Positions 1 through 64,000 of a DNA stretch of 64,000 nt are shown here, piece after piece (position 1 is the stretch's first letter; the number at the start of each line of letters is the position of its first letter). The notes beneath the pieces were generated by a model. The model saw only the letters and a program-made list of their open reading frames with translations, did no database searches and was not told the origin of the DNA. This stretch comes from Flavobacterium sp. KJJ (GTDB taxonomy: Bacteria > Bacteroidota > Bacteroidia > Flavobacteriales > Flavobacteriaceae): assembly GCF_000708595.2 (NCBI RefSeq), contig NZ_JARP01000006.1:186001-250000 (forward strand), given 5' to 3'. Both the position numbers and the translations under genes were made by a program.

Positions 1-859
1 TTTGCCTGCGCCGGCTCATCCATTGATCAGTTTAATAGATGCAGCGACTAATAAGCTAATCGTAAATAATTTGCCTACTTCTCATGTACTTAATTTCTAT
101 AAGATCTCTTATAAGCCACGTCTAAGCGGTAAATTGAAATATGGCCAGGGACATTATGATTTTGATGAAGGAGGATTGTTATTTGCTGCACCAAATCAAA
201 TTATTGGCAATCATGGTAATAATGAAGGAGAAATGTGTTCTGAATATACTTTGCTGATACATCCTGATTTTTTATGGAATTATCCTTTGGCAAAAAAAAT
301 CAAGCAATATGGTTTTTTTTCTTATTCGGCTAATGAAACATTACATTTATCAGAGCATGAGAAAGAAACTATTTTTTCAATTTTTAAAATAATTAAAGAA
401 GAATTGGATAGTAGAATAGATGATTTTAGTCAGGATGTTATTATTTCTCAAATTGAATTATTGCTTAATTATGCAAATCGTTTTTACAAACGCCAATTCA
501 TTACCCGAAAAGCAGTGAACAATAATCTGCTGCAAAATCTTGAAGAACTCTTAGAAGATTATTTTAATAATCAAATGACCTTAAATCAGGGGCTGCCAAC
601 AGTTCAATTCCTTTCAGATCGTTTAAATATTTCACCAAGTTATTTAAGTGATATGCTGCGTTCTTTGATAGGACATAATGCACAACAGCACATACATATT
701 AAAGTGGTTGAAAAAGCTAAAGAGCTGTTGTCTACGACTAGTTTATCTGTGGCGCAAGTGGCTTTTCAGCTTGGTTTTGAACATCCGCAATCGTTTAGTA
801 AATTTTTTAAGACTAAAACAAAAACCTCTCCACTAGAGTTTAGGCAATCTTTTAACTGA
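1..859 (+). CDS. AraC-family transcriptional regulator (5' end outside the window)
   Basis: DNA-binding regulator. The last ~100 residues form an AraC-type double helix-turn-helix: the stretch VQFLSDRLNISPSYLSDMLR is the first helix pair, and SVAQVAFQLGFEHPQSFSKFFK is the second, ending in the usual TSPLEFR tail. The N-terminal ~170 residues look like an effector-binding cupin region. The reading frame is open to the first base. The visible N-terminus (PAPAHPLISLID) resembles the interior of related proteins, so the true start is probably upstream and the TTG at position 2 is only the first usable codon seen. A hairpin terminator follows. Target genes are not visible here. Confidence 0.9.
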   Translation, partial: LPAPAHPLISLIDAATNKLIVNNLPTSHVLNFYKISYKPRLSGKLKYGQGHYDFDEGGLLFAAPNQIIGNHGNNEGEMCSEYTLLIHPDFLWNYPLAKKIKQYGFFSYSANETLHLSEHEKETIFSIFKIIKEELDSRIDDFSQDVIISQIELLLNYANRFYKRQFITRKAVNNNLLQNLEELLEDYFNNQMTLNQGLPTVQFLSDRLNISPSYLSDMLRSLIGHNAQQHIHIKVVEKAKELLSTTSLSVAQVAFQLGFEHPQSFSKFFKTKTKTSPLEFRQSFN

Positions 860-900
860 TAATATTTAGATTTTTGAGATTGAATCCGCATGCATTCACT

Positions 901-932
901 AAAGCCATTCAATTGAAGTGGCTTTTTGTTTT
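901..932 (+). terminator. Intrinsic terminator after the AraC regulator
   Basis: Stem AAAGCCA (901-907) pairs with TGGCTTT (919-925) and is followed by TTGTTTT. It lies 41 bases after the AraC stop codon. Confidence 0.8.
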
Positions 933-1093
933 ATTATAATTCTTGAAAGTTCAAATTTTGTAAATGGAATTTCATTTTTTAAGACCAATATTTTATATTT
1001 TCTAAATAGATTATTTTATACTACATTGGAAAAATAAATTAAACCATTTTAAAGAAAAAGTGTCTTATTAAAATAATCTTAAAATATGTGAAA

Positions 1094-2146
1094 ATGAAAG
1101 CCCCAATTTTACTCATTATTTCTTTGTTTCTATTACTATCCTGCTCAAAAAATGATGCAGATGAGTCAAATCAAGATTCTGCTTATGTAGATGATGATTT
1201 GGCAGGACCTATTTCGAGGCCAAAAACTGGATATGGTTCTGATGGCAGTTACGAAGTAGCAAAAATTAGTTTTCCAAGTCCATTATATAGTGGGAAAAAT
1301 GTTGAAATTTTTTATCCAAAAGGAATAACTTCACCAAAACCTGTTATTTTTTATTCGCATCCTTATGGAGGTGAAGAAAGTTCATATAATATAGGATTGT
1401 ATGAGTTTATTGCAAAGAAAGGATATGTTGTAGTATTTGCTCCCTATCCAACTACAGGTGTGACAGTAGAAGAAAGATACGATACTCTATGGCAAAGTTT
1501 TAAAAAAGCTGTGACCGATTATCCTGCTATAATTGATACAAAAAAAGTAGGTTTCATGGGACATTCATTTGGCGGAGGAGCTTCTTTTGCTTTAGCGCAC
1601 AGAGGCTTCATTGATGAAGGCTGGGGACAAAACGGACGTTTTATTTTCGCAATGGCACAATGGTATTCGTATGAAATTACACAGGCAGAATTACAAGGTT
1701 TCCCAGAAAATACAAAACTGATCACCCAAGTATATAATGATGATGTAACGAATGATCATAGATTGGCAATTGATATTTTTAAAAATATAAATATTCCAAA
1801 CGCTGAAAAAGATTTTGTCTTAATAAAAAAATCAGTTTTACCTACATTTACTTACACAGCAGAACATAATCTTCCTAATACGCAAAGTTCATATGATGCA
1901 TATGATTATTATGGAATTTACAGATTACTTGACGCAATGATTGATTACAGTTTTAATGGAAATGCAGCAGCCAAAAATGTAGCACTCGGAAATGGGTCTA
2001 AAGAGCAGGTAACAATGCCAAGTTATAATGGGCAGGCACTATCGCCACTAGAAGTAACCGATAATCCTTCTCCCTTATATCCACAGAGTAAATATTCTTT
2101 TCAATGTGGTGCATTAAATAATCCGAGAATTGCAAATTGTAATTAA
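1094..2146 (+). CDS. Lipoprotein alpha/beta hydrolase (dienelactone hydrolase / esterase type)
   Basis: Predicted surface or periplasmic serine hydrolase. The N-terminus is a lipoprotein signal with lipobox LLSCS, so the mature protein is probably membrane-anchored. The nucleophile elbow is GHSFGGG with the serine near residue 158, in the context VGFMGHSFGGGASFALAHRG typical of dienelactone-hydrolase/PET-hydrolase-like folds. The upstream FYSHPYGGEES could supply the oxyanion hole. A GTG two codons upstream (1088) is in frame, but the ATG at 1094 starts a normal signal peptide. The gene stands alone between two terminators. Substrate unknown; an ester of low molecular weight is a guess. Confidence 0.85.
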   Translation: MKAPILLIISLFLLLSCSKNDADESNQDSAYVDDDLAGPISRPKTGYGSDGSYEVAKISFPSPLYSGKNVEIFYPKGITSPKPVIFYSHPYGGEESSYNIGLYEFIAKKGYVVVFAPYPTTGVTVEERYDTLWQSFKKAVTDYPAIIDTKKVGFMGHSFGGGASFALAHRGFIDEGWGQNGRFIFAMAQWYSYEITQAELQGFPENTKLITQVYNDDVTNDHRLAIDIFKNINIPNAEKDFVLIKKSVLPTFTYTAEHNLPNTQSSYDAYDYYGIYRLLDAMIDYSFNGNAAAKNVALGNGSKEQVTMPSYNGQALSPLEVTDNPSPLYPQSKYSFQCGALNNPRIANCN

Positions 2147-2184
2147 GATATGATATATTGAATGGATATTTAGTTTAACATAAA

Positions 2185-2210
2185 AAAAGAGGCTCTATTG
2201 AGCCTCTTTT
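2185..2210. terminator. Bidirectional terminator between convergent genes
   Basis: A perfect 10-bp stem, AAAAGAGGCT (2185-2194) and AGCCTCTTTT (2201-2210), has loop CTATTG. A-tract and T-tract flank it on either side, so it can serve both the hydrolase (+) and the 2215-2694 gene (-). Confidence 0.9.
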
Positions 2211-2214
2211 AAAT

Positions 2215-2694
2215 TTAATGTTTCCCGTTTCCTTTTCCTTTTCCATTTCCATTGTGGTTGCCATTATCGTGATGACCATTATCTTTTCCTTGTTTATCAT
2301 TTCCTTTGCCAGGCTTTTGACCGATTGTTTTTTGAGGTTGCCCTTTATAGCCTTTTCCGTATTTTACTTTATGAGTTTTGAAATTATCATAAGGACGATC
2401 TCCTCTATAATCTGTCAATACAACTTTATATTCATTATATAGATCATAATTTCTGTAAGCAGAAGGAAGTGATCTGGTTCTGACCCATTTTCCGTTATTT
2501 AAATAAACATAATTTGATGTGCTTACATCATAATAAGTTTCAAGATCTGGCAGATAATAATAGCGAACATCTGTGTAGCCTGCAGGTCCCCATGCTGGTG
2601 GTGTGCCTATATTGACATTAACAGATACCTGTGCTTGAGAGTAGCTAAAAGAAAGGAATAATACTCCAATCAATAAATATTTTAAAGTTTTCAT
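2215..2694 (-). CDS. Exported protein with Gly/Lys/Asn/His-rich tail, function unknown
   Basis: 159 residues. A cleavable signal peptide ends near YSQA-QVSV. The middle (residues ~25-105) is rich in Tyr and Asp and has short beta-like stretches such as YYYLPDLETYYDV and YVYLNNGKWV. The last ~40 residues are low-complexity: KPGKGNDKQGKDNGHHDNGN and related repeats of G, K, N and H. I do not recognise the family beyond a type of small exported protein common in flavobacteria. The His/Lys-rich tail could bind metal or polyanions, but nothing in the sequence settles this. Confidence 0.75.
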   Translation of the reverse strand: MKTLKYLLIGVLFLSFSYSQAQVSVNVNIGTPPAWGPAGYTDVRYYYLPDLETYYDVSTSNYVYLNNGKWVRTRSLPSAYRNYDLYNEYKVVLTDYRGDRPYDNFKTHKVKYGKGYKGQPQKTIGQKPGKGNDKQGKDNGHHDNGNHNGNGKGKGNGKH

Positions 2695-2781
2695 AATTTC
2701 AATTTTTAAATCATTACTATATCTAGAATAAACAAGAAACGTGCCTAAAATTATTATAGATTATAAGTTATTGATTGTATG

Positions 2782-3966
2782 TTATTTGTATTTTATGTTA
2801 ATGCTAATAATATCCGAAGTCATATTAGTAGTTCTGGTATAATGCCCATAACGGAGTTCTAATGTATTCCAATGTTTAAGTCCAAAGATTCCGTTTAGAG
2901 GCGTAAATTTCATACCCATTCCAAAAAAACTGCTGTCAAACTTAGATAAATCATAATTACTGGTGTAATATTCATCAGCTGCAGTATGTTCTCCGTAAGG
3001 TTTAAAATACTTAGTTCCCGTCTGCGTATAATATCTATAAAACGGACTCACTGAAAATGCCTGGGTTAATTTCACAGGAATTTCAAGATCGGCAGTATGC
3101 GCTTTTAAGCTCCAATCGTCAGTATAATATCTGTAATAAGCACGAATAATTACATTGTCACCTAAAAAATAACTTGCCCTAATTCCCAATGGAATTTTTA
3201 ATCTGGTATCCGGCATTTTTTCTTGATGCACCGAACCATCTGCAAAATACACTCTATGAAATGGAAGGCTTAAATACCCGTTTTGGCTGATTACATCTCC
3301 TACAAGCATTACCTGAAGGTTTTTGTTTACAACCTGTGAGTAACTTAAAGTTCCTGCAAAAGTATTTCTGTTGGCGCTGCCGTAACCTTCACTTCCTGGC
3401 GGGCGAAGCTCCACGGGTTCTATTAGTTTTAGCTGATCAAGAAAGGTCTGAAATTTAGCTGTAAATTCTCCGTTTCTGTCTTTTGTTTTTTGTGAGAAAC
3501 TAATATTTCCTCCAAAAGACTGGTAGTCAAACTCCGTTGATGATGAAACTCCAATCCCTAATGTTCTTCCTTTTTCTTCATTCTCTCTTAAATAAGTCAA
3601 AGAAGGATAGAATCGATTGTCTGAAGAAGACGCAGATGAATTTGCGCTCAAATCAATCATATCTGATGATGCTGAGGTATAATGATCTATACCAGCTTCG
3701 ATGTCAAAAGTATGCTTAATTCCGGTTTCTCCGTATTTTACTAATTTAACATCAATAGTATTTGCAATATCAGTAAGATGTTCAGAACCAATGCCTCCAG
3801 TAACGGCAGAATTGTTTCCGTCCTGTTTATAATAACTCGAGACTAGATTAACTTCTTCCAATTTTAATTTTTTGCTTTTGTAACTGGTAGAATCAGTAGG
3901 AACATTTTGTGCTCTTACCTGAAATAGTGCCAATAAAGCAAACCCTGTTATGAATATTCTTTTCAT
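2782..3966 (-). CDS. DUF3570 outer-membrane beta-barrel protein
   Basis: 394 residues with a signal peptide (MKRIFITGFALLALFQVRAQ). Alternating polar/hydrophobic strands run throughout and the protein ends in an aromatic/basic strand (SINIKYK), as expected of a beta-barrel. The segments DIEAGIDHYTSASSD and RAYYRYYTDDWSLKAHT are typical of DUF3570 proteins. It is last in a minus-strand operon after thioredoxin, ApbE and DUF4266 genes; the gap to DUF4266 is 18 bases. Its function is not established. The constant partnership with a flavin transferase suggests an envelope redox role, which is inference. Confidence 0.85.
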   Translation of the reverse strand: MKRIFITGFALLALFQVRAQNVPTDSTSYKSKKLKLEEVNLVSSYYKQDGNNSAVTGGIGSEHLTDIANTIDVKLVKYGETGIKHTFDIEAGIDHYTSASSDMIDLSANSSASSSDNRFYPSLTYLRENEEKGRTLGIGVSSSTEFDYQSFGGNISFSQKTKDRNGEFTAKFQTFLDQLKLIEPVELRPPGSEGYGSANRNTFAGTLSYSQVVNKNLQVMLVGDVISQNGYLSLPFHRVYFADGSVHQEKMPDTRLKIPLGIRASYFLGDNVIIRAYYRYYTDDWSLKAHTADLEIPVKLTQAFSVSPFYRYYTQTGTKYFKPYGEHTAADEYYTSNYDLSKFDSSFFGMGMKFTPLNGIFGLKHWNTLELRYGHYTRTTNMTSDIISINIKYK

Positions 3967-3984
3967 TTTTTTATCGTATGAAAA

Positions 3985-4218
3985 TTAGTTGCATCCGCAG
4001 CCACCACCGCTTTTTCCTGAATTTGCACCGGAAGCTCCTTCACGGTAGGATTGAAAACTGAGTTCTGTCTTTTCGATTTTTCGATTAGAAAGGACCATTT
4101 CAGAATCGTTGATTTTTCCTTTCTGGTATTCTTTTACCGAAGTACAAGAGGTGAAGAGAATGGCTGTAAAAGCAATACTGCAGAACAGTACTAGATTTTT
4201 TTGCTTTGGCTTTTTCAT
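3985..4218 (-). CDS. DUF4266 small lipoprotein with GGGCGCN C-terminus
   Basis: 77 residues. The lipoprotein signal ends in TSCTS (lipid-modified Cys near residue 25). The mature peptide is only ~50 residues and ends SYREGASGANSGKSGGGCGCN. The SREG/YREG-type segment and the terminal Gly/Cys motif mark DUF4266. The start codon overlaps the ApbE stop by four bases (ATGA), indicating translational coupling. The tail has two Cys in CGC and a GAS/SGAN segment, which makes it the most obvious candidate partner or substrate of the adjacent ApbE; no flavinylation has been shown here. Confidence 0.85.
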   Translation of the reverse strand: MKKPKQKNLVLFCSIAFTAILFTSCTSVKEYQKGKINDSEMVLSNRKIEKTELSFQSYREGASGANSGKSGGGCGCN

Positions 4219-5165
4219 TTCAGGTTAATGTTTTTTGATGTGTAAATTTTATTGCTGTCATCGATAATAATACAATATAAATCAGGGATCTGATCTATTA
4301 AAAATAAGCCTGCCTTAATTCCCATAACCGCTATTGGAGTTGCCATTGCATCTGCAAATTCTGCATTAGAAGCGATAATGGTAACACTTTTAATTCCGGT
4401 TATTGGCAGCCCTGTTTTTGGGTCAATGGTATGCGAATATTTTTTGCCATTAATGGTTACGAACTTTTCATAATTGCCAGAGGTTGCTACTGCTTTATTG
4501 GATATTTCCATATACGAAAATGCACCAGTTGGAGCATCTGGATTTGCCACGCCAATAGTCCATTTTTTACCATTTGGCTGTAGTCCCCACGCACAAAGAT
4601 CTCCGCTTGCATTAATAATGCCGCTTTGAACATTATTTTTAACTAGGATTTGTTTAGCCATTTCTGCGGCATATCCTTTTCCGATACCTCCAAACCCAAT
4701 TCGCATGCCTTTTTCTTTTAGAAATACTGTAGTTTTTTCTTTGTCTAAATTGATATTTCTATAATCAATAAGATGCACCATTCTTAAAGCTGTTTCGGCA
4801 TCTGGAAGCTTGGTCATTGTTTTGTCAAAATTCCAAAGACTTTTGTCGATACTTCCGTAAGAGATATCAAATGCACCTTGTGTAATTTTCGAAATCCCGA
4901 CAGATCTTTCAATAAGATTAAAAACTTCCAGATCTACTTTTACAGGTTTAACTCCTGCATTTTCATTAATCAGGTTCGTCTGACTGTCTTCTTTATAAGT
5001 AGTCAAAAGTTTTTCAATTCGCCTTATTTCTTCAATAGCGAGATTAATATTCTCATTCCCTTTTTTCTCATTTTCATCTACCACTGTAATTGTGAAGTTG
5101 TTTCCCATGAGTTTTAGGGATTGTGAATATTTTTGTTTTTTTGATATGTTATTTTCGACTGTCAC
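4215..5165 (-). CDS. apbE: FAD:protein FMN transferase (ApbE family)
   Basis: Transfers FMN from FAD to a Ser or Thr of target proteins, using Mg2+. Family motifs are present: FDISYGSIDKSLWNF, the glycine-rich GFGGIGKGYAAEMAK, the segment GIINASGDLCAWG, and SHTIDPKTGLPITG with downstream DAMATPIAVMG. The first in-frame start is a GTG overlapping the thioredoxin gene by 17 bases. An ATG at 5108 (MGNNFTITV) is the alternative, but the residues between look family-like (KLMGNNF), so I keep the longer form. No signal peptide or lipobox is visible with either start, unlike the usual exported ApbE. Confidence 0.92.
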   Translation of the reverse strand: MTVENNISKKQKYSQSLKLMGNNFTITVVDENEKKGNENINLAIEEIRRIEKLLTTYKEDSQTNLINENAGVKPVKVDLEVFNLIERSVGISKITQGAFDISYGSIDKSLWNFDKTMTKLPDAETALRMVHLIDYRNINLDKEKTTVFLKEKGMRIGFGGIGKGYAAEMAKQILVKNNVQSGIINASGDLCAWGLQPNGKKWTIGVANPDAPTGAFSYMEISNKAVATSGNYEKFVTINGKKYSHTIDPKTGLPITGIKSVTIIASNAEFADAMATPIAVMGIKAGLFLIDQIPDLYCIIIDDSNKIYTSKNINLK

Positions 5166-5583
5166 AGATCGCTTTTATTTCGGCAGTCCATTGTTCAGGT
5201 GAGGTTTCAGGTTTTCCGTGCCAAGTTTTGATTACTTTGCCATCAGCATCTAGAAGAAGTGTTAAAGGGAAACTTCCTTCTTTGTTGTATATTTCCGCTA
5301 ATCCTTCATTTCGCTTAACTTGCTCAGGCGTTCCGATGTTTTTCTTTTTCCTTGGAAAATCAGCATTAACCAATACTAAATTTTCATTTGCCATATCTGT
5401 GAATACCTGACTTTCAAGATATTCTTTGCGCGTTACAATACAGGGTCCGCACCAGTCTGAACCAGAGAAGTTTAAAAGAATTAATTCGTGCTTTTCCTTT
5501 GCCGTTTTTTTTGCATTATTAAAGTCAGGTTCCCAATTTATTGGAAGCACCATTAATAATAGGAATAATGTAATTAGCTTCAT
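5149..5583 (-). CDS. Exported thioredoxin-fold protein (WCGPC)
   Basis: 144 residues. A short hydrophobic N-terminus (MKLITLFLLLMVLPINW) is a likely signal peptide. A thioredoxin fold follows, with active site SDWCGPC (Cys45, Cys48) and the expected cis-Pro region SFPLTLLLDADG. The C-terminus is WHGKPETSPEQWTAEIKAI. It probably acts as a periplasmic dithiol/disulfide exchanger. It is first in the minus-strand operon with apbE, DUF4266 and DUF3570. The Cys-containing DUF4266 tail is a plausible partner, by inference only. Confidence 0.9.
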   Translation of the reverse strand: MKLITLFLLLMVLPINWEPDFNNAKKTAKEKHELILLNFSGSDWCGPCIVTRKEYLESQVFTDMANENLVLVNADFPRKKKNIGTPEQVKRNEGLAEIYNKEGSFPLTLLLDADGKVIKTWHGKPETSPEQWTAEIKAICDSRK

Positions 5584-5696
5584 TTTGCAGTTTGTTTTTA
5601 GATATAACGAAATAACGAATTGTTGTGTATCTTATTTTTTTTAATCCCTTAAGATTCGATTAATTTTTTTTTAAGTCTAAAATCAATAGACTTCTT

Positions 5697-6413
5697 TTAA
5701 GTGGTCTGAACGCCAAAAGCATAGCCAACTAGTGCCGACATTGCCATAGCAAATGTGCCCCAAATACAAATACGAAATACAGCTTTTAGTGTATGTGATC
5801 CGCCAGCTTGGGCTGCTAGTATTCCGGATAATGCTAAAAAGAGTATCGAAAATCCATATTGATAAAATACCATTTGTTTTATTGGAGCAAAAATAGCGAC
5901 CAAAAGCGGCAGTAATCCTCCGATAATAAATGAAACAGCTGATGCGAAAGCCGCCATTAAAGGATTAGCCTGTGTAATTTCATTGATTCCAAGTTCATCT
6001 CTCGCATGTGCTTCGAGTGCATTATGAGCTGTTAATTCGATCGCAACTTGTTTTGCCAATTCTTTATTTAGTCCTCGCTGCACATAAATATGTGTTAACT
6101 CTTCAAGTTCCGATTCAGGCATGTTTTCAAGTTCTTCTTTCTCTCGCTTTAGATCGGCTGTTTCTACGTCAGCCTGAGAACTAACCGAAACATATTCGCC
6201 CGCAGCCATTGACAGTGCGCCTGCGACTAAACCTGCAACTGCTGCAAGTAAAATAGGCTCTCTTGTAATACTTGCCGCTGCTACTCCAATTGCTAGGCTT
6301 GTAGTAGATAAAATTCCGTCATTTGCTCCCAGCACGGCTGCTCTCAGCCAACCGCTTCTATTAATGTAATGATTTTCAGGCTCCATATTTGGGTTTATAT
6401 TAATTATATTCAT
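5697..6413 (-). CDS. VIT1/CCC1-family metal transporter
   Basis: 238 residues, an integral membrane protein of the VIT family, which moves Fe2+ or Mn2+ out of the cytoplasm. The N-terminal signature GWLRAAVLGANDGILSTTSL and the second-helix region ALSMAAGEYVSVSSQADVE are both clear. The cytoplasmic metal-binding insert rich in Glu (DLKREKEELENMPESELEEL) follows, then three further membrane helices. ATG at 6413 is used; a second Met (MEPENHY) nine codons in is an alternative. It is transcribed alone, away from the Crp/Fnr-like gene. Confidence 0.92.
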   Translation of the reverse strand: MNIININPNMEPENHYINRSGWLRAAVLGANDGILSTTSLAIGVAAASITREPILLAAVAGLVAGALSMAAGEYVSVSSQADVETADLKREKEELENMPESELEELTHIYVQRGLNKELAKQVAIELTAHNALEAHARDELGINEITQANPLMAAFASAVSFIIGGLLPLLVAIFAPIKQMVFYQYGFSILFLALSGILAAQAGGSHTLKAVFRICIWGTFAMAMSALVGYAFGVQTT

Positions 6414-6812
6414 TCATAATTTTTCAAAGATTTTTGAGCATTTAGATCGTGCTAATCTTTCAAAAACTTTTTAGTTGCAGAGTTTAACTGAGAGGTTGTT
6501 TTTACAATTTTCCATCTTCCATTAGTACATCCAATATTAAATTTGCTTTTTTGAATGCTGCTCCATAACCTAAATTTGAAAGAACAATTAAAAATTTAAA
6601 TAGTACCTCATTAAAACTATTTGTAGTCAAAGAAAAATAGCTTGTCTAAACCAAATTTATGAAAAAAAGTGTCTTTAATTCTTTATTGATAAGTATCTTG
6701 TTAACAGTATTTTGAATTTAGAATCAATCTTTTTTATTTGGGTGGTAAAATCAGAGTAATTTTAGAATCTAATTCTTTAATTTTGTTAGTGGCATTTTTA
6801 AAATTGAGTACG
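6414..6812. other. Intergenic region between divergent VIT and Crp/Fnr-like genes
   Basis: About 400 AT-rich bases that must hold two divergent promoters. I find no exact TAnnTTTG element, no convincing terminator and no RNA gene. A GTGTC half-site resembling the 7409-7424 operator occurs near 6669-6673, which may be chance. Confidence 0.4.
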
Positions 6813-7403
6813 ATGGAACCAGGAGTCGAGATACTTTTAAAATCGGTCAGGAAAATTTGCCCTGCTGTAAAGGATGATGAGCTTTCTCAGTTTGCTTCAA
6901 AATTTACATTAGAAGAATTAAATAAAAAGGATTTTTTTCTTCAATTTGGCAAAGTGCAAAAAGAAATTGGTTTTATTGCAAGCGGATTAGTGCGTTCCTC
7001 TTTTGTAGACAATGACGGAAATGAAATTACCGTAGGTTTTTATAGTGAAGGCGATTATGCTACACATTATCCTGCTTTTATAACGCAGCAGCCAAGCCAA
7101 TATTCAATTCAATGCTTAGAACCAACGACCATGGTTTGCCTTTCATATGAAAACCTGCAATGGATCTATGAAAACTTACCGGTTTTTGAAAAATATGGGC
7201 GGTTAGTTGCTGAAGAAATTTTAAAGCGCCAACAGGCTCGTATTGAAAGCTTCATATTTCAAACTGCGGAAGAGCGTTATCTTGATTTTATTAAACATCA
7301 TTCCGGTCTATTTAACAGAATATCTGTTTCTCATCTTTGCAGCTTTCTTGGTATCGAAAGACAATCTCTTACTAGAATTCGACAAAAATTAGCGCATAAA
7401 TAG
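6813..7403 (+). CDS. Crp/Fnr-family transcriptional regulator
   Basis: One-component regulator. A cyclic-nucleotide-binding-like beta-roll spans residues ~25-115 (KDFFLQFGKVQKEIGFIASG, then GDYATHYPAFITQQPS). A C-terminal winged helix follows (YLDFIKHHSGLFNRISVSHL, then FLGIERQSLTRIRQKL, the recognition helix). I start at ATG 6813 (MEPGVEILLK) because the in-frame TTG at 6738 adds a hydrophobic leader with no family match. No Fe-S cysteine cluster is seen, so an O2-sensing Fnr role is unlikely. It directly precedes the palindrome at 7409-7424 and the redox operon, its probable target. Confidence 0.9.
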   Translation: MEPGVEILLKSVRKICPAVKDDELSQFASKFTLEELNKKDFFLQFGKVQKEIGFIASGLVRSSFVDNDGNEITVGFYSEGDYATHYPAFITQQPSQYSIQCLEPTTMVCLSYENLQWIYENLPVFEKYGRLVAEEILKRQQARIESFIFQTAEERYLDFIKHHSGLFNRISVSHLCSFLGIERQSLTRIRQKLAHK

Positions 7404-7408
7404 TTTTT

Positions 7409-7424
7409 TGACACTTTTGTGTCA
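7409..7424. promoter_or_regulatory. Palindromic operator candidate, TGACAC-N4-GTGTCA
   Basis: A perfect 6+6 inverted repeat with a TTTT spacer, 5 bases after the Crp/Fnr-like stop codon and 54 bases before the oxidoreductase start. The half-site/spacer geometry is that of Crp/Fnr dimer sites. The stem is not followed by a T-run, so it is a poor terminator. A further GTGTCA half-site lies at 7457-7462. Confidence 0.55.
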
Positions 7425-7478
7425 GCAGCCCCTCTTCTTTATTTAAAATCTTTGCAGTGTCAAATTAAATGAACTGCA

Positions 7479-8066
7479 ATGAAAACGAATATCTTACTAA
7501 TACTTGGCCATCCTTCTGAAAATTCTTTTTGTAATGCATTGCTAGATGCTTACAGAAAAGGAGTAGAAAGTACAGGAGCAAATTGTACAACCCTTTATAT
7601 ATCTAAATTAGATTTCAATGTAAATCTTTCTGAAGGTTATAAAGCGAATGAACCTTTACCACTAGAAAAAGATCTGATAAATGCTCAGGAACTTATCAAG
7701 TGGGCAGACCATGTTGTTTTGTCTTATCCAAACTGGTGGGGTTTTATGCCTGCCATTACCAAAGGGTTTATAGACAGAATTCTTTTGCCTGACTTTGCAT
7801 TTAAACATCATTCAGGGAAAATATTTCCAGAAAAACTCTTAAAAGGAAAAAGCCTAAGACTTTTAGTTACGATGGATACACCAAAATGGTGGTTCTATTT
7901 GATCTATCGTGCATCTCAATATCAAATCCTCAAAAATATTGTTTTCGGTTACGTAGGATTTGATCCTATTAAATTTTCAACTTTTGGTTTTATGAGAAAA
8001 TCAACAGAAAATCAAAGAAGTAAATGGTTGAAAAAGGTAGAACAATTAGGAAAAAAACTTAAATAA
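7479..8066 (+). CDS. NAD(P)H-dependent oxidoreductase (flavodoxin-like fold, NQO/KefF type)
   Basis: Cytoplasmic flavin-dependent quinone/nitro reductase type. The N-terminus LLILGHPSENSFCNALLDAY is the FMN/FAD phosphate-binding loop. The central WADHVVLSYPNWWGFMPAIT and KGFIDRILLPDFAF are conserved in this family. It is 195 residues, normal length. First gene of an operon with an ABM-domain protein and a DJ-1-like protein, downstream of the Crp/Fnr-like gene and its candidate operator. An inverted repeat (TTGCAGT 7452-7458, ACTGCAA 7473-7479) spans its leader and start codon. Confidence 0.9.
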   Translation: MKTNILLILGHPSENSFCNALLDAYRKGVESTGANCTTLYISKLDFNVNLSEGYKANEPLPLEKDLINAQELIKWADHVVLSYPNWWGFMPAITKGFIDRILLPDFAFKHHSGKIFPEKLLKGKSLRLLVTMDTPKWWFYLIYRASQYQILKNIVFGYVGFDPIKFSTFGFMRKSTENQRSKWLKKVEQLGKKLK

Positions 8067-8090
8067 ATATAATTATAAAAATCAAATATC

Positions 8091-8309
8091 ATGAAACATT
8101 TAGCAAACGAGCATACAATTGCTCAAATCAATCCAAACAAAGGGTTTAGAATTCACTTATTAGTATTTGTATTGACGATTCCGGCCATTTGGTTAACATG
8201 GTTTATTACAGACAGAACTTATTTATGGCCAATTTGGCAAACAGCAGCGTGGGCAATAGGATTGGTTTTTCATTATCTAGGTGTTTTTGTTTTCAAAAGA
8301 AATAAATAA
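8091..8309 (+). CDS. Small 2TM-domain membrane protein
   Basis: 72 residues with two membrane helices (HLLVFVLTIPAIWLTWFI and WQTAAWAIGLVFHYLGVFVF) separated by a short loop DRTYLWPI, ending in KRNK. This matches the flavobacterial 2TM domain, otherwise found next to or fused to LytTR regulators. It lies 24 bases after the oxidoreductase and 11 before the ABM protein, so it is in the operon. Role unknown. Confidence 0.8.
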   Translation: MKHLANEHTIAQINPNKGFRIHLLVFVLTIPAIWLTWFITDRTYLWPIWQTAAWAIGLVFHYLGVFVFKRNK

Positions 8310-8320
8310 AAAGCAAAATT

Positions 8321-9058
8321 ATGAAGACAAAAACAGTAATGATTTTTACGACTCTTTTTCTCTCGATTGGCAAATTTGCAATAGCACAAAATTCAAATAA
8401 AAGTGAGGAAGAAATGGTTGCAAAAATTACGCGCTATGAAGTAAAAAAGGAATATCAGCAGGAATTTCAAAAATCCTTAGCTGATTATGTATTGCAATCT
8501 CTGTCAAATGATGATAATATTATGTCAGAAGCTTACTTTGAAAAAGATGATAAGTCTGTAATTTGGTTATTTGAGCGTTGGACAAATCAAAGCAAGTTGG
8601 ATAAATTCAAAAACAATTCAATCTCAAAAGCATTAATAACATTAGAAAAAGCGGCACTAGTTAAGCCTGAAAAAATAATTTATATAAAAGATTTAGAACC
8701 AATTTCTAAACAGCAATGGCGCAGAGCAAGCAAAATAGAAGATGACCAGCTTACAATCATACTTTTTGTAGACGCTAAGAAAGGTACAGAAGAAAATTTT
8801 AAAGATGTATACCACACAGCTATGCCTCAATTTCGAAACGAGTCTGGCGTAGTAACCTATCAACTATCAGAATTGAAGGAAGATAATACTCAGTTTGTAA
8901 CTTTTGAAAAATTCAGAAGCAAAGATGCGTTCCGGTATCACCTTAATTTTCCACCCATTCAACCTGTTATTAATTACTTAAATACAAATATAAAAAAGCA
9001 GCCCTTTCAGGATGGAATTCATACTCTAATCGAATTTGCACCGCTTATACGTGAATAA
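8321..9058 (+). CDS. Exported protein with two ABM (quinol monooxygenase-like) domains
   Basis: 245 residues with a signal peptide (...IGKFAIAQ). Two ferredoxin-like ABM domains follow in tandem. The first (~residues 30-125) has KITRYEVKKEYQQEFQKSL and SEAYFEKDDKSVIWLFERW; the second (~140-235) has LTIILFVDAKKGTEENFKDV and VTYQLSELKEDNTQFVTFEK. Single ABM domains normally dimerise, so the tandem copy may fold as an internal dimer. Related YgiN-type proteins act on quinols. Operon context with an NAD(P)H quinone reductase fits quinone handling, by inference. Confidence 0.8.
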   Translation: MKTKTVMIFTTLFLSIGKFAIAQNSNKSEEEMVAKITRYEVKKEYQQEFQKSLADYVLQSLSNDDNIMSEAYFEKDDKSVIWLFERWTNQSKLDKFKNNSISKALITLEKAALVKPEKIIYIKDLEPISKQQWRRASKIEDDQLTIILFVDAKKGTEENFKDVYHTAMPQFRNESGVVTYQLSELKEDNTQFVTFEKFRSKDAFRYHLNFPPIQPVINYLNTNIKKQPFQDGIHTLIEFAPLIRE

Positions 9059-9111
9059 GAAGAAAATCAAACTTTAAATACAATTATGATCAACAATTAA
9101 ATCTAAGAAAA

Positions 9112-9936
9112 ATGAAAAAAATGAATCAAATCATCGTTGCAGGTATCATAAGTATACTTGCGGTATTAAATGTAGAAGCTCAAGTAACAGTAAAAACAAA
9201 AGAAATGAAAACAAATTATAGTAATGAGTTAGAAATTGTAAATAAATTATCAACTCAATCGGCAGTCGTTAATATGCCCGTATCAAAATTATTGGATGCT
9301 CCAGGAAATGAGGCTTTAAAGTCTTTCTTTTTTACGCCTGTAAAAAACAAATCAGCTCTAAAAGGAAAAAAAATTGCCGTTATCGTGGCTGATGGTTTCG
9401 AGGAAATTGAATTAACCGGTCCTGTATGGTATTTTAAAGAATTAGGAGCAGAAGTAGAAATAGTGGCTCCGAAATATAATCCCGCTCCAGAAAGATACGG
9501 ACTTGTATATCCTGAAATGTCAAAAACACATGTAATGGCAATTCAATACTTACAGCCCGTTGGCTGGATTAAATTTGATCGTACTGCTGATCAGATAAAA
9601 GTAAGCGACTATGATGCCGTATTTATTCCGGGTGGCGCTTGGAATCCTGATAATCTTCGAAACGATAAAGATGTAATTAAATTCATTCAGGATTTCAATA
9701 AATCCGGAAAATTGATTGCTGCTATCTGTCATGCTCCAGTAGTTTTAGCATCTGCCGATATTTTGAAAGGAAGAAAACTAACAGGATATTGGAACATTCA
9801 AGTGGATTTAAAAAATGCTGGAGGTACGGTATTAAAAGAAACAGTAGTAACTGACGGAAATATCATAACTAGCAGACATCCGATTGATGTGGCAGATTTT
9901 TCAAAAGCTGTTGAAAGTTGGTTAATTAAAAAGTAA
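9112..9936 (+). CDS. Exported DJ-1/PfpI-family protein (class I glutamine amidotransferase-like)
   Basis: 274 residues. The signal peptide ends near NVEAQ; a ~60-residue linker follows, then a DJ-1/PfpI domain from ~residue 85 (KIAVIVADGFEEIELTGPVW). The nucleophile elbow is AAICHAPVVLA with Cys206 followed by His207, and the acidic partner lies in DGFEEIE. Intracellular DJ-1/PfpI proteins are glyoxalases, chaperones or peptidases. Export of this one is unusual and suggests repair or detoxification in the periplasm. It is the last gene of the redox operon. Confidence 0.87.
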   Translation: MKKMNQIIVAGIISILAVLNVEAQVTVKTKEMKTNYSNELEIVNKLSTQSAVVNMPVSKLLDAPGNEALKSFFFTPVKNKSALKGKKIAVIVADGFEEIELTGPVWYFKELGAEVEIVAPKYNPAPERYGLVYPEMSKTHVMAIQYLQPVGWIKFDRTADQIKVSDYDAVFIPGGAWNPDNLRNDKDVIKFIQDFNKSGKLIAAICHAPVVLASADILKGRKLTGYWNIQVDLKNAGGTVLKETVVTDGNIITSRHPIDVADFSKAVESWLIKK

Positions 9937-10279
9937 TAAGGATTCTGATCGAAAAGTTGCACCCCAACTATTTAATCTTAAAAAGTTAATATTTCCCTGA
10001 ATTCTTTAAAATAAATTCAGGGAAATACTTTGAATACAAAAGCAGTCAAGTATTGCTGTTTCAGTTTATATTCAAATTTTGTTTATTTTTATATAGATTT
10101 TTATTCTCAGTAAAACAACAAAAGGATTTCAAAACGCATTAATAGTCAGCTATATGAAATTGCCGAAGTCGTCTTTTTATAAAAAGCATAATCTTATTTT
10201 TAGAGCGATGACTACTGGCGGTGTATTGGGTTTAAATTACCTATATTTATTAGAAATTATTATTTAGAAATTTAATACT
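9937..10279. other. Intergenic region after the redox operon
   Basis: About 340 bases. It contains the perfect inverted repeat at 9991-10026, then AT-rich DNA. A 37-codon open frame (ATG 10154 to TAG 10267) has no recognisable content and I do not call it a gene. The promoter for the gene at 10280 should lie here, but no exact consensus is visible. Confidence 0.5.
9991..10026. terminator. Perfect 13-bp inverted repeat, probable terminator of the redox operon
   Basis: ATTTCCCTGAATT (9991-10003) and AATTCAGGGAAAT (10014-10026) pair perfectly around a 10-base loop. There is no strong T-run after it on the plus strand (ACTTTGAAT), so a protein-binding site or an RNA 3'-end stabiliser is also possible. 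Confidence 0.5.
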
Positions 10280-10930
10280 ATGAAAGCACTAATTATTGGC
10301 GCAACAGGTTCAACAGGAGAATTTCTAGTTGATGAACTCTTGGCAGACAAAGATTATACAACTGTTACAATTTTTGTTCGAAGGTCAACAGGAAAACAAA
10401 ATCCGAAGCTTGTAGAACATATTATTGACTTTTCTAATATAGAGGCATATAAAGATTTGATTGTTGGCGATGTCCTTTTTTCGTGTTTGGGAACAACTCT
10501 AAAAGCCGCCGGTTCAAAAGAGAATCAAAGGAAAATAGATTATGAAATTCCCGCAGCTTTTGCCAAATTAGCCAAAGAAAACGGTCTATCTTCGGTCGTT
10601 TTATTGTCTGCTTATGGTGCTTCTTCGCAAAGCAAGGTTTTTTATTCTCAAATAAAAGGAGAACTTGAAGATAAAATTGCTGCACTTGATTTTGAGCAGT
10701 ATATTATTTTTAAACCGGGACTGCTTTTAAGAAAAGACACAGACCGTCTTGGTGAAAAGATAATTGCGAAGCTATTAAATATGATCAACACAATAGGTTT
10801 ATTTAGAAAATTTAAACCGTTGCCAACAGCGCTTTTGGCAGAAAAATTAGCAAAGGCGCCAAAAATATTGCCTAAAGGAACCTCTATAATTCAGCTCGAA
10901 GAAATATTTAATTTTGGTAAATCTATCTAA
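10280..10930 (+). CDS. NAD(P)-binding atypical short-chain dehydrogenase (epimerase-like)
   Basis: 216 residues, Rossmann fold. The dinucleotide motif GATGSTG starts at residue 7 and is followed by FVRRSTGKQNPK, where the basic residues favour NADP. DVLFSCLGTTLKAAGSKENQ and VVLLSAYGASSQSKVFYSQIKGELE are typical of HTATIP2/YwnB-like NAD(P)H-binding proteins. A Tyr-x3-Lys arrangement is present as YSQIK. Cytoplasmic; substrate unknown. Transcribed alone. Confidence 0.85.
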   Translation: MKALIIGATGSTGEFLVDELLADKDYTTVTIFVRRSTGKQNPKLVEHIIDFSNIEAYKDLIVGDVLFSCLGTTLKAAGSKENQRKIDYEIPAAFAKLAKENGLSSVVLLSAYGASSQSKVFYSQIKGELEDKIAALDFEQYIIFKPGLLLRKDTDRLGEKIIAKLLNMINTIGLFRKFKPLPTALLAEKLAKAPKILPKGTSIIQLEEIFNFGKSI

Positions 10931-11118
10931 TGTAATTTTTCTCCAATTTTATTGATTATGAAGTCTTTATGAATTAGTAATGTTCGGTTAGTTTTGATTG
11001 ATTAAAGGGCTTGTATTTATTGGGTTAACTCTCATTTTTTTTGAGTTAATGCCAGACATTAAAATACATTACTTTTATTTTAAAAGCTTAAATATAAGCC
11101 TCAACTTAAACTATAAGA

Positions 11119-11940
11119 ATGTATTTTAAATACCTATTGCTTTGTTTGATTTTGTTTTCAATCAATATAAATGCACAAATTTTAGAGCCTAAAAAAAACT
11201 TCCGTGCCGCAGATTCGCTGTTAAAGGAACCAAGTTTTTCTGTTCACAAGGACAATTATTTTTTAACAGGCGTACCCATAAATACCGACATTACTCGCGA
11301 TAATGCTGATGTAAAATATCAAGTAAGTTTTAAATTAAGATTGAAGTCAAAACCTTTGTGGGGCGGTTTCTTTCCGTATTTGATGTATACACAAAAAGCT
11401 TTTTGGGATATTTATGCCAGCTCAAAGCCATTTTCAGAACTTAATTTTAATCCCGGTGTTGCCATCGTTCGCCCATTTTATTTAAAAGGCGGAAGACTGA
11501 CTTATGGAACAATTTCACTAGAACATGAGTCAAATGGGAGAGATTCAATTTATTCCAGAACTTGGAATATGCTGGCCTTTTCATTAAAATCGCAAATTTC
11601 TCCAAGATGGATTGTGGGAATCAGAGGATGGATTCCGATTGTTGACAAAGAAGACAATCCGGAGCTTACCAAATATGTAGGTTATGGCGAAGCAAGTGCA
11701 ACATATCAGATACAGCCGGGACGATGGAGCGCAGATATTCTTTTTAGAAAAGGAAGCGGTCTTATTAATTACGGATCCTTGCAGACACAGGTAAATTGGA
11801 GGCCGTACAAAAATGAGAATTACTATCTAACGCTTCAATGGTTTGTTGGGTATACAGAAAGTTTAATAGATTACCAAGAACATAAAAGTATGCTGCGTTT
11901 AGGATTTACAATAAAACCTGAAAATATGGGTATTTTTTAA
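11119..11940 (+). CDS. pldA: Outer-membrane phospholipase A1 (OMPLA)
   Basis: 273 residues with a signal peptide (...SININAQ) and a 12-strand-type beta-barrel. The catalytic triad of the family is visible: EHESNGR gives His136 and Ser138 in the H-x-SNGR motif, and SRTWN gives Asn150. The enzyme hydrolyses phospholipids that reach the outer leaflet of the outer membrane when its integrity fails. It ends in GFTIKPENMGIF and is followed by a strong terminator. Confident, because both motif halves match. Confidence 0.93.
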   Translation: MYFKYLLLCLILFSININAQILEPKKNFRAADSLLKEPSFSVHKDNYFLTGVPINTDITRDNADVKYQVSFKLRLKSKPLWGGFFPYLMYTQKAFWDIYASSKPFSELNFNPGVAIVRPFYLKGGRLTYGTISLEHESNGRDSIYSRTWNMLAFSLKSQISPRWIVGIRGWIPIVDKEDNPELTKYVGYGEASATYQIQPGRWSADILFRKGSGLINYGSLQTQVNWRPYKNENYYLTLQWFVGYTESLIDYQEHKSMLRLGFTIKPENMGIF

Positions 11941-11969
11941 ATTTCTAAATCATAAAAATATATTTTACC

Positions 11970-12002
11970 AAAACCACTCTAATGAAGTGGTTTTTTGTTT
12001 TT
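11970..12002 (+). terminator. Intrinsic terminator after pldA
   Basis: Stem AAAACCACT (11970-11978) and AGTGGTTTT (11986-11994), 7-base loop, followed by TTGTTTTTT. Confidence 0.9.
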
Positions 12003-12149
12003 TATACCTTTTCGTAAAAAAAATGCTTTTATAATTTTCCCAATATGCGCTCAAAAATGTTATTGGTCGAAATAGTATGAAATACAATGTTGATTTACTT
12101 TAAATTTATATTTTAATTCACTTGCTAACAAAATATTAATCGACCCTTA

Positions 12150-14249
12150 ATGAAAAATATTTTTCTATTACTAAGTTTTCTTTGTATAACAGCACCAATA
12201 TATTCTCAGGAATTGGCAAATGTTCCAAAGCCTTTTGGTCCGTTGCCAACACAAAAACAAATTGACTGGCAGGAAATGGAATTTTATGCTTTTGTGCATT
12301 TTTCATTAAATACATTTACGAATAAAGAGTGGGGTTATGGAGATGAATCTCCAGCGCTTTTTAATCCCACAAATTTAGATGTTCGTCAATGGGCCCGCGT
12401 TGTGAAAGAAGCAGGTATGAAAGGAATTATTTTGGTTGCAAAGCACCACGATGGATTTTGTTTGTGGCCGTCTGCTTATACAGAACGTTCGGTAAAAAAT
12501 TCTCCTTGGAAAAATGGAAAAGGTGATTTAGTGAAAGAATTAGCCGCCGCTTGTAAAGAATACAACTTAAAATTGGGATTATATCTTTCGCCATGGGATA
12601 GAAATCGCGCTGACTATGGAAAACCCGAATATGTTACGTATTTCAGAAATCAGCTAAAAGAGCTGCTTACAAATTACGGAGATGTTTTTGAAATGTGGTT
12701 TGATGGTGCAAACGGCGGAGACGGTTACTATGGCGGTGCAAATGAAACTCGAAAAATCAATACACTGGAATATTACAATTGGGATGAAACCTATGAATTG
12801 ATTTATAAAACTGCTCCTAAAACTTTGGTTTGGGGAGTTGGTCCTTCAGAAGCTCGATGGATTGGAAATGAAGAAGGCCGTGCCGGAAAAACAAATTGGG
12901 CTCTTTTACGCCAAAAAGATGAATTGGCTGGAAAAGTACATTATACTGAATTTATGTCTGGTCATGAAGATGGAGAAAAATGGGTTCCGGGCGAAGCCGA
13001 TGTTTCGATCAGACCGGGCTGGTTTTATCATGCTGTTGAAGATGACAAAGTCCGTCCGCTAGATGAAATGGTCGATATTTACTATGAATCAATTGGTCGA
13101 AATGCTACTTTATTATTAAATCTTCCGGTTGATAAAAGAGGTTTGGTTCATGAAAATGATGAGGCAAGATTAAAGGAATTAGTTTCAACAATTAAAGCCG
13201 ATTTTAAAACCGAATTGCTTTCAAAAACCAAAATTTCTGCTGATAACGTTAGGGGAAACAGCACAGCATTTGCAGCAAAAAATACGTCTGATGGGAATAA
13301 AAATACGTATTGGGCGACAGATGACAATGTAAAAACAGCCTCGATTGTTTTTGAATTTGATAAACCAACGGCAATTAATCGAATTTTGCTTCAAGAATAT
13401 ATCGCACTCGGACAGCGTGTAAAAGCTTTTAATGTTGAGGTTAAAGTAGATGGAAACTGGAAAATCGTTGCAAACGAAACCACGATTGGCTACAAAAGAA
13501 TTTTAAGAATAGAAAGAGTTACAGCATCGGCATTGAAAATAAATATTACAGATTCTAAAGCCAATATTGTGATTTCGAATATTCAGGCTTACAATGCGCC
13601 GACCTTTGTACGCATGCCGGAAATTCAGCGTGATAAAAATGGCGATGTTACGATTAAATCGGAAGATGGAAATCCTGTTTATTATTCGCTTGACGGAAAA
13701 AATCCAACGAAAAAAAGTACTTTATATAAAGGAGTGTTTCGATACAATAAAGCAGTTACAATAAAAGCGATTGCAATAAACACGGCAGAAAATAGCAGCA
13801 GTGCTGTAAAAACGGCAAAGTACGGTGTTTCAAAAGAAAACTGGAAAATAGTTTCGGCGTCAAGCGGTGATTTGAAGTCGGCAAACCGAATTATTGATGG
13901 AAATCCAAATTCCGACTGGAGTTTTGGCGGTGAGTCTAATAAACTGCCACAGGAAATTATAATCGATTTGGGAAATACATTGAACATAAATGGTTTTACG
14001 TATATACCGCAGCAAGTGGGTAATAATCTTAATTTAATTTCAAATTACGAATTCTACACCAGTATTGATAGTGTGACTTGGAAATTGCAGTCAGAAGGTG
14101 AATTTTCTAATATCAAACACAATCCAATCGAACAGATAAAGACGTTTAAAAAAGATAAAGCAAGGTATATTCGTTTCGTCGCCAAGTCGTCAGTAGGGAA
14201 GGGATCGACAGTTTCTATAGCAGAAATAAATGTAATTGAAACACAATAA
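12150..14249 (+). CDS. Alpha-L-fucosidase, GH29, with discoidin-type C-terminal modules
   Basis: Exo-enzyme releasing L-fucose. The signal peptide ends PIYSQ. The GH29 barrel spans ~residues 25-345: KGIILVAKHHDGFCLWPS is the family signature and EMWFDGANGG carries the likely nucleophile Asp185. C-terminal parts are an F5/8-like sandwich (~355-480), a chitobiase-like segment (PVYYSLDGKNPTKKSTLYKG, ~510-560) and a second F5/8-like sandwich (~575-695). The modules suggest binding to large glycans at the cell surface or in the periplasm. It heads the glycan locus, 140 bases before the nagB fusion. Core or antennary fucose of N-glycans is the inferred target. Confidence 0.92.
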   Translation: MKNIFLLLSFLCITAPIYSQELANVPKPFGPLPTQKQIDWQEMEFYAFVHFSLNTFTNKEWGYGDESPALFNPTNLDVRQWARVVKEAGMKGIILVAKHHDGFCLWPSAYTERSVKNSPWKNGKGDLVKELAAACKEYNLKLGLYLSPWDRNRADYGKPEYVTYFRNQLKELLTNYGDVFEMWFDGANGGDGYYGGANETRKINTLEYYNWDETYELIYKTAPKTLVWGVGPSEARWIGNEEGRAGKTNWALLRQKDELAGKVHYTEFMSGHEDGEKWVPGEADVSIRPGWFYHAVEDDKVRPLDEMVDIYYESIGRNATLLLNLPVDKRGLVHENDEARLKELVSTIKADFKTELLSKTKISADNVRGNSTAFAAKNTSDGNKNTYWATDDNVKTASIVFEFDKPTAINRILLQEYIALGQRVKAFNVEVKVDGNWKIVANETTIGYKRILRIERVTASALKINITDSKANIVISNIQAYNAPTFVRMPEIQRDKNGDVTIKSEDGNPVYYSLDGKNPTKKSTLYKGVFRYNKAVTIKAIAINTAENSSSAVKTAKYGVSKENWKIVSASSGDLKSANRIIDGNPNSDWSFGGESNKLPQEIIIDLGNTLNINGFTYIPQQVGNNLNLISNYEFYTSIDSVTWKLQSEGEFSNIKHNPIEQIKTFKKDKARYIRFVAKSSVGKGSTVSIAEINVIETQ

Positions 14250-14389
14250 ACGACAGTTGGATTAAAATATTTTTGCTTAAAGTTTCTAATTATGTCTTCT
14301 AACGAAGTTTATATGTTATTAGTCGAATTTTTGATTATTTACTCTATGTAATATTTAATTTTATACTAAATAATTACAACAACAGGCAA
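14250..14389. other. Leader of the nagB-fusion gene with a -7-like element
   Basis: TATTTTTG at 14268-14275 matches the Bacteroidota -7 element, but the nearest upstream TTG triplets are 8 or 29 bases away, outside the usual 17-23 spacing. A promoter here is likely but not proven. Confidence 0.3.
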
Positions 14390-16303
14390 ATGATTAAAGA
14401 AAGTATAAATTTCAAAGAAGCTGGAAAATTCGAAGAAACCCGTTTTGAGAAGATTCATAATGTAATTTTCGATTCGTCTCAGGAAGCTTCGATATTAGTA
14501 GCTCAAGAAATAGCCAATATTATTCAAAGAAAAGAAGAGTTAAGCGAACCTTGCGTTTTAGGATTAGCAACAGGGTCGTCACCAATAAAAGTTTACGAAG
14601 AACTAGTTAGATTGCATAAAGAAGAAGGATTGAGTTTTGCAAATGTTGTAACCTTCAATTTAGATGAATATTACCCAATGGATAAGGAAAATATTCAGAG
14701 TTATTATCATTTTATGCATGAGCATCTTTTTAATCATGTTAACATTCATCCGGAAAATATTAATATTCCAGACGGAAACATAAGTAATGAAGATTTACAG
14801 CAATATTGCATTGATTATGAAATGAAAATTAAAGCCTATGGCGGATTGGATTTTCAGCTTTTAGGAATTGGAAGAACAGGACACATTGGGTTTAATGAGC
14901 CTGGATCTCACGTTAATTCAGGAACAAGAAGCATTACACTTGATCATTTAACGCGAACTGATGCAGCATCATCATTTTTAGGTATTGATAATGTACCTCG
15001 AAAAGCTATTACAATGGGAATTGGTACTGTAAAAAATGCCAAAAGAATTGTACTTCTTGGATGGGGAATCAGCAAAGCAGAAATTATAAAGAAAACAATC
15101 GAAGGCGAAATTTCATCTCGAGTTCCGGCTACGTATTTACAACAGCACAACAACACAACTTTTGTTTTAGATACCGAAGCGTCATCAGAATTAACTCGAG
15201 TAAAAACGCCTTGGTTGGTAAAATCAGTAGTTTGGACAGACGAGCTAAAACTGAAAGCCGTAGCTTGGTTAAGTGAATTGACTAAAAAACCTTTCCTTAA
15301 ACTGACAGACAAAGATTATAACGACAACGGAATGTCGAGCGTTTTAACTGAAGAAGGAACTGCATACGATTTGAATATTAAAATGTTCAACAAAATGCAG
15401 CAAACCATTACAGGCTGGCCAGGAGGAAAACCTAATGCAGACGATACCTACAGACCGGAACGCGCGAATCCAGAAAGAAAAAGAATTATCATTTTTAGTC
15501 CGCATCCGGATGATGATGTGATTTCGATGGGAGGAACTTTTGACCGACTTGTAGAGCAAGGTCATGATGTTCATATTGCATATCAAACCTCAGGAAATAT
15601 TGCGGTTTCAAACGAAGAAGCTTTAAAATTTGCTGAAATATCTAAGGCATTAAATGCAAATTCCGCTGAATCAGAAAATATCATAAGTTTTTTGAAAAGT
15701 AAGAAAGGAAATGATATCGATTCACTAGAAGTTAGAAAATTAAAAGGATTGATAAGAAGAAGCGAATCGCTTGCAGCAACACGATATTTAGGTTTGCCAG
15801 ATTCTAATGTTAATTTTTTAGATCTGCCTTTTTATGAAACAGGTACGGTTAAGAAAAATAATCTGGGAGAAGCTGATATACAAATCATGTGTGATATTAT
15901 CGAAAGAATAAAACCGCAACAGATTTATGCTGCCGGAGATTTAGCAGATCCGCACGGAACACATAAGGTGTGTCTGGACAGTTTATTCGAAGCACTAAAA
16001 AGATTAAAACACAACAGTTTTATGGATGACTGCTGGGTTTGGCTTTACAGAGGTGCTTGGCATGAATGGGAATCGTACCAAATTGAAATGGCGGTACCCA
16101 TGAGCCCAGATCAAGTTCTTAAAAAACGTCATGCTATTTTCTATCACCAGTCTCAAAAAGATGGAGTGATGTTTCAAGGCGATGACAGCAGAGAATTCTG
16201 GGTTAGAGTAGAAGACAGAAACAGATTGACTGCAGAAAAATATCACGCTTTAGGTTTAGCAGATTATTCGGCTATCGAAGCATTTAAGAGATATTTTTTC
16301 TAA
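14390..16303 (+). CDS. nagB: Glucosamine-6-phosphate deaminase fused to a PIG-L/LmbE deacetylase domain
   Basis: 637 residues, cytoplasmic. Residues ~1-270 are NagB: LGLATGSSPIKVYEELVRLH binds phosphate, FNLDEYYP carries the catalytic Asp92, and GIGRTGHIGFNEPGS carries His165 and Glu170. Thr163 sits where the E. coli enzyme has Asp141. Residues ~365-620 are a PIG-L/LmbE domain with zinc motif SPHPDDD (H372, D374-D375) and DPHGTHK. A NagB of usual length is ~260 residues, so this is a true fusion. Such proteins occur in Bacteroidota. The second half may deacetylate an amino-sugar substrate and so feed the first. It is followed by a strong terminator. Confidence 0.93.
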   Translation: MIKESINFKEAGKFEETRFEKIHNVIFDSSQEASILVAQEIANIIQRKEELSEPCVLGLATGSSPIKVYEELVRLHKEEGLSFANVVTFNLDEYYPMDKENIQSYYHFMHEHLFNHVNIHPENINIPDGNISNEDLQQYCIDYEMKIKAYGGLDFQLLGIGRTGHIGFNEPGSHVNSGTRSITLDHLTRTDAASSFLGIDNVPRKAITMGIGTVKNAKRIVLLGWGISKAEIIKKTIEGEISSRVPATYLQQHNNTTFVLDTEASSELTRVKTPWLVKSVVWTDELKLKAVAWLSELTKKPFLKLTDKDYNDNGMSSVLTEEGTAYDLNIKMFNKMQQTITGWPGGKPNADDTYRPERANPERKRIIIFSPHPDDDVISMGGTFDRLVEQGHDVHIAYQTSGNIAVSNEEALKFAEISKALNANSAESENIISFLKSKKGNDIDSLEVRKLKGLIRRSESLAATRYLGLPDSNVNFLDLPFYETGTVKKNNLGEADIQIMCDIIERIKPQQIYAAGDLADPHGTHKVCLDSLFEALKRLKHNSFMDDCWVWLYRGAWHEWESYQIEMAVPMSPDQVLKKRHAIFYHQSQKDGVMFQGDDSREFWVRVEDRNRLTAEKYHALGLADYSAIEAFKRYFF

Positions 16304-16363
16304 TGTAATCTTTACGATAAAATAGGCTATTTCATGTGGTTTATTTGGTTAGTTACCAACTTG

Positions 16364-16400
16364 AAAATGCAGCTGTGGTGGCTGCATTTTTTTTTGTTTT
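16364..16400 (+). terminator. Intrinsic terminator after the nagB fusion
   Basis: A perfect 10-bp stem, AAAATGCAGC (16364-16373) and GCTGCATTTT (16381-16390), has loop TGTGGTG and a following TTTTTGTTTT. Confidence 0.93.
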
Positions 16401-16423
16401 GTATTGAGATGTAATGTAAAGAA

Positions 16424-16550
16424 ATTTAACCGCAAAGAGCGCTAAGGTTTTTTGCTTAGTCTTAGAAAAGGAGTATAAAAAAAGTTCGCAAAGCTTTATA
16501 AATAAACTTAGGGAACCTTGTGTGAATCGTAGCGCACTTTGCGGTTAAAT
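16424..16550. repeat. Long inverted repeat (repeat type B)
   Basis: The 21-base ends 16424-16444 and 16530-16550 are complementary at 20 positions; the arms start ATTTAACCGCAAAG. Inner AAGGTT and AACCTT also pair. The element ends two bases from the response-regulator stop codon. It resembles the TTAACCGCAAAG-type intergenic repeats of flavobacterial genomes; a role as a terminator for the minus-strand regulator genes is possible. Confidence 0.7.
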
Positions 16551-16551
16551 A

Positions 16552-17265
16552 CTATATAGAAGAATTCAAAATTCTTTGCTTTACATGATCAATATACGAT
16601 CTTCCAATTACGTATCTTAGACCTTCAATTTCGATGCTGTTTCCTTCAACTGCATCGATTTTATCAATAGCAATCGTGTAAGATCTGTGTATTCTTAAAA
16701 AATTTCTTTCTGGCAGTAAATCAGTAAAATCAGATAAAGTGCTGTGAATAATGTATTTTCCGGTTAAGGTGTTTATTTTTAAATAATCCTTTAAGCTTTC
16801 GATCACTAAAATTTCATTGAAGAAAATCTTTTTCATTCTCTTTTTGTCAATCTTCACAAAAATAAAAGGGCTTTCAGGATTGTTTTCCTGCGGAAGGGTG
16901 CTGTTGGTGTTCAATCTTTTGCTGATTTTGTTCAGCGTTTTCATTAACCTCGGAAATTCAATAGGTTTTACTAAATAATCTAAAACATCTAATTCGTAAG
17001 TTTCTATCGCAAATTGACTATAAGCGCTCGTAATAATAAGTATTGGCGGATTTTCTAGACTTTTTATAAAATTAATACCATCAAGGACTGGCATGTTAAT
17101 ATCAAGAAAAATTACATCAACTTTGTTGTTTTTCAAAAAATTTAAGCCTTCGATTGGGTTGCTAAAAGTATTTATTACCTCAAAATTTTCAATCGGCTCT
17201 AAATAATTTTTAATAACATTGATCGCCAAAGGCTCATCGTCAATAATCAAACAATTTATTTTCAT
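16552..17265 (-). CDS. LytTR-type response regulator
   Basis: 237 residues. The receiver domain spans ~1-120, with acidic pocket DDE at 9-11, phospho-acceptor Asp55 in VIFLDINMPVLDG and the conserved Lys in YLVKPIEF. The LytTR DNA-binding domain spans ~135-235 (NEILVIESLKDYLKINTLTG, then FLRIHRSYTIAIDKI and YVIGRSYIDHVK). It follows the sensor kinase gene by 75 bases in one operon. It is the only regulator inside the glycan locus, so it is the best candidate for its control. Confidence 0.94.
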   Translation of the reverse strand: MKINCLIIDDEPLAINVIKNYLEPIENFEVINTFSNPIEGLNFLKNNKVDVIFLDINMPVLDGINFIKSLENPPILIITSAYSQFAIETYELDVLDYLVKPIEFPRLMKTLNKISKRLNTNSTLPQENNPESPFIFVKIDKKRMKKIFFNEILVIESLKDYLKINTLTGKYIIHSTLSDFTDLLPERNFLRIHRSYTIAIDKIDAVEGNSIEIEGLRYVIGRSYIDHVKQRILNSSI

Positions 17266-17340
17266 TTCTATAGTCTTAGTAATTTGAGCGAAACAATTTA
17301 GCAGATAATATATATACGAGTAAAAGTAGCTTTAGGTTGT

Positions 17341-18399
17341 TTAGGTTACTTTTATCACAAGCTTTACGACAAAAATATTCTTTTTATCTTTAAAAGAAAG
17401 CTTATAGTCACTTTTATTATAACCTAATTCTAATCTTTTCTTAACGTTCTCAATGCCTATACCACTTGACTTGTTAAAATTGTCTTTGTGGTGCGTAATT
17501 TCTGGCGTTGGGTTCGAAATAGTAAAGTGAAGAAAATCGCCCTTAACTTTAAAATTAATATCAATAATCACTTTTCCGGTGTTTTTGTTTACACCATGTT
17601 TAAATGCATTTTCAATAAAGGTCAATAATATAATAGGAGCAATTTCTTTGTCATGAATATCTCCAGAAACAGACATATTTACTTCTAGCCGCTCATCATT
17701 TCTGATTCTTTCTAAGTCCAAATAATTTTGAATACAAAGGATTTCATTCTCTAAAGATTGTCTTTTGCTTTTTGTATCGTAAAGCATATAGCGCATTAAT
17801 TCAGAAAGCTTGAGAACAATTTTAGGTGTTTTGTTTGATTTTTCTACAGATAAAGAATAAATATTATTAAGCGTATTGAAGAAAAAATGAGGAGAAATTT
17901 GAGATTTTAAGAAAAGCAATTCGGTTTCGAGCTGGGATTTTTCAAGATCGGTTACCCTTTTTTGTTCTTTCAAAAAGTCTAATGTTATTTTAATTGCAGT
18001 AACAAATGTTATGACATAAAGCTCACCCATCATCATGTCGATCGTATAATTAAGAGTTAGTTTGTCGATTGTCTGTGGTCCTTCAGGCCAGACATCATGG
18101 GTGATCAGCAAATAAGTAAGGTTGAATTTTAGGATGACCATTAAAAATATTGCCGACAAAACAGAAAGCACATAAAGCACGTATTTTTTTCGATAAACCA
18201 GATACGGCATAAAGATTAAAAGGTTTAGATAACATAGTGTCATGTGAATTGGAAAACCCAGCAAATTTGTCTTTAAAGAATACAAATAATCATTAAAATA
18301 ACTTCCCCAGCGAAAAGTATTGAATAGAAAATAAGTAAGCCAAAAGATGATGTGATAATGCAATGGTATGCGATATAATTTGCCAGAATTGAAATTCAT
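17341..18399 (-). CDS. LytS/YehU-type sensor histidine kinase
   Basis: 352 residues. Four hydrophobic segments lie in residues ~13-140, followed by a short coiled-coil (FLKEQKRVTDLEKSQLETE). The His_kinase domain has the phospho-acceptor His171 in LKSQISPHFFFNTLNNIYSL. The ATPase region includes LLTFIENAFKHGVNK (N box) and SSGIGIENVKKRLELGY (G box). No large extracellular sensor domain is present, so it may sense through its membrane part or a partner. Divergent from the first GH92 gene. Confidence 0.94.
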   Translation of the reverse strand: MNFNSGKLYRIPLHYHIIFWLTYFLFNTFRWGSYFNDYLYSLKTNLLGFPIHMTLCYLNLLIFMPYLVYRKKYVLYVLSVLSAIFLMVILKFNLTYLLITHDVWPEGPQTIDKLTLNYTIDMMMGELYVITFVTAIKITLDFLKEQKRVTDLEKSQLETELLFLKSQISPHFFFNTLNNIYSLSVEKSNKTPKIVLKLSELMRYMLYDTKSKRQSLENEILCIQNYLDLERIRNDERLEVNMSVSGDIHDKEIAPIILLTFIENAFKHGVNKNTGKVIIDINFKVKGDFLHFTISNPTPEITHHKDNFNKSSGIGIENVKKRLELGYNKSDYKLSFKDKKNIFVVKLVIKVT

Positions 18400-18437
18400 A
18401 ATAATAGTATGTTTTGTGACTTTTTTTGATGTTTATC

Positions 18438-18505
18438 TAAGTTAATGTGTCGTCCGTCTAAATTAATTTTAATAAAAGTTCAATTTACATAAATTTAAAG
18501 TTAAA
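18438..18505. promoter_or_regulatory. LytTR-like direct repeats upstream of the first GH92 gene
   Basis: TAAGTTAAT (18438-18446), AAAGTTCAA (18475-18483) and AAAGTTAAA (18497-18505) share WAAGTTNAW. The last two are 22 bases apart start to start, close to the spacing of known LytTR direct repeats. In AT-rich DNA this could be chance. Confidence 0.3.
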
Positions 18506-18520
18506 TTAAGATTGTTTTAT

Positions 18521-20764
18521 ATGAAGAATTTTACACTGCTTGTTTTGTTTGTCATTTTGGCTGCAAGTTGCAAAATTAATGTAAACAAAAATAAGCATCA
18601 AAAAACCTTTTTTGCAGAGCATGTCGATCCTTTTATCGGAACTGGCGGGCACGGGCATACTTATCCCGGCGCTACTGTTCCTTTTGGAATGGTTCAGCTG
18701 AGTCCAGACAACGGAATTTCGAGCTGGGACTGGTGTTCAGGATATCATTATTCTGATTCTATCGTGTCTGGCTTCAGTCATTTACATTTAAGCGGAACAG
18801 GAATTGGAGATTTGGCAGACATCTTATTTATGCCGACAAACAAAAAAGTCGATTTAACATTAAAAACAACTTCAAGAGATCAATTACCTTATAAATCAAA
18901 GTACAGTCATGCTAACGAAAAAGCAACACCGGGCTCTTACCAAGTTTTTCTTGAAGATCCTAAAATCAATGTAGAATTAACTTCTTCGCAAAGAACAGCG
19001 TATCATAAATATACCTTCGCAAAAAACGACAAACAATCTGTTATTATCGATTTAGGATTTGCCATAAATTGGGATAAAACGTTAAAAACAGGTCTTACTA
19101 TTGAAGACGAATACACGATAAGCGGTTACCGTTTTAGTTCGGGCTGGGCAAAAAATCAAAAAGTATTTTTTGTGGCAAAATTTTCAAAACCTATTTCAGA
19201 ATCGGTTTTGTTTGCTAATAAACAAATAATTTCAGGAAATACTGCAGCAGGAGAAAATTCATCTGCACAATTATTTTTTGATGCGAAAAATTCTAATGAA
19301 TTATTCGTAAAAGTGGCTTTGTCGTCTGTTAGTGTGGCAAATGCCAAAGATAATTTAGACGCTGAAAAATCGAATTTCAATACTGCAAAATCTCAGGCAT
19401 CTACAATATGGAATACTGCTTTAAGTAAAATTGAAGTAGAAACACCAGTAGATTCGTTAAAAACAATTTTCTATACCGCGATGTTCCACACTCAAGTTGC
19501 CCCTGTAACCTATAGTGATAAAAACGGTCAGTTTAGAAAAGAGGATGATCAAATTGCTTTGGCAAAAGGTTATACCGCTTACTCGACCTTATCACTATGG
19601 GATACTTTTAGAGCCGAAAATCCTCTTTTAACTTTATTAGCTCCAGACAAGACTTCGGATATTGTGAACTCGATGTTAGCTTATTACGATACAAAAAAAA
19701 TATTACCGGTTTGGACACTCTACGCCAATGAAACGAATACAATGACAGGATATCATTCCATTCCGGTAATTGTTGACGCATACTTAAAAGGAATCAAAGG
19801 TTTTGATGCCGAAAAAGCATTTTCAGCAATGAAAGCAACAATGATGCAAGACGAACGCGGTTTGAACTTCTACAAAAAATACGGTTATATTCCCTATAAC
19901 TTATTAGATGAATCAGTTACGATCACTTTAGAATATGCTTATGACGATTGGTGTGTTGCGCAAATGGCAAAAGCTTTAGGCAAAAACGAAGATTATCAAT
20001 TCTTTTTAAATCGTTCAAAAGCTTACCAATATTTATTTGATCCAAAAACAGGATTTATGAGAGGAAAATCTGAAGATGGAAAAACTTGGAACGAACCTTT
20101 CGATCCAAAATATTCTAACCACAGAGAACACACCGATTATACGGAAGGAAATGCTTGGCAGCACAGTTGGTTTGTACCGCAAAATGTTGATGATTTTATT
20201 TCGCTTCACGGAAGTAATGAACTTTTTGCAAAACGTCTAGAACAATTGTTTACCGAAAGCTCAGAAATTACAGGAAGCAATGTTTCAGCAGATATTTCAG
20301 GATTAATAGGTCAATACGCGCACGGAAACGAGCCAAGTCACCACATTGCCTATATGTTTAATCATGCCAATCAACCTTGGAGAACCCAATATTGGGTTCG
20401 TCATATTTTAGATACACAATACAACACAACGCCAAACGGATTAAGCGGCAATGAAGACTGTGGCCAAATGTCGGCTTGGTATGTCTTCAGTTCAATGGGA
20501 TTATATCCCATGAATCCTGCTTCAGGAGAATATGAAATAGGAAGTCCGATTTTTGAAAAAGCAACAATAAATCTGGAAGGCGGTAAAACATTTGTTATTG
20601 AAGCAGAAAATGTTTCTGATAAAAACTTTTATATCCAATCGGCGACGCTAAACGGAGCTGTATTCGATAAAACAGTAATAAAACACAAGCAAATAACAGA
20701 AGGAGGAATTTTGCATTTTGTAATGGGAGCCACACCCAATAAAAACTGGGGAATAAAAAAATAA
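18521..20764 (+). CDS. GH92 alpha-mannosidase (lipoprotein), copy 1
   Basis: Ca2+-dependent exo-alpha-mannosidase. Lipobox LAASC gives a lipid-anchored enzyme. The N-terminal beta-sandwich opens with VDPFIGTGGHGHTYPGATVP, the hallmark of GH92. The (alpha/alpha)6 domain carries the motif AHGNEPSHH (Glu604, proposed acid) and GNEDCGQMSAW (Asp646, base region). I use ATG 18521 rather than the in-frame TTG at 18512. Normal family length (~750). It is followed 38 bases later by the symporter. HGNEPSHH is the common active-site form of alpha-1,2/1,3-mannosidases of the family. Confidence 0.94.
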   Translation: MKNFTLLVLFVILAASCKINVNKNKHQKTFFAEHVDPFIGTGGHGHTYPGATVPFGMVQLSPDNGISSWDWCSGYHYSDSIVSGFSHLHLSGTGIGDLADILFMPTNKKVDLTLKTTSRDQLPYKSKYSHANEKATPGSYQVFLEDPKINVELTSSQRTAYHKYTFAKNDKQSVIIDLGFAINWDKTLKTGLTIEDEYTISGYRFSSGWAKNQKVFFVAKFSKPISESVLFANKQIISGNTAAGENSSAQLFFDAKNSNELFVKVALSSVSVANAKDNLDAEKSNFNTAKSQASTIWNTALSKIEVETPVDSLKTIFYTAMFHTQVAPVTYSDKNGQFRKEDDQIALAKGYTAYSTLSLWDTFRAENPLLTLLAPDKTSDIVNSMLAYYDTKKILPVWTLYANETNTMTGYHSIPVIVDAYLKGIKGFDAEKAFSAMKATMMQDERGLNFYKKYGYIPYNLLDESVTITLEYAYDDWCVAQMAKALGKNEDYQFFLNRSKAYQYLFDPKTGFMRGKSEDGKTWNEPFDPKYSNHREHTDYTEGNAWQHSWFVPQNVDDFISLHGSNELFAKRLEQLFTESSEITGSNVSADISGLIGQYAHGNEPSHHIAYMFNHANQPWRTQYWVRHILDTQYNTTPNGLSGNEDCGQMSAWYVFSSMGLYPMNPASGEYEIGSPIFEKATINLEGGKTFVIEAENVSDKNFYIQSATLNGAVFDKTVIKHKQITEGGILHFVMGATPNKNWGIKK

Positions 20765-20802
20765 TTTAACCACGTAACTAACCAATAAACAAACATAAAT
20801 TA

Positions 20803-22680
20803 ATGGATATCATTGACGTATCAATCATCGTAGCTTATATACTGCTCTCAGTAGGAATAGGAATTTGGATTTCAAGAAAAGCATCAAAAGGATTAGATGA
20901 TTATTTCCTAGGCGGAAAAACAATTAAATGGTATTTTTTAGGACTGAGCAATGGTTCAGGTATGTTTGATGTTTCAGGAACTTCCTGGATGATTGGAGTT
21001 TTGTTTTTATACGGAGTAAAAAGTTTCATGTTTATGTGGCTTTGGCCAATATGGAATCAGATTTTTGTCATGATGTTTCTGGCCGTTTGGATTAGAAGAT
21101 CAAAAGTAATGACAGGTTCTGAGTGGATTTTAACCCGTTTTGGAAGTGATAGAGCCGGAAAAGCTTCTCATATTATTGTAGCTATTTTTGCCATCATTTC
21201 TACAATTGGTTTTATTGCTTACTTTTTTGAAGGAATTGGAAAATTTGTAACCATCATTCTTCCTTGGGATTTAACGCTTCATTATGGAGACTTAATATTA
21301 TTGACTTCAGAGCGTTCGTATGCGTTGATCATTATACTTTTAACTACAATTTACACGGTTAAAGGCGGCATGTTTTCTGTTGTTGCTACAGAAGTTGTGC
21401 AATATCTAATTATGATTATCGCAGGAGTTTTGATCGCCGGTTACGCTTTTATTAATTATACAGATCTTCAAATAAATTCGGTTATTACCGAGGAGTGGAA
21501 AAATGTTTTTTTCGGATGGCAGTTTGAAACCCAATGGAGTGATAAATTTCAAACCTTCAATAATTTAATTGATTCTGAAGGCTATAAAATGTTTGGCGCT
21601 TTTATCGGAATGACTTTATTCAAAGGATTTTTTGCGAGTATCGCAGGTCCAACACCAAGTTATGATTTACAACGAGTGCTGTCGACTAAATCAGTAAAAG
21701 AAGCAGCGTATATGAGCGGCTTTACCAACTTGATTTTATTCATTCCACGATATTTATTAATTACCGGAATTGTAGTTATTGCTTTGGTAAATTTAGCGCC
21801 AGAATTAAATGCCAACACAGCTTTAACCGGAGCAGACTTAGAATTATTGATGCCAAAAGTGGTAAATTTATATATTCCGGTTGGAATAAAAGGAATTCTT
21901 CTTGCAGGTTTATTAGCTGCTTTTATGTCTGGATTTTCAGCATTCGTAAACGCTGGACCAGCTTATATTGTAAATGATATTTATAAAAAATATTTCAAAC
22001 CGGTTGCAACAAATGCACATTATATAAAAGTAAGTCAGATTTCTTCTTTCTTAGTTGTTGGTTTAGGCGTTTTCATGGGATTCTTCGCTGACTCAATTAA
22101 TTCATTAACGCTTTGGATTACAAGTGCTTTGTATGGAGGTTACGTAGCTGCCAATTTCTTAAAATGGATTTGGTGGAGATTTAATGGCTGGGGTTATTTC
22201 TGGGGAATGTTCGCCGGTTTAATTGTAGCATCTTTACAATTTGCTTTAGGTCAAGCCAAAGGAAGTTTATCCGAAGGATCATTTTTATACGATTTAGCGC
22301 AAGTGCAAGCTATTTATCTGTTTCCATTAATATTTGGTTTCTCTATTTTAGGCTGTCTTTTAGGAACTTTCTTAAGCAAGCCAACAGATATTGAAGTGCT
22401 GAAATCTTTCTACACTAATGTCAGACCTTGGGGCTGGTGGAATCCGGTTTACAAAACATTAAAATTAGAAGATCAGACTTTCGAAAAAAATAATGATTTC
22501 TGGAAAGATATGCTGAACTGTGCCATCGGAATTGTGTGGCAGTCAAGTATGATTCTGCTTCCGATATTTTTCATTATCAGAGATTATCCAAAAGCAATTA
22601 CGGCCTTAATTATCTTTTTAGTAACGACAACCATTTTGAAATTTACATGGTTGGATAAAGTTCGCAGCATAGAAGATTAG
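20803..22680 (+). CDS. Sodium:solute symporter (SSS family)
   Basis: 625 residues with about 13-15 membrane helices. The second helix has LGLSNGSGMFDVSGTSWMIG, the SSS sodium-site region. FASIAGPTPSYDLQRVLSTK and LLAGLLAAFMSGFSAFVNAG are typical of sugar members. It sits between GH92 and GH130 genes, so import of a mannose-containing mono- or disaccharide across the inner membrane is the likely task. Substrate not fixed by sequence. Confidence 0.92.
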   Translation: MDIIDVSIIVAYILLSVGIGIWISRKASKGLDDYFLGGKTIKWYFLGLSNGSGMFDVSGTSWMIGVLFLYGVKSFMFMWLWPIWNQIFVMMFLAVWIRRSKVMTGSEWILTRFGSDRAGKASHIIVAIFAIISTIGFIAYFFEGIGKFVTIILPWDLTLHYGDLILLTSERSYALIIILLTTIYTVKGGMFSVVATEVVQYLIMIIAGVLIAGYAFINYTDLQINSVITEEWKNVFFGWQFETQWSDKFQTFNNLIDSEGYKMFGAFIGMTLFKGFFASIAGPTPSYDLQRVLSTKSVKEAAYMSGFTNLILFIPRYLLITGIVVIALVNLAPELNANTALTGADLELLMPKVVNLYIPVGIKGILLAGLLAAFMSGFSAFVNAGPAYIVNDIYKKYFKPVATNAHYIKVSQISSFLVVGLGVFMGFFADSINSLTLWITSALYGGYVAANFLKWIWWRFNGWGYFWGMFAGLIVASLQFALGQAKGSLSEGSFLYDLAQVQAIYLFPLIFGFSILGCLLGTFLSKPTDIEVLKSFYTNVRPWGWWNPVYKTLKLEDQTFEKNNDFWKDMLNCAIGIVWQSSMILLPIFFIIRDYPKAITALIIFLVTTTILKFTWLDKVRSIED

Positions 22681-22712
22681 TCAAATTAGAAAATTAGTCG
22701 ATTAGAATACTT

Positions 22713-22849
22713 AACACATAGAAACATAGGTTTCAAATGTGTTGAAAAAAGAGAATAAAAAGAAACTAGTTTCTGACACATAGATCTATGTTTATTTAAA
22801 CAAGTGAAACGCCTTTTATGCGGTTACAAAAACTATGTTTCTATGTGTT
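22713..22849. repeat. Inverted repeat (repeat type C) between symporter and GH130
   Basis: AACACATAGAAACATAG (22713-22729) and its exact complement (22833-22849) form 17-bp arms. A smaller palindrome ACATAGATCTATGT lies inside (22778-22791). The element may act as a transcript-processing or attenuation hairpin within the operon. Confidence 0.65.
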
Positions 22850-22902
22850 TAAATAATGACAAAAGCATAAAAAAAATAAAATAAACAAAAAAACAAATAA
22901 AA

Positions 22903-23868
22903 ATGAGCAGTATTCCTTGGCAAGACAGACCCGAAAACAGTAACGATGTAATGTGGAGATATTCTGAAAATCCAATTATCGACAGATACGCAATACCATC
23001 ATCAAACAGTATTTTCAATAGTGCTGTAGTTCCTTTTGGAGATGGTTTCGCCGGTGTTTTCAGATGTGATAATAAAGCGGTTCAAATGAATATTTTTGCC
23101 GGTTTCAGTAAAAACGGAATCGATTGGGACATTAATCACGAACCAATCGTAATGCAGTCAGGAAATACGGATATGATCGAATCAGCTTATAAATACGACC
23201 CGCGTGTTGTTTTTATTGAAGATCGTTACTGGATTACGTGGTGTAATGGTTATAACGGACCCACAATTGGTATTGGATATACTTTTGATTTTAAAGAATT
23301 TTTTCAGTGTGAAAATGCCTTTTTGCCTTTCAACAGAAATGGTGTTTTGTTTCCGCAAAAAATAAACGGAAAATACGCGATGTTAAGCCGCCCAAGTGAT
23401 AACGGACATACCCCTTTTGGCGATATCTGGATCAGCTACAGCCCAGATATGAAATATTGGGGAGAACACCGTTTAGTAATGAAACCAAGTCCTTTTGAAC
23501 AAAGCGCATGGCAATGTACAAAGGTAGGTGCAGGACCAATTCCGATTTTAACAAACGAAGGCTGGCTGATGATTTACCACGGCGTTATCAATACCTGCAA
23601 CGGTTTTCGTTATGCAATGGGATCAGCGCTTTTAGAGGTTGATTCTCCGGATAAAGTAAAATACAGAACGCAGCCGTATTTATTAGGACCTGCAGAAATT
23701 TATGAAATGGTAGGAGACGTGCCAAATGTAGTTTTCCCATGTGCTGCTTTACACGATACAGAAGAAGATAAATTAGCTGTATATTACGGTGCAGCAGATA
23801 CAGCTGTGGCAATAGCTTTCGGTAAATTAAGTGAGGTAATTCAGTTTACAAAAGATAACAGTTTATAA
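22903..23868 (+). CDS. GH130 beta-mannoside phosphorylase (probably Man-GlcNAc type)
   Basis: 321 residues, five-bladed propeller. No signal peptide, so cytoplasmic. [20 protein letters not shown] and the C-terminal region [20 protein letters not shown], followed by [13 protein letters not shown], are GH130 signatures. [20 protein letters not shown] contains the acidic residue of the active site. GH130 enzymes phosphorolyse beta-1,4-mannosides. Here the N-glycan context points to Man-beta-1,4-GlcNAc giving mannose-1-P and GlcNAc. Its stop is 7 bases before the CBM9-like gene. Confidence 0.9.
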
Positions 23869-23875
23869 AAAAAGG

Positions 23876-24946
23876 ATGCGTTTAAAATTGAAATGGTTAA
23901 CAGTTGTTTTACTTTTTATTTCAGTTGCAGGGTTTTCTCAACTGAAAAAAAGCACCATTATTCCTAAAACTTATGTTGCAGCAAAAGCGACAGAACCCAT
24001 TGTGATTGATGGAGAAGAAGGTGATGCGTCATGGAGCAAGGCAGAGTGGACAGATATTTTTGAAGATATCGAAAACAATGTAAAACCAAAATATGCAACA
24101 AAAGTTAAAATGCTCTGGGATGAAACCAATTTTTATATTTTAGCAAAAATTGACGAACCTCATGTTTGGGCAAATTTAAAACAACGCGATACAATTATTT
24201 TTTATAACAATGATTTTGAAGTTTTTATAGATCCCGACGGCGATACTTTTAACTATTATGAATTAGAACTAAATGCATTAAATACAGCCTGGGATCTATT
24301 TTTATCAAAACCGTATCGAGAAAATGACAATGTTGTTTTAAACGACTGGAATATTCCAGGTCTAAAATCGGCGGTTAAAATTCACGGAACTCTTAATAAC
24401 CCAAACGATACAGATGAAGGCTGGATGCTAGAAATGGCAATTCCATGGGCGTCTTATAAAACATCTTATTTCGATCAAAATGTTCCTGTGGACAAGTTTT
24501 GGAGAGTCAATTTTTCAAGGGTAAATTGGCAACACACCTTAAAAGACGGCACTTATGAAAGAAAGAAAGATGCCAGCGGAAAATTTTTGCCAGAATACAA
24601 TTGGGTTTGGTCGCCAATGGGCGTAATCAATATGCATGAACCTGAAAAGTGGGGTTATGTTTATTTCTCTTCAAAAGAAGGAAAACAAAGTTTTACAATT
24701 CCGCAGGATGAAAAAGTAAAATGGGAACTTTACAATTTGTACCGAGCTCAAAAAGAATATTTCCAGAAAAACAAAACATGGGCAAAATCTTTAGTCAATC
24801 TTACTAAGGAAACCATTATTGTTGATGGTAAAATTCTGAAACCACTTATAGAAAATCATGCAGCCGGATTTAATATTTCTGTGAAAAGTCCTTTTTCTGA
24901 TCAAACCTTTATTATTAAGCAAGACGGCAAAATAATATCAAAATAA
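23876..24946 (+). CDS. Exported CBM9-like carbohydrate-binding protein
   Basis: 356 residues, signal peptide ending AGFSQ. Residues ~35-250 form a CBM9-like sandwich: EPIVIDGEEGDASWSKAEW, FYNNDFEVFIDPDGDTFNYY and GWMLEMAIPWASY are the family's typical segments. WRVNFSRVNWQ and the WSPMGVINMHEPEKWGYVYF end follow. No catalytic motif is known for the family. The C-terminal ~90 residues have no recognised domain. Lies 7 bases after GH130 and 6 before the TIM-barrel lipoprotein. Confidence 0.85.
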   Translation: MRLKLKWLTVVLLFISVAGFSQLKKSTIIPKTYVAAKATEPIVIDGEEGDASWSKAEWTDIFEDIENNVKPKYATKVKMLWDETNFYILAKIDEPHVWANLKQRDTIIFYNNDFEVFIDPDGDTFNYYELELNALNTAWDLFLSKPYRENDNVVLNDWNIPGLKSAVKIHGTLNNPNDTDEGWMLEMAIPWASYKTSYFDQNVPVDKFWRVNFSRVNWQHTLKDGTYERKKDASGKFLPEYNWVWSPMGVINMHEPEKWGYVYFSSKEGKQSFTIPQDEKVKWELYNLYRAQKEYFQKNKTWAKSLVNLTKETIIVDGKILKPLIENHAAGFNISVKSPFSDQTFIIKQDGKIISK

Positions 24947-24952
24947 ACCACT

Positions 24953-26032
24953 ATGAAACTACCAAAACTATTACTTTTTTTATTGGCATTCAGCATTTTT
25001 TCGTGTGCCAAAAAAGAAGAACAAACCACTTTTAAATTTGGTGTCTGGACAACCGCAGATGCTAAAAAATCAGATGCAGATTACACAAAAGAATTTAAAA
25101 AATACAAAGACGGAGGAATCGATGAAGTATTGATCAATACTGGCACTGATCCAAAACTTTTAAAAAGAATAGCGCCTCTAGCAGCAAAAGAAGGCCTAAA
25201 AGTTCACGCCTGGATTATGGCTATGAACAGACCTGGAGATTCAGTCGCATTAAAGCATCCAGAATGGTATCAGGTTAGCAAAGAAGGAAAATCTTGTTTT
25301 GATAATCGCCCTTATGTAGATTATTACCAATGGTTATGTCCAACCAGAAAAGAATCTAGAAATCACGTTTTACATTTAGTTGAAGAATTGGCAAAAGTAG
25401 ACGGAATCGAAAGTGTTCATTTAGATTACATTCGTTTCCCGGATATCTTTTTGCCAATTAGTTTATTGCCAAAATACAATTTGGTTCAAGATGTAGAATT
25501 GCCTCAATTTGACTTTTGTTATTGTGATGAATGTGTAAAAGCATTTGAAAAAATTCATCATAAAAATCCAAAAAACAGCCACAATACTTCTATTGATATG
25601 GAGTGGAAAAATTTCAGATTAAATGCCATAAAAGCGGTTGTTGATGATGCGTATAAAATTGCACACAAACACAACAAACAATTGACTGCAGCAGTTTTTC
25701 CTTATCCAGAAATGGCAGATCATATGGTGCGCCAGCGTTGGGACAAATGGAATATCGATGAGGTTTACCCAATGATTTACCACAGTTTTTACGATGAAGA
25801 AATTGACTGGGTTGGTTATGCGACCAAACAAGGGGTTGCTGATTTAGAAGATAAGAAAACAAAAATAAATACAGGAATTTATATTCCAGGATTGAAAAAT
25901 GATGCAGAATTGAAAGAAGCAATTTTATTGGCAAAAGAAAATGGAGCTGTTGGTGTTTCATTTTTTGACGGAAATGCATTGTCTGAAAGCAATTTAAAGA
26001 CCATCAAAGAAACAAAAGCAAGTTTAAAATAA
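24953..26032 (+). CDS. GHL10-like TIM-barrel lipoprotein (putative glycoside hydrolase)
   Basis: 359 residues. Lipobox FSCAK anchors it to a membrane. The barrel resembles the family-10-like (GHL10/DUF187-type) hydrolases: GIDEVLINTGTDPK, LKVHAWIMAMNRPG, then GIESVHLDYIRFPD with the acidic Asp, and WNIDEVYPMIYHSFYDEEID near the end. An uncommon FCYCDEC segment (C-x-C-x2-C) lies near residue 190. Substrate unknown. With no GH18 or GH85 gene in the window, it could be an endo-acting step of the glycan pathway, but that is a guess. Confidence 0.75.
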   Translation: MKLPKLLLFLLAFSIFSCAKKEEQTTFKFGVWTTADAKKSDADYTKEFKKYKDGGIDEVLINTGTDPKLLKRIAPLAAKEGLKVHAWIMAMNRPGDSVALKHPEWYQVSKEGKSCFDNRPYVDYYQWLCPTRKESRNHVLHLVEELAKVDGIESVHLDYIRFPDIFLPISLLPKYNLVQDVELPQFDFCYCDECVKAFEKIHHKNPKNSHNTSIDMEWKNFRLNAIKAVVDDAYKIAHKHNKQLTAAVFPYPEMADHMVRQRWDKWNIDEVYPMIYHSFYDEEIDWVGYATKQGVADLEDKKTKINTGIYIPGLKNDAELKEAILLAKENGAVGVSFFDGNALSESNLKTIKETKASLK

Positions 26033-26050
26033 GTATACAGAACAATTTAT

Positions 26051-26122
26051 CATCCTGAGGAACGAAGGAGTACACACGTAACTCGACAAAGATTAGCGAG
26101 CTAGATTGCGGAGTTTCTTTTG
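26051..26122. repeat. Dispersed hairpin repeat, type A, copy 1 (truncated)
   Basis: Begins CATCCTGAGGAACGAAGGAG and holds the core CTCGACAAAGATTAGCGA and GGAGTTTCTTT. The same core occurs at 32860-32958 and, in reverse, at 58700-58797. The right arm is missing here. Confidence 0.65.
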
Positions 26123-26151
26123 AGTAATATTTTAAAGATAAAAGTAAGAGC

Positions 26152-27180
26152 ATGTCAAATAGAAGAGACTTTATAAAAAAAACAACTTTATGCACATTTG
26201 CCCTAACTTCTGTTTTAGGCTTAAGCGGATTTGCTAAAAATCAGGAAAATGAAATTGAAAATGAATTAGAATTTGCTTCAAAAAAAACAAAAAAGCCGAT
26301 TATAATTTCGACGTGGAATCATGGTCTTCCAGCTAATGAGGAAAGCTGGAAACAATTAAAAGCCGGGAAACCTGCCTTAGACGCCATTGAAGCCGGTATG
26401 AAAATCCCTGAAGCAGATCCGAATGTCCGCAGTGTTGGATATGGAGGATATCCGGATCGCGAGGGAAAAGTAACTTTAGATGCCTGTATTATGGATCACA
26501 ACAGCAATTGTGGTTCGGTTTGTTTTTTACAAGGCATTATGCATCCCATTTCTGTGGCAAAAAGAGTATTGCAAAATACACCGCACGTTATGTTAGCCGG
26601 ACAAGGCGCATTGCAATTTGCATTATCTGAAGGATTTAAAGAAGAAAATCTATTAACTCCAGAATCTGAAAAAGACTGGAAAAAATGGCTGGAAGATTCT
26701 AAGTACAAACCAGTTATTAATATAGAAAATCACGATACCATAAGCATGCTAATGTTAGATCAAGATGGAAATCTTGCTGGTGGCTGTACAACGAGTGGCG
26801 CCGCTTGGAAAATGCACGGACGCGTCGGTGACTCCCCAATAATCGGCGCGGGTCTTTTTCTGGATAATGAAGTTGGCGCCGCTGCAGCCACAGGATTGGG
26901 AGAAGCAGTTATTAGAACTGCCGGAAGTGCGATGGTGGTTGAATTAATGCGTCAGGGAAAATCACCATACGATGCCTGTAAAGAAATTACAGAACGTATT
27001 TACAACAAACACAAAAACCACAAAGACATGGAATATCTGCAAGTTGGTTTTATTGCGTTAAATAAAAATGGCGAACATGCAGGCTACAGTTTAAGATCTG
27101 GTTTTAACTTTGCTGTTTCTGACGATGAAAAAGGGCACAGAATGGAAGATGCAAAATTTAAAATGTCTTGGGATAAGTAA
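26152..27180 (+). CDS. N4-(beta-N-acetylglucosaminyl)-L-asparaginase (aspartylglucosaminidase)
   Basis: Splits GlcNAc-Asn, the last bond between N-glycan and protein. 342 residues; an N-terminal Tat-like signal (NRRDFIKK followed by a hydrophobic run) suggests export in folded form. It is an Ntn hydrolase: autocleavage before Thr196 in the motif NIENHDTISML would give the alpha and beta chains. GGCTTSGAAWKMHGRVGDSP and GAGLFLDNEVGAAAATGLGE are family segments lining the active site. It sits between the TIM-barrel lipoprotein and GH2 genes, and its presence is the strongest pointer to N-glycoprotein breakdown. Confidence 0.93.
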   Translation: MSNRRDFIKKTTLCTFALTSVLGLSGFAKNQENEIENELEFASKKTKKPIIISTWNHGLPANEESWKQLKAGKPALDAIEAGMKIPEADPNVRSVGYGGYPDREGKVTLDACIMDHNSNCGSVCFLQGIMHPISVAKRVLQNTPHVMLAGQGALQFALSEGFKEENLLTPESEKDWKKWLEDSKYKPVINIENHDTISMLMLDQDGNLAGGCTTSGAAWKMHGRVGDSPIIGAGLFLDNEVGAAAATGLGEAVIRTAGSAMVVELMRQGKSPYDACKEITERIYNKHKNHKDMEYLQVGFIALNKNGEHAGYSLRSGFNFAVSDDEKGHRMEDAKFKMSWDK

Positions 27181-27192
27181 TTGCGCAATTTT

Positions 27193-30480
<3,288 letters not shown>

Positions 30481-30486
30481 TTCATT

Positions 30487-32808
30487 ATGAGGATTTTAAA
30501 ACCATTCCTTATCGTATTCTTCTTGACTGTTTTAAATTCTGGCTACAGCCAAAAAATATATACAGAAAAGGACATTCAGATTATTCCAAAACCGAATCAA
30601 TTGTTGATCCAGCCGGGAGCATTTGAATTTTCTAAAAGCACGAAATTTGTTGCCACTACTGATTTTCAAAAGGAAATTTCTACGGCGTTGATCAATAAGT
30701 TTGAAAAAGCCGCGGGATGGCGTCCTGAAATTTCAGCGGCAAGTCCGCAAAGCAATTTTATTCAATTTAAAGTAGATCAAACATTGAATAAGGAAGCTTA
30801 CAAATTAGAAGTAAGTGCACAGAGCATTACGATTACCGCTAAAGGAAATGCAGGTTTTATTTATGGATTAGAAAGTGTTCGCCAATTATTGCCGAATGCT
30901 ATTGAAAGTAAAAATGTGATAACAACGCAAAAATGGGAAATCCCAAATGTGGTTATAACAGATGAACCGCGTTTTCAATGGAGAGGATTAATGTTAGATT
31001 TATCGCGTCATTTTTTTGATAAAAACTATGTAATCGAAACGATTGATCGATTGGCAATGTTAAAAATGAATGTTTTGCATTTGCATTTAGTTGATGATCA
31101 AGGCTGGAGAATCGAAATTAAAAAATATCCAAAATTAACTGAAGTTGGAGCCTGGAGAGTCGATCAGGAAAATGCAGCATGGAATGCAAGACTAACTACA
31201 AACCCAGATGAAAAAGGAACTTATGGTGGTTTTTTAACTCAGGAAGAATTAAAAGAAATTGTAAAATACGCAGCAACAAAAAATATCGAAATCATTCCAG
31301 AAATCGAAATGCCGGCGCACGTTAGTTCTGCAATTGCTTCTTATCCGGAATTAGCCTGTTTTAATCAGAGAATTGGTGTTCCGTCAGGCGGATTATGGCC
31401 AATTACAGATATTTATTGCGCTGGAAAAGAAACTACATTTGAGTTTCTGCAAAATGTAATTGATGAAGTTATTGCTATTTTTCCATCAAAATACATTCAT
31501 ATTGGAGGTGACGAAGCAACAAAAACCAATTGGGACAAATGTCCGCTTTGTCAAAAAAGAATGAAGGACAATGGTCTTAAAAATGCACATGAACTGCAAA
31601 GTTATTTTGTAAAAAGAATGGAGAAATACATTAATTCTAAAGGCAAAAAGATAATTGGCTGGGATGAAATTTTAGAAGGCGGTTTGGCTCCAGCAGCAAC
31701 TGTAATGAGCTGGAGAGGTACAAAAGGCGGAACTGATGCAGCAGAACAAGGCCATGATGTTATTATGACACCAGAATCACACTGTTATTTTAATTTTTAT
31801 CAAGGACCTCAAAACGAAGAACCTATAGCTTTTGATGGTTATACGCCTTTAAGCAAAGTATACGAATTCGACCCGGTTGTTGAAACAATGACACCAGAAC
31901 AGGCAAAACACGTTTTAGGCGGACAGGCAAATTTATGGGCAGAATATCTTCCAAATACAAAAGAATCAGAATATATGATTTTCCCAAGATTAGCTGCCTT
32001 ATCTGAGGTTTTATGGAGTTCAAAAGAAAAACGAAATTGGAATGATTTTACTTCTAGATTACCTTCGTTATTAGTACGTTACGATTATTTGGGCATCAAT
32101 TATGCAAAAAGTGCTTATTTGGTAACGGCTGCTTCAACTGCTGATATGGCTCAAAAGCAAATTAATATTACTTTAAAAAATGAATTCCCAAATCCAGATA
32201 TTCGTTATGTCTTGGGCGATAAAACGTTGGCAGGAAATGCTGTAAAATATACAACTCCAATTCAGGTAAAAGAAACTACAATTGTAAAAGCTTCTTTGTT
32301 TCAAAATGAAAAATTAGTAGGTAAAATTTTTACGGACACTATTATTTTTCACAAAGGTGTTGCGCACAAAGTAAAATATTTAACGCCTTATAATAACAAT
32401 TATAAAGGAGACGGACCGTATACAATGAATAATAGTATTCGAGGATCTAAAAACTTTCACGATGGTCAATGGCAGGCGTGGCTGGTAAATGATATGGAAC
32501 TTGTTGTTGATCTAGAAAAACAAGAAAGTGTAGAACAAGTGATTATTGGAACTTTAGAAAGCCAGGGTTCTGGGGTTAATTTTCCAACGCAAATAAAAGT
32601 TTTGGTCTCAAATGATGATATTACTTATAAAGAAGTCGGCAAAATATCGCGTCCGTATGCTGTGAATGTAAATTCAGAACTAAAAGATTTCAAAATCAAT
32701 TTTGGAAAACAAAATGCACGATTTATAAAAGTAATCGCAACTAACTTGAAGAAAAGTCCAAAAGGCGAGTCTTCTTGGCTGTTTGTAGATGAAATTTTAG
32801 TGAATTAA
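30487..32808 (+). CDS. Beta-N-acetylhexosaminidase, GH20
   Basis: 773 residues, signal peptide ending SGYSQ. GH20b N-terminal domain ~25-150, catalytic GH20 barrel ~155-500. The catalytic pair is Asp342-Glu343 in YIHIGGDEATK. RGLMLDLSRHFFDKNYVIET and NVLHLHLVDDQGWRIEIKKY open the barrel. A chitobiase-like segment (~560-620) and an F5/8-type sandwich (~650-770) follow. Releases terminal GlcNAc or GalNAc; substrate-assisted mechanism. Follows GH2 directly, in order with removal of Gal then GlcNAc. Confidence 0.94.
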   Translation: MRILKPFLIVFFLTVLNSGYSQKIYTEKDIQIIPKPNQLLIQPGAFEFSKSTKFVATTDFQKEISTALINKFEKAAGWRPEISAASPQSNFIQFKVDQTLNKEAYKLEVSAQSITITAKGNAGFIYGLESVRQLLPNAIESKNVITTQKWEIPNVVITDEPRFQWRGLMLDLSRHFFDKNYVIETIDRLAMLKMNVLHLHLVDDQGWRIEIKKYPKLTEVGAWRVDQENAAWNARLTTNPDEKGTYGGFLTQEELKEIVKYAATKNIEIIPEIEMPAHVSSAIASYPELACFNQRIGVPSGGLWPITDIYCAGKETTFEFLQNVIDEVIAIFPSKYIHIGGDEATKTNWDKCPLCQKRMKDNGLKNAHELQSYFVKRMEKYINSKGKKIIGWDEILEGGLAPAATVMSWRGTKGGTDAAEQGHDVIMTPESHCYFNFYQGPQNEEPIAFDGYTPLSKVYEFDPVVETMTPEQAKHVLGGQANLWAEYLPNTKESEYMIFPRLAALSEVLWSSKEKRNWNDFTSRLPSLLVRYDYLGINYAKSAYLVTAASTADMAQKQINITLKNEFPNPDIRYVLGDKTLAGNAVKYTTPIQVKETTIVKASLFQNEKLVGKIFTDTIIFHKGVAHKVKYLTPYNNNYKGDGPYTMNNSIRGSKNFHDGQWQAWLVNDMELVVDLEKQESVEQVIIGTLESQGSGVNFPTQIKVLVSNDDITYKEVGKISRPYAVNVNSELKDFKINFGKQNARFIKVIATNLKKSPKGESSWLFVDEILVN

Positions 32809-32859
32809 TAACCACAATTTTTGTCAAAGCCATATGTTCATAGTATTACACCCAATCTT

Positions 32860-32958
32860 GTCATTTCGACGAAGGAGAAATCTCACGAGTAGCTCGACAA
32901 AGATTGACGATTTACTATGAGGAGTTTCTTGCGAAGATTTCTCCTTCGTCGAAATGAC
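32860..32958. repeat. Dispersed hairpin repeat, type A, copy 3 (perfect 24-bp arms)
   Basis: Positions 32860-32883 and 32935-32958 are exact complements; arms start GTCATTTCGACGAAGGAG. The core has AGCTCGACAAAGATTGACGA. It fills the gap between GH20 and the second GH29 gene. Confidence 0.85.
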
Positions 32959-33071
32959 AAAAATGTGGAGAAACTTTGACAAAATTAGGTAGCAGAGACA
33001 CTTTGTCTTAATATCTTAAATGTGGAATTTTACAATTAAACAAAAACAAAAAACAATAAAATAGATTAAAG

Positions 33072-34556
33072 ATGAAAAGAGGAATATTCATAATCGCGAT
33101 ATTATTTTCAGTTCAAATGTTTTCGCAGGCTATTTATGAAGATGAGCGCTATGTACCAGAAACGGATCCAGCAGTGTTAAAAAATTTAGAAGAATGGCAG
33201 GGTAAAAAATTCGGATTGTTAATGCACTGGGGAACTTACAGCCAATGGGGAATTGTAGAATCTTGGTCAATATGTCCTGAAGATTATGGATGGTGTGAAC
33301 GTAAAAAAGGAAGTAATCCAGCAAATTACAATCAATATGTAGCCGATTATGAAGGTTTGAAAAAGACTTTTAATCCAACGAAATTTGATCCTGTAAAATG
33401 GGCAAAAGCAGCAAAAGCAGCGGGAATGAAATACATGGTTTTCACTACAAAACACCATGACGGATTTAATATGTACGACACCAAATATTCTGATTATAAA
33501 GTGACTGACAAAGATTGTCCTTTCAGCACAAATCCGAAAGCAGATATTTTAAAAGAAGTTTTCAATGCTTTTAGAGCGGAGAATATTTCGACTGGAGCCT
33601 ATTTCTCTAAACCAGACTGGCATAACGAAAATTACTGGGATCCCTATTTTCCTCCTTTCGACAGAAACGTAAATTACGATCCATCTTTATATCCAGAAAA
33701 ATGGCAAAAGTATGTTGATTTTACGCATAACCAAATTTTAGAAATCCTTAGTAATTATGGCAAAGTAGATATTTTATGGCTTGATGGAGGATGGGTTAAA
33801 AAAAGAGATCAGCAAAACATAAAAGAAAACTACGATGAGAAGTTTGCAGAAAACGAATCGAAAAATGGTTTTATCAAACACAGAGTTGTAGATCAAGATC
33901 CTAAAATGGACGAACTGGTTATAAAAGCGCGTCAGAAACAACCAGGATTAATCGTGGTTGACAGAGCCGTTCACGGTAAAAACCAAAACTATTTAACGCC
34001 TGAAGGACGCGTTCCTGCAAAAACTTTGCCTTACCCATGGGAATCTTGTATTACTTCTGGCGGTGGCTGGTCTTATACTCCAGATGCAACTTATTTAACT
34101 GGAAGACAAGGAATTCATATGTTGGTTGATATTGTAGCAAAAGGGGGAAACTTATTGTTGAATATTGCGCCAAGTCCAGAAGGAGAATGGCAAAAAGGTG
34201 CTTATGATTTGTTAGCAGCTTACGGAGACTGGATGAAAGTAAACAGTACAGCGATTTACGAAACAAAACCAATCGAACCTTTTAAGGAAGAGAATATTTG
34301 TTTTACACAAAATAAAACTGGAAATGTATTTGCATTTTATTTAGCAAAAGATGGAGAAGATAAAATTCCTGCAGCTGTTACAGTAAAATCGATCAGCCCT
34401 AAAAAAGGAACAAAAATTACAATGTTAGGTTCTAAAACTTCTTTAAAATGGACAAAAGAAGCAAACGGATTTAAAGTTGTAATTCCAGAAAGTTTACGAA
34501 ACAACTTACCATGTAAAGAAGCTTGGACTTTAAAAATTGAAGCTATTAACAGATAA
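33072..34556 (+). CDS. Alpha-L-fucosidase, GH29, copy 2
   Basis: 494 residues, signal peptide ending MFSQA. Single-domain GH29 with a small C-terminal sandwich. MKYMVFTTKHHDGFNMYD is the family signature and VDILWLDGGW carries the probable nucleophile Asp238. It lacks the discoidin modules of the first fucosidase and has different active-site loops (KKRDQQNIKEN). A second linkage preference, such as alpha-1,3/1,4 against alpha-1,6, is possible. Only 4 bases separate it from the second GH92. Confidence 0.93.
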   Translation: MKRGIFIIAILFSVQMFSQAIYEDERYVPETDPAVLKNLEEWQGKKFGLLMHWGTYSQWGIVESWSICPEDYGWCERKKGSNPANYNQYVADYEGLKKTFNPTKFDPVKWAKAAKAAGMKYMVFTTKHHDGFNMYDTKYSDYKVTDKDCPFSTNPKADILKEVFNAFRAENISTGAYFSKPDWHNENYWDPYFPPFDRNVNYDPSLYPEKWQKYVDFTHNQILEILSNYGKVDILWLDGGWVKKRDQQNIKENYDEKFAENESKNGFIKHRVVDQDPKMDELVIKARQKQPGLIVVDRAVHGKNQNYLTPEGRVPAKTLPYPWESCITSGGGWSYTPDATYLTGRQGIHMLVDIVAKGGNLLLNIAPSPEGEWQKGAYDLLAAYGDWMKVNSTAIYETKPIEPFKEENICFTQNKTGNVFAFYLAKDGEDKIPAAVTVKSISPKKGTKITMLGSKTSLKWTKEANGFKVVIPESLRNNLPCKEAWTLKIEAINR

Positions 34557-34560
34557 AAAT

Positions 34561-36804
34561 ATGTTTTCAATAGAAAAAATAATATCAAAAACAGCATGTA
34601 TTTTTTACATGCTGTTTTTTAGCATCAGCATTTTTGCACAAGAACCTGCTGATTTTGTAAATCCGTTTATTGGAACTTCTAATTATGGAGCGACTTTTCC
34701 GGGTCCAATTGCGCCACGAGGTATGGCTAGCATAAGTCCGTTTAATGTTGCCGGAGTAAAAAATACTCCAATGGAAAAAGACAGTCAGTGGCTATCGAAT
34801 CCTTATGTTAATGAAAATACTTTTTTAACCGGATTTAGTCAGGTCAATTTAAGCGGTGTCGGCTGTCCGGAATTAGGCGTTATTTTAGTAATGCCAACAA
34901 CCGGAAATGTTGAAATCGATCATTTAAAATACGGTTCAACGTATTCTAACGAAGTAGCAAAAGCAGCGTATTACAGCGTTGATATTGACAAGTATAAAGT
35001 TAAAGGTGAATTTACAGCTTCAAAACGAGTGGGCGTTAGCAGATTCACTTTCCCGAAAGGGCAATCTAATATTTTAATAAATCTTGGTTTAGGATTAACC
35101 AATGAAGAAGGTGCAATGATAAAAGTCGTTTCATCTACAGAAATTGAAGGAATGCGCTCTGTTGGTTCATTTTGTTACAACAGTCCAGAAGATGCTTATC
35201 CCGTTTATTTTGTGGCGAAATTTTCAAAACCTGCAGCTAAATTCGGCATTTGGAAAAAAACTTCAAAATATAAAGGAGCCGAGGCACAATGGATGGGCTA
35301 TAACGGCAAAGCCAGAATGATGGAAAATACCATAAAAACTGCTGTTGGTGACAGTATTGGAAGTTATTTTACCTATAAATTCGAAAAACAAGAAACGGTT
35401 GAAGTTAAAATTGGAATTTCGTATGTAAGCATCGAAAACGCCCGTGAAAACTTAGAAAAAGAAACCGGTAGCAAGTCTTTCGATACTGTTTATAAAGAAA
35501 CCTATAATGAGTGGAATGAGGAACTTTCGAAGATTCTAGTTGAAGGCGGTTCAAAAGACGAAAATACGATTTTTTACACAGCTTTGTACCACACTTTAAT
35601 TCATCCAAATATTTTAAATGATTTCAACGGCGAGTACCCAGAGATCAAAAGAAGAAAGATTGGTAAAACTGATGGCACCCGTTATACCGTATTTTCATTA
35701 TGGGACACCTATAGAAATATGCATCCGCTAACCTCTTTAGTTTATCCTAAGCAACAATCTGATATGATAAAAAGTATGTTGGATATGTATGATGAAAACA
35801 GCTGGCTTCCAAAATGGGAATTAAATTCAACAGAAACATTTACCATGGTAGGAGATCCGGCAAGTATTGTTATAGTCGATGCCTGTTTAAAGGGAATTCA
35901 GGATTTTGACTTTAACAAAGCCTATTATGCGATGTTAAAAGGCGCAGATAATGCTGAAAATAATCCGTTGCGCCCGGGACTTAAAGAATATATCGATAAA
36001 GGTTATGTTTCAACCAATTATCCTGGCCCAGTTTCTACAACACTAGAATATAATACTTCAGATTATGCGATTTCACTTTTAGCAAAAGCTCTTGGTGAAA
36101 AAGATGATTATAAGCGTTTTACGAAACGTTCATTATCCTACAGAAAATTATATGACAAAGATTTAAAATTACTTCGCCCAAGAACAGCTGACGGAAAATG
36201 GTATGAACCTTTTGATCCTGTGGCGGGAGCTAATTTTCAAACAAATGTTGGTTTTATCGAAGGCAATGCTTGGCAATATGCTTTTATGGTACCACATGAT
36301 ATCAAAGGATTGATAAAATTAATGGGCGGTGAAAAACCTTTCTCCGATCAATTGCAAAAAGTTTTTGATATCAAACAATTTGATATGGCAAACGAGCCGG
36401 ATATTGCCTATCCGTATTTATTCAATTACATAAAAGGAGAAGAGTGGAAAAGTCAGCAAATGGTAAAGAAATTGGTGAAAGAATATTTTAAAAATGAACC
36501 AAAAGGATTACCAGGAAATGATGATACAGGAACAATGTCGGCATGGCTGGTATATTCTATGATGGGAATTTATCCAATTTCTCCCGGAGACCCAATTTAT
36601 ACAATTACAGCGCCAATGTTTCATAGAGTGACGATCAAATTAGATCCAAGATATTATAAAAAAGAAAGCATTGTAATTGAAAGACAAATTAATAATGATG
36701 GAAAAATCAATTCGATTGAGATAAACGGAAAACCACTTAACAGCTTTTTTATTTCGCACGAAGATTTTGTGAATGGAACAAAGCTCAAAGTGATTCAAAA
36801 TTAA
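34561..36804 (+). CDS. GH92 glycosidase, copy 2 (divergent active-site motif)
   Basis: 747 residues. The signal peptide ends SIFAQ. N-terminal FVNPFIGTSNYGATFPGPIA is the GH92 opening. The acid motif is MANEPDIAYPYLF (Glu612) instead of HGNEPSHH, and the base motif is GNDDTGTMSAW (Asp654-Asp655). Such variants in GH92 often differ in linkage or subsite preference. I use ATG 34561; a TTG upstream overlaps the fucosidase. A strong terminator-like hairpin covers codons 9-20. Confidence 0.9.
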   Translation: MFSIEKIISKTACIFYMLFFSISIFAQEPADFVNPFIGTSNYGATFPGPIAPRGMASISPFNVAGVKNTPMEKDSQWLSNPYVNENTFLTGFSQVNLSGVGCPELGVILVMPTTGNVEIDHLKYGSTYSNEVAKAAYYSVDIDKYKVKGEFTASKRVGVSRFTFPKGQSNILINLGLGLTNEEGAMIKVVSSTEIEGMRSVGSFCYNSPEDAYPVYFVAKFSKPAAKFGIWKKTSKYKGAEAQWMGYNGKARMMENTIKTAVGDSIGSYFTYKFEKQETVEVKIGISYVSIENARENLEKETGSKSFDTVYKETYNEWNEELSKILVEGGSKDENTIFYTALYHTLIHPNILNDFNGEYPEIKRRKIGKTDGTRYTVFSLWDTYRNMHPLTSLVYPKQQSDMIKSMLDMYDENSWLPKWELNSTETFTMVGDPASIVIVDACLKGIQDFDFNKAYYAMLKGADNAENNPLRPGLKEYIDKGYVSTNYPGPVSTTLEYNTSDYAISLLAKALGEKDDYKRFTKRSLSYRKLYDKDLKLLRPRTADGKWYEPFDPVAGANFQTNVGFIEGNAWQYAFMVPHDIKGLIKLMGGEKPFSDQLQKVFDIKQFDMANEPDIAYPYLFNYIKGEEWKSQQMVKKLVKEYFKNEPKGLPGNDDTGTMSAWLVYSMMGIYPISPGDPIYTITAPMFHRVTIKLDPRYYKKESIVIERQINNDGKINSIEINGKPLNSFFISHEDFVNGTKLKVIQN
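34587..34619 (+). terminator. Terminator-like hairpin inside the GH92 signal-peptide codons
   Basis: A perfect 14-bp stem (34587-34600 with 34606-34619) with a TTTTT loop; the 3' arm ends in TTTTT and one more T follows. It lies within codons 9-20 of the GH92 gene. Confidence 0.6.
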
Positions 36805-36832
36805 AAACAACACAACTATGTTACAAGTAAGA

Positions 36833-39478
36833 ATGAAAAAAACAGCCATTATTTTTGTAATGGCTGTAGGTATTTTTAACCAAGGTTATTCGCAGAAAAA
36901 ATATCCGTATCAAGATGCAAAATTACCGGTTGAAGATAGGGTAAAGGACTTATTAAGCCGAATGAGTTTAGAGGAAAAAGTGCGCCAAATGGATATGTAC
37001 AAAGGCGAATTTTTTAAAGAAAAAGAAGATTTCTCTAAAACAAAATCAGATATAAAGATTGGAAATTTGGGGATTGGTGCGATTCACGATATTTATCCGC
37101 GTTCAGCGAAAATGATCAATGATCTTCAAAGCGAGGTTATTAAAAAAAATAAATGGGGAATTCCTGCACTTATTATGTGCGAGATGCTTCACGGTTATTT
37201 AGATGACGGAAGTTCGGCTTTCCCAATGAACATTGGTTTAGGAGCAACTTGGGATACTAATTTAATGGGCAAAGTTGGAGGCGTAATTGGTACTGAAGCC
37301 AGAGCACATGGTGTTCATTTTGGTTTAGGTCCAAATCTTGACGTTGGCCGTGAACCGCGCTGGGGAAGAGTTGCCGAGACTTTTGGTGAAGATGTTTATT
37401 TAATTAGTGAAATAGGAACAGCAATGATTAAAGGAATGCAGGGCAACGATTTAAAATCAGATCGTTCTATTATTGCAGAACCTAAACATTTTGCAGTTCA
37501 TGGTATCCCAGAAGGCGGTGCAAATTCTTCGCCTGTATTAGTTGGTGAGCGTTCAGTACGTCAGGATTTTTTGCCGTCATTTGAAAAAGCATTTATAAAA
37601 GGAGGCGCATTGGGAACAATGTGTGCGTATTCTGAGTTAGACGGAATTCCTTGTGCAGCTAACCATTGGTTACTGACAGATGTTTTGAGAAACGAATGGG
37701 GTTTTAAAGGAATTGTAGTATCCGATTTAGGAGCAATTAAATATTTGCAGACTACGCATAATGTAGCAAGTTCTCCAAAAGAAAGTATTAGAGAAGCAGT
37801 TTCTGCAGGAGTTGACATGCAGTTTTATGATTTTACAAATGAATTTTGGCAGACAAGCATTATAGAATTGGTTAATGAAAAGAAACTCACAATGGAGCAG
37901 ATCGACCGTGCTGCAGGAGGAGTTTTGAGATTAAAATTTTTATTGGGATTATTTGAAAATCCATACACAGATAAAAATTTAATTAAAGAACGTTTTCACA
38001 CAAAAGAAAATCAGGATATAGCTTTAGAAGCAGCGCATAAATCTATTGTTTTATTGAAAAATGAAAACAATATCTTGCCTTTAAAGAAAGACATTAAAAC
38101 AGTTGCTGTTATCGGACCAAATGCAAATGCTTCAAGACTTGGAGGATATGCAGTTAAAAATAAAGTTGGAACTACGGTTTTAGAAGGTATTCAGCAAGTG
38201 GCGGGCAAAAACACAAACGTACTTTATGAAGAAGGTGTTTCTTTAATTGTAAAAGGACAAATTATTCCATCGAAATATTTATTTACTCCAGATGGATCTC
38301 AAAACGGATTAAAAGGAGAATATTTCAATAATAGAAAAGTGGAAGGAACTCCAGCATTGACTCGTATTGACAATCAATTAGAGTTTGACTGGCCTTGGTC
38401 TCCTGGAGATGGTGTTACAGATGACGATTTTTCTATTCGCTGGACAGGTTATATTCAGTCAGATAAAGCATTTGACGGCTGGTTAGGTTTAAGTTCTGAT
38501 GATGGAATCAGAATGTGGATTGACGATCAATTGGTTATCGACAACTGGACAAAAGGGGCAACGAGCATGGTTACTACTCCCAAAAATATCGAAGCAGGAA
38601 AAAAATACAAAGTCCGCATAGAAATGTGGGAAGGAGGCTGGGGAGCCAGAGCTCACTTGCGTTGGAATTTAGAAAAAGTAAACTTTCAGCCGGCAATCGA
38701 CATTGCTAAAAAAGCAGATGTAGCAATTGTAGTTTTAGGAGAATCAAATGAATTGGTTGAAGAAAACAGAGATGTAGCTTCTTTAGATTTGCACGGCATG
38801 CAGCAAGAATTAATAGAGGCGATTCAAAAAACAGGAACTCCTGTAGTTTGTGTACTATTAAACGGCCGTCCGCTTTCTACAAACTGGATCAATGAAAATA
38901 TTCCTGCAGTTGTTGAAGGATGGTTTCCTGGAGAATTAGGAGGAAAGGCTGTAGCCGATGTTTTATTTGGAGATTATAATCCAGGTGGAAGATTGCCAAT
39001 AACCGTTCCAAAATCAGTTGGACAGCTGCCTATATATTATAACCAAAAACCATCTGCCATTCACAGATATGTGGCGGAGAGCGAACATCCTTTATATACA
39101 TTCGGTTTTGGATTGAGTTATACAAAATTTGAATATTCAAATCTTAAAATCAGTTCTGCAGAAATTAAAGCGGATGGAGAATTAAAAGTTACTGTAGATG
39201 TTAAAAATACTGGAAATTTAGATGGAGATGAAGTAGCACAATTATATATTAATGATGTTTATAGTTCTGTTACAACTCCCGAAAAAACCTTAAAAGGATT
39301 TAAAAGGTTACATATTAAAAAAGGAGAAACTGCAACTGTAGAATTTATACTTACTCCAGCAGAGTTATCTATCTGGAACAGAGAAATGAAAAGAGTGGTA
39401 GAGCCGGGTGATTTTAAAGTTATGGTAGGAGGAAATTCTACTGATTTGTTAAAAACAAATTTCAAAGTTTTAGAGTAA
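36833..39478 (+). CDS. GH3 beta-glycosidase with inserted PA14 domain
   Basis: 881 residues, signal peptide ending QGYSQ from ATG 36833 (an earlier ATG at 36818 adds five residues). GH3 N-terminal barrel with AEPKHFAVHGIPEGG and nucleophile region IVVSDLGA (Asp298). The C-terminal GH3 domain is split by a PA14 domain (~485-615: LKGEYFNNRKVEG, FDGWLGLSSDDGIRMWIDDQ). An FN3-like domain ends it. The active-site motif is of the beta-glucosidase type and not the NagZ type, so its link to an N-glycan is unclear. Confidence 0.92.
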   Translation: MKKTAIIFVMAVGIFNQGYSQKKYPYQDAKLPVEDRVKDLLSRMSLEEKVRQMDMYKGEFFKEKEDFSKTKSDIKIGNLGIGAIHDIYPRSAKMINDLQSEVIKKNKWGIPALIMCEMLHGYLDDGSSAFPMNIGLGATWDTNLMGKVGGVIGTEARAHGVHFGLGPNLDVGREPRWGRVAETFGEDVYLISEIGTAMIKGMQGNDLKSDRSIIAEPKHFAVHGIPEGGANSSPVLVGERSVRQDFLPSFEKAFIKGGALGTMCAYSELDGIPCAANHWLLTDVLRNEWGFKGIVVSDLGAIKYLQTTHNVASSPKESIREAVSAGVDMQFYDFTNEFWQTSIIELVNEKKLTMEQIDRAAGGVLRLKFLLGLFENPYTDKNLIKERFHTKENQDIALEAAHKSIVLLKNENNILPLKKDIKTVAVIGPNANASRLGGYAVKNKVGTTVLEGIQQVAGKNTNVLYEEGVSLIVKGQIIPSKYLFTPDGSQNGLKGEYFNNRKVEGTPALTRIDNQLEFDWPWSPGDGVTDDDFSIRWTGYIQSDKAFDGWLGLSSDDGIRMWIDDQLVIDNWTKGATSMVTTPKNIEAGKKYKVRIEMWEGGWGARAHLRWNLEKVNFQPAIDIAKKADVAIVVLGESNELVEENRDVASLDLHGMQQELIEAIQKTGTPVVCVLLNGRPLSTNWINENIPAVVEGWFPGELGGKAVADVLFGDYNPGGRLPITVPKSVGQLPIYYNQKPSAIHRYVAESEHPLYTFGFGLSYTKFEYSNLKISSAEIKADGELKVTVDVKNTGNLDGDEVAQLYINDVYSSVTTPEKTLKGFKRLHIKKGETATVEFILTPAELSIWNREMKRVVEPGDFKVMVGGNSTDLLKTNFKVLE

Positions 39479-39743
39479 ATCTCTCAAAACGAAGAAAAAT
39501 GTTCATCTTTTTGGTTAATAAGGAAGGAATAATGCTGATAATAACCAAAATCAGTTAGATTAGTTAGGTTTTAGTTGTTAAAATAAAGAGGATTAAGATT
39601 ACAAAGGAAGCCAGTACTGGCGCGGAAAGTGTTAAATTTTACCCAACACCTTTTCAAAATTGTCATTTGTCGAAATAATATTTTGTTAACAGAATGTATT
39701 CTTAAGTTTAACATGTTATTAACTCTAAAAAAAACAACTAAAC
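39479..39743. other. Leader of susC with palindromes
   Basis: 265 bases without a gene. Contains the 12-bp palindrome GCCAGTACTGGC (39610-39621) and a 9-bp inverted repeat TTTTGGTTA (39509-39517) / TAACCAAAA (39542-39550). A near-consensus -7 (TAATATTTTG, 39676-39685) with TTG at 39660-39662 could be the promoter. Confidence 0.4.
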
Positions 39744-42700
39744 ATGGCTAAGAACGTACTAAAATTACTGTTTGTTGTGTGCCTTTTCGGATTTCAAAAT
39801 CTGCAGGCACAAACAACAGTAAAAGGAACGATTACAGATGCTGTTAGCGGAATTCCGATTCCAGGAGCAAATGTTATCGTTAAAGGAACAAAAACGAGCG
39901 CATCATCAGATTTTGATGGTAAATACAGTATTACTGTTCCAAATCAAACAGCAGTTTTAATTTTTTCTTATGTAGGATCTGCTACAAAAGAAGTTGCTGT
40001 TGCGGGACAAACTACTATTAATGTAGGTTTAGGTGCAGCCACACAACAATTAGGTGAAGTTGTGGTAACTGCTCTTGGTATTAAAAGAGAGAAAAAGGCA
40101 ATTACTTATTCTGCTCAAAACATTTCAGTAGATGAGATTTCAGAAGCAAGATCACTAAACGTTGCAAACTCACTTTCAGGTAAAGTTGCAGGTCTTAATT
40201 ATTCTACAACTTCTAATGGTGTAGGCAGTTCATCTAGAATTACTTTAAGAGGAAACAGGTCACTTAACGGTAATAACCAACCTTTATATGTAGTGGATGG
40301 TGTGCCAATCAGTAACGGTACAACATCAACTAATCCTGATATTGATACAGGAGGAACTACACAGCCAGATGGTATTTCTAACATTAACCCAGAAGATATT
40401 GCTTCGATGACAGTCCTTAAAGGACCATCTGCAGCAGCCCTTTATGGTTCTAGAGCATCAAATGGTGTTATCGTTATTACAACAAAATCTGGTAAAGCAG
40501 GAAAAACTTCCGTTTCGTTATCATCTAATTTCATGGCTTCTTCTGCTTATAATTTGATGAATTTGCAAAATGAGTACGGACAAGGAACAAACGGCGCTTA
40601 TGTTGCAAACTCTTCTTCAAGCTGGGGAGGAAAATTAGACGGAAGCCAAGTTTCAAACTGGCAGTTAGTTCGTAACCCAAATTATGCAGGGCCAGCTACA
40701 CAAAGCTATTCTCCACAGCCAAATAACGTTATTGATTTCTACAAAACAGGTTATAATTTAGCTAATACATTAACTGTTACGGCAGGTAACGAAAAAGCAC
40801 AAGGTTATTTCTCTTATACAAATACAAAAGCTGAAGGTATTGTTGGCGGAAACCAATTAGACAGACACAATCTTAACTTGAGATTGACTAGTAAAATATC
40901 TGATAAATTATCGTTGGATGTAAAAACCAACTACATCATTCAGGATATTGACAACTTGTTAAGAACTGGAGAAGAATCTATCGGAACATCAGCTTATTTA
41001 TTGCCTCGTAGTATTGCATATAATGACTACAAAAATTTCGAATATATTGATGCAGCAGGGCAAAGACAAATGAATTATTTCATTGATGAAACTGGATCTC
41101 CAGGAGGAAACCCATTCTGGTCTGCTTTGAGAGATGATGCTCGTACAGATAAAAGAAACAGATTTATTGGTTTAGCCTCTCTTAAATATGAGTTTACAAA
41201 AACTTTAAGTTTACAAGGTAGAGCTGGTTTAGACCAAATGACAAACAAAAACGTAAGAAACAGATATGCTACAGCTGCATTTAACAATAACTTAGGTTCA
41301 TACAGCGAATCGTATGAAACAGTAAGTGAATTGAATGTTGATGCTTTGCTTTCTTACAACGAAAAATTTGGAGATTTTTCTGTTGGACTTAATGCTGGAG
41401 CAAGTTCATTACAACAGAATAGTTCAGCTTTAAATTCTGGTGGTGTTTTAAGTAAAAGAAATTATTTTGCCCTAAGTAATGTTTCAACAATTCAATCTAC
41501 ATCAACAGCTTCAGAAAAAAGAATTAACTCAGTTTACGGATTCGGTCAAATTGGTTTCAGAAACTATTTATTTTTAGACTTAACAGCTAGAAATGACTGG
41601 TCTTCTACATTGCCAACAGATTATTTTTACCCTTCTGCAGGTCTTTCTGCTGTTCTTTCTGATATGTTTACATTGCCAGAAACAATTAGTTTCGCAAAAT
41701 TAAGAGCTTCGTATGCACAAGTAGGAAATGATACAGATCCTTATCAAACACAACAAAGATTCTCTTATATTGGTGGAAACGGCGGTATGTTATACGGACA
41801 AAGTACAAAAGCTAATCCAAACTTAAAACCTGAGATTTCTTCTTCTACAGAGTTTGGTGCAGATGTTCGATTTTTTAATAATCGTTTAGGTTTAGATTTT
41901 ACATACTTTAATACATTAACAAATAATCAAATTTTCTACATCAATACGCCTGAGGCTTCTGGATATTCTAGAGCTATCGTAAATGGTGGCGATATCGAAA
42001 ATAAAGGTATTGAGCTTACGCTTACTGCAACTCCTATTCAAACAGAAAACTTTACATGGGATATTACAGCAAACTACGCATCTTATAAGTCAAAAATTAA
42101 ATCTATTGCAGATGGAAGAGAAGAATTAGTTCTTGGAGAAGGACGTTTGGTAAGAAGTAAAGTTGTTGTTGGCGGTGAATATGGAGATTTATACATTAAA
42201 GGTTTCCAAAGAGATCCAAGCGGCAATATTATTGTAAACAGTGCGGGTATTCCATTAGCAACAAATGGTTTTGATGTACGTGCAGGTAACTTTAACCCAG
42301 ACTGGACAGCAGGTTTTAAAAACAACTTTAAATACAAAGATTTCTCTTTAAGTTTCTTAGTTGATTTCAGAATTGGTGGTGAAGTTATTTCATACACTCA
42401 GGCAAGACAAGCCGGTTTAGGAGTAAGTGATGTTACTCTTGCAGGAAGAGAAGGAGGAATTGTAGTTAATGGAGTTGTTGGAAGTACTTCTGGAGGTGTA
42501 ACAACTTATACACCAAACACAACAAGTATTACTGCAGAACAATACTGGACAGCAATTGGACAAAGAACGCCAATCGCAGAACCTTTTGTTTATGATGCAA
42601 CAAACATCAGATTAAGAGAACTTGTATTTGGTTATTCATTACCAAAACATGTTTTAGGCGATTCAGGTTTCACAAGTATTGATTTTTCATTAGTAGGAAG

Positions 42701-42839
42701 AAATTTATTCTTTTTCATGAACAAAGCTAAATATTTTGATCCAGAAGCAGGAGCAGGAACAGGAAACCTGCAAGGTATAGAATCTTTCAACATTCCTTCA
42801 ACGAGAGATTATGGAGTTAATGTTAAATTCGGATTTTAA
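39744..42839 (+). CDS. SusC/RagA-type TonB-linked outer-membrane glycan transporter
   Basis: 1031 residues. Signal peptide ends LQAQ; a CarboxypepD_reg-like domain (~23-100: VKGTITDAVSGIPIPGANVI) follows, then a TonB-box-like region (LGEVVVTALGIKRE), the plug (PLYVVDGVPISNG, then VLKGPSAAALYGSRASNGVI, the RagA signature) and the 22-strand barrel. It imports oligosaccharides across the outer membrane with the SusD partner 17 bases downstream. The only SusC in the window, placed after and not before most enzymes. Confidence 0.95.
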   Translation: MAKNVLKLLFVVCLFGFQNLQAQTTVKGTITDAVSGIPIPGANVIVKGTKTSASSDFDGKYSITVPNQTAVLIFSYVGSATKEVAVAGQTTINVGLGAATQQLGEVVVTALGIKREKKAITYSAQNISVDEISEARSLNVANSLSGKVAGLNYSTTSNGVGSSSRITLRGNRSLNGNNQPLYVVDGVPISNGTTSTNPDIDTGGTTQPDGISNINPEDIASMTVLKGPSAAALYGSRASNGVIVITTKSGKAGKTSVSLSSNFMASSAYNLMNLQNEYGQGTNGAYVANSSSSWGGKLDGSQVSNWQLVRNPNYAGPATQSYSPQPNNVIDFYKTGYNLANTLTVTAGNEKAQGYFSYTNTKAEGIVGGNQLDRHNLNLRLTSKISDKLSLDVKTNYIIQDIDNLLRTGEESIGTSAYLLPRSIAYNDYKNFEYIDAAGQRQMNYFIDETGSPGGNPFWSALRDDARTDKRNRFIGLASLKYEFTKTLSLQGRAGLDQMTNKNVRNRYATAAFNNNLGSYSESYETVSELNVDALLSYNEKFGDFSVGLNAGASSLQQNSSALNSGGVLSKRNYFALSNVSTIQSTSTASEKRINSVYGFGQIGFRNYLFLDLTARNDWSSTLPTDYFYPSAGLSAVLSDMFTLPETISFAKLRASYAQVGNDTDPYQTQQRFSYIGGNGGMLYGQSTKANPNLKPEISSSTEFGADVRFFNNRLGLDFTYFNTLTNNQIFYINTPEASGYSRAIVNGGDIENKGIELTLTATPIQTENFTWDITANYASYKSKIKSIADGREELVLGEGRLVRSKVVVGGEYGDLYIKGFQRDPSGNIIVNSAGIPLATNGFDVRAGNFNPDWTAGFKNNFKYKDFSLSFLVDFRIGGEVISYTQARQAGLGVSDVTLAGREGGIVVNGVVGSTSGGVTTYTPNTTSITAEQYWTAIGQRTPIAEPFVYDATNIRLRELVFGYSLPKHVLGDSGFTSIDFSLVGRNLFFFMNKAKYFDPEAGAGTGNLQGIESFNIPSTRDYGVNVKFGF

Positions 42840-42856
42840 TTAAATAAAGAGACATC

Positions 42857-44443
42857 ATGAAATATAGTTTTAAAATAAAAACATTGGGAGTTGCTTTAAT
42901 GGCAGTTTCTATTTTGTCAAGCTGTTCAGGCGACTTTGATGAGATAAACAAAGATCCTAATTCTCTTACTGAAGATCAGTTAGATGCTACTTTAGCAGGA
43001 CCTTCTTTTGCATCAGCGCTTTATGCAGGTATTCATAACGGGTCTTACTCATCGCCAGGTGTAGATGATCAAGGTACATGGGGTATCGCAACGGGTATTT
43101 TATCTTCTACTTTTATTCACTATTTGAATTGTGGATATGGTACTGAGAGAAATGCATTCGTAAATGGATATGAAGGACGTGGATGGACAAGATTTTACAC
43201 AGTTGCTGTTCCGGCCTTAAACAATGCTATTAAAGCATCTGAAGGAAATGCTGAAGCTTTGGCAGTTCTTAAAATCTGGAAAGTTTTCATGTACAATCAA
43301 ATGGTAGATGCTTACGGACCAATTCCGTATACTGAAGCAGGAAATGGTAAAGAAAAAGTGCCTTACGATAGCGTAGAAAGTATTTACGAAGATTTCTTTA
43401 AATTGCTAGATGAAGCTAATACTACATTAAGTTCTTCTTCTCTAACAACAGTTGCTTCACTTCAGCCAAACGACCGTTTGTATGCTGGTAACGTGTCAAA
43501 CTGGAGAGTATTCGGAAACAGTTTAAGATTGCGTTTAGCATTGAGAATTTCTGATGTTGAACCTGCTAAAGCAAAAACACAAGCTGAAGCTGCTGTAGCA
43601 GCAGGAGTTATGGAAACAAACGCTCAAAGTGCATTCTTTAAAGCTAGTAATATTACTCCAAACAATTTAAATATGATTGTAAACAGCTGGGGTTATACTA
43701 TGACAGCTTCTATGGAAAGTATTCTTGTAGGATATAATGATCCAAGATTAGCAAAATGGTTTGCTCCAATTGATACTGGAGTTTATAGAGGTCAGCCTGT
43801 TGGAGGATTAGAAGATCAATTTGGAACTACTAAATTCTCTGCCTTCAATAATGACATTATGGGTAATGGTGCTGCAGGAAATATTAGTGAGTCTAAAAAC
43901 ATTGAAGTTTTTATGGCATCTGAAAATTATTTAAGCAGAGCAGAAGGAGCTTTAAATGGATGGAACATGGGCGGAACTGCTCAAACTTTGTATGAAACAG
44001 GTATCAGATTGTCTATGCAGCAATGGGGAATTGTTGATAACACATTAATTAACAGCTACATCGCAGGATCAACTTTGCCAACTTTGCCAAACGTTTTAAC
44101 AGTTTATCCAAATCTAGATTTGAAAGATATTCCAGTTAAATTGCCTGTAGCATGGTCTGCAACTGAAGCTAGTCAGCGTACACAAATTGCTGTTCAAAAG
44201 TACTTGGCTATTTTTCCTGAATCTTGGGAATCTTGGGCAGACTTACGCAGAAGTGATGCAAAAGTTATTTATGCACCGCTTAATACAGATAATAATGATG
44301 CTGGAGTAGGTAAAAGTTTAATGAAGAGAATTATTTATACAACAAATGAATATTCTTCAAACAAAGATGCTGTTACTGACGCAATCACAAAATTAAAAGG
44401 TCCTGACACTGGAGGAACTAAACTTTGGTGGGATACTAAATAA
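42857..44443 (+). CDS. SusD/RagB-type surface glycan-binding lipoprotein
   Basis: 528 residues. Lipobox ILSSC with the lipidated Cys23. SGDFDEINKDPNSLTEDQLD is the usual start of the SusD-like_2 group. Tetratricopeptide-like helices include WRVFGNSLRLRLALRI, and the C-terminal part has QKYLAIFPESWESWADLRRS. It forms the lid of the adjacent SusC transporter and binds the glycan at the cell surface. A hairpin terminator follows at 44481. Confidence 0.94.
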   Translation: MKYSFKIKTLGVALMAVSILSSCSGDFDEINKDPNSLTEDQLDATLAGPSFASALYAGIHNGSYSSPGVDDQGTWGIATGILSSTFIHYLNCGYGTERNAFVNGYEGRGWTRFYTVAVPALNNAIKASEGNAEALAVLKIWKVFMYNQMVDAYGPIPYTEAGNGKEKVPYDSVESIYEDFFKLLDEANTTLSSSSLTTVASLQPNDRLYAGNVSNWRVFGNSLRLRLALRISDVEPAKAKTQAEAAVAAGVMETNAQSAFFKASNITPNNLNMIVNSWGYTMTASMESILVGYNDPRLAKWFAPIDTGVYRGQPVGGLEDQFGTTKFSAFNNDIMGNGAAGNISESKNIEVFMASENYLSRAEGALNGWNMGGTAQTLYETGIRLSMQQWGIVDNTLINSYIAGSTLPTLPNVLTVYPNLDLKDIPVKLPVAWSATEASQRTQIAVQKYLAIFPESWESWADLRRSDAKVIYAPLNTDNNDAGVGKSLMKRIIYTTNEYSSNKDAVTDAITKLKGPDTGGTKLWWDTK

Positions 44444-44480
44444 TTAAGGTAAAGAAGACGAGATTCGTTACTTTAAAGAT

Positions 44481-44508
44481 AAAAGGAGAGGTGACTCTCC
44501 TTTTGTTT
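44481..44508 (+). terminator. Intrinsic terminator after susD
   Basis: AAAAGGAGAG (44481-44490) and CTCTCCTTTT (44495-44504) form a perfect 10-bp stem with a GTGA tetraloop and a following GTTTTAT. Confidence 0.9.
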
Positions 44509-44583
44509 TATACGCCTATTTGTAAAAAAATGGTTATCTGATTTGAAATAAAGCTATTGATAACCGAAATAAAAAGAATAACT

Positions 44584-45906
44584 ATGCCTAACAAAAATAC
44601 ATCTCAAAATAACAATACATTAATTCCAATACTAATTATAGCCAGCCTATTTTTTGTTTTCGGATTTGTAACCTGGATAAACGGCGCTTTGATTCCGTTT
44701 ATGAAAACAATCAACGAATTAACATCTGCCCAATCGCTTTTAGTTGCATCAGCATCGTATATTTCATTTGTAGTTATGGCACTGCCGGCGTCGTACATTT
44801 TAGGAAAAATTGGATATAAAAAAGGAATGTCGTTAGGATTGTTTATAATGGGATTTGGAGCTTTAATTTTTATACCTGCAGCAGAAGCCAGAACGTACTG
44901 GATGTTTTTAACCGGTATATTTGTTCAAGGTGCCGGAATGACGTTATTGCAAACGGCATCAAACCCTTATATAACGATTTTGGGTCCAATTGAAAGTGCT
45001 GCAAAACGAATTTCGATTATGGGAATTTGCAATAAAATTGCAGGTGCTTTAGGGTCGCTAATTTTTGGTTCTCTTTTATTGTCTGGAATAGATGAAATTC
45101 AAGAGAAACTAAGTGCAGTCAGTGCAGTCGAAAAGGCTAAATTGTTAGATACAATGGCAGACAGCGTGGTTACGCCTTACATCACAATGGCTGTTGTTTT
45201 ATTTATTTTGGGAATATTAATTAGAAAAGCACCTTTGCCAGATGTTGAAGCAGCACCAATTGAAACAGCAAAAGAAGGCGAAACTACAAAAACAAGCATT
45301 TTTCAATTTCCGCATTTATGGCTGGGCGTACTTACACTTTTTATGTACGTAGGTGTTGAGGTTATCGCAGGAGATACAATTATAGCGTACGGAATTGCTT
45401 TAGGTTTTCCGGCTGGAGATGCCAAATTTTTTACGACTTTTACGTTATTGGCAATGGTAGTAACCTATGCTTTAGGTGCATTTTTAATTCCAAAATACAT
45501 TAGTCAGGCTTTGGCATTAAAAGCAAGTGCAGTTTTAGGAATTGTACTTTCATTTTGCATTGTATTTTCTACCGGATTTACCTCTATTTTATTTGTTGCT
45601 GCTTTAGGTATTGCAAATGCATTGGTTTGGCCGGCAATATGGCCGCTGACTTTAAATGGTTTGGGAAAATTCACCAAAACAGCTTCAGCATTGTTAATTA
45701 TGGCTATTTCTGGAGGTGCAGTTATTCCTCCTCTTTACGGGAAATTTGTAGACATAAATAAAATAGATATGCTGGCTAATGGAATGAGCGAAGTTGCTGC
45801 AACGGCAAATGCTGCAACAAAAGGATATTGGATATTATTGCCTTGTTATATTTTTATTTTATACTATGCCCTTTATGGCCATAAATTAGGTTTAAATAAA
45901 AAGTAA
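44584..45906 (+). CDS. Sugar permease, major facilitator superfamily (FucP/NagP/GluP type)
   Basis: 440 residues from ATG 44584 (the in-frame TTG at 44557 is less likely). Twelve membrane helices. FVFGFVTWINGALIPFMKTI is the FucP-family first helix; GFGALIFIPAAEARTYWMFL and GMTLLQTASNPYITILGP are conserved. Members carry L-fucose, GlcNAc, glucose or galactose with protons. Two fucosidases and a NagB fusion nearby make fucose or GlcNAc the candidates. Confidence 0.92.
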   Translation: MPNKNTSQNNNTLIPILIIASLFFVFGFVTWINGALIPFMKTINELTSAQSLLVASASYISFVVMALPASYILGKIGYKKGMSLGLFIMGFGALIFIPAAEARTYWMFLTGIFVQGAGMTLLQTASNPYITILGPIESAAKRISIMGICNKIAGALGSLIFGSLLLSGIDEIQEKLSAVSAVEKAKLLDTMADSVVTPYITMAVVLFILGILIRKAPLPDVEAAPIETAKEGETTKTSIFQFPHLWLGVLTLFMYVGVEVIAGDTIIAYGIALGFPAGDAKFFTTFTLLAMVVTYALGAFLIPKYISQALALKASAVLGIVLSFCIVFSTGFTSILFVAALGIANALVWPAIWPLTLNGLGKFTKTASALLIMAISGGAVIPPLYGKFVDINKIDMLANGMSEVAATANAATKGYWILLPCYIFILYYALYGHKLGLNKK

Positions 45907-45930
45907 TTTTAATAACGTTAAGGATAAGAG

Positions 45931-46983
45931 ATGAATTTAAAAATAAATTGTTCAGTACTTTTTTTAGTTTTTGTATGTCTTTCTTGCAGCTCTGTAAAAA
46001 AGGAATTAACAGTATCTAATATTACCCAAAACTTTATTACAGATCAGCCCGTAACAACAAACAGCCATGCCGCAACATTAGTTGAATTAGCTCCAAATAA
46101 AATTATGGCAGCTTGGTTTGGAGGTAAATATGAAGGTGCTAAAGATGTAGGAATTTATTATTCGAATTATGAAAACCAAAAATGGTCTGCACCTAAAAAT
46201 CTTGTTCTGCCTCTGGTAAAAGAAGGAGATACATTGCCTTGCTGGAATCCTGTTTTATTTAAAAGTAAAAGTCAAAATTTGTATTTATTTTATAAAGTAG
46301 GAAAAAATCCGAGAGAGTGGTTTGGCGCCATGATCATTTCAAAAGATAACGGAAACACTTGGAGCATTCCAAAATATCTTCCGAAAGATATACTTGGGCC
46401 TATTAAAAACAAACCTGTTGAAGTAACTCCCGGCATTATTTTATGCGGAAGCAGTACAGAAAGTGTTCAGAATAATCAATGGAGATCTCATGTAGAAACG
46501 TATACGGAAGCCACTGATACTTGGAAAAAGATTACTATTCAAGATAAAAAAGAATTTGATATTATTCAGCCAACATTTTTAGTTCATTCTGATAAAATAA
46601 TTCAGATGTTGTTTCGCAGTAAACACAATACACTGATTACAAGCTGGTCTAAAGATAACGGACAAAACTGGAAAGATACAGATAGCATTAATGTTGTAAA
46701 TTCGAATTCCGGAATTGATGCGCTGACGCTTTCTAAAAAATCATTTCTCTTAGTGAATAATCCACTGAAACAAGGAAAAGATTGGTTCAACGGCCGAAAT
46801 GTTTTAGATGTAGAATATTCTAAAGATGGAGTAAATTGGAAAAAGTTATTTGATCTCGAAAATCAAAAAGAAGGCGAATTCAGTTATCCGGCTATTATTC
46901 AAACTTCAGACGATAAAATTCATGTGCTTTATACATATAACAGAAAGTATATTAAGCATGTAGTATTCGAATTGAAGAAATAA
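45931..46983 (+). CDS. BNR/Asp-box six-bladed propeller lipoprotein (sialidase-like)
   Basis: 350 residues, lipobox LSCSS. Asp-box repeats SKDNGNTW, SKDNGQNW and SKDGVNW show a sialidase-type beta-propeller. The start, TTNSHAATLVELAPNKIMAAWFGG, matches the predicted-neuraminidase group and not the true sialidases, which begin with an FRIP/YRIP motif that is absent. A sialidase call is therefore unsafe; the family includes enzymes and binding proteins for other sugars. It sits 24 bases after the permease gene and 54 before the M28 peptidase. Confidence 0.8.
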   Translation: MNLKINCSVLFLVFVCLSCSSVKKELTVSNITQNFITDQPVTTNSHAATLVELAPNKIMAAWFGGKYEGAKDVGIYYSNYENQKWSAPKNLVLPLVKEGDTLPCWNPVLFKSKSQNLYLFYKVGKNPREWFGAMIISKDNGNTWSIPKYLPKDILGPIKNKPVEVTPGIILCGSSTESVQNNQWRSHVETYTEATDTWKKITIQDKKEFDIIQPTFLVHSDKIIQMLFRSKHNTLITSWSKDNGQNWKDTDSINVVNSNSGIDALTLSKKSFLLVNNPLKQGKDWFNGRNVLDVEYSKDGVNWKKLFDLENQKEGEFSYPAIIQTSDDKIHVLYTYNRKYIKHVVFELKK

Positions 46984-47037
46984 ATTGAATACTTTTTATT
47001 TTAACAAAAACAAGTTATTTAAAACAAAGCATAAGTC

Positions 47038-48018
47038 ATGAAATCTTTTCAAATTTCAAAAATTAAACCCTTTTTCATAAGTGTATTATTTTTTAATAGC
47101 AGCATTAACGCTCAAAATAATAGTAATGCAGAGACATTCTATAAACACGATAAGTACCTTTCTTCGGATAAATTAGAAGGCCGTTTTCCTGGCACAAAAG
47201 GAAATAATGATGCAGCATCTTATATCAAAAAATATTTTAAAAAATATGGTTTGAAAGAATTCAACCAAAGTTATTATCAGCCTTTTAAAGTATTTGTAAA
47301 AGAAGGAATAAACAAAGTGAAGTCAGACAGCGTTACAACTCAAAATGTTGTAGGCTATATAGAAGGATCAGATGATAAACTTAAAAATGAATTTATCGTA
47401 ATAGGCGCGCATTACGATCATTGGGGATGGGGAGGTTCAGGCTCTAGCAGTAAAAAAAAGGAAGCAGTAGAAATTCATAACGGAGCAGATGACAACGCTT
47501 CTGGTGTTGCAGCTTTGCTTTCTATTTTAGAAGAAGTATCTAAATCCTCAGTAAAACCAAAAAGGAGTATTATTTTTATTTCATTCAGCGGTGAAGAAGA
47601 AGGTTTGGTAGGCTCTAAATATTTTGTGAGTCATTTGCCTGTCGAAAAAAGCGCTGTAAAAGTTATGCTTAATATGGATATGGTAGGAAGATTGAATACT
47701 GAAAAACAACTTTATATGGGAGGAGCCGGAACCTTCCCAAATGGTGTTGAATTGATGAAGAAATTACAAGAAAACAGCGGATTAAACCCTGTTATACATG
47801 CGGGAGATGTAGGAGGATCTGACCATGTTTCCTTTTACAAATCTTCTGTATCCGCAGTCGGTTTTCATACGGGCGGACATCCGCAATATCATACTCCAGA
47901 AGATGATATCGATTTAATTAATATTGATGGAGGCGCATTGGTCGTAAAGTATATTTACAATGCTTTGGTACAAATTGCAAATTATCAGGAATCACTTTAT
48001 TTTATAAAACAAGATTAA
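47038..48018 (+). CDS. M28-family zinc aminopeptidase
   Basis: 326 residues, signal peptide ending SSINAQ. Di-zinc site residues are visible: HYDH (His125), GADDNASG (Asp151/152), the catalytic Glu186 in SGEEEG, NMDMVG (Asp214) and HPQYHTPEDD (His285). Removes N-terminal residues from peptides in the periplasm or outside. As last gene of the glycan locus it may trim peptides left after deglycosylation. Confidence 0.93.
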   Translation: MKSFQISKIKPFFISVLFFNSSINAQNNSNAETFYKHDKYLSSDKLEGRFPGTKGNNDAASYIKKYFKKYGLKEFNQSYYQPFKVFVKEGINKVKSDSVTTQNVVGYIEGSDDKLKNEFIVIGAHYDHWGWGGSGSSSKKKEAVEIHNGADDNASGVAALLSILEEVSKSSVKPKRSIIFISFSGEEEGLVGSKYFVSHLPVEKSAVKVMLNMDMVGRLNTEKQLYMGGAGTFPNGVELMKKLQENSGLNPVIHAGDVGGSDHVSFYKSSVSAVGFHTGGHPQYHTPEDDIDLINIDGGALVVKYIYNALVQIANYQESLYFIKQD

Positions 48019-48051
48019 AAATAAAGAATCCTTTTGGACTTATATTTAAAT

Positions 48052-48097
48052 AAAAAAAGCCTTTCAAGATTAGTGATTTTGAAGGCTTTTTTGTTTT
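48052..48097 (+). terminator. Intrinsic terminator after the M28 peptidase
   Basis: AAAAAAGCCTT pairs with AAGGCTTTTTT through a stem with one bulge, followed by GTTTTT. Confidence 0.85.
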
Positions 48098-48279
48098 TAT
48101 AGGTTCACTATGTAATCCTGATTAGCACTATTCGCTTGTCTTAAAAAGCTTCTTTCTTTTATACTTAAATAAGTATTTCGGATAAAAAAAAGCAATCTTC
48201 TTTTTTTACATTAAAAATAATAACAAATAAATAGTAAAACAGAGCATTCGCATTATTATCTGGAATAAATAAAAATAAT

Positions 48280-48310
48280 TTGGTTTGTTTTAACACAACG
48301 TATAAATTTG
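48280..48310 (+). promoter_or_regulatory. Bacteroidota-type promoter of the TonB receptor gene
   Basis: TTG (48280-48282), a 20-base gap and TAAATTTG (48303-48310) match the -33/-7 consensus TTG and TAnnTTTG. The ATG lies 26 bases downstream. Confidence 0.65.
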
Positions 48311-48336
48311 CGCTATTCAAAATAATTCTAAATAAC

Positions 48337-50733
48337 ATGAAAGTAAAAATATTGCTTCCGCTTTTGAGCAGCTGTTTAATGTTGCTGACTGCTGTAAGTT
48401 CGTTTGCGCAAACTGGTACCATAAAAGGTACAGTATCGTTGTCTAATGATGAAATTGCAGATAATGTTTCAATAACTCTTAAAGGAACCCACATCGGAAC
48501 TGTTACTGATGCTCAGGGAAACTATGAGATAAAAAATGTAAAACCAGGTAATTACACATTAAAAGCTTCTGTAGTAGGATTTTCTGCTAAAGAAAAAAGC
48601 ATTACAATTACATCTGGAGCTGAAATTGTAGAAAACTTTGCATTAATCACAACATCTGAAACACTTACAGAAGTATTTGTAAAAGGTAATGCAAACAAGT
48701 ACACTAAATCAGAAAGCGAATACGTTTCTAGAATGTCAGTTAAAAACATTGAAAACTCGCAAGTATATAATGTTGTGACTAAAGAATTGATGAAAGACCA
48801 ATTGGTTACAAACCAAGACGAAGCGTTGAAAAACGTTCCAGGTTTATACCAATTATGGGGAGCTACGAATCGTGCAGGTGATGGAGGTTCTTGGTATTCA
48901 CTACGTGGATTCACTACTCAGAGTTTAGTAAGAAATGGTCTTGCAGGAAAAGTAAACAGCAATTCAGATGCTGCAAATCTTGAGCGAATTGAAGTTATCA
49001 AAGGACCATCTGCTACATTATTCGGAAATGTACTTTCATCTTACGGAGGATTAATCAACCGTGTGACTAAAAAGCCTTACGAAAATTTTGGTGGAGAAAT
49101 CTCATATCAAAATGGAAGCTACGGATTTAGCCGTTTAACAGCTGATATCAATACTCCTATAAACGAAGATCATACTGCATTGTTCAGATTAAATGGATCT
49201 TATAGCAGTGCTAATACTTTTCAGGATTACGGTTCGTCAAAAAGTTACTTTTTCGCACCTTCTTTCTCTTATGAAATAAACGATAAACTAACAGTATCTA
49301 TAGATGCTGAAATAGGAAGTCAGGATAATTCAGGTATGTCATTAATCTATCTTCCTTTTGGAGTATCGATTGCTGATTTAGGAGTAAGTAATGCTAAAGA
49401 TCTTAACATCAATTTCAAAAGATCATTCTTAGGAAATGAATTTATTACCAATACTAAAACATTCAATGTTTTTGCACAGGCTAATTATAAAATCTCTGAC
49501 GAATGGACTTCTCAATCTGTATTCAGCAGCAGTTCTAATAAAGCAGTAGGTCCGCAAACATGGTTTTACCTTTTGCCAAACGAACAGTTATCAAGAAATG
49601 CTTGGGATGCAAACGGTAGAGATAATGCTATAGAATTTCAACAAAACTTCAATGGTGATTTCAATATCGGATCAATGAGAAACCGCTTTTTAGCAGGTAT
49701 TGATTTATACAACGGTACAAATAAATTAGGATACCAAAGTTTGCCAAATTTTGCTGCATACGATGTAGTGAATTATAATGGAACGGCAGCAAATTATTAT
49801 GATTTTAACCCAACCAATGTAAAAGATGCAATGGCTGGAAATGGTAATGCTCCTTATACTACAAACAGCGATATATCTACATATAGTGCTTACGTTGCAG
49901 ATGCAATTAATATTACAGAAAGATTATTAGTTTCAGCAGCGGTACGTTTCGACCATTTTGAAAATCAAGGATCATTTGATGCTGCTGCAAATACTAAAGC
50001 TGATAACTTTTCTCAAAATGCATTCTCACCAAAATTTGGTGCAGTTTTTCAAATCTTAAAAGATCAATTATCTGTATTTGGTAACTACCAAAATAGTTTT
50101 ACCAACAAAGGATTTTTAAACGCTAACGTTGGAGGTGCACTTCAATTAGTACAATTTGATCCGGAAAGAGCGAATCAGTTTGAAGGAGGAGTGAAATTAA
50201 ATGCTTTCCAAAACAAATTAAGCGCTACAATCAGTTACTATGACATCAAAGTAAAAGATATCGTAACAGCTGACCCAAATTTACCAAATGCAAGTATTCA
50301 GAACGGTACACAATTCAGTAAAGGTTTTGAAGTAGAAGTTACTGCTAACCCTATTCCTGGATTAAATCTTCTGGTTGGTTTCTCTAAAAATGACTCAGAC
50401 TTAAACGGAAAAAGACCTGTAACTGCCGGACCAGAGACTTTGATTAATTACTGGTTTAGCTACAACCTGCAAGAAACTAAACTTAAAGGATTAGGTTTAG
50501 GATTTGGAGGAAACTACGGAGATGCTACAAATATTTACGATAACGGACCAGGCGAAACTTTTGCACTTCCATCGTATTCTGTAATAAATGCTGCATTGTA
50601 CTATGATCAGCCTAAATACAGAGTAGCATTAAAAGTAAATAACCTTACAGATGAATTATACTTTAACGGTTATACTACAATCAACGTTCAGGCTCCACGT
50701 ACCATTATGGGAAGCGTAACGTTTAAATTCTAA
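48337..50733 (+). CDS. TonB-dependent siderophore-type receptor
   Basis: 798 residues from ATG 48337, which starts the signal peptide (...VSSFAQ) and follows the promoter; the earlier in-frame codon would overlap it. CarboxypepD_reg-like domain (TGTIKGTVSLSNDEIADN), plug domain with RIEVIKGPSATLFGN, 22-strand barrel and C-terminal phenylalanine (VTFKF). This is the siderophore-receptor branch (LRGFTTQS, then VDAINITERL in the barrel). Probably takes up a ferric siderophore. No siderophore synthesis genes are near. Confidence 0.92.
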   Translation: MKVKILLPLLSSCLMLLTAVSSFAQTGTIKGTVSLSNDEIADNVSITLKGTHIGTVTDAQGNYEIKNVKPGNYTLKASVVGFSAKEKSITITSGAEIVENFALITTSETLTEVFVKGNANKYTKSESEYVSRMSVKNIENSQVYNVVTKELMKDQLVTNQDEALKNVPGLYQLWGATNRAGDGGSWYSLRGFTTQSLVRNGLAGKVNSNSDAANLERIEVIKGPSATLFGNVLSSYGGLINRVTKKPYENFGGEISYQNGSYGFSRLTADINTPINEDHTALFRLNGSYSSANTFQDYGSSKSYFFAPSFSYEINDKLTVSIDAEIGSQDNSGMSLIYLPFGVSIADLGVSNAKDLNINFKRSFLGNEFITNTKTFNVFAQANYKISDEWTSQSVFSSSSNKAVGPQTWFYLLPNEQLSRNAWDANGRDNAIEFQQNFNGDFNIGSMRNRFLAGIDLYNGTNKLGYQSLPNFAAYDVVNYNGTAANYYDFNPTNVKDAMAGNGNAPYTTNSDISTYSAYVADAINITERLLVSAAVRFDHFENQGSFDAAANTKADNFSQNAFSPKFGAVFQILKDQLSVFGNYQNSFTNKGFLNANVGGALQLVQFDPERANQFEGGVKLNAFQNKLSATISYYDIKVKDIVTADPNLPNASIQNGTQFSKGFEVEVTANPIPGLNLLVGFSKNDSDLNGKRPVTAGPETLINYWFSYNLQETKLKGLGLGFGGNYGDATNIYDNGPGETFALPSYSVINAALYYDQPKYRVALKVNNLTDELYFNGYTTINVQAPRTIMGSVTFKF

Positions 50734-50758
50734 TTGAATTAACCCATATAATGATAGG

Positions 50759-50788
50759 AAAAAGCCCGAACATCTGTTCGGGCTTTTT
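50759..50788 (+). terminator. Intrinsic terminator after the TonB receptor
   Basis: A perfect 13-bp stem, AAAAAGCCCGAAC (50759-50771) and GTTCGGGCTTTTT (50776-50788), with loop ATCT. Confidence 0.95.
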
Positions 50789-50845
50789 CATAGTTGAAAA
50801 AGGAAATCAAACGTAACCTTTTTGTGATTTTTACAATGCAATATT

Positions 50846-50882
50846 TTGATATAGTGAGTTTTAACTTTTTTTATTAAATTTG
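50846..50882 (+). promoter_or_regulatory. Possible promoter of the desaturase gene
   Basis: TAAATTTG (50875-50882) matches the -7 element exactly; TTG at 50846-50848 is 26 bases upstream, slightly beyond the usual gap. ATG follows 18 bases after. Confidence 0.45.
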
Positions 50883-50900
50883 GAGTGATAATTTCTAGCA

Positions 50901-52013
50901 ATGCCTGTTATGGAAAAATTAAAACGCCCGGTTTATCTCAAAGCCGGTACTGATGATTTTTTTAAAAAGATGCGCACAGAAGTGAACGAAACTATTTTAC
51001 AAAACTCATCCTTGTACCTTTTTAATATTATTAAATCTTTGGGACTTTTAGTTCTCTTCTTTCTATTTTATAGCTGTATTTTAATTTTCGGAAACAGTAC
51101 TCCCTTGCTATTTCTATTTTATATTTTGTGCGGTATCAACATGATTGTGTTGTTTATAAATGCATTTCATGATGCAGCACATGGAGCATTGTTTAAAAAA
51201 TCAAAACACAACGAATGGTTTATGTATGTTTTAGAACTTTTTGGCGGTAATCATTGGCTTTGGACGCGACGGCATATCAATCTTCATCATGCTTATCCTA
51301 ACGTTCCAGATTGGGATGTTGACATCAAGCAAAGTGATATAATCAGGATTTTTCCAAATAGTCCTTTGTTTAAGTATCATAAGTATCAGCATATTTATAT
51401 GTGGCTAATTTATCCTTTTTATAGCCTGAATTGGATTTACATCAGAGATTTTAAAGATTTTTTCGGGAAGAAGGACAATTACGTCAAAAAAGTGGTAGAG
51501 GCTATTCCAACTCGTGAAGTGTATACTTTATTTATCGCAAAAGCAATCAATCTTTTTTATTTGCTGTTGCTGCCAATGTTATTATTGAGTCAGCCATGGT
51601 ATATTGTTTTAGTGGCTTGGTTTGCCATGCATTTGTTTGGCAGTATGATTGGCGTCGTGGCACTTGTATCTACACATGTTGATGAAGATGCACACTTTCC
51701 AGTAACAGACGAAGACGGAAATCTTTCTGCGACTTGGGCAATGCATCAAATGATTGTTACAAAAGATTTCAGTACAAACAGCAAATTAGCTAACTTTTTA
51801 TATGGCGGATTTACACATCATGTTGCACATCATCTTTTTCCGGGGGTTGGGCATACTTACTATCCTTATATAACACCGATTATAAGGCGTTATGCCGCAG
51901 AATATAATCTTCCATACACTTCATATCCTTTTTATCATGCCGTTCGTTCGCATTTCAGAATGCTCAAAAATAAAGGTATACATGAGAATATTATGATGAT
52001 AGGAGAAATTTAA
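50901..52013 (+). CDS. Membrane fatty acid desaturase
   Basis: 370 residues. Three histidine boxes bind the di-iron centre: HDAAHG, HINLHH and the C-terminal HHVAHHLFPG. Membrane helices flank them (LGLLVLFFLFYSCILIFG and the pair near residues 215-260). The order and spacing are those of acyl-CoA/linoleoyl-type front-end desaturases. It introduces a double bond into membrane lipid acyl chains. No cytochrome b5 domain is fused. Transcribed alone. Confidence 0.93.
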   Translation: MPVMEKLKRPVYLKAGTDDFFKKMRTEVNETILQNSSLYLFNIIKSLGLLVLFFLFYSCILIFGNSTPLLFLFYILCGINMIVLFINAFHDAAHGALFKKSKHNEWFMYVLELFGGNHWLWTRRHINLHHAYPNVPDWDVDIKQSDIIRIFPNSPLFKYHKYQHIYMWLIYPFYSLNWIYIRDFKDFFGKKDNYVKKVVEAIPTREVYTLFIAKAINLFYLLLLPMLLLSQPWYIVLVAWFAMHLFGSMIGVVALVSTHVDEDAHFPVTDEDGNLSATWAMHQMIVTKDFSTNSKLANFLYGGFTHHVAHHLFPGVGHTYYPYITPIIRRYAAEYNLPYTSYPFYHAVRSHFRMLKNKGIHENIMMIGEI

Positions 52014-52058
52014 TTATGAATTATGCTTACTAACAAGCCGAAACTAATACTTCATAAT

Positions 52059-52586
52059 TTAAAACTTCTTCTCAATATTGGCGTTAATTTTTTTAGTGTT
52101 TAAATCTTGTAATAACGAATCTTTTAAAATAATTCTGAAATTATCTTCTGCAAAAACGGTTAATTTTGATTGACTGAATTTATAGACGTTGATTTTATTG
52201 TTTTTTGCGTCGATATAAAGATCGTATGAATACGTTGTGCAGTCGTGCTGTTTACAGCCGCCGGCATGCAAAATATCGCCTTCTTTGGTAAATGGAGTTT
52301 CTGTGTTCCAATATTTTACCATTTGATCATAATCTGTGCCTAAAAGTGTTTTTAATCGTGGTGTTATACTGCTATTGGTTAATAAATGCGTGCCGATAAC
52401 ACTTTTATCAACCAAACTTTTTAATGTGTCTGACGGATTAATTACAGCTGAATCTGTTTTTAAAGCATCGGTTTTTATTGAGGTGGAATCTGTCGTTGGG
52501 ATACTTTTAATAGTTTCTTTTTTGCATGAAACAATTGCGAAGCAACTCAAGGCAACTATAAATAAATTCTTTGCTTTTTTCTCCAT
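52059..52586 (-). CDS. Lipoprotein with Ivy-like CKxHDC motif
   Basis: 175 residues. Lipobox IVSCK (Cys21) and a Ser/Thr-rich linker to ~60. A compact domain follows: TPRLKTLLGTDYDQMVKYWN, then HAGGCKQHDCTTYSYDLYID. Cys111-Lys-Gln-His-Asp-Cys116 closely matches the CKPHDC loop that Ivy lysozyme inhibitors insert into the enzyme's active site, followed, as in Ivy, by a beta strand and an NNKINVYKF turn. I see no other family. Tentative, since overall identity to Ivy is low. Confidence 0.6.
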   Translation of the reverse strand: MEKKAKNLFIVALSCFAIVSCKKETIKSIPTTDSTSIKTDALKTDSAVINPSDTLKSLVDKSVIGTHLLTNSSITPRLKTLLGTDYDQMVKYWNTETPFTKEGDILHAGGCKQHDCTTYSYDLYIDAKNNKINVYKFSQSKLTVFAEDNFRIILKDSLLQDLNTKKINANIEKKF

Positions 52587-52821
52587 AATGTTTATTTTTT
52601 GAATTAAATAATTGATTTATAAAGTCTTAATGAGCTAATTTAACTAAAATATATTGGATCATTAGGGTAATTGAAAGTAAATTAATACTGGTTTTTATAA
52701 TTTAATTTTTGTTTTTTTAAAGGGAAAACAGCTTTATTAAAGATGGAAATTGGGAACGAATTAATTTAAAATAGGAGTTTGCCTTTTTTTTGCTTAATTT
52801 CATTTTTCAAATAAACGCTTT
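52587..52821. other. Divergent intergenic region
   Basis: AT-rich DNA between the Ivy-like lipoprotein (-) and dipeptidase (+) genes. No consensus promoter, hairpin or RNA gene seen. Confidence 0.4.
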
Positions 52822-53475
52822 ATGACGAATTGCACTAAATCTTTAATTTTTATACTTTCTATGTTTTTTATTACTGCTTCGAACGCTCAAAATGAAGTGT
52901 ATTCAAGACCAGTAAAACAAGAAATTGCAGATACAACTTTTGTTAATTTAAAAGACTTTAGCAGTGATTTTATTTATGATATGAAATATGCTACAGATGA
53001 TAATTTTCTAAAAGCCAAAGTATATGATTGTGCCGAATGTTTTTTGCGTTTAAAAACAGTTCAAGCTTTAGTTGCAGCAAATAAAGAGTTTAAGAAAAAA
53101 GGTTTTAAGATAAAATTATACGATTGTTACCGACCGTTATCAATCCAGAAGAAAATGTGGGAGATCGTGTCGAATCCAGAATATGTGGCAGATCCAAAAA
53201 AAGGCTCCATCCACAATAGAGGAGGAGCCGTTGATATTTCTTTAGTTGATGTAAATGGAAAAGAAGTGGATATGGGAACTCCTTTTGATTTCTTCGGAAT
53301 TCAAGCGAGTCATAATTATACAAAACTTTCAAATGAAGTAAAATCAAATAGAAAGTTTCTGAAGAAAATCATGATAAAAAATGGCTTCAATTCTTTTGAT
53401 TCTGAATGGTGGCATTATAATTTAAAAGCAGGTTTAAAAGATAAAGTGGCCAATCAAAAATGGAAATGCGATTAA
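52822..53475 (+). CDS. D-alanyl-D-alanine dipeptidase (M15D, VanX/DdpX type)
   Basis: 217 residues, signal peptide ending SNAQ. Zinc ligands are His131 and Asp138 in SIHNRGGAVDIS and His198 in SEWWHY, with catalytic Glu195. KLYDCYRPLSIQKKMWE holds the conserved Arg that stabilises the transition state. Cleaves D-Ala-D-Ala from cell-wall turnover. Exported here, so it probably recycles peptidoglycan peptides and is not a vancomycin-resistance enzyme. It ends one base before the stop codon of the convergent gene. Confidence 0.92.
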   Translation: MTNCTKSLIFILSMFFITASNAQNEVYSRPVKQEIADTTFVNLKDFSSDFIYDMKYATDDNFLKAKVYDCAECFLRLKTVQALVAANKEFKKKGFKIKLYDCYRPLSIQKKMWEIVSNPEYVADPKKGSIHNRGGAVDISLVDVNGKEVDMGTPFDFFGIQASHNYTKLSNEVKSNRKFLKKIMIKNGFNSFDSEWWHYNLKAGLKDKVANQKWKCD

Positions 53476-54039
53476 TTATTCAACACAGCGAATATTATCC
53501 ATGAAATAAGTATCTGGTTTATAAACTTTATTGTTCATTTCAGATGTTAATTCGCTTTTTATAATATAATCTTCAGTAGCAGTCAAATATTTAATTCGCA
53601 TCATGGTAACGGGCGAATTTTTTAACTCTTCAAAATTATCTTTCATAAACATAAAAATCCCTGTATTGATGCGATTGTTAACATCTTTATCATGAATTAG
53701 CGTGCCACAGTTTTCTTGATCGATATGTATTAAAGTCACTACTTTTCCGTTTTGCAATTGCAAAAATACTCTTGAGTTTTTGTCGAAACAATTTGCTTTT
53801 ATAAAGTCTTTGCTTTTTTGAATAAGCTGTAAATTTAAAGTTGGAAGACCATCAGTCTGCGCGAGAGCGAAGAAAACATAATTAGATGTTCCTCCAAAGT
53901 TTTTCTCGCTCACAAGGTATTCATTTGTAATTTTATAAGTACCAATTGAGTCAGTTACATTGGCACTGTATTCACATGGTTTTTGGGCAAATGCGGTAAA
54001 GGTTAATAGAAAAAAAGTTAGTGTAATTAGTTGTTTCAT
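53476..54039 (-). CDS. Exported protein of unknown function
   Basis: 187 residues from ATG 54039, which starts a clean signal peptide (...FTAFAQ); a Met seven codons upstream would overlap the neighbouring gene. The mature protein has several Cys (CEYSANV, KANCFDK, QENCGTL, NIRCVE) that may form disulfides and beta-rich segments. I do not recognise the family. It directly follows the methyltransferase gene. Confidence 0.7.
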   Translation of the reverse strand: MKQLITLTFFLLTFTAFAQKPCEYSANVTDSIGTYKITNEYLVSEKNFGGTSNYVFFALAQTDGLPTLNLQLIQKSKDFIKANCFDKNSRVFLQLQNGKVVTLIHIDQENCGTLIHDKDVNNRINTGIFMFMKDNFEELKNSPVTMMRIKYLTATEDYIIKSELTSEMNNKVYKPDTYFMDNIRCVE

Positions 54040-54041
54040 TT

Positions 54042-55229
54042 TTAAGTAATTTTTCTGCAAATTAAAACTATTTTGTTATCATTTTTATCTGTTGTAAAAA
54101 AACAATAAACATTTCCTCCATTTTTTATTTTCCACTTTTTTCGAATATTTTCTACCGTGTCCGGAAAATTTCTTGTTGTGATATTGGCTTGCGTATTAAC
54201 GAGCTTATTTTTCATTTCATTTTTACTGTACGAAATTACTTTTTCAATCTCAAAACGTCGCCCCGGAAAATCAATCAATTCTGCTGAGGTGTATAAGTGC
54301 GAGTGTTTGTGAAGTTTATCTATTTTAAAAATAGTACTTACTTCATCAAAACCGCCAGATTTCATTATTGCTGAATTGGGTTCGTAAACATATTTTTGAG
54401 GCAGATTAAAAGAGGGAAATACAGTTTCATTTCCTAAAACAAATTCAAAAGTTTCTGTTTTGTCTTTTAAAATATTAGCTGTTTTAATTGTTATTTCACC
54501 AAAATAATGATTGTGAATCTCAAAAAGCAATTCTTTTACTTCATTTTCAAGGGCAATAATATGAATGTTTTTAACGAATTTTAATTCAGATAAACCAGCC
54601 GAAATATCCAATAAAGGCGCCGTTTTAATTAAAATTGAATCGGCTTTTTCGAAGTAAAAATCTAAAGAATCAGGAACATTTGGCAGACAATCTTTCAGCA
54701 TAAAAACCTTGCCTTTCGCGTCATTTCTGCGAGAAGGATCAATGTAAATCCAATCCCATTTAAAACCTGATTCGGCTTCGTTTAAGACATTAGCAGAATC
54801 ATCGGCATAACAAAAACAATTTTTAACATCTAACTGTTCAAAATTATGTTTTACAATTGCTGATAAATCGTCGTTGATTTCGCAATGCGCAACGACATTA
54901 AACTTTTTAGAAAAGTAATAATCATCAACTCCAAAACCGCCAGTCAGATCAATTAAAGTTTTACCAGAAATTAATGAAGCTTTATAAAAAGCTGTTTTTT
55001 CAGATGAGGTTTGTTCAACAGAAATCTTGCTCGGATAAAGTATATTTTCTGTTGAGAACCAAGTAGGTAATTTTTCTTTTGCTTTTGATTTGGCTTCAAT
55101 CTGATTTAAAATCAAAATCCAGTCGACCTCAGGAAAAGGATTTTTCTGAAACGCTAATTTTGCAATCGGAGCACCAACATTTTGAGATATAAAATCTTGA
55201 ATATTTTGGTGCAGAATAGAAGTGTTCAA
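54042..55229 (-). CDS. Class I SAM-dependent methyltransferase with THUMP-like domain
   Basis: 395 residues, cytoplasmic. The SAM motif LIDLTGGFGVDDYYFSKKFN (residues 92-111) and the motif IV region WIYIDPSRRNDAKGK (Asp164-Pro165) are clear. DPSRR is typical of RNA/THUMP-associated methyltransferases of Bacteroidota. The C-terminal ~100 residues resemble a THUMP-like domain (SHLYTSAELIDFPGRRFEIE). Substrate not known, probably RNA. It lies 2 bases from the AI-2E-family gene. Confidence 0.88.
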   Translation of the reverse strand: MNTSILHQNIQDFISQNVGAPIAKLAFQKNPFPEVDWILILNQIEAKSKAKEKLPTWFSTENILYPSKISVEQTSSEKTAFYKASLISGKTLIDLTGGFGVDDYYFSKKFNVVAHCEINDDLSAIVKHNFEQLDVKNCFCYADDSANVLNEAESGFKWDWIYIDPSRRNDAKGKVFMLKDCLPNVPDSLDFYFEKADSILIKTAPLLDISAGLSELKFVKNIHIIALENEVKELLFEIHNHYFGEITIKTANILKDKTETFEFVLGNETVFPSFNLPQKYVYEPNSAIMKSGGFDEVSTIFKIDKLHKHSHLYTSAELIDFPGRRFEIEKVISYSKNEMKNKLVNTQANITTRNFPDTVENIRKKWKIKNGGNVYCFFTTDKNDNKIVLICRKIT

Positions 55230-55231
55230 AG

Positions 55232-56323
55232 CTAAATTCTTTCAGTTAATACAGATACAATTTTATTGTTAGGAAAAAATTCTTTTAAAATTACTTTGAG
55301 CATGGTATAAACTGGAATAGCGATAATCATTCCGACAATTCCAAAAGTAATACCGCTGATTAATGTAATCAAGAATATTTCTAACGGGTGCGAATTTACA
55401 CTTTTTGATGAAATTATAGGCTGGCTGATATTATTATCAATTGCCTGAACAAGTAAAAATCCAATAAGTACATAAATTGTTTTAGGTAAAATCTCTGACT
55501 GAAAATCACTTCCAATCATACTGATCATCGTCAAGATTCCGGCTAATATTGTTCCGATAATTGGTCCGATGTATGGAATGATATTCAAAATGGCACATAA
55601 AAAAGCAATTACAAATGCATTTTGATTCCCAAAAATAAGCAGTACAATCAGATACAAAATAAAAACCACAGTTAATTGAAGCAATAATCCAATAAAATAG
55701 CGCGTCAGCAAATGATTTATTTTAGTAATCGAATTTATAATTTTATCCTCATTAGAATCCGGAAGAATTCTTCTGGCACTTGCTTTAAAAGCATCTTGGT
55801 CTTTAATAAAGAAAAAAGTTATGAAGAATACAGAAACTAAACCCATTCCCATATTGGCTAAAAAGTTTATTAAAGAATTGATAAAACCTGTAAAATAACC
55901 AATCCCAAATGCTGATGTAATTTTTGAATCTTTTAGCATTTTATTCAAATCGACATGCTGAATATTAAAATAAGCTTCAATACTTCGCTCTGTTTGCATA
56001 AACTGGTTTTGCAGGTTATTGGTATCTAATAGTGACAAATTATTGGCCTGCGAAATAATTAACGGAACAAACAAAAATATAAATCCAACTAGCAATAATA
56101 TAAAAACGATCAACGTCGTGGCGGCAGCCAAAGAATTCCCGAATTTTAATTTATTTTTTAAAAATTGCACTAACGGATTGGCAATAAGGCATAGTATTAA
56201 TGAAATACATACATACACAATTACAGTTTGTATTTCGTATAAAAAATATAAAATAGCTCCCACAACTAAGATGGTAGATAAAGCTCTTAAAATTCCGTTA
56301 GAAATAATTTTTGATGTGATCAT
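55232..56323 (-). CDS. AI-2E family transporter / PerM-type permease
   Basis: 363 residues with about eight membrane helices. The family pattern is present: the paired N-terminal helices, a ~60-residue soluble segment (LSLLDTNNLQNQFMQTERSI), then ALCAILNIIPYIGPIIGTIL and the loop near QAIDNNISQPIISSKSVNSH. Members export autoinducer-2 or act as ion antiporters; the substrate here cannot be told. Followed by the methyltransferase gene. Confidence 0.9.
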   Translation of the reverse strand: MITSKIISNGILRALSTILVVGAILYFLYEIQTVIVYVCISLILCLIANPLVQFLKNKLKFGNSLAAATTLIVFILLLVGFIFLFVPLIISQANNLSLLDTNNLQNQFMQTERSIEAYFNIQHVDLNKMLKDSKITSAFGIGYFTGFINSLINFLANMGMGLVSVFFITFFFIKDQDAFKASARRILPDSNEDKIINSITKINHLLTRYFIGLLLQLTVVFILYLIVLLIFGNQNAFVIAFLCAILNIIPYIGPIIGTILAGILTMISMIGSDFQSEILPKTIYVLIGFLLVQAIDNNISQPIISSKSVNSHPLEIFLITLISGITFGIVGMIIAIPVYTMLKVILKEFFPNNKIVSVLTERI

Positions 56324-56383
56324 ATTTTGGTTTTAGACTATAAATATAGGAAAAAGCTTTTAAAATAGCGGGGTAAACAAAAA

Positions 56384-56410
56384 AAAGCGAGACCATTTAG
56401 ATCTCGCTTT
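56384..56410 (-). terminator. Intrinsic terminator of the M43 protease gene
   Basis: AAAGCGAGA and TCTCGCTTT pair (56384-56392, 56402-56410). Read on the minus strand, a TTTTTTGTTT run follows. Confidence 0.85.
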
Positions 56411-56432
56411 ATAATTGATTTTATTTTTGTTT

Positions 56433-57383
56433 TTAGATTCCGAATCCAGCTCTTGGACCACCAGAAACAAATATTGCTGCCATTCTGCTTTTTTGTCCGT
56501 TTGAGAACATGTACATAGCATTATCGTCAACATAATCCATGTAGTTCATTGTCATTTCTACTGGAGTTCCAGAACAAGTACTATAATGTGGATAAGCCGG
56601 TACACCATAGTTTTCCTCGTTATGAGTTGGTGTATCTGCAACTAGATCGCTTCCGCAAGTTGCATCTCCCCAGATATGACGTAAATTCATCCAGTGACCA
56701 ACTTCGTGAGTTGCAGTTCTTCCTAAATTAAATGGAGCATTAGCAGCACCAGATAATCCAAAATATCTAGAATCGATTACAACACCGTCAGTTGCAGATG
56801 CTCCTCCAGGAAATTGTGCATACCCTAAGATACCGCCGCCAATAGCGCAAGACCATAAGTTAAGTTTTGTTGTAGGAGAAGTTGGTGCAATACCACCTTG
56901 AGCCGTTTTTTTCATGGCGTCATTTGTTCCCCAAGAAGTTTTTGTTGTAGATTTTCTGATAACTTGATCTAAAACAAATGTAATTCCTACGTTGGCTTTT
57001 ACACCAGCAAAAAGTGCAGGAACACTATTGAAATCAGAGTTTAATGCATTAAAATCTTTGTTTAAAACGTCAATTTGAGACTGGATTTGTGCATTCGAAA
57101 TGTTTTGAGCAGTTGTTTTGTACAAAACATTAACTACTACCGGAATTTCAATTTTGCCATTTACCAAACGATTGGTTAAAATTTTGTTTGTTGTAAAGGC
57201 TTCAATTTCATTCATTCGAATAGCTAACATAGGATCAGCTTTTAATTGTGCTTCTAAAACTTGTTGTGAGGCGCATCCACGACGAGTTATTGCACTTGCT
57301 TCTGAACCGCTAGTTTCAGATTGATCATTTTGACATGCAAACAGTACTAAAGCAGCAACTGCGGAAATAAGAACTTTTTTCAT
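56433..57383 (-). CDS. M43 zinc metalloprotease (pappalysin-like lipoprotein)
   Basis: 316 residues, lipobox LFACQ. A ~60-residue pro-like region precedes the catalytic domain. Zinc motif HEVGHWMNLRHIWG gives His226, Glu227, His230 and His236, and the Met-turn is MNYMDYVDD. Cys pairs (CGSDLV and STCSG) are as in ulilysin-like enzymes. Surface or extracellular protease, probably nutritional. Transcribed alone with its own terminator. Confidence 0.93.
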   Translation of the reverse strand: MKKVLISAVAALVLFACQNDQSETSGSEASAITRRGCASQQVLEAQLKADPMLAIRMNEIEAFTTNKILTNRLVNGKIEIPVVVNVLYKTTAQNISNAQIQSQIDVLNKDFNALNSDFNSVPALFAGVKANVGITFVLDQVIRKSTTKTSWGTNDAMKKTAQGGIAPTSPTTKLNLWSCAIGGGILGYAQFPGGASATDGVVIDSRYFGLSGAANAPFNLGRTATHEVGHWMNLRHIWGDATCGSDLVADTPTHNEENYGVPAYPHYSTCSGTPVEMTMNYMDYVDDNAMYMFSNGQKSRMAAIFVSGGPRAGFGI

Positions 57384-57542
57384 AATAATTTGGGTTTTTT
57401 GTTATAAAAAATTTGATTTGGTTAACCAGATCGCAATTTTATAACAAAAACACTTTGTAGCCAAATTTTTATATCAAATTATTTGTGAGAATTTTACAAC
57501 AGCCCGTACAGCTTGATTCCTACAAAAATTAACACAATTTTA

Positions 57543-58037
57543 TTAAGATGTAAATTCGTACAAAGCTATACTTGCAGCTTGTACAACATTCATCGAACTG
57601 TTCTTTCCGAACATATTTATGTGTACAATTTGGTTTGAAATTTTCAAAAGTTCATCAGAAATTCCATCAATCTCACTTCCTATGATAAGAGCAATTTTTT
57701 GATGATCAGGAATTAAGACTTGTTTTAGCGGTTTGCTGTTGCTTGCAATTTCTAAAGAGATAATTTCAAATCTATTTTCTAGCAGATAATGTATCAGATC
57801 TGAAGTTTCTTCAATTATAGTATGCGGTACATGAAGATGCGTACTGCGTGAGGTTTTGTTTATTTTCCTTGGTGTCAGCGGAATATCTTTTCCTAAAAAA
57901 ATAATATTTTCAACACCAAAAGCTTCACTAATTCTAAAAAGAGACCCGATATTCTGCTGAAAATAAATATGATCACAAACTAATGTAATCGGAAATGTTT
58001 TTCTTTCAAATTGATTTTCTTCGTGAGTAAGCTGCAC
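57543..58037 (-). CDS. SpoU/TrmH-family RNA 2'-O-methyltransferase
   Basis: 164 residues from GTG 58037. A longer frame from GTG 58082 would overlap the DUF4159 gene and adds residues unlike the family. SPOUT knot motifs are present: FQQNIGSLFRISEAFG, ALIIGSEIDGIS and the C-terminal KNSSMNVVQAASIALYEF, which carries the SAM-binding loop. Methylates a ribose of tRNA or rRNA; target not clear. Confidence 0.88.
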   Translation of the reverse strand: MQLTHEENQFERKTFPITLVCDHIYFQQNIGSLFRISEAFGVENIIFLGKDIPLTPRKINKTSRSTHLHVPHTIIEETSDLIHYLLENRFEIISLEIASNSKPLKQVLIPDHQKIALIIGSEIDGISDELLKISNQIVHINMFGKNSSMNVVQAASIALYEFTS

Positions 58038-58047
58038 TTTTTTAAAA

Positions 58048-58686
58048 TTAGTTGGTAAAAATATAATTAATGATATTCGCACCCATTTTCAAGGCTTTGT
58101 CTCGAACATCCGCAGGATCATTATGTACTTCCGGATCTTCCCAGCCATCTCCTAAATCGCATTCGTACGTATATAAGAGAACCAATTTATTTTCGACGAA
58201 AATTCCAAAAGCCTGAGGGCGAGTTCCATCGTGTTCGTGAATTTTTGGCAATCCATTCGGAAAAGGAAATGGTTTTTGAAAAATAGGATGATTAGCAGGA
58301 ATTTCAACTAAATCATTATTTGGGAATATCTTTTTAATTTCTTTTCGAATGTATTGATCCATTCCGTAATTGTCATCAATATGAAGAAAACCTCCCGCAG
58401 TAAGATAATTTCTTAGATTGGTAACGTCAGAATCGCTAAAAACAACATTTCCGTGTCCGGTCATATGTACAAACGGGTAGGAAAGCAAGTCCGGATTACT
58501 TGGTTCAACCGTTGAAGGTTTTGCTTTTATGCGCGTACTAATATTCGAATTGCAAAAACGGATTAAATTGGGCAAAGAAGTAGGATTTGCATACCAGTCA
58601 CCGCCGCCGCTGTATTTCAGCAAAGCAATTTCTTGTGAGAAAGAAGGGATTGAAATCAATAAAAATAACAAGAATATTTTTTTCAT
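58048..58686 (-). CDS. DUF4159 exported protein
   Basis: 212 residues from ATG 58686, which starts the signal peptide ending PSFSQ. DUF4159 features: ALLKYSGGGDWYANPTSLPN, FVHMTGHGNVVFSDSDV and GGFLHIDDNYGMDQYIRKEI, followed by IHEHDGTRPQAFGIFV and YECDLGDGWE. It resembles a glutamine-amidotransferase-like fold used as a binding domain. Function unknown. A type A repeat precedes it. Confidence 0.88.
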   Translation of the reverse strand: MKKIFLLFLLISIPSFSQEIALLKYSGGGDWYANPTSLPNLIRFCNSNISTRIKAKPSTVEPSNPDLLSYPFVHMTGHGNVVFSDSDVTNLRNYLTAGGFLHIDDNYGMDQYIRKEIKKIFPNNDLVEIPANHPIFQKPFPFPNGLPKIHEHDGTRPQAFGIFVENKLVLLYTYECDLGDGWEDPEVHNDPADVRDKALKMGANIINYIFTN

Positions 58687-58699
58687 AATTATATGTTTT

Positions 58700-58797
58700 G
58701 TCATTTCGACGAAGGAGAAATCACACTGGAAATTCCTCATGCTATATCGCCAATCTTTGTAGAGCTGCTAGTGTGATCTCTCGTTCCTCGAGATGAC
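58700..58797. repeat. Dispersed hairpin repeat, type A, copy 4 (imperfect arms)
   Basis: Begins GTCATTTCGACGAAGGAG and ends CGTTCCTCGAGATGAC. The 27-base arms differ at four positions. The core, read on the other strand, contains AGCTCTACAAAGATTGGCGA, as in copies 1 and 3. Confidence 0.75.
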
Positions 58798-58828
58798 AAA
58801 CTTGCCGCAATTGTATAGAGCTGTGATT

Positions 58829-59542
58829 TTAATTTGATGTTTCATTAAAAAATACAACACTATGACAAGCTACAACTGCCGCAGTTTCAGTTCGTAATCG
58901 CGTATTTCCTAAAGTCACAGGCTTAAAATTATTTTCTAAAGCCAGTGCGATTTCCTTTTCAGAAAAATCTCCCTCAGGACCAATAAGCAAAGTAACATTT
59001 TCGTTTGGTTTTAAAACTTCTTTTAGCGATTTTTTATCTGTTTCTTCGCAATGCGCGATCAATTGCAGTCCTTCATTTTTTTGTTTGACGAATTCTTTAA
59101 ACGAAATTGCTTCATTCAATTTAGGAAGAAATGTTTCGTTCGACTGTTTCATCGCGGCTAAAATAATTTTCTCAAAACGTTCTAAGTTAATTACTTTACG
59201 CTCAGAACGATCACAGAAAATTGGTGTGATTTCTTGAATTCCAATTTCAGTTGCTTTTTCTAAAAACCACTCAAAACGATCGTTCATTTTAGTTGGTGCT
59301 ACGGCTAAATGCAAACGAAATTTTGGTTCAGGAGATTTTGTTATCGAAAGCACTTCAACAATACATTTATTGTCAGATGCTAGCGTGATTTCGGTTTCAA
59401 ACAACAATCCCAAACCATTTGTAACGTGCAGAATATCTGAATCTTTTTTGCGTAAAACCTTTATTATATGACGGCTTTCTTCTTTATCAAAAGAAAAAGT
59501 TTCAGTCGTTTCGTCAATATCTGGATTGTAAAATAATTGCAT
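58829..59542 (-). CDS. rsmE: 16S rRNA (uracil1498-N3)-methyltransferase
   Basis: 237 residues. N-terminal PUA-like domain (QLFYNPDIDETTETFSFDKE, then ESRHIIKVLRKK) and a C-terminal SPOUT knot: LIGPEGDFSEKEIALALENN and LGNTRLRTETAAVVACH are the RsmE signatures. Methylates N3 of U1498 in the decoding centre. Two bases after tsaD, so co-transcribed. Confidence 0.95.
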   Translation of the reverse strand: MQLFYNPDIDETTETFSFDKEESRHIIKVLRKKDSDILHVTNGLGLLFETEITLASDNKCIVEVLSITKSPEPKFRLHLAVAPTKMNDRFEWFLEKATEIGIQEITPIFCDRSERKVINLERFEKIILAAMKQSNETFLPKLNEAISFKEFVKQKNEGLQLIAHCEETDKKSLKEVLKPNENVTLLIGPEGDFSEKEIALALENNFKPVTLGNTRLRTETAAVVACHSVVFFNETSN

Positions 59543-59544
59543 AA

Positions 59545-60567
59545 TTAAAATTGAATTCGCGCTTTAGAAACAACTGAAGAAGTTTCAAAACGACTTGATA
59601 AATATTTTTGATAGCCTACAATTCCAATCATTGCAGCATTATCAGTTGTGTATTCGAATTTAGGGACAAAAGTTTTCCAGCCGTATTTGCCTTCGCTTTC
59701 TTTCAATCGAGTTCTAATTCCTGAATTTGCAGAAACGCCTCCGCCAATTGCAATTTGCTTAATTCCGGTTTCTTTGACGGCAAGTTTTAATTTATCCATC
59801 AAAATTTCTATGATTGTGTATTGAATAGAAGCACAAATATCATTTAGATTTTCTTCGATGAAATTTGGATTTTGAAGTTTGTTCTTTTGAATAAAATATA
59901 AAATAGCTGTCTTTAATCCAGAGAAACTAAAATCCAATCCGGGAACTTTTGGTTTTGTAAAAGCAAAAGCTTTCGGATTTCCCAATTTCGCATATTTGTC
60001 GATCAATGGACCGCCAGGATAGGGAAGTCCTAAAATTTTTGCGCTCTTGTCAAATGCTTCTCCAACAGCGTCATCCGTAGTTTCACCGATAATTTCCATA
60101 TCAAAAAAACCATTTACTTTGACAATCTGTGTATGCCCGCCACTTATGGTTAGTGCTAAAAAAGGAAACTCAGGTTTGTCAAACCCTTCTTCATCAATAA
60201 AGTGTGCTAAAATATGCGCATGCATGTGATTTACAGCAATTAACGGAATTTTTAATGCTAGTGATAATGATTTGCTGAAAGAACTTCCTACCAATAAAGA
60301 CCCCATTAAACCTGGCCCTTGAGTAAAAGCAATGGCGGTTAGCTGTTCTTTTTGTACATTTGCTTTGCGAAGTGCAGCATCGATTACCGGAACAATGTTT
60401 TGCTGATGTGCTCTCGAAGCTAATTCAGGAACTACACCACCATATTGGTTGTGAATTAACTGATTGGCTACAACATTTGAGAGTACTTTGTCGTTATGTA
60501 AAACCGCGGCAGCAGTATCATCGCAGGAACTTTCGATGGCAAGAATAAAAACCTCTGAATTTTGCAT
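59545..60567 (-). CDS. tsaD: tRNA threonylcarbamoyladenosine synthase subunit TsaD
   Basis: 340 residues from ATG 60567 (MQNSEVFILAIESSCDDTAA); upstream Met codons would lengthen an already complete family start. Metal-binding HMHAH motif (NHMHAHILAHF), nucleotide-binding ALTISGGHTQIV and GGGVSANSGIR are present. Transfers threonylcarbamoyl to A37 of ANN-decoding tRNAs with TsaB and TsaE, not in the window. Divergent from the tamB-like gene. Confidence 0.96.
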   Translation of the reverse strand: MQNSEVFILAIESSCDDTAAAVLHNDKVLSNVVANQLIHNQYGGVVPELASRAHQQNIVPVIDAALRKANVQKEQLTAIAFTQGPGLMGSLLVGSSFSKSLSLALKIPLIAVNHMHAHILAHFIDEEGFDKPEFPFLALTISGGHTQIVKVNGFFDMEIIGETTDDAVGEAFDKSAKILGLPYPGGPLIDKYAKLGNPKAFAFTKPKVPGLDFSFSGLKTAILYFIQKNKLQNPNFIEENLNDICASIQYTIIEILMDKLKLAVKETGIKQIAIGGGVSANSGIRTRLKESEGKYGWKTFVPKFEYTTDNAAMIGIVGYQKYLSSRFETSSVVSKARIQF

Positions 60568-60707
60568 ATAAAGGCACAAATTTTGAATTATATTTGACAA
60601 ATCAAATTTTTAATTTTCTTTGATTGTAAAGGAGAAGCCAAAATTAAAGAATTTTTATCAAAACAGTCGATCTTTGTCTGTTCAAAATAAATTAAAAGAA
60701 AACTAAA

Positions 60708-63700
60708 ATAAAAGCAGCTATCAAAAAAGTAAAGAAAATAGTATCCAGAACCCTAATTGGGTTAATCTTACTTTTGCTAGCAGTCGCTATCACATTGTCT
60801 TTGCCTTACGTTCAGACAAAAATTGCCCAATATGTTACTGAATCTCTAAATTCAGATTTTAAAACAGATATTCATGTTGATAAAGTTGCTGTAAATATTT
60901 TTGGAGGCGTAAAACTTAAAAAAGTTTTGATTTACGATCATCACAAAAAGGTTTTAATTTATTCTGATATTATTTCTACCGATATTTTAAGTATTAAAAG
61001 ATTGCTTGATGGTGATTTAATATTTGGTGATCTTCGTTTAACAGGTTTGATTTTTAATCTAAAAACCTATAAAAACGAAAACGAGAATAATATCAATAAA
61101 TTGATCCGATTATTTGATTCAGATAAGCCTTCTAAAACAAACAAACGCTTTTTGCTTACAGCTAGAAACGCTTATATTTCTCAAGGAAATTTTTCAGTTG
61201 TTGATGAAAATAAAATGACTCCTAGATTTCTGGATTTCAAAAAATTAAATGCTTACATCAGTGATTTTAAACTAGAAGGACCGAATGTTACAACAACAAT
61301 TCACCGTTTTTCTTTTTTAGACCACCGTGGTTTGTATGTTTCTAATTTCGCTGGAAAATTAACGTATACCAAAAAACAGATAAAAGTTGAAAATTTAGCG
61401 ATCAAAACCAAAAGATCTTCAATATATGGAGAGGCTGTTTTAAATTATAAAGTAGAAGATTTTCTTCATTTTACAGATAAAGTAAAATTTAATGTTGCAT
61501 TAGATTCTGCTTCAATTGCCTCAAATGACATTCGATATTTTTATGACGGATTAGGAAAAAACCAGCATTTTAAAATCAAAACTAAACTAAGAGGGACGCT
61601 TAATAATCTTAATTTGAGAGAGCTTAGGCTAAGCGATACAAACGGTTCTCGAATTGTTGGAAACATTAATTTCAAGAATCTTTTAGGAGATAAAACCCAA
61701 AAGTTTTCTATGGAAGGAAAATTCGACAGGTTGATTTCAAGTTATGATAATTTAGTTGTTTTATTGCCAAATGTTTTAGGTAAAAAATTACCGAAAGAAC
61801 TTAAAAGAGTCGGGAAATTTAATATTGTCGGAAAAGCAAAAGTCTCTACGACTGATCTTGAAGCCGATTTTAAAATGGTTACTGATTTAGGAAACGGTCA
61901 GGCAGATATTCATATGAATAATATGGATTTTATTGATAAAGCATCATATTCGGGTAATATAATCCTAGAAAATTTTGATGTGGGAGCTTTGTTAGCGAGA
62001 AAAGATATTGGCAAAACCACTTTAAATTTAGATGTTGACGGAGTCGGGTTTACTGAAAAGTATTTGAATACAATTATTAAAGGTGATATTGCAAAATTAG
62101 ATTACAATAAGTACACTTATAATAATATAACAGTAAATGGTAATTTTAAATTGCCTTATTATAAAGGAGAGATTTCTGTAAACGATCCCAACCTAAGCTT
62201 AACTTTTGATGGTTTAGTTGATTTGAGCAAACGCGAAAGCAGGTACGATTTTCATATTAATGTTGAAAATGCAGATTTACGAAAACTTAAGTTTATAAAC
62301 GATTCGATTTCTCATTTTAAAGGAGATGCCGTTGTTCAGGTAACGGGTAATTCTATCGAAAATCTTCGAGGAAATATTTATATAAAAGATGCTGAATATC
62401 AGAACCCAAAGTCAACTTATTCTTTTGATGAACTGCAGGTTACTTCAAATTTTGATGCCGATAGACTGCGAACAATAACGATTAATTCTACCGATGTTGT
62501 TAATGGTAAAATCGTTGGGAAATTCCGTTTTGATCAGCTAGATAAATTGGTAATGAATTCGGTTGGAAGTCTTTATACCAATTATAAACCTTATAAAGTT
62601 AAAAAAGGACAGTTCCTGCGTTTCAATTTTCATGTTTATGATAAAGTTGTAGAAATGCTTTATCCAGAAATCAATATCGATTCGTCGACTGTAGTGCGCG
62701 GTAAAATTGATTCTGATTTGCAAGAATTTAAATTCAGATTTAATTCTCAAAAAATAACGGCATCAAAAAATACATTTGATAATGTCCGAATCAATATCGA
62801 TAATAAAAACCCGCTTTATAACGCTTTTGTCGAGTTAGACAGTATCAAAACGCCTTATTATAAGGTGCGTGATTTTAGTTTGATCAATGTAACATCAAAA
62901 GATACTTTGTTTGTTCGTTCAGAGTTTAAAGGCGGAGAAAAAGGTCAGGATTATTTTAATCTGGATTTGTATCATACCATCGATAAAAACAAAAATAATA
63001 TTGTCGGGATTAAAAAATCTGAAATGAAATTTAAAGACTATTTATGGTATTTAAACGAAAATGCAGAAAAAGACAATCAGATTGTTTTTGATAAAAACTT
63101 TAAAAATTTTACTATTGATAATATAGTGTTATCACATGAAAATCAGAAAATTGATTTAAACGGAATTATAAAAGGAAGTGATTATAAAGATATTGTGCTG
63201 AATTTTGAAGATGTTGATATTAATAAAATCACGCCTTTAACATCGAAGTTTGTGTTTAATGGTAATATGAACGGAAATATCAATTACAAGCAAAATAAAA
63301 ATGTTTATCAGCCCACGGCCTCGATTGTCATTGATCATCTTAATTTGAATAAAATAGAATTAGGAACGCTGAATTTTGATATTTCTGGTGATGAAACTTT
63401 TAAAAAGTTTACCATAAATTCATCAATACAGAATGGTTTTACAGAATCGTTTAGAGCAAACGGAACTTTTGCTGTCGAAAATAAAGAGACTTTTTTAGAT
63501 CTGAATTTAAAACTCGAAGGATTTAATCTGGCGACTTTAGGAACTGTTGGAGGAGATGTTTTGTCAAACGTCAGAGGATCTGTTTCTGGAAATGCGGCTG
63601 TTGTTGGAAATCTAAAAAAACCTGAAATCAACGGACGATTGTATGTAGAAAAGGCAGGAATGACAATTCCGTACCTAAATACAGATTATGAATTAAGCGA

Positions 63701-64000
63701 TCGAACCGTAATTGATTTGACAGATGAAAAGTTTTTATTCAGAAACAATCAATTGACTGATACAAAATACAATACCAAAGGATTATTGAATGGAAGTATA
63801 GAGCATCATAATTTTAGTGATTGGAAACTTGATTTAACCATAACATCTAAAAGGTTGCTGGCGCTGGATACTAAAGACAGTGATGATGCGGCTTATTTTG
63901 GTACAGCATTTATAAATGGAACAGCCAGTATAAAAGGGCCAACAGAAAGTTTATTTATAAAAGTGGATGCCAAATCTGAAAAAGGCACAGAAGTTAAGAT
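60708..64000 (+). CDS. tamB: TamB-like translocation and assembly protein (DUF490); 3' end outside the window; non-standard start
   Basis: An open frame from 60696 runs without a stop codon to the window edge, about 1100 residues. The N-terminus has a basic stretch (AAIKKVKKIVSRT) and one membrane helix (IGLILLLLAVAITLSLPYV). It is followed by QTKIAQYVTESLNSDFKTDI, the typical TamB/AsmA start. The rest is a long series of beta strands, as in the TamB groove proteins that move lipids between membranes. No ATG, GTG or TTG occurs in frame before the helix: the in-frame stop TAA is at 60693, and only ATA (60708, IKAAIKKVKK) or ATC (60720) stand where family starts would be. The first TTG (60774) would cut the helix. 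Confidence 0.85.
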   Translation, partial: MKAAIKKVKKIVSRTLIGLILLLLAVAITLSLPYVQTKIAQYVTESLNSDFKTDIHVDKVAVNIFGGVKLKKVLIYDHHKKVLIYSDIISTDILSIKRLLDGDLIFGDLRLTGLIFNLKTYKNENENNINKLIRLFDSDKPSKTNKRFLLTARNAYISQGNFSVVDENKMTPRFLDFKKLNAYISDFKLEGPNVTTTIHRFSFLDHRGLYVSNFAGKLTYTKKQIKVENLAIKTKRSSIYGEAVLNYKVEDFLHFTDKVKFNVALDSASIASNDIRYFYDGLGKNQHFKIKTKLRGTLNNLNLRELRLSDTNGSRIVGNINFKNLLGDKTQKFSMEGKFDRLISSYDNLVVLLPNVLGKKLPKELKRVGKFNIVGKAKVSTTDLEADFKMVTDLGNGQADIHMNNMDFIDKASYSGNIILENFDVGALLARKDIGKTTLNLDVDGVGFTEKYLNTIIKGDIAKLDYNKYTYNNITVNGNFKLPYYKGEISVNDPNLSLTFDGLVDLSKRESRYDFHINVENADLRKLKFINDSISHFKGDAVVQVTGNSIENLRGNIYIKDAEYQNPKSTYSFDELQVTSNFDADRLRTITINSTDVVNGKIVGKFRFDQLDKLVMNSVGSLYTNYKPYKVKKGQFLRFNFHVYDKVVEMLYPEINIDSSTVVRGKIDSDLQEFKFRFNSQKITASKNTFDNVRINIDNKNPLYNAFVELDSIKTPYYKVRDFSLINVTSKDTLFVRSEFKGGEKGQDYFNLDLYHTIDKNKNNIVGIKKSEMKFKDYLWYLNENAEKDNQIVFDKNFKNFTIDNIVLSHENQKIDLNGIIKGSDYKDIVLNFEDVDINKITPLTSKFVFNGNMNGNINYKQNKNVYQPTASIVIDHLNLNKIELGTLNFDISGDETFKKFTINSSIQNGFTESFRANGTFAVENKETFLDLNLKLEGFNLATLGTVGGDVLSNVRGSVSGNAAVVGNLKKPEINGRLYVEKAGMTIPYLNTDYELSDRTVIDLTDEKFLFRNNQLTDTKYNTKGLLNGSIEHHNFSDWKLDLTITSKRLLALDTKDSDDAAYFGTAFINGTASIKGPTESLFIKVDAKSEKGTEVK

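Follow-up and report, generated by a model that had tools for sequence, protein, structure and literature searches.

A predicted flavin/thiol redox operon of Flavobacterium sp. KJJ whose ApbE has no signal peptide

The operon and its relatives

The window analysed here is a stretch of 64,000 nucleotides from Flavobacterium sp. KJJ. Thioredoxin, ApbE, DUF4266 and DUF3570 genes are adjacent on its minus strand, all of them above Pfam cut-offs, and both the coordinates and these matches agree with the original prediction of four tightly packed genes: the thioredoxin and ApbE genes overlap by 17 bases (5149-5165), ApbE and DUF4266 share an ATGA overlap (4215-4218), and an 18-base gap (3967-3984) separates DUF4266 from DUF3570. 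A VIT1-family gene that lies upstream on the same strand was absent from that prediction. The features of the locus are as follows.

2782-3966, minus strand: DUF3570, predicted outer-membrane beta-barrel and predicted ApbE substrate; 394 aa, signal peptide; PF12094, 99 bits
3625-3675, minus strand: DUF3570 loop 98-114 with both putative acceptor serines; pLDDT <50 at 100-113; strand parity and insertion pattern
3628-3639, minus strand: predicted flavinylation site 2, SSAS, residues 110-113; S111, A112 and S113 invariant in 58 sequences
3667-3678, minus strand: predicted flavinylation site 1, TSAS, residues 97-100 (D94-x-x-T-S-A-S); D94, S98, A99 and S100 invariant in 58 sequences
3985-4218, minus strand: DUF4266 lipoprotein; 77 aa, lipobox Cys25, C-terminal CGC; PF14086, 68 bits
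3991-3999, minus strand: C-terminal CGC of DUF4266, residues 74-76; CGC within the last seven residues in 166 of 167 rows
4144-4146, minus strand: Cys25 codon of DUF4266; this cysteine is the predicted lipidation site and is invariant in 41 sequences
4215-5165, minus strand: ApbE flavin transferase; 316 aa, GTG start, no signal peptide; PF02424, 263 bits
5149-5583, minus strand: thioredoxin-like protein; 144 aa, N-terminal hydrophobic signal, WCGPC active site; Pfam Thioredoxin_7, 41 bits
5604-5665, minus strand: conserved intergenic, non-coding element with AATTAATCGAATCTTAAG and TTCGTTATTTCGTTAT, lying between the VIT1 and thioredoxin genes; MAFFT alignment of the window and 16 chosen related loci, judged by eye
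5697-6413, minus strand: VIT1-family (iron/manganese transporter-like) gene, 113 bases upstream of thioredoxin; PF01988, 228 bits

The co-occurrence of the families, which the original prediction proposed to check, is borne out across genomes for three of the four. In a phylum sample of 296 genomes DUF4266 is found in 83, every one of them among the 86 that carry DUF3570, and ApbE is present in 83 of these 86, a co-occurrence of the three families far beyond chance; in one neighbouring genus all three occur in 1 genome and none of them in 4. The operon is carried by many Flavobacterium species, including a strain named F. johnsoniae CI04, and the genes for DUF4266 and ApbE adjoin each other here as in nearly all of 80 related loci (rows in our tables are loci, not genomes, and a few places were entered twice). 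Two Flavobacterium loci (L094 and L115) look decayed, which may be an assembly error. Some Chlorobium-like clusters (L163, L169 and L171) contain DUF3570, ApbE and DsbD but lack both DUF4266 and the small thioredoxin, and thus DUF4266 is not a universal component.

A VIT1 frame of at least 200 aa was counted by eye in 33 of the 80 related loci and fragments in 4 others; VIT1 is associated with the cluster but is not always linked to it. The non-coding element downstream of the VIT1 gene, the conservation of which is clearest in the closest relatives, is possibly the operon's own promoter. In a tally of 124 hand-picked neighbour frames out of 248, from 32 loci, there were 8 response regulators, 5 VIT1, 3 Rieske, 3 CusB/HlyD and 3 cytochrome b561 proteins, with no single conserved extra partner among the chosen frames. 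The Rieske proteins adjoin three clusters, which fits a redox role.

The predicted flavin carrier and its thiol partners

According to the original prediction, the ApbE of the operon has no known FMN-binding partner. This holds for FMN_bind (PF04205), for which a whole-genome search at E 0.001 gave 0 matches, so that no NqrC/RnfG-type substrate of this family was found elsewhere to account for the ApbE; it does not hold for the operon itself, since its own DUF3570 belongs to an experimentally flavinylated family. When co-expressed in E. coli with its own ApbE, the DUF3570 of Chlorobium luteolum acquired flavin at two [S/T]GA[S/T] sites, and the protein, mostly found in the pellet and purified in guanidine, retained its flavin (PMC8238504). 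TSAS and SSAS of the window protein align with these published sites, with Ser replacing the motif Gly in both, so that neither of the two sites matches the strict motif. Among 157 distinct DUF3570s (frames shorter than 360 aa and duplicates omitted), 83 have TSAS and SSAS and 38 have [ST]GAS twice and no other match. At least two [ST][GSA]A[ST] motifs are present in the first 210 residues of 149 of the 157, with a mean of 0.05 in the remaining approximately 195 residues, and 153 have an N-terminal hydrophobic stretch (at least 1.6). Over 32 diverse DUF3570s, A99 and S100 are conserved at 90% or more; site 2 is lost in some distant relatives and has Ser107 in place of the Asp at -6. A review gives the substrate motif as D-x-x-[S/T]-G-A-[S/T] and states that a Gly to Ala change cut flavinylation of another substrate to about half, while losing the Asp had a minor effect. 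The flavin carrier of the operon is most likely DUF3570 and not DUF4266.

The original prediction of an outer-membrane barrel is supported by the AlphaFold2 model of DUF3570 (pLDDT 82.5, pTM 0.77), in which we count 16 strands. The best structure match of the model (VIA-align) is BamA (Z 21.6), PelB (19.4) and CymA (17.6) being matched as well, with aligned residues spanning about 26-394, and DUF3570 is predicted to be a 16-strand outer-membrane barrel. The top Foldseek matches, OccD/OmpG/AlgE barrels, tell only that the model is a barrel; no cytochrome-conduit barrel is named among the 50 structure matches listed, which excludes nothing, and a sequence search returned no convincing solved relative (best E 0.16, a nucleoporin). 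The loop with the two sites is probably disordered and outward-facing. It has outward strand parity and takes large insertions, the contrast in loop length alone not being significant (p = 0.10) and the length variation giving p = 0.034; the orientation is derived from strand parity and from a model built on relatives with 64-98% identity.

DUF4266 ends in REGASGANSGKSGGGCGCN, the last four residues being CGCN. The sole row without the CGC tail is a truncated gene (L108). The distance from Cys25 to CGC, obtained for 142 of 146 DUF4266 sequences, is 49 in 118, 52 in 23 and 53 in 1 of them, and the protein, as read from these sequences, is an arm of near-fixed length that ends in CGC. AlphaFold2 predicts only a signal helix, with pLDDT below 50 in the tail (66-77), and a sequence search returned no convincing solved relative (best E 0.52). 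The cysteines of DUF4266 are a likely partner of the thioredoxin, as originally proposed. The best NCBIfam model for the latter is DsbH, at 66 bits and under the cut-off of 190. Among 142 distinct thioredoxin-profile matches of 131-214 aa at the loci, N-terminal hydrophobicity is at least 1.6 in 142 and at least 2.0 in 138, and CxPC is present in 141. The genome encodes a full-length DsbD, its only DsbD_TM match, on another contig and unlinked to the operon, whereas a DsbD-like gene is next in 15 of 20 Chlorobium-like loci (domains checked for L155 only). The unlinked DsbD is not an excluding feature because clusters of the same four families without a linked DsbD, of which 316 were counted, are treated as probably the same system in PMC8238504.

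Export signals of the ApbE

The window ApbE covers positions 1-265 of 266 of the PF02424 profile and contains SGNY, SHTIDP and ADAMAT (identified by eye), which in our reading hold the equivalents of the Ser, His and Asp that, according to a review, matter for ApbE catalysis. A signal peptide or lipid anchor, typical although not universal for ApbE, is absent from it by N-terminal comparison; its membership of the family stands despite this because cytosolic ApbEs are known. A wrong start codon hiding a signal peptide was ruled out: the stop-to-stop frame is only 319 aa, leaving 3 residues upstream in frame, and thus no signal sequence fits. The genome's only other ApbE (L053) was rejected as the partner, since it sits in a locus of its own with a PepSY reductase and DUF2271.

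The signal peptide is missing in 120 of 138 cluster ApbE rows and, once the set had been thinned for the tree, in 49 of 67. Two rows were assigned by hand: L165 was scored by eye as 'no signal', its hydrophobic stretch being a long way upstream of the aligned core, and L067 as 'signal', since its ApbE is fused to a thioredoxin. Among ApbEs away from DUF3570, part of which were judged by eye, 40 of 41 have a signal or anchor and 1 has neither. On a quick tree, the output of which warns of long branches, the signal state changes 3 times, the ApbEs without a signal being placed in a clade of Chlorobium-like sequences (18 rows), in the clade of the window (30 rows) and at L054; this tree took 11 of 79 near-identical ApbEs from L074-L153 and left out L001, L002, L017 and L169 (duplicates) and L134 (truncated). 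In the other 18 of the 138 rows the ApbE has a signal peptide or is fused to a thioredoxin that bears one, and the family as a whole therefore follows no rule of cytosolic modification. The natural thioredoxin-ApbE fusion of L067 fits a redox role of the system and suggests that ApbE is periplasmic in that genome. A fusion by frameshift or read-through was rejected as a general export route because thioredoxin and ApbE do not keep one relative reading phase: the 107 adjacent pairs split into 81, 15 and 11, and close relatives make up most of the 81. The methods of PMC8238504 call constructs 'signal peptide-truncated' and state that a 'similar cloning strategy' served for the pair from C. luteolum, the ApbE of which may have a signal peptide; the portions of that text used here contain no discussion of signal-less cluster ApbEs.

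Proposed relay, alternatives and known systems

On balance, we lean towards the view that the operon makes an outer-membrane flavin/thiol redox relay of the published DUF3570 type, in which DUF3570 is flavinylated before export and its flavins are fed by DsbD, the thioredoxin and the CGC arm. The envelope flavin or redox role of the original prediction is thereby retained as right or likely, with the flavin moved from DUF4266 to DUF3570. ApbE would attach FMN to S100 and S113 of DUF3570, as was shown for the Chlorobium relative. Because the ApbE has no signal peptide, the modification may take place in the cytosol, on the unfolded chain before its export, after which Sec and then BAM would insert the barrel so that its flavins sit on a loop that faces outward (or into the lumen). 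DsbD would hold the periplasmic thioredoxin reduced, and the thioredoxin would in turn reduce the CGC tip of DUF4266, a lipid-anchored arm that would pass electrons to the DUF3570 flavins, much as the CXC tail of Erv2 relays them between thiols and its flavin site. The reduced flavins might then hand electrons to a cell-surface acceptor, for which iron is the favoured guess because of the VIT1 link. A bolder version, which we put forward only speculatively, is a haem-free electron conduit of the outer membrane, where two FMNs, attached in the cytosol to the still unfolded barrel chain, pass Sec and BAM to a surface loop and the CGC arm, in or through the barrel, feeds in electrons from DsbD and the thioredoxin. 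If cytosolic loading before export is true, flavinylation needs no periplasmic FAD and surface flavins could be placed beyond the reach of a periplasmic ApbE. The system would then be a thiol/flavin counterpart of the cytochrome conduits.

A periplasmic setting for the flavinylation is possible, although we consider it doubtful: the ApbE would be exported by an unrecognised route, for instance together with the thioredoxin, or the loop would face the periplasm, and DUF3570 would be a barrel-anchored periplasmic redox carrier. The signal-bearing cluster ApbEs and the near-universal export or anchoring of non-cluster ApbEs speak for this, while the three in-frame residues upstream of the window ApbE, the varying phase of the thioredoxin and ApbE genes and the predicted outward parity and large insertions of the site loop speak against it. 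That DUF4266 is itself the flavin carrier, modified by ApbE at GAS or SGAN with DUF3570 as a passive outer-membrane partner, as the original prediction had it, is very unlikely. The segment does resemble flavinylation sites, DUF4266 does adjoin ApbE, the GAS serine (S63) is invariant in 41 window-clade sequences and present in 147 of 167 rows (many near-identical), and one DUF4266 (L137) reads SGAS, within the hexamer GSSGAS. However, where SGAN would need its acceptor, 111 of the 167 rows have Asn and 25 have Ser or Thr, and GAS has Glu in place of Ser/Thr at -3. Of 146 distinct CGC-tailed sequences, 19 have lost the GAS serine to Ala, Val, Gly, Ile, Lys or Glu, and the loci of these 19 mostly keep ApbE and the DUF3570 sites; flavinylation of DUF4266 thus appears unlikely from its sequence, and it is for DUF3570 that flavinylation on ApbE co-expression was demonstrated (PMC8238504).

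The remaining alternatives change the role of the thiols. The CGC arm may be a metal-binding tail (for iron or copper, for example) that loads or senses metal, with the flavins reducing metal for VIT1-linked iron handling and thiol exchange being secondary. The VIT1 genes of the window and related loci are consistent with this, as are 25 VIT1-bearing clusters in print (PMC8238504) and two-component genes beside L036 that match heavy-metal models best, below cut-offs; VIT1 is not universal, however, and in the window it is parted from the thioredoxin by the conserved promoter-like gap, and we regard the idea as improbable. About as improbable is electron flow from the thiols to oxygen, in which the DUF3570 flavins and oxygen would oxidise DUF4266 and the thioredoxin as a sulfhydryl-oxidase-like source of disulfides rather than provide an exit for reductant to metal. 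Flexible CXC shuttles and flavin do occur together in Erv oxidases (PMC4019985, PMC3509050), but the thioredoxin has CGPC, its best NCBIfam model, under the cut-off, is a disulfide reductase, and the DsbD-like neighbour in Chlorobium-like loci is a supplier of reductant. CGPC is the active site typical of reducing thioredoxins.

Our search of open-access literature found no report of a flavinylated outer-membrane barrel or of flavin attachment that precedes export. The central puzzle, the partner of the ApbE, is already answered in print (PMC8238504), where the system is described but poorly understood; unreported in the portions of that text used here are the signal-less cluster ApbE, the predicted DUF3570 barrel with sites that flank the disordered loop and the near-fixed DUF4266 arm. 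The same four-gene cluster was catalogued by Meheust et al. 2021, eLife (PMC8238504). Their DUF3570/DsbD clusters share with the window ApbE, DUF3570, a PF13899 thioredoxin and a small, exported DUF4266 with a C-terminal CXC, seen here as the lipobox Cys25 and the terminal CGCN, and VIT1, a published associate, is sometimes near; the window differs in its unlinked DsbD, its [ST]SAS sites and its signal-less ApbE. The PepSY-DUF2271-ApbE system (PMC8238504), represented by the second ApbE locus of the genome, likewise combines a flavinylated substrate without FMN_bind and a dedicated ApbE, but there the ApbE has a signal peptide, DUF2271 has a TGAS motif and a PepSY/flavodoxin/reductase membrane fusion adjoins. 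The cytosolic ApbE of Klebsiella (PMC12052999) also has no signal peptide, yet its substrate, a soluble fumarate reductase, stays in the cytosol, whereas the predicted substrate in the window, DUF3570, is exported. The thiol oxidases Erv1 and Erv2 (PMC4019985, PMC3509050), a family found nowhere among the Pfam matches of the four operon proteins (E up to 0.001), offer a working resemblance only: in them a flexible CXC tail relays electrons between thiols and the flavin site, whereas in the window flavin and shuttle would be on separate proteins and the FMN is predicted to be covalently bound.

Organization of the module and its flavin acceptor

The module belongs to an already described system. 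Its four consecutive genes and their flanks are laid out in the window as follows:

2782-3966, minus strand: DUF3570 predicted outer-membrane barrel, fourth gene
3985-4218, minus strand: DUF4266 lipoprotein, third gene
4215-5165, minus strand: ApbE, second gene
5149-5583, minus strand: thioredoxin, first gene
5604-5665, upstream of thioredoxin: conserved non-coding element with tandem TTCGTTAT
5697-6413, minus strand: VIT1-family gene, upstream of thioredoxin on the same strand
DUF3570 residues 97-100: TSAS, predicted flavinylation site 1
DUF3570 residues 110-113: SSAS, predicted flavinylation site 2

These coordinates bear out the overlaps and gaps first read from the sequence. The non-coding element is common, at least partly, to the closer ones among 16 related loci compared. 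The genome is Flavobacterium-like (4.6 Mb), and the closest named loci are those of Flavobacterium chilense and others, with DUF3570 identity of 97-98%.

The original prediction held that this ApbE has no known FMN-binding partner; however, Meheust et al. 2021 (PMC8238504) reported that the cognate ApbE flavinylates the DUF3570 protein of Chlorobium luteolum at two [S/T]GA[S/T] sites. At least two [ST][GSA]A[ST] motifs are present in the first 210 residues of 149 of 157 distinct DUF3570s (five have one and three have none), and the remainder of the chain contains 0.05 on average. The TSAS and SSAS pair is found in 83 of the 157 proteins and [ST]GAS twice, with no further match, in 38, and because of this distribution the Ser replacing Gly in the window's motifs is a lineage form of the predicted site. 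In another substrate, a Gly to Ala change lowered flavinylation to about half, according to a review. Asp occupies position -6 of site 1 in 135/154 DUF3570s and of site 2 in 24/149.

The AlphaFold2 model of DUF3570 (58 sequences) is confident, with a mean pLDDT of 82.5 and pTM of 0.77. It has 16 strands by our count, with 115-119 and 122-129 merged into one and three short pieces of loop 231-259 excluded. Near end-to-end matches among solved barrels include BamA (Z 21.6, rmsd 3.5, 279 residues), PelB (Z 19.4) and CymA (Z 17.6). Residues 100-113, spanning the first to the second acceptor serine, have pLDDT below 50, and this loop, up to 50 residues long in relatives, probably faces outward, judging from the strand count from a periplasmic N-terminus. 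Among 32 sequences, outward loops average 13.5 residues (length s.d. 5.0) and inward turns 5.6 (s.d. 0.93); the two classes differ with p = 0.034 for variability and p = 0.10 for length.

Conservation of the module and the role of DUF4266

A survey of 296 genomes of the phylum gave DUF4266 in 83, DUF3570 in 86 and ApbE in 192. The families co-occur far more than by chance: every genome with DUF4266 also has DUF3570, and ApbE accompanies DUF3570 in 83/86, the three others (G181, G213, G276) being assemblies of ~60 to 290 contigs. In a neighboring genus (g12) one genome contains DUF4266, DUF3570 and ApbE and four contain none of them. The gene order is maintained across 80 named related loci, for the most part close relatives; here locus L134 is interrupted by its contig, DUF4266 is truncated in L108, and its frame was not found in L094 and L115. 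In these last two Flavobacterium loci the thioredoxin and VIT1 frames are shortened as well, so that the module and the adjoining VIT1 gene appear to have decayed together, or this is possibly an assembly error.

DUF4266 itself was proposed to be the flavin carrier, with its SGAN and GAS segments as candidate sites. The GAS serine, S63, is invariant across 41 sequences of the window's clade, it is Ser in 147 of 167 DUF4266 rows, and the protein of L137 has SGAS. However, 111 of the 167 rows have Asn at the acceptor position of SGAN and 25 have Ser or Thr there (the pattern misread three rows), the residue at -3 from the GAS serine is Glu, and 19 of 146 distinct DUF4266s that retain CGC have lost this serine (the truncated L108 is not counted), although the ApbE and DUF3570 sites mostly persist at these loci. 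Judging from sequence comparison, it is thus unlikely that DUF4266 carries flavin.

The terminal CGC is present in 166/167 rows and lies 49 residues from the lipidated Cys in 118 of 142 proteins measured, 52 in 23 and 53 in one. AlphaFold2 gives structure for the signal helix only (mean pLDDT 60.6); even so, an alignment of 41 sequences has 31 invariant columns. An unstructured arm that is conserved and of nearly fixed length suggests folding onto some partner.

Missing signal peptide of ApbE

The window's ApbE starts 18 residues ahead of the conserved core, with in-frame room for only three more upstream. Judged by the hydrophobicity of the N-terminal extension, the signal is absent in 120/138 cluster ApbE rows (79/79 measured from loci L074-L153 and 41/59 others; L165 was assigned manually as "no" and L067 as "yes"). 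The Chlorobium-like loci L154-L173, whose Chlorobiaceae membership is read from family code, size and SGAS sites, contain a full ApbE in 19/20 cases, all 19 without signal. Among non-cluster ApbEs, a signal peptide, lipobox or membrane anchor is present in 21/21 (L053 and L174-L193, scored) and 19/20 (L194-L213, judged by eye). Such a feature is found in 8/9 Chlorobium-like non-cluster ApbEs; the ninth, L196, lies close to a contig end next to a DsbD-like gene. Of the 67 cluster ApbEs retained in the thinned tree set, 49 lack the signal and 18 have it. On the tree of 88 ApbE cores the signal state switches three times, the signal-less proteins falling into a Chlorobium-like clade of 18 rows, the window's clade of 30 rows and the single row L054.

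The second ApbE locus of the genome is, by its gene content, a typical PepSY flavinylation locus:

L053, 5024-8797: ApbE with signal peptide, PepSY/flavodoxin/reductase protein, and DUF2271, which bears TGAS

Each of these two ApbE loci has a secreted protein nearby, and the two proteins are alike by eye (VNVNIGTPP..GP; window 2215-2694, which has no Pfam match, and L053 214-723).

It is noteworthy that the ApbE has no signal and that its predicted barrel substrate is exported and, according to the model, probably bears the sites on an outer loop; this combination is not discussed in the passages of PMC8238504 on which this account draws. The descriptions of constructs in that paper ("signal peptide-truncated", "similar cloning strategy") are compatible with a C. 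luteolum ApbE with or without signal peptide. Since DUF3570 was reported there to be mostly in the pellet and flavinylated nonetheless, modification of the unfolded chain seems possible. A natural fusion of thioredoxin to ApbE, with one signal peptide, occurs in one DUF3570/DUF4266 cluster (L067, 5503-6933), which accounts for one of the 18 signal-bearing cluster rows in the tree.

Possible electron path

Electrons would pass from DsbD to thioredoxin, to the CGC arm of DUF4266 and then to the flavin. The window's genome has one full-length DsbD, and PMC8238504 reports linked DsbD in 227 clusters with DUF3570 and 221 with DUF4266, and 316 four-family clusters without it. A DsbD-sized gene with a thioredoxin-profile match follows ApbE in 15/20 Chlorobium-like loci (domains were checked in L155 alone). 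Three of the Chlorobium-like loci (L163, L169, L171) have DUF3570, ApbE and the DsbD-sized gene without DUF4266 or small thioredoxin, and retain both flavin motifs.

Iron is a first guess for the terminal acceptor because VIT1 is linked in 33/80 named related loci; iron is likewise suggested in PMC8238504, where 25 clusters with VIT1 were counted. Two-component genes are also among the cluster neighbors in other genomes, and three loci encode a small Rieske protein immediately upstream of the gene for thioredoxin:

L049, 8606-9046: Rieske protein, export-type N-terminus
L058, 8792-9247: Rieske protein, export-type N-terminus
L063, 8614-9051: Rieske protein

In thiol oxidases, the disulfide of a flexible tail (CXC in Erv2) is reported to act as the electron shuttle that connects substrate thiols and the flavin site (PMC4019985, PMC3509050), a functional precedent for the path proposed here through the CGC arm.
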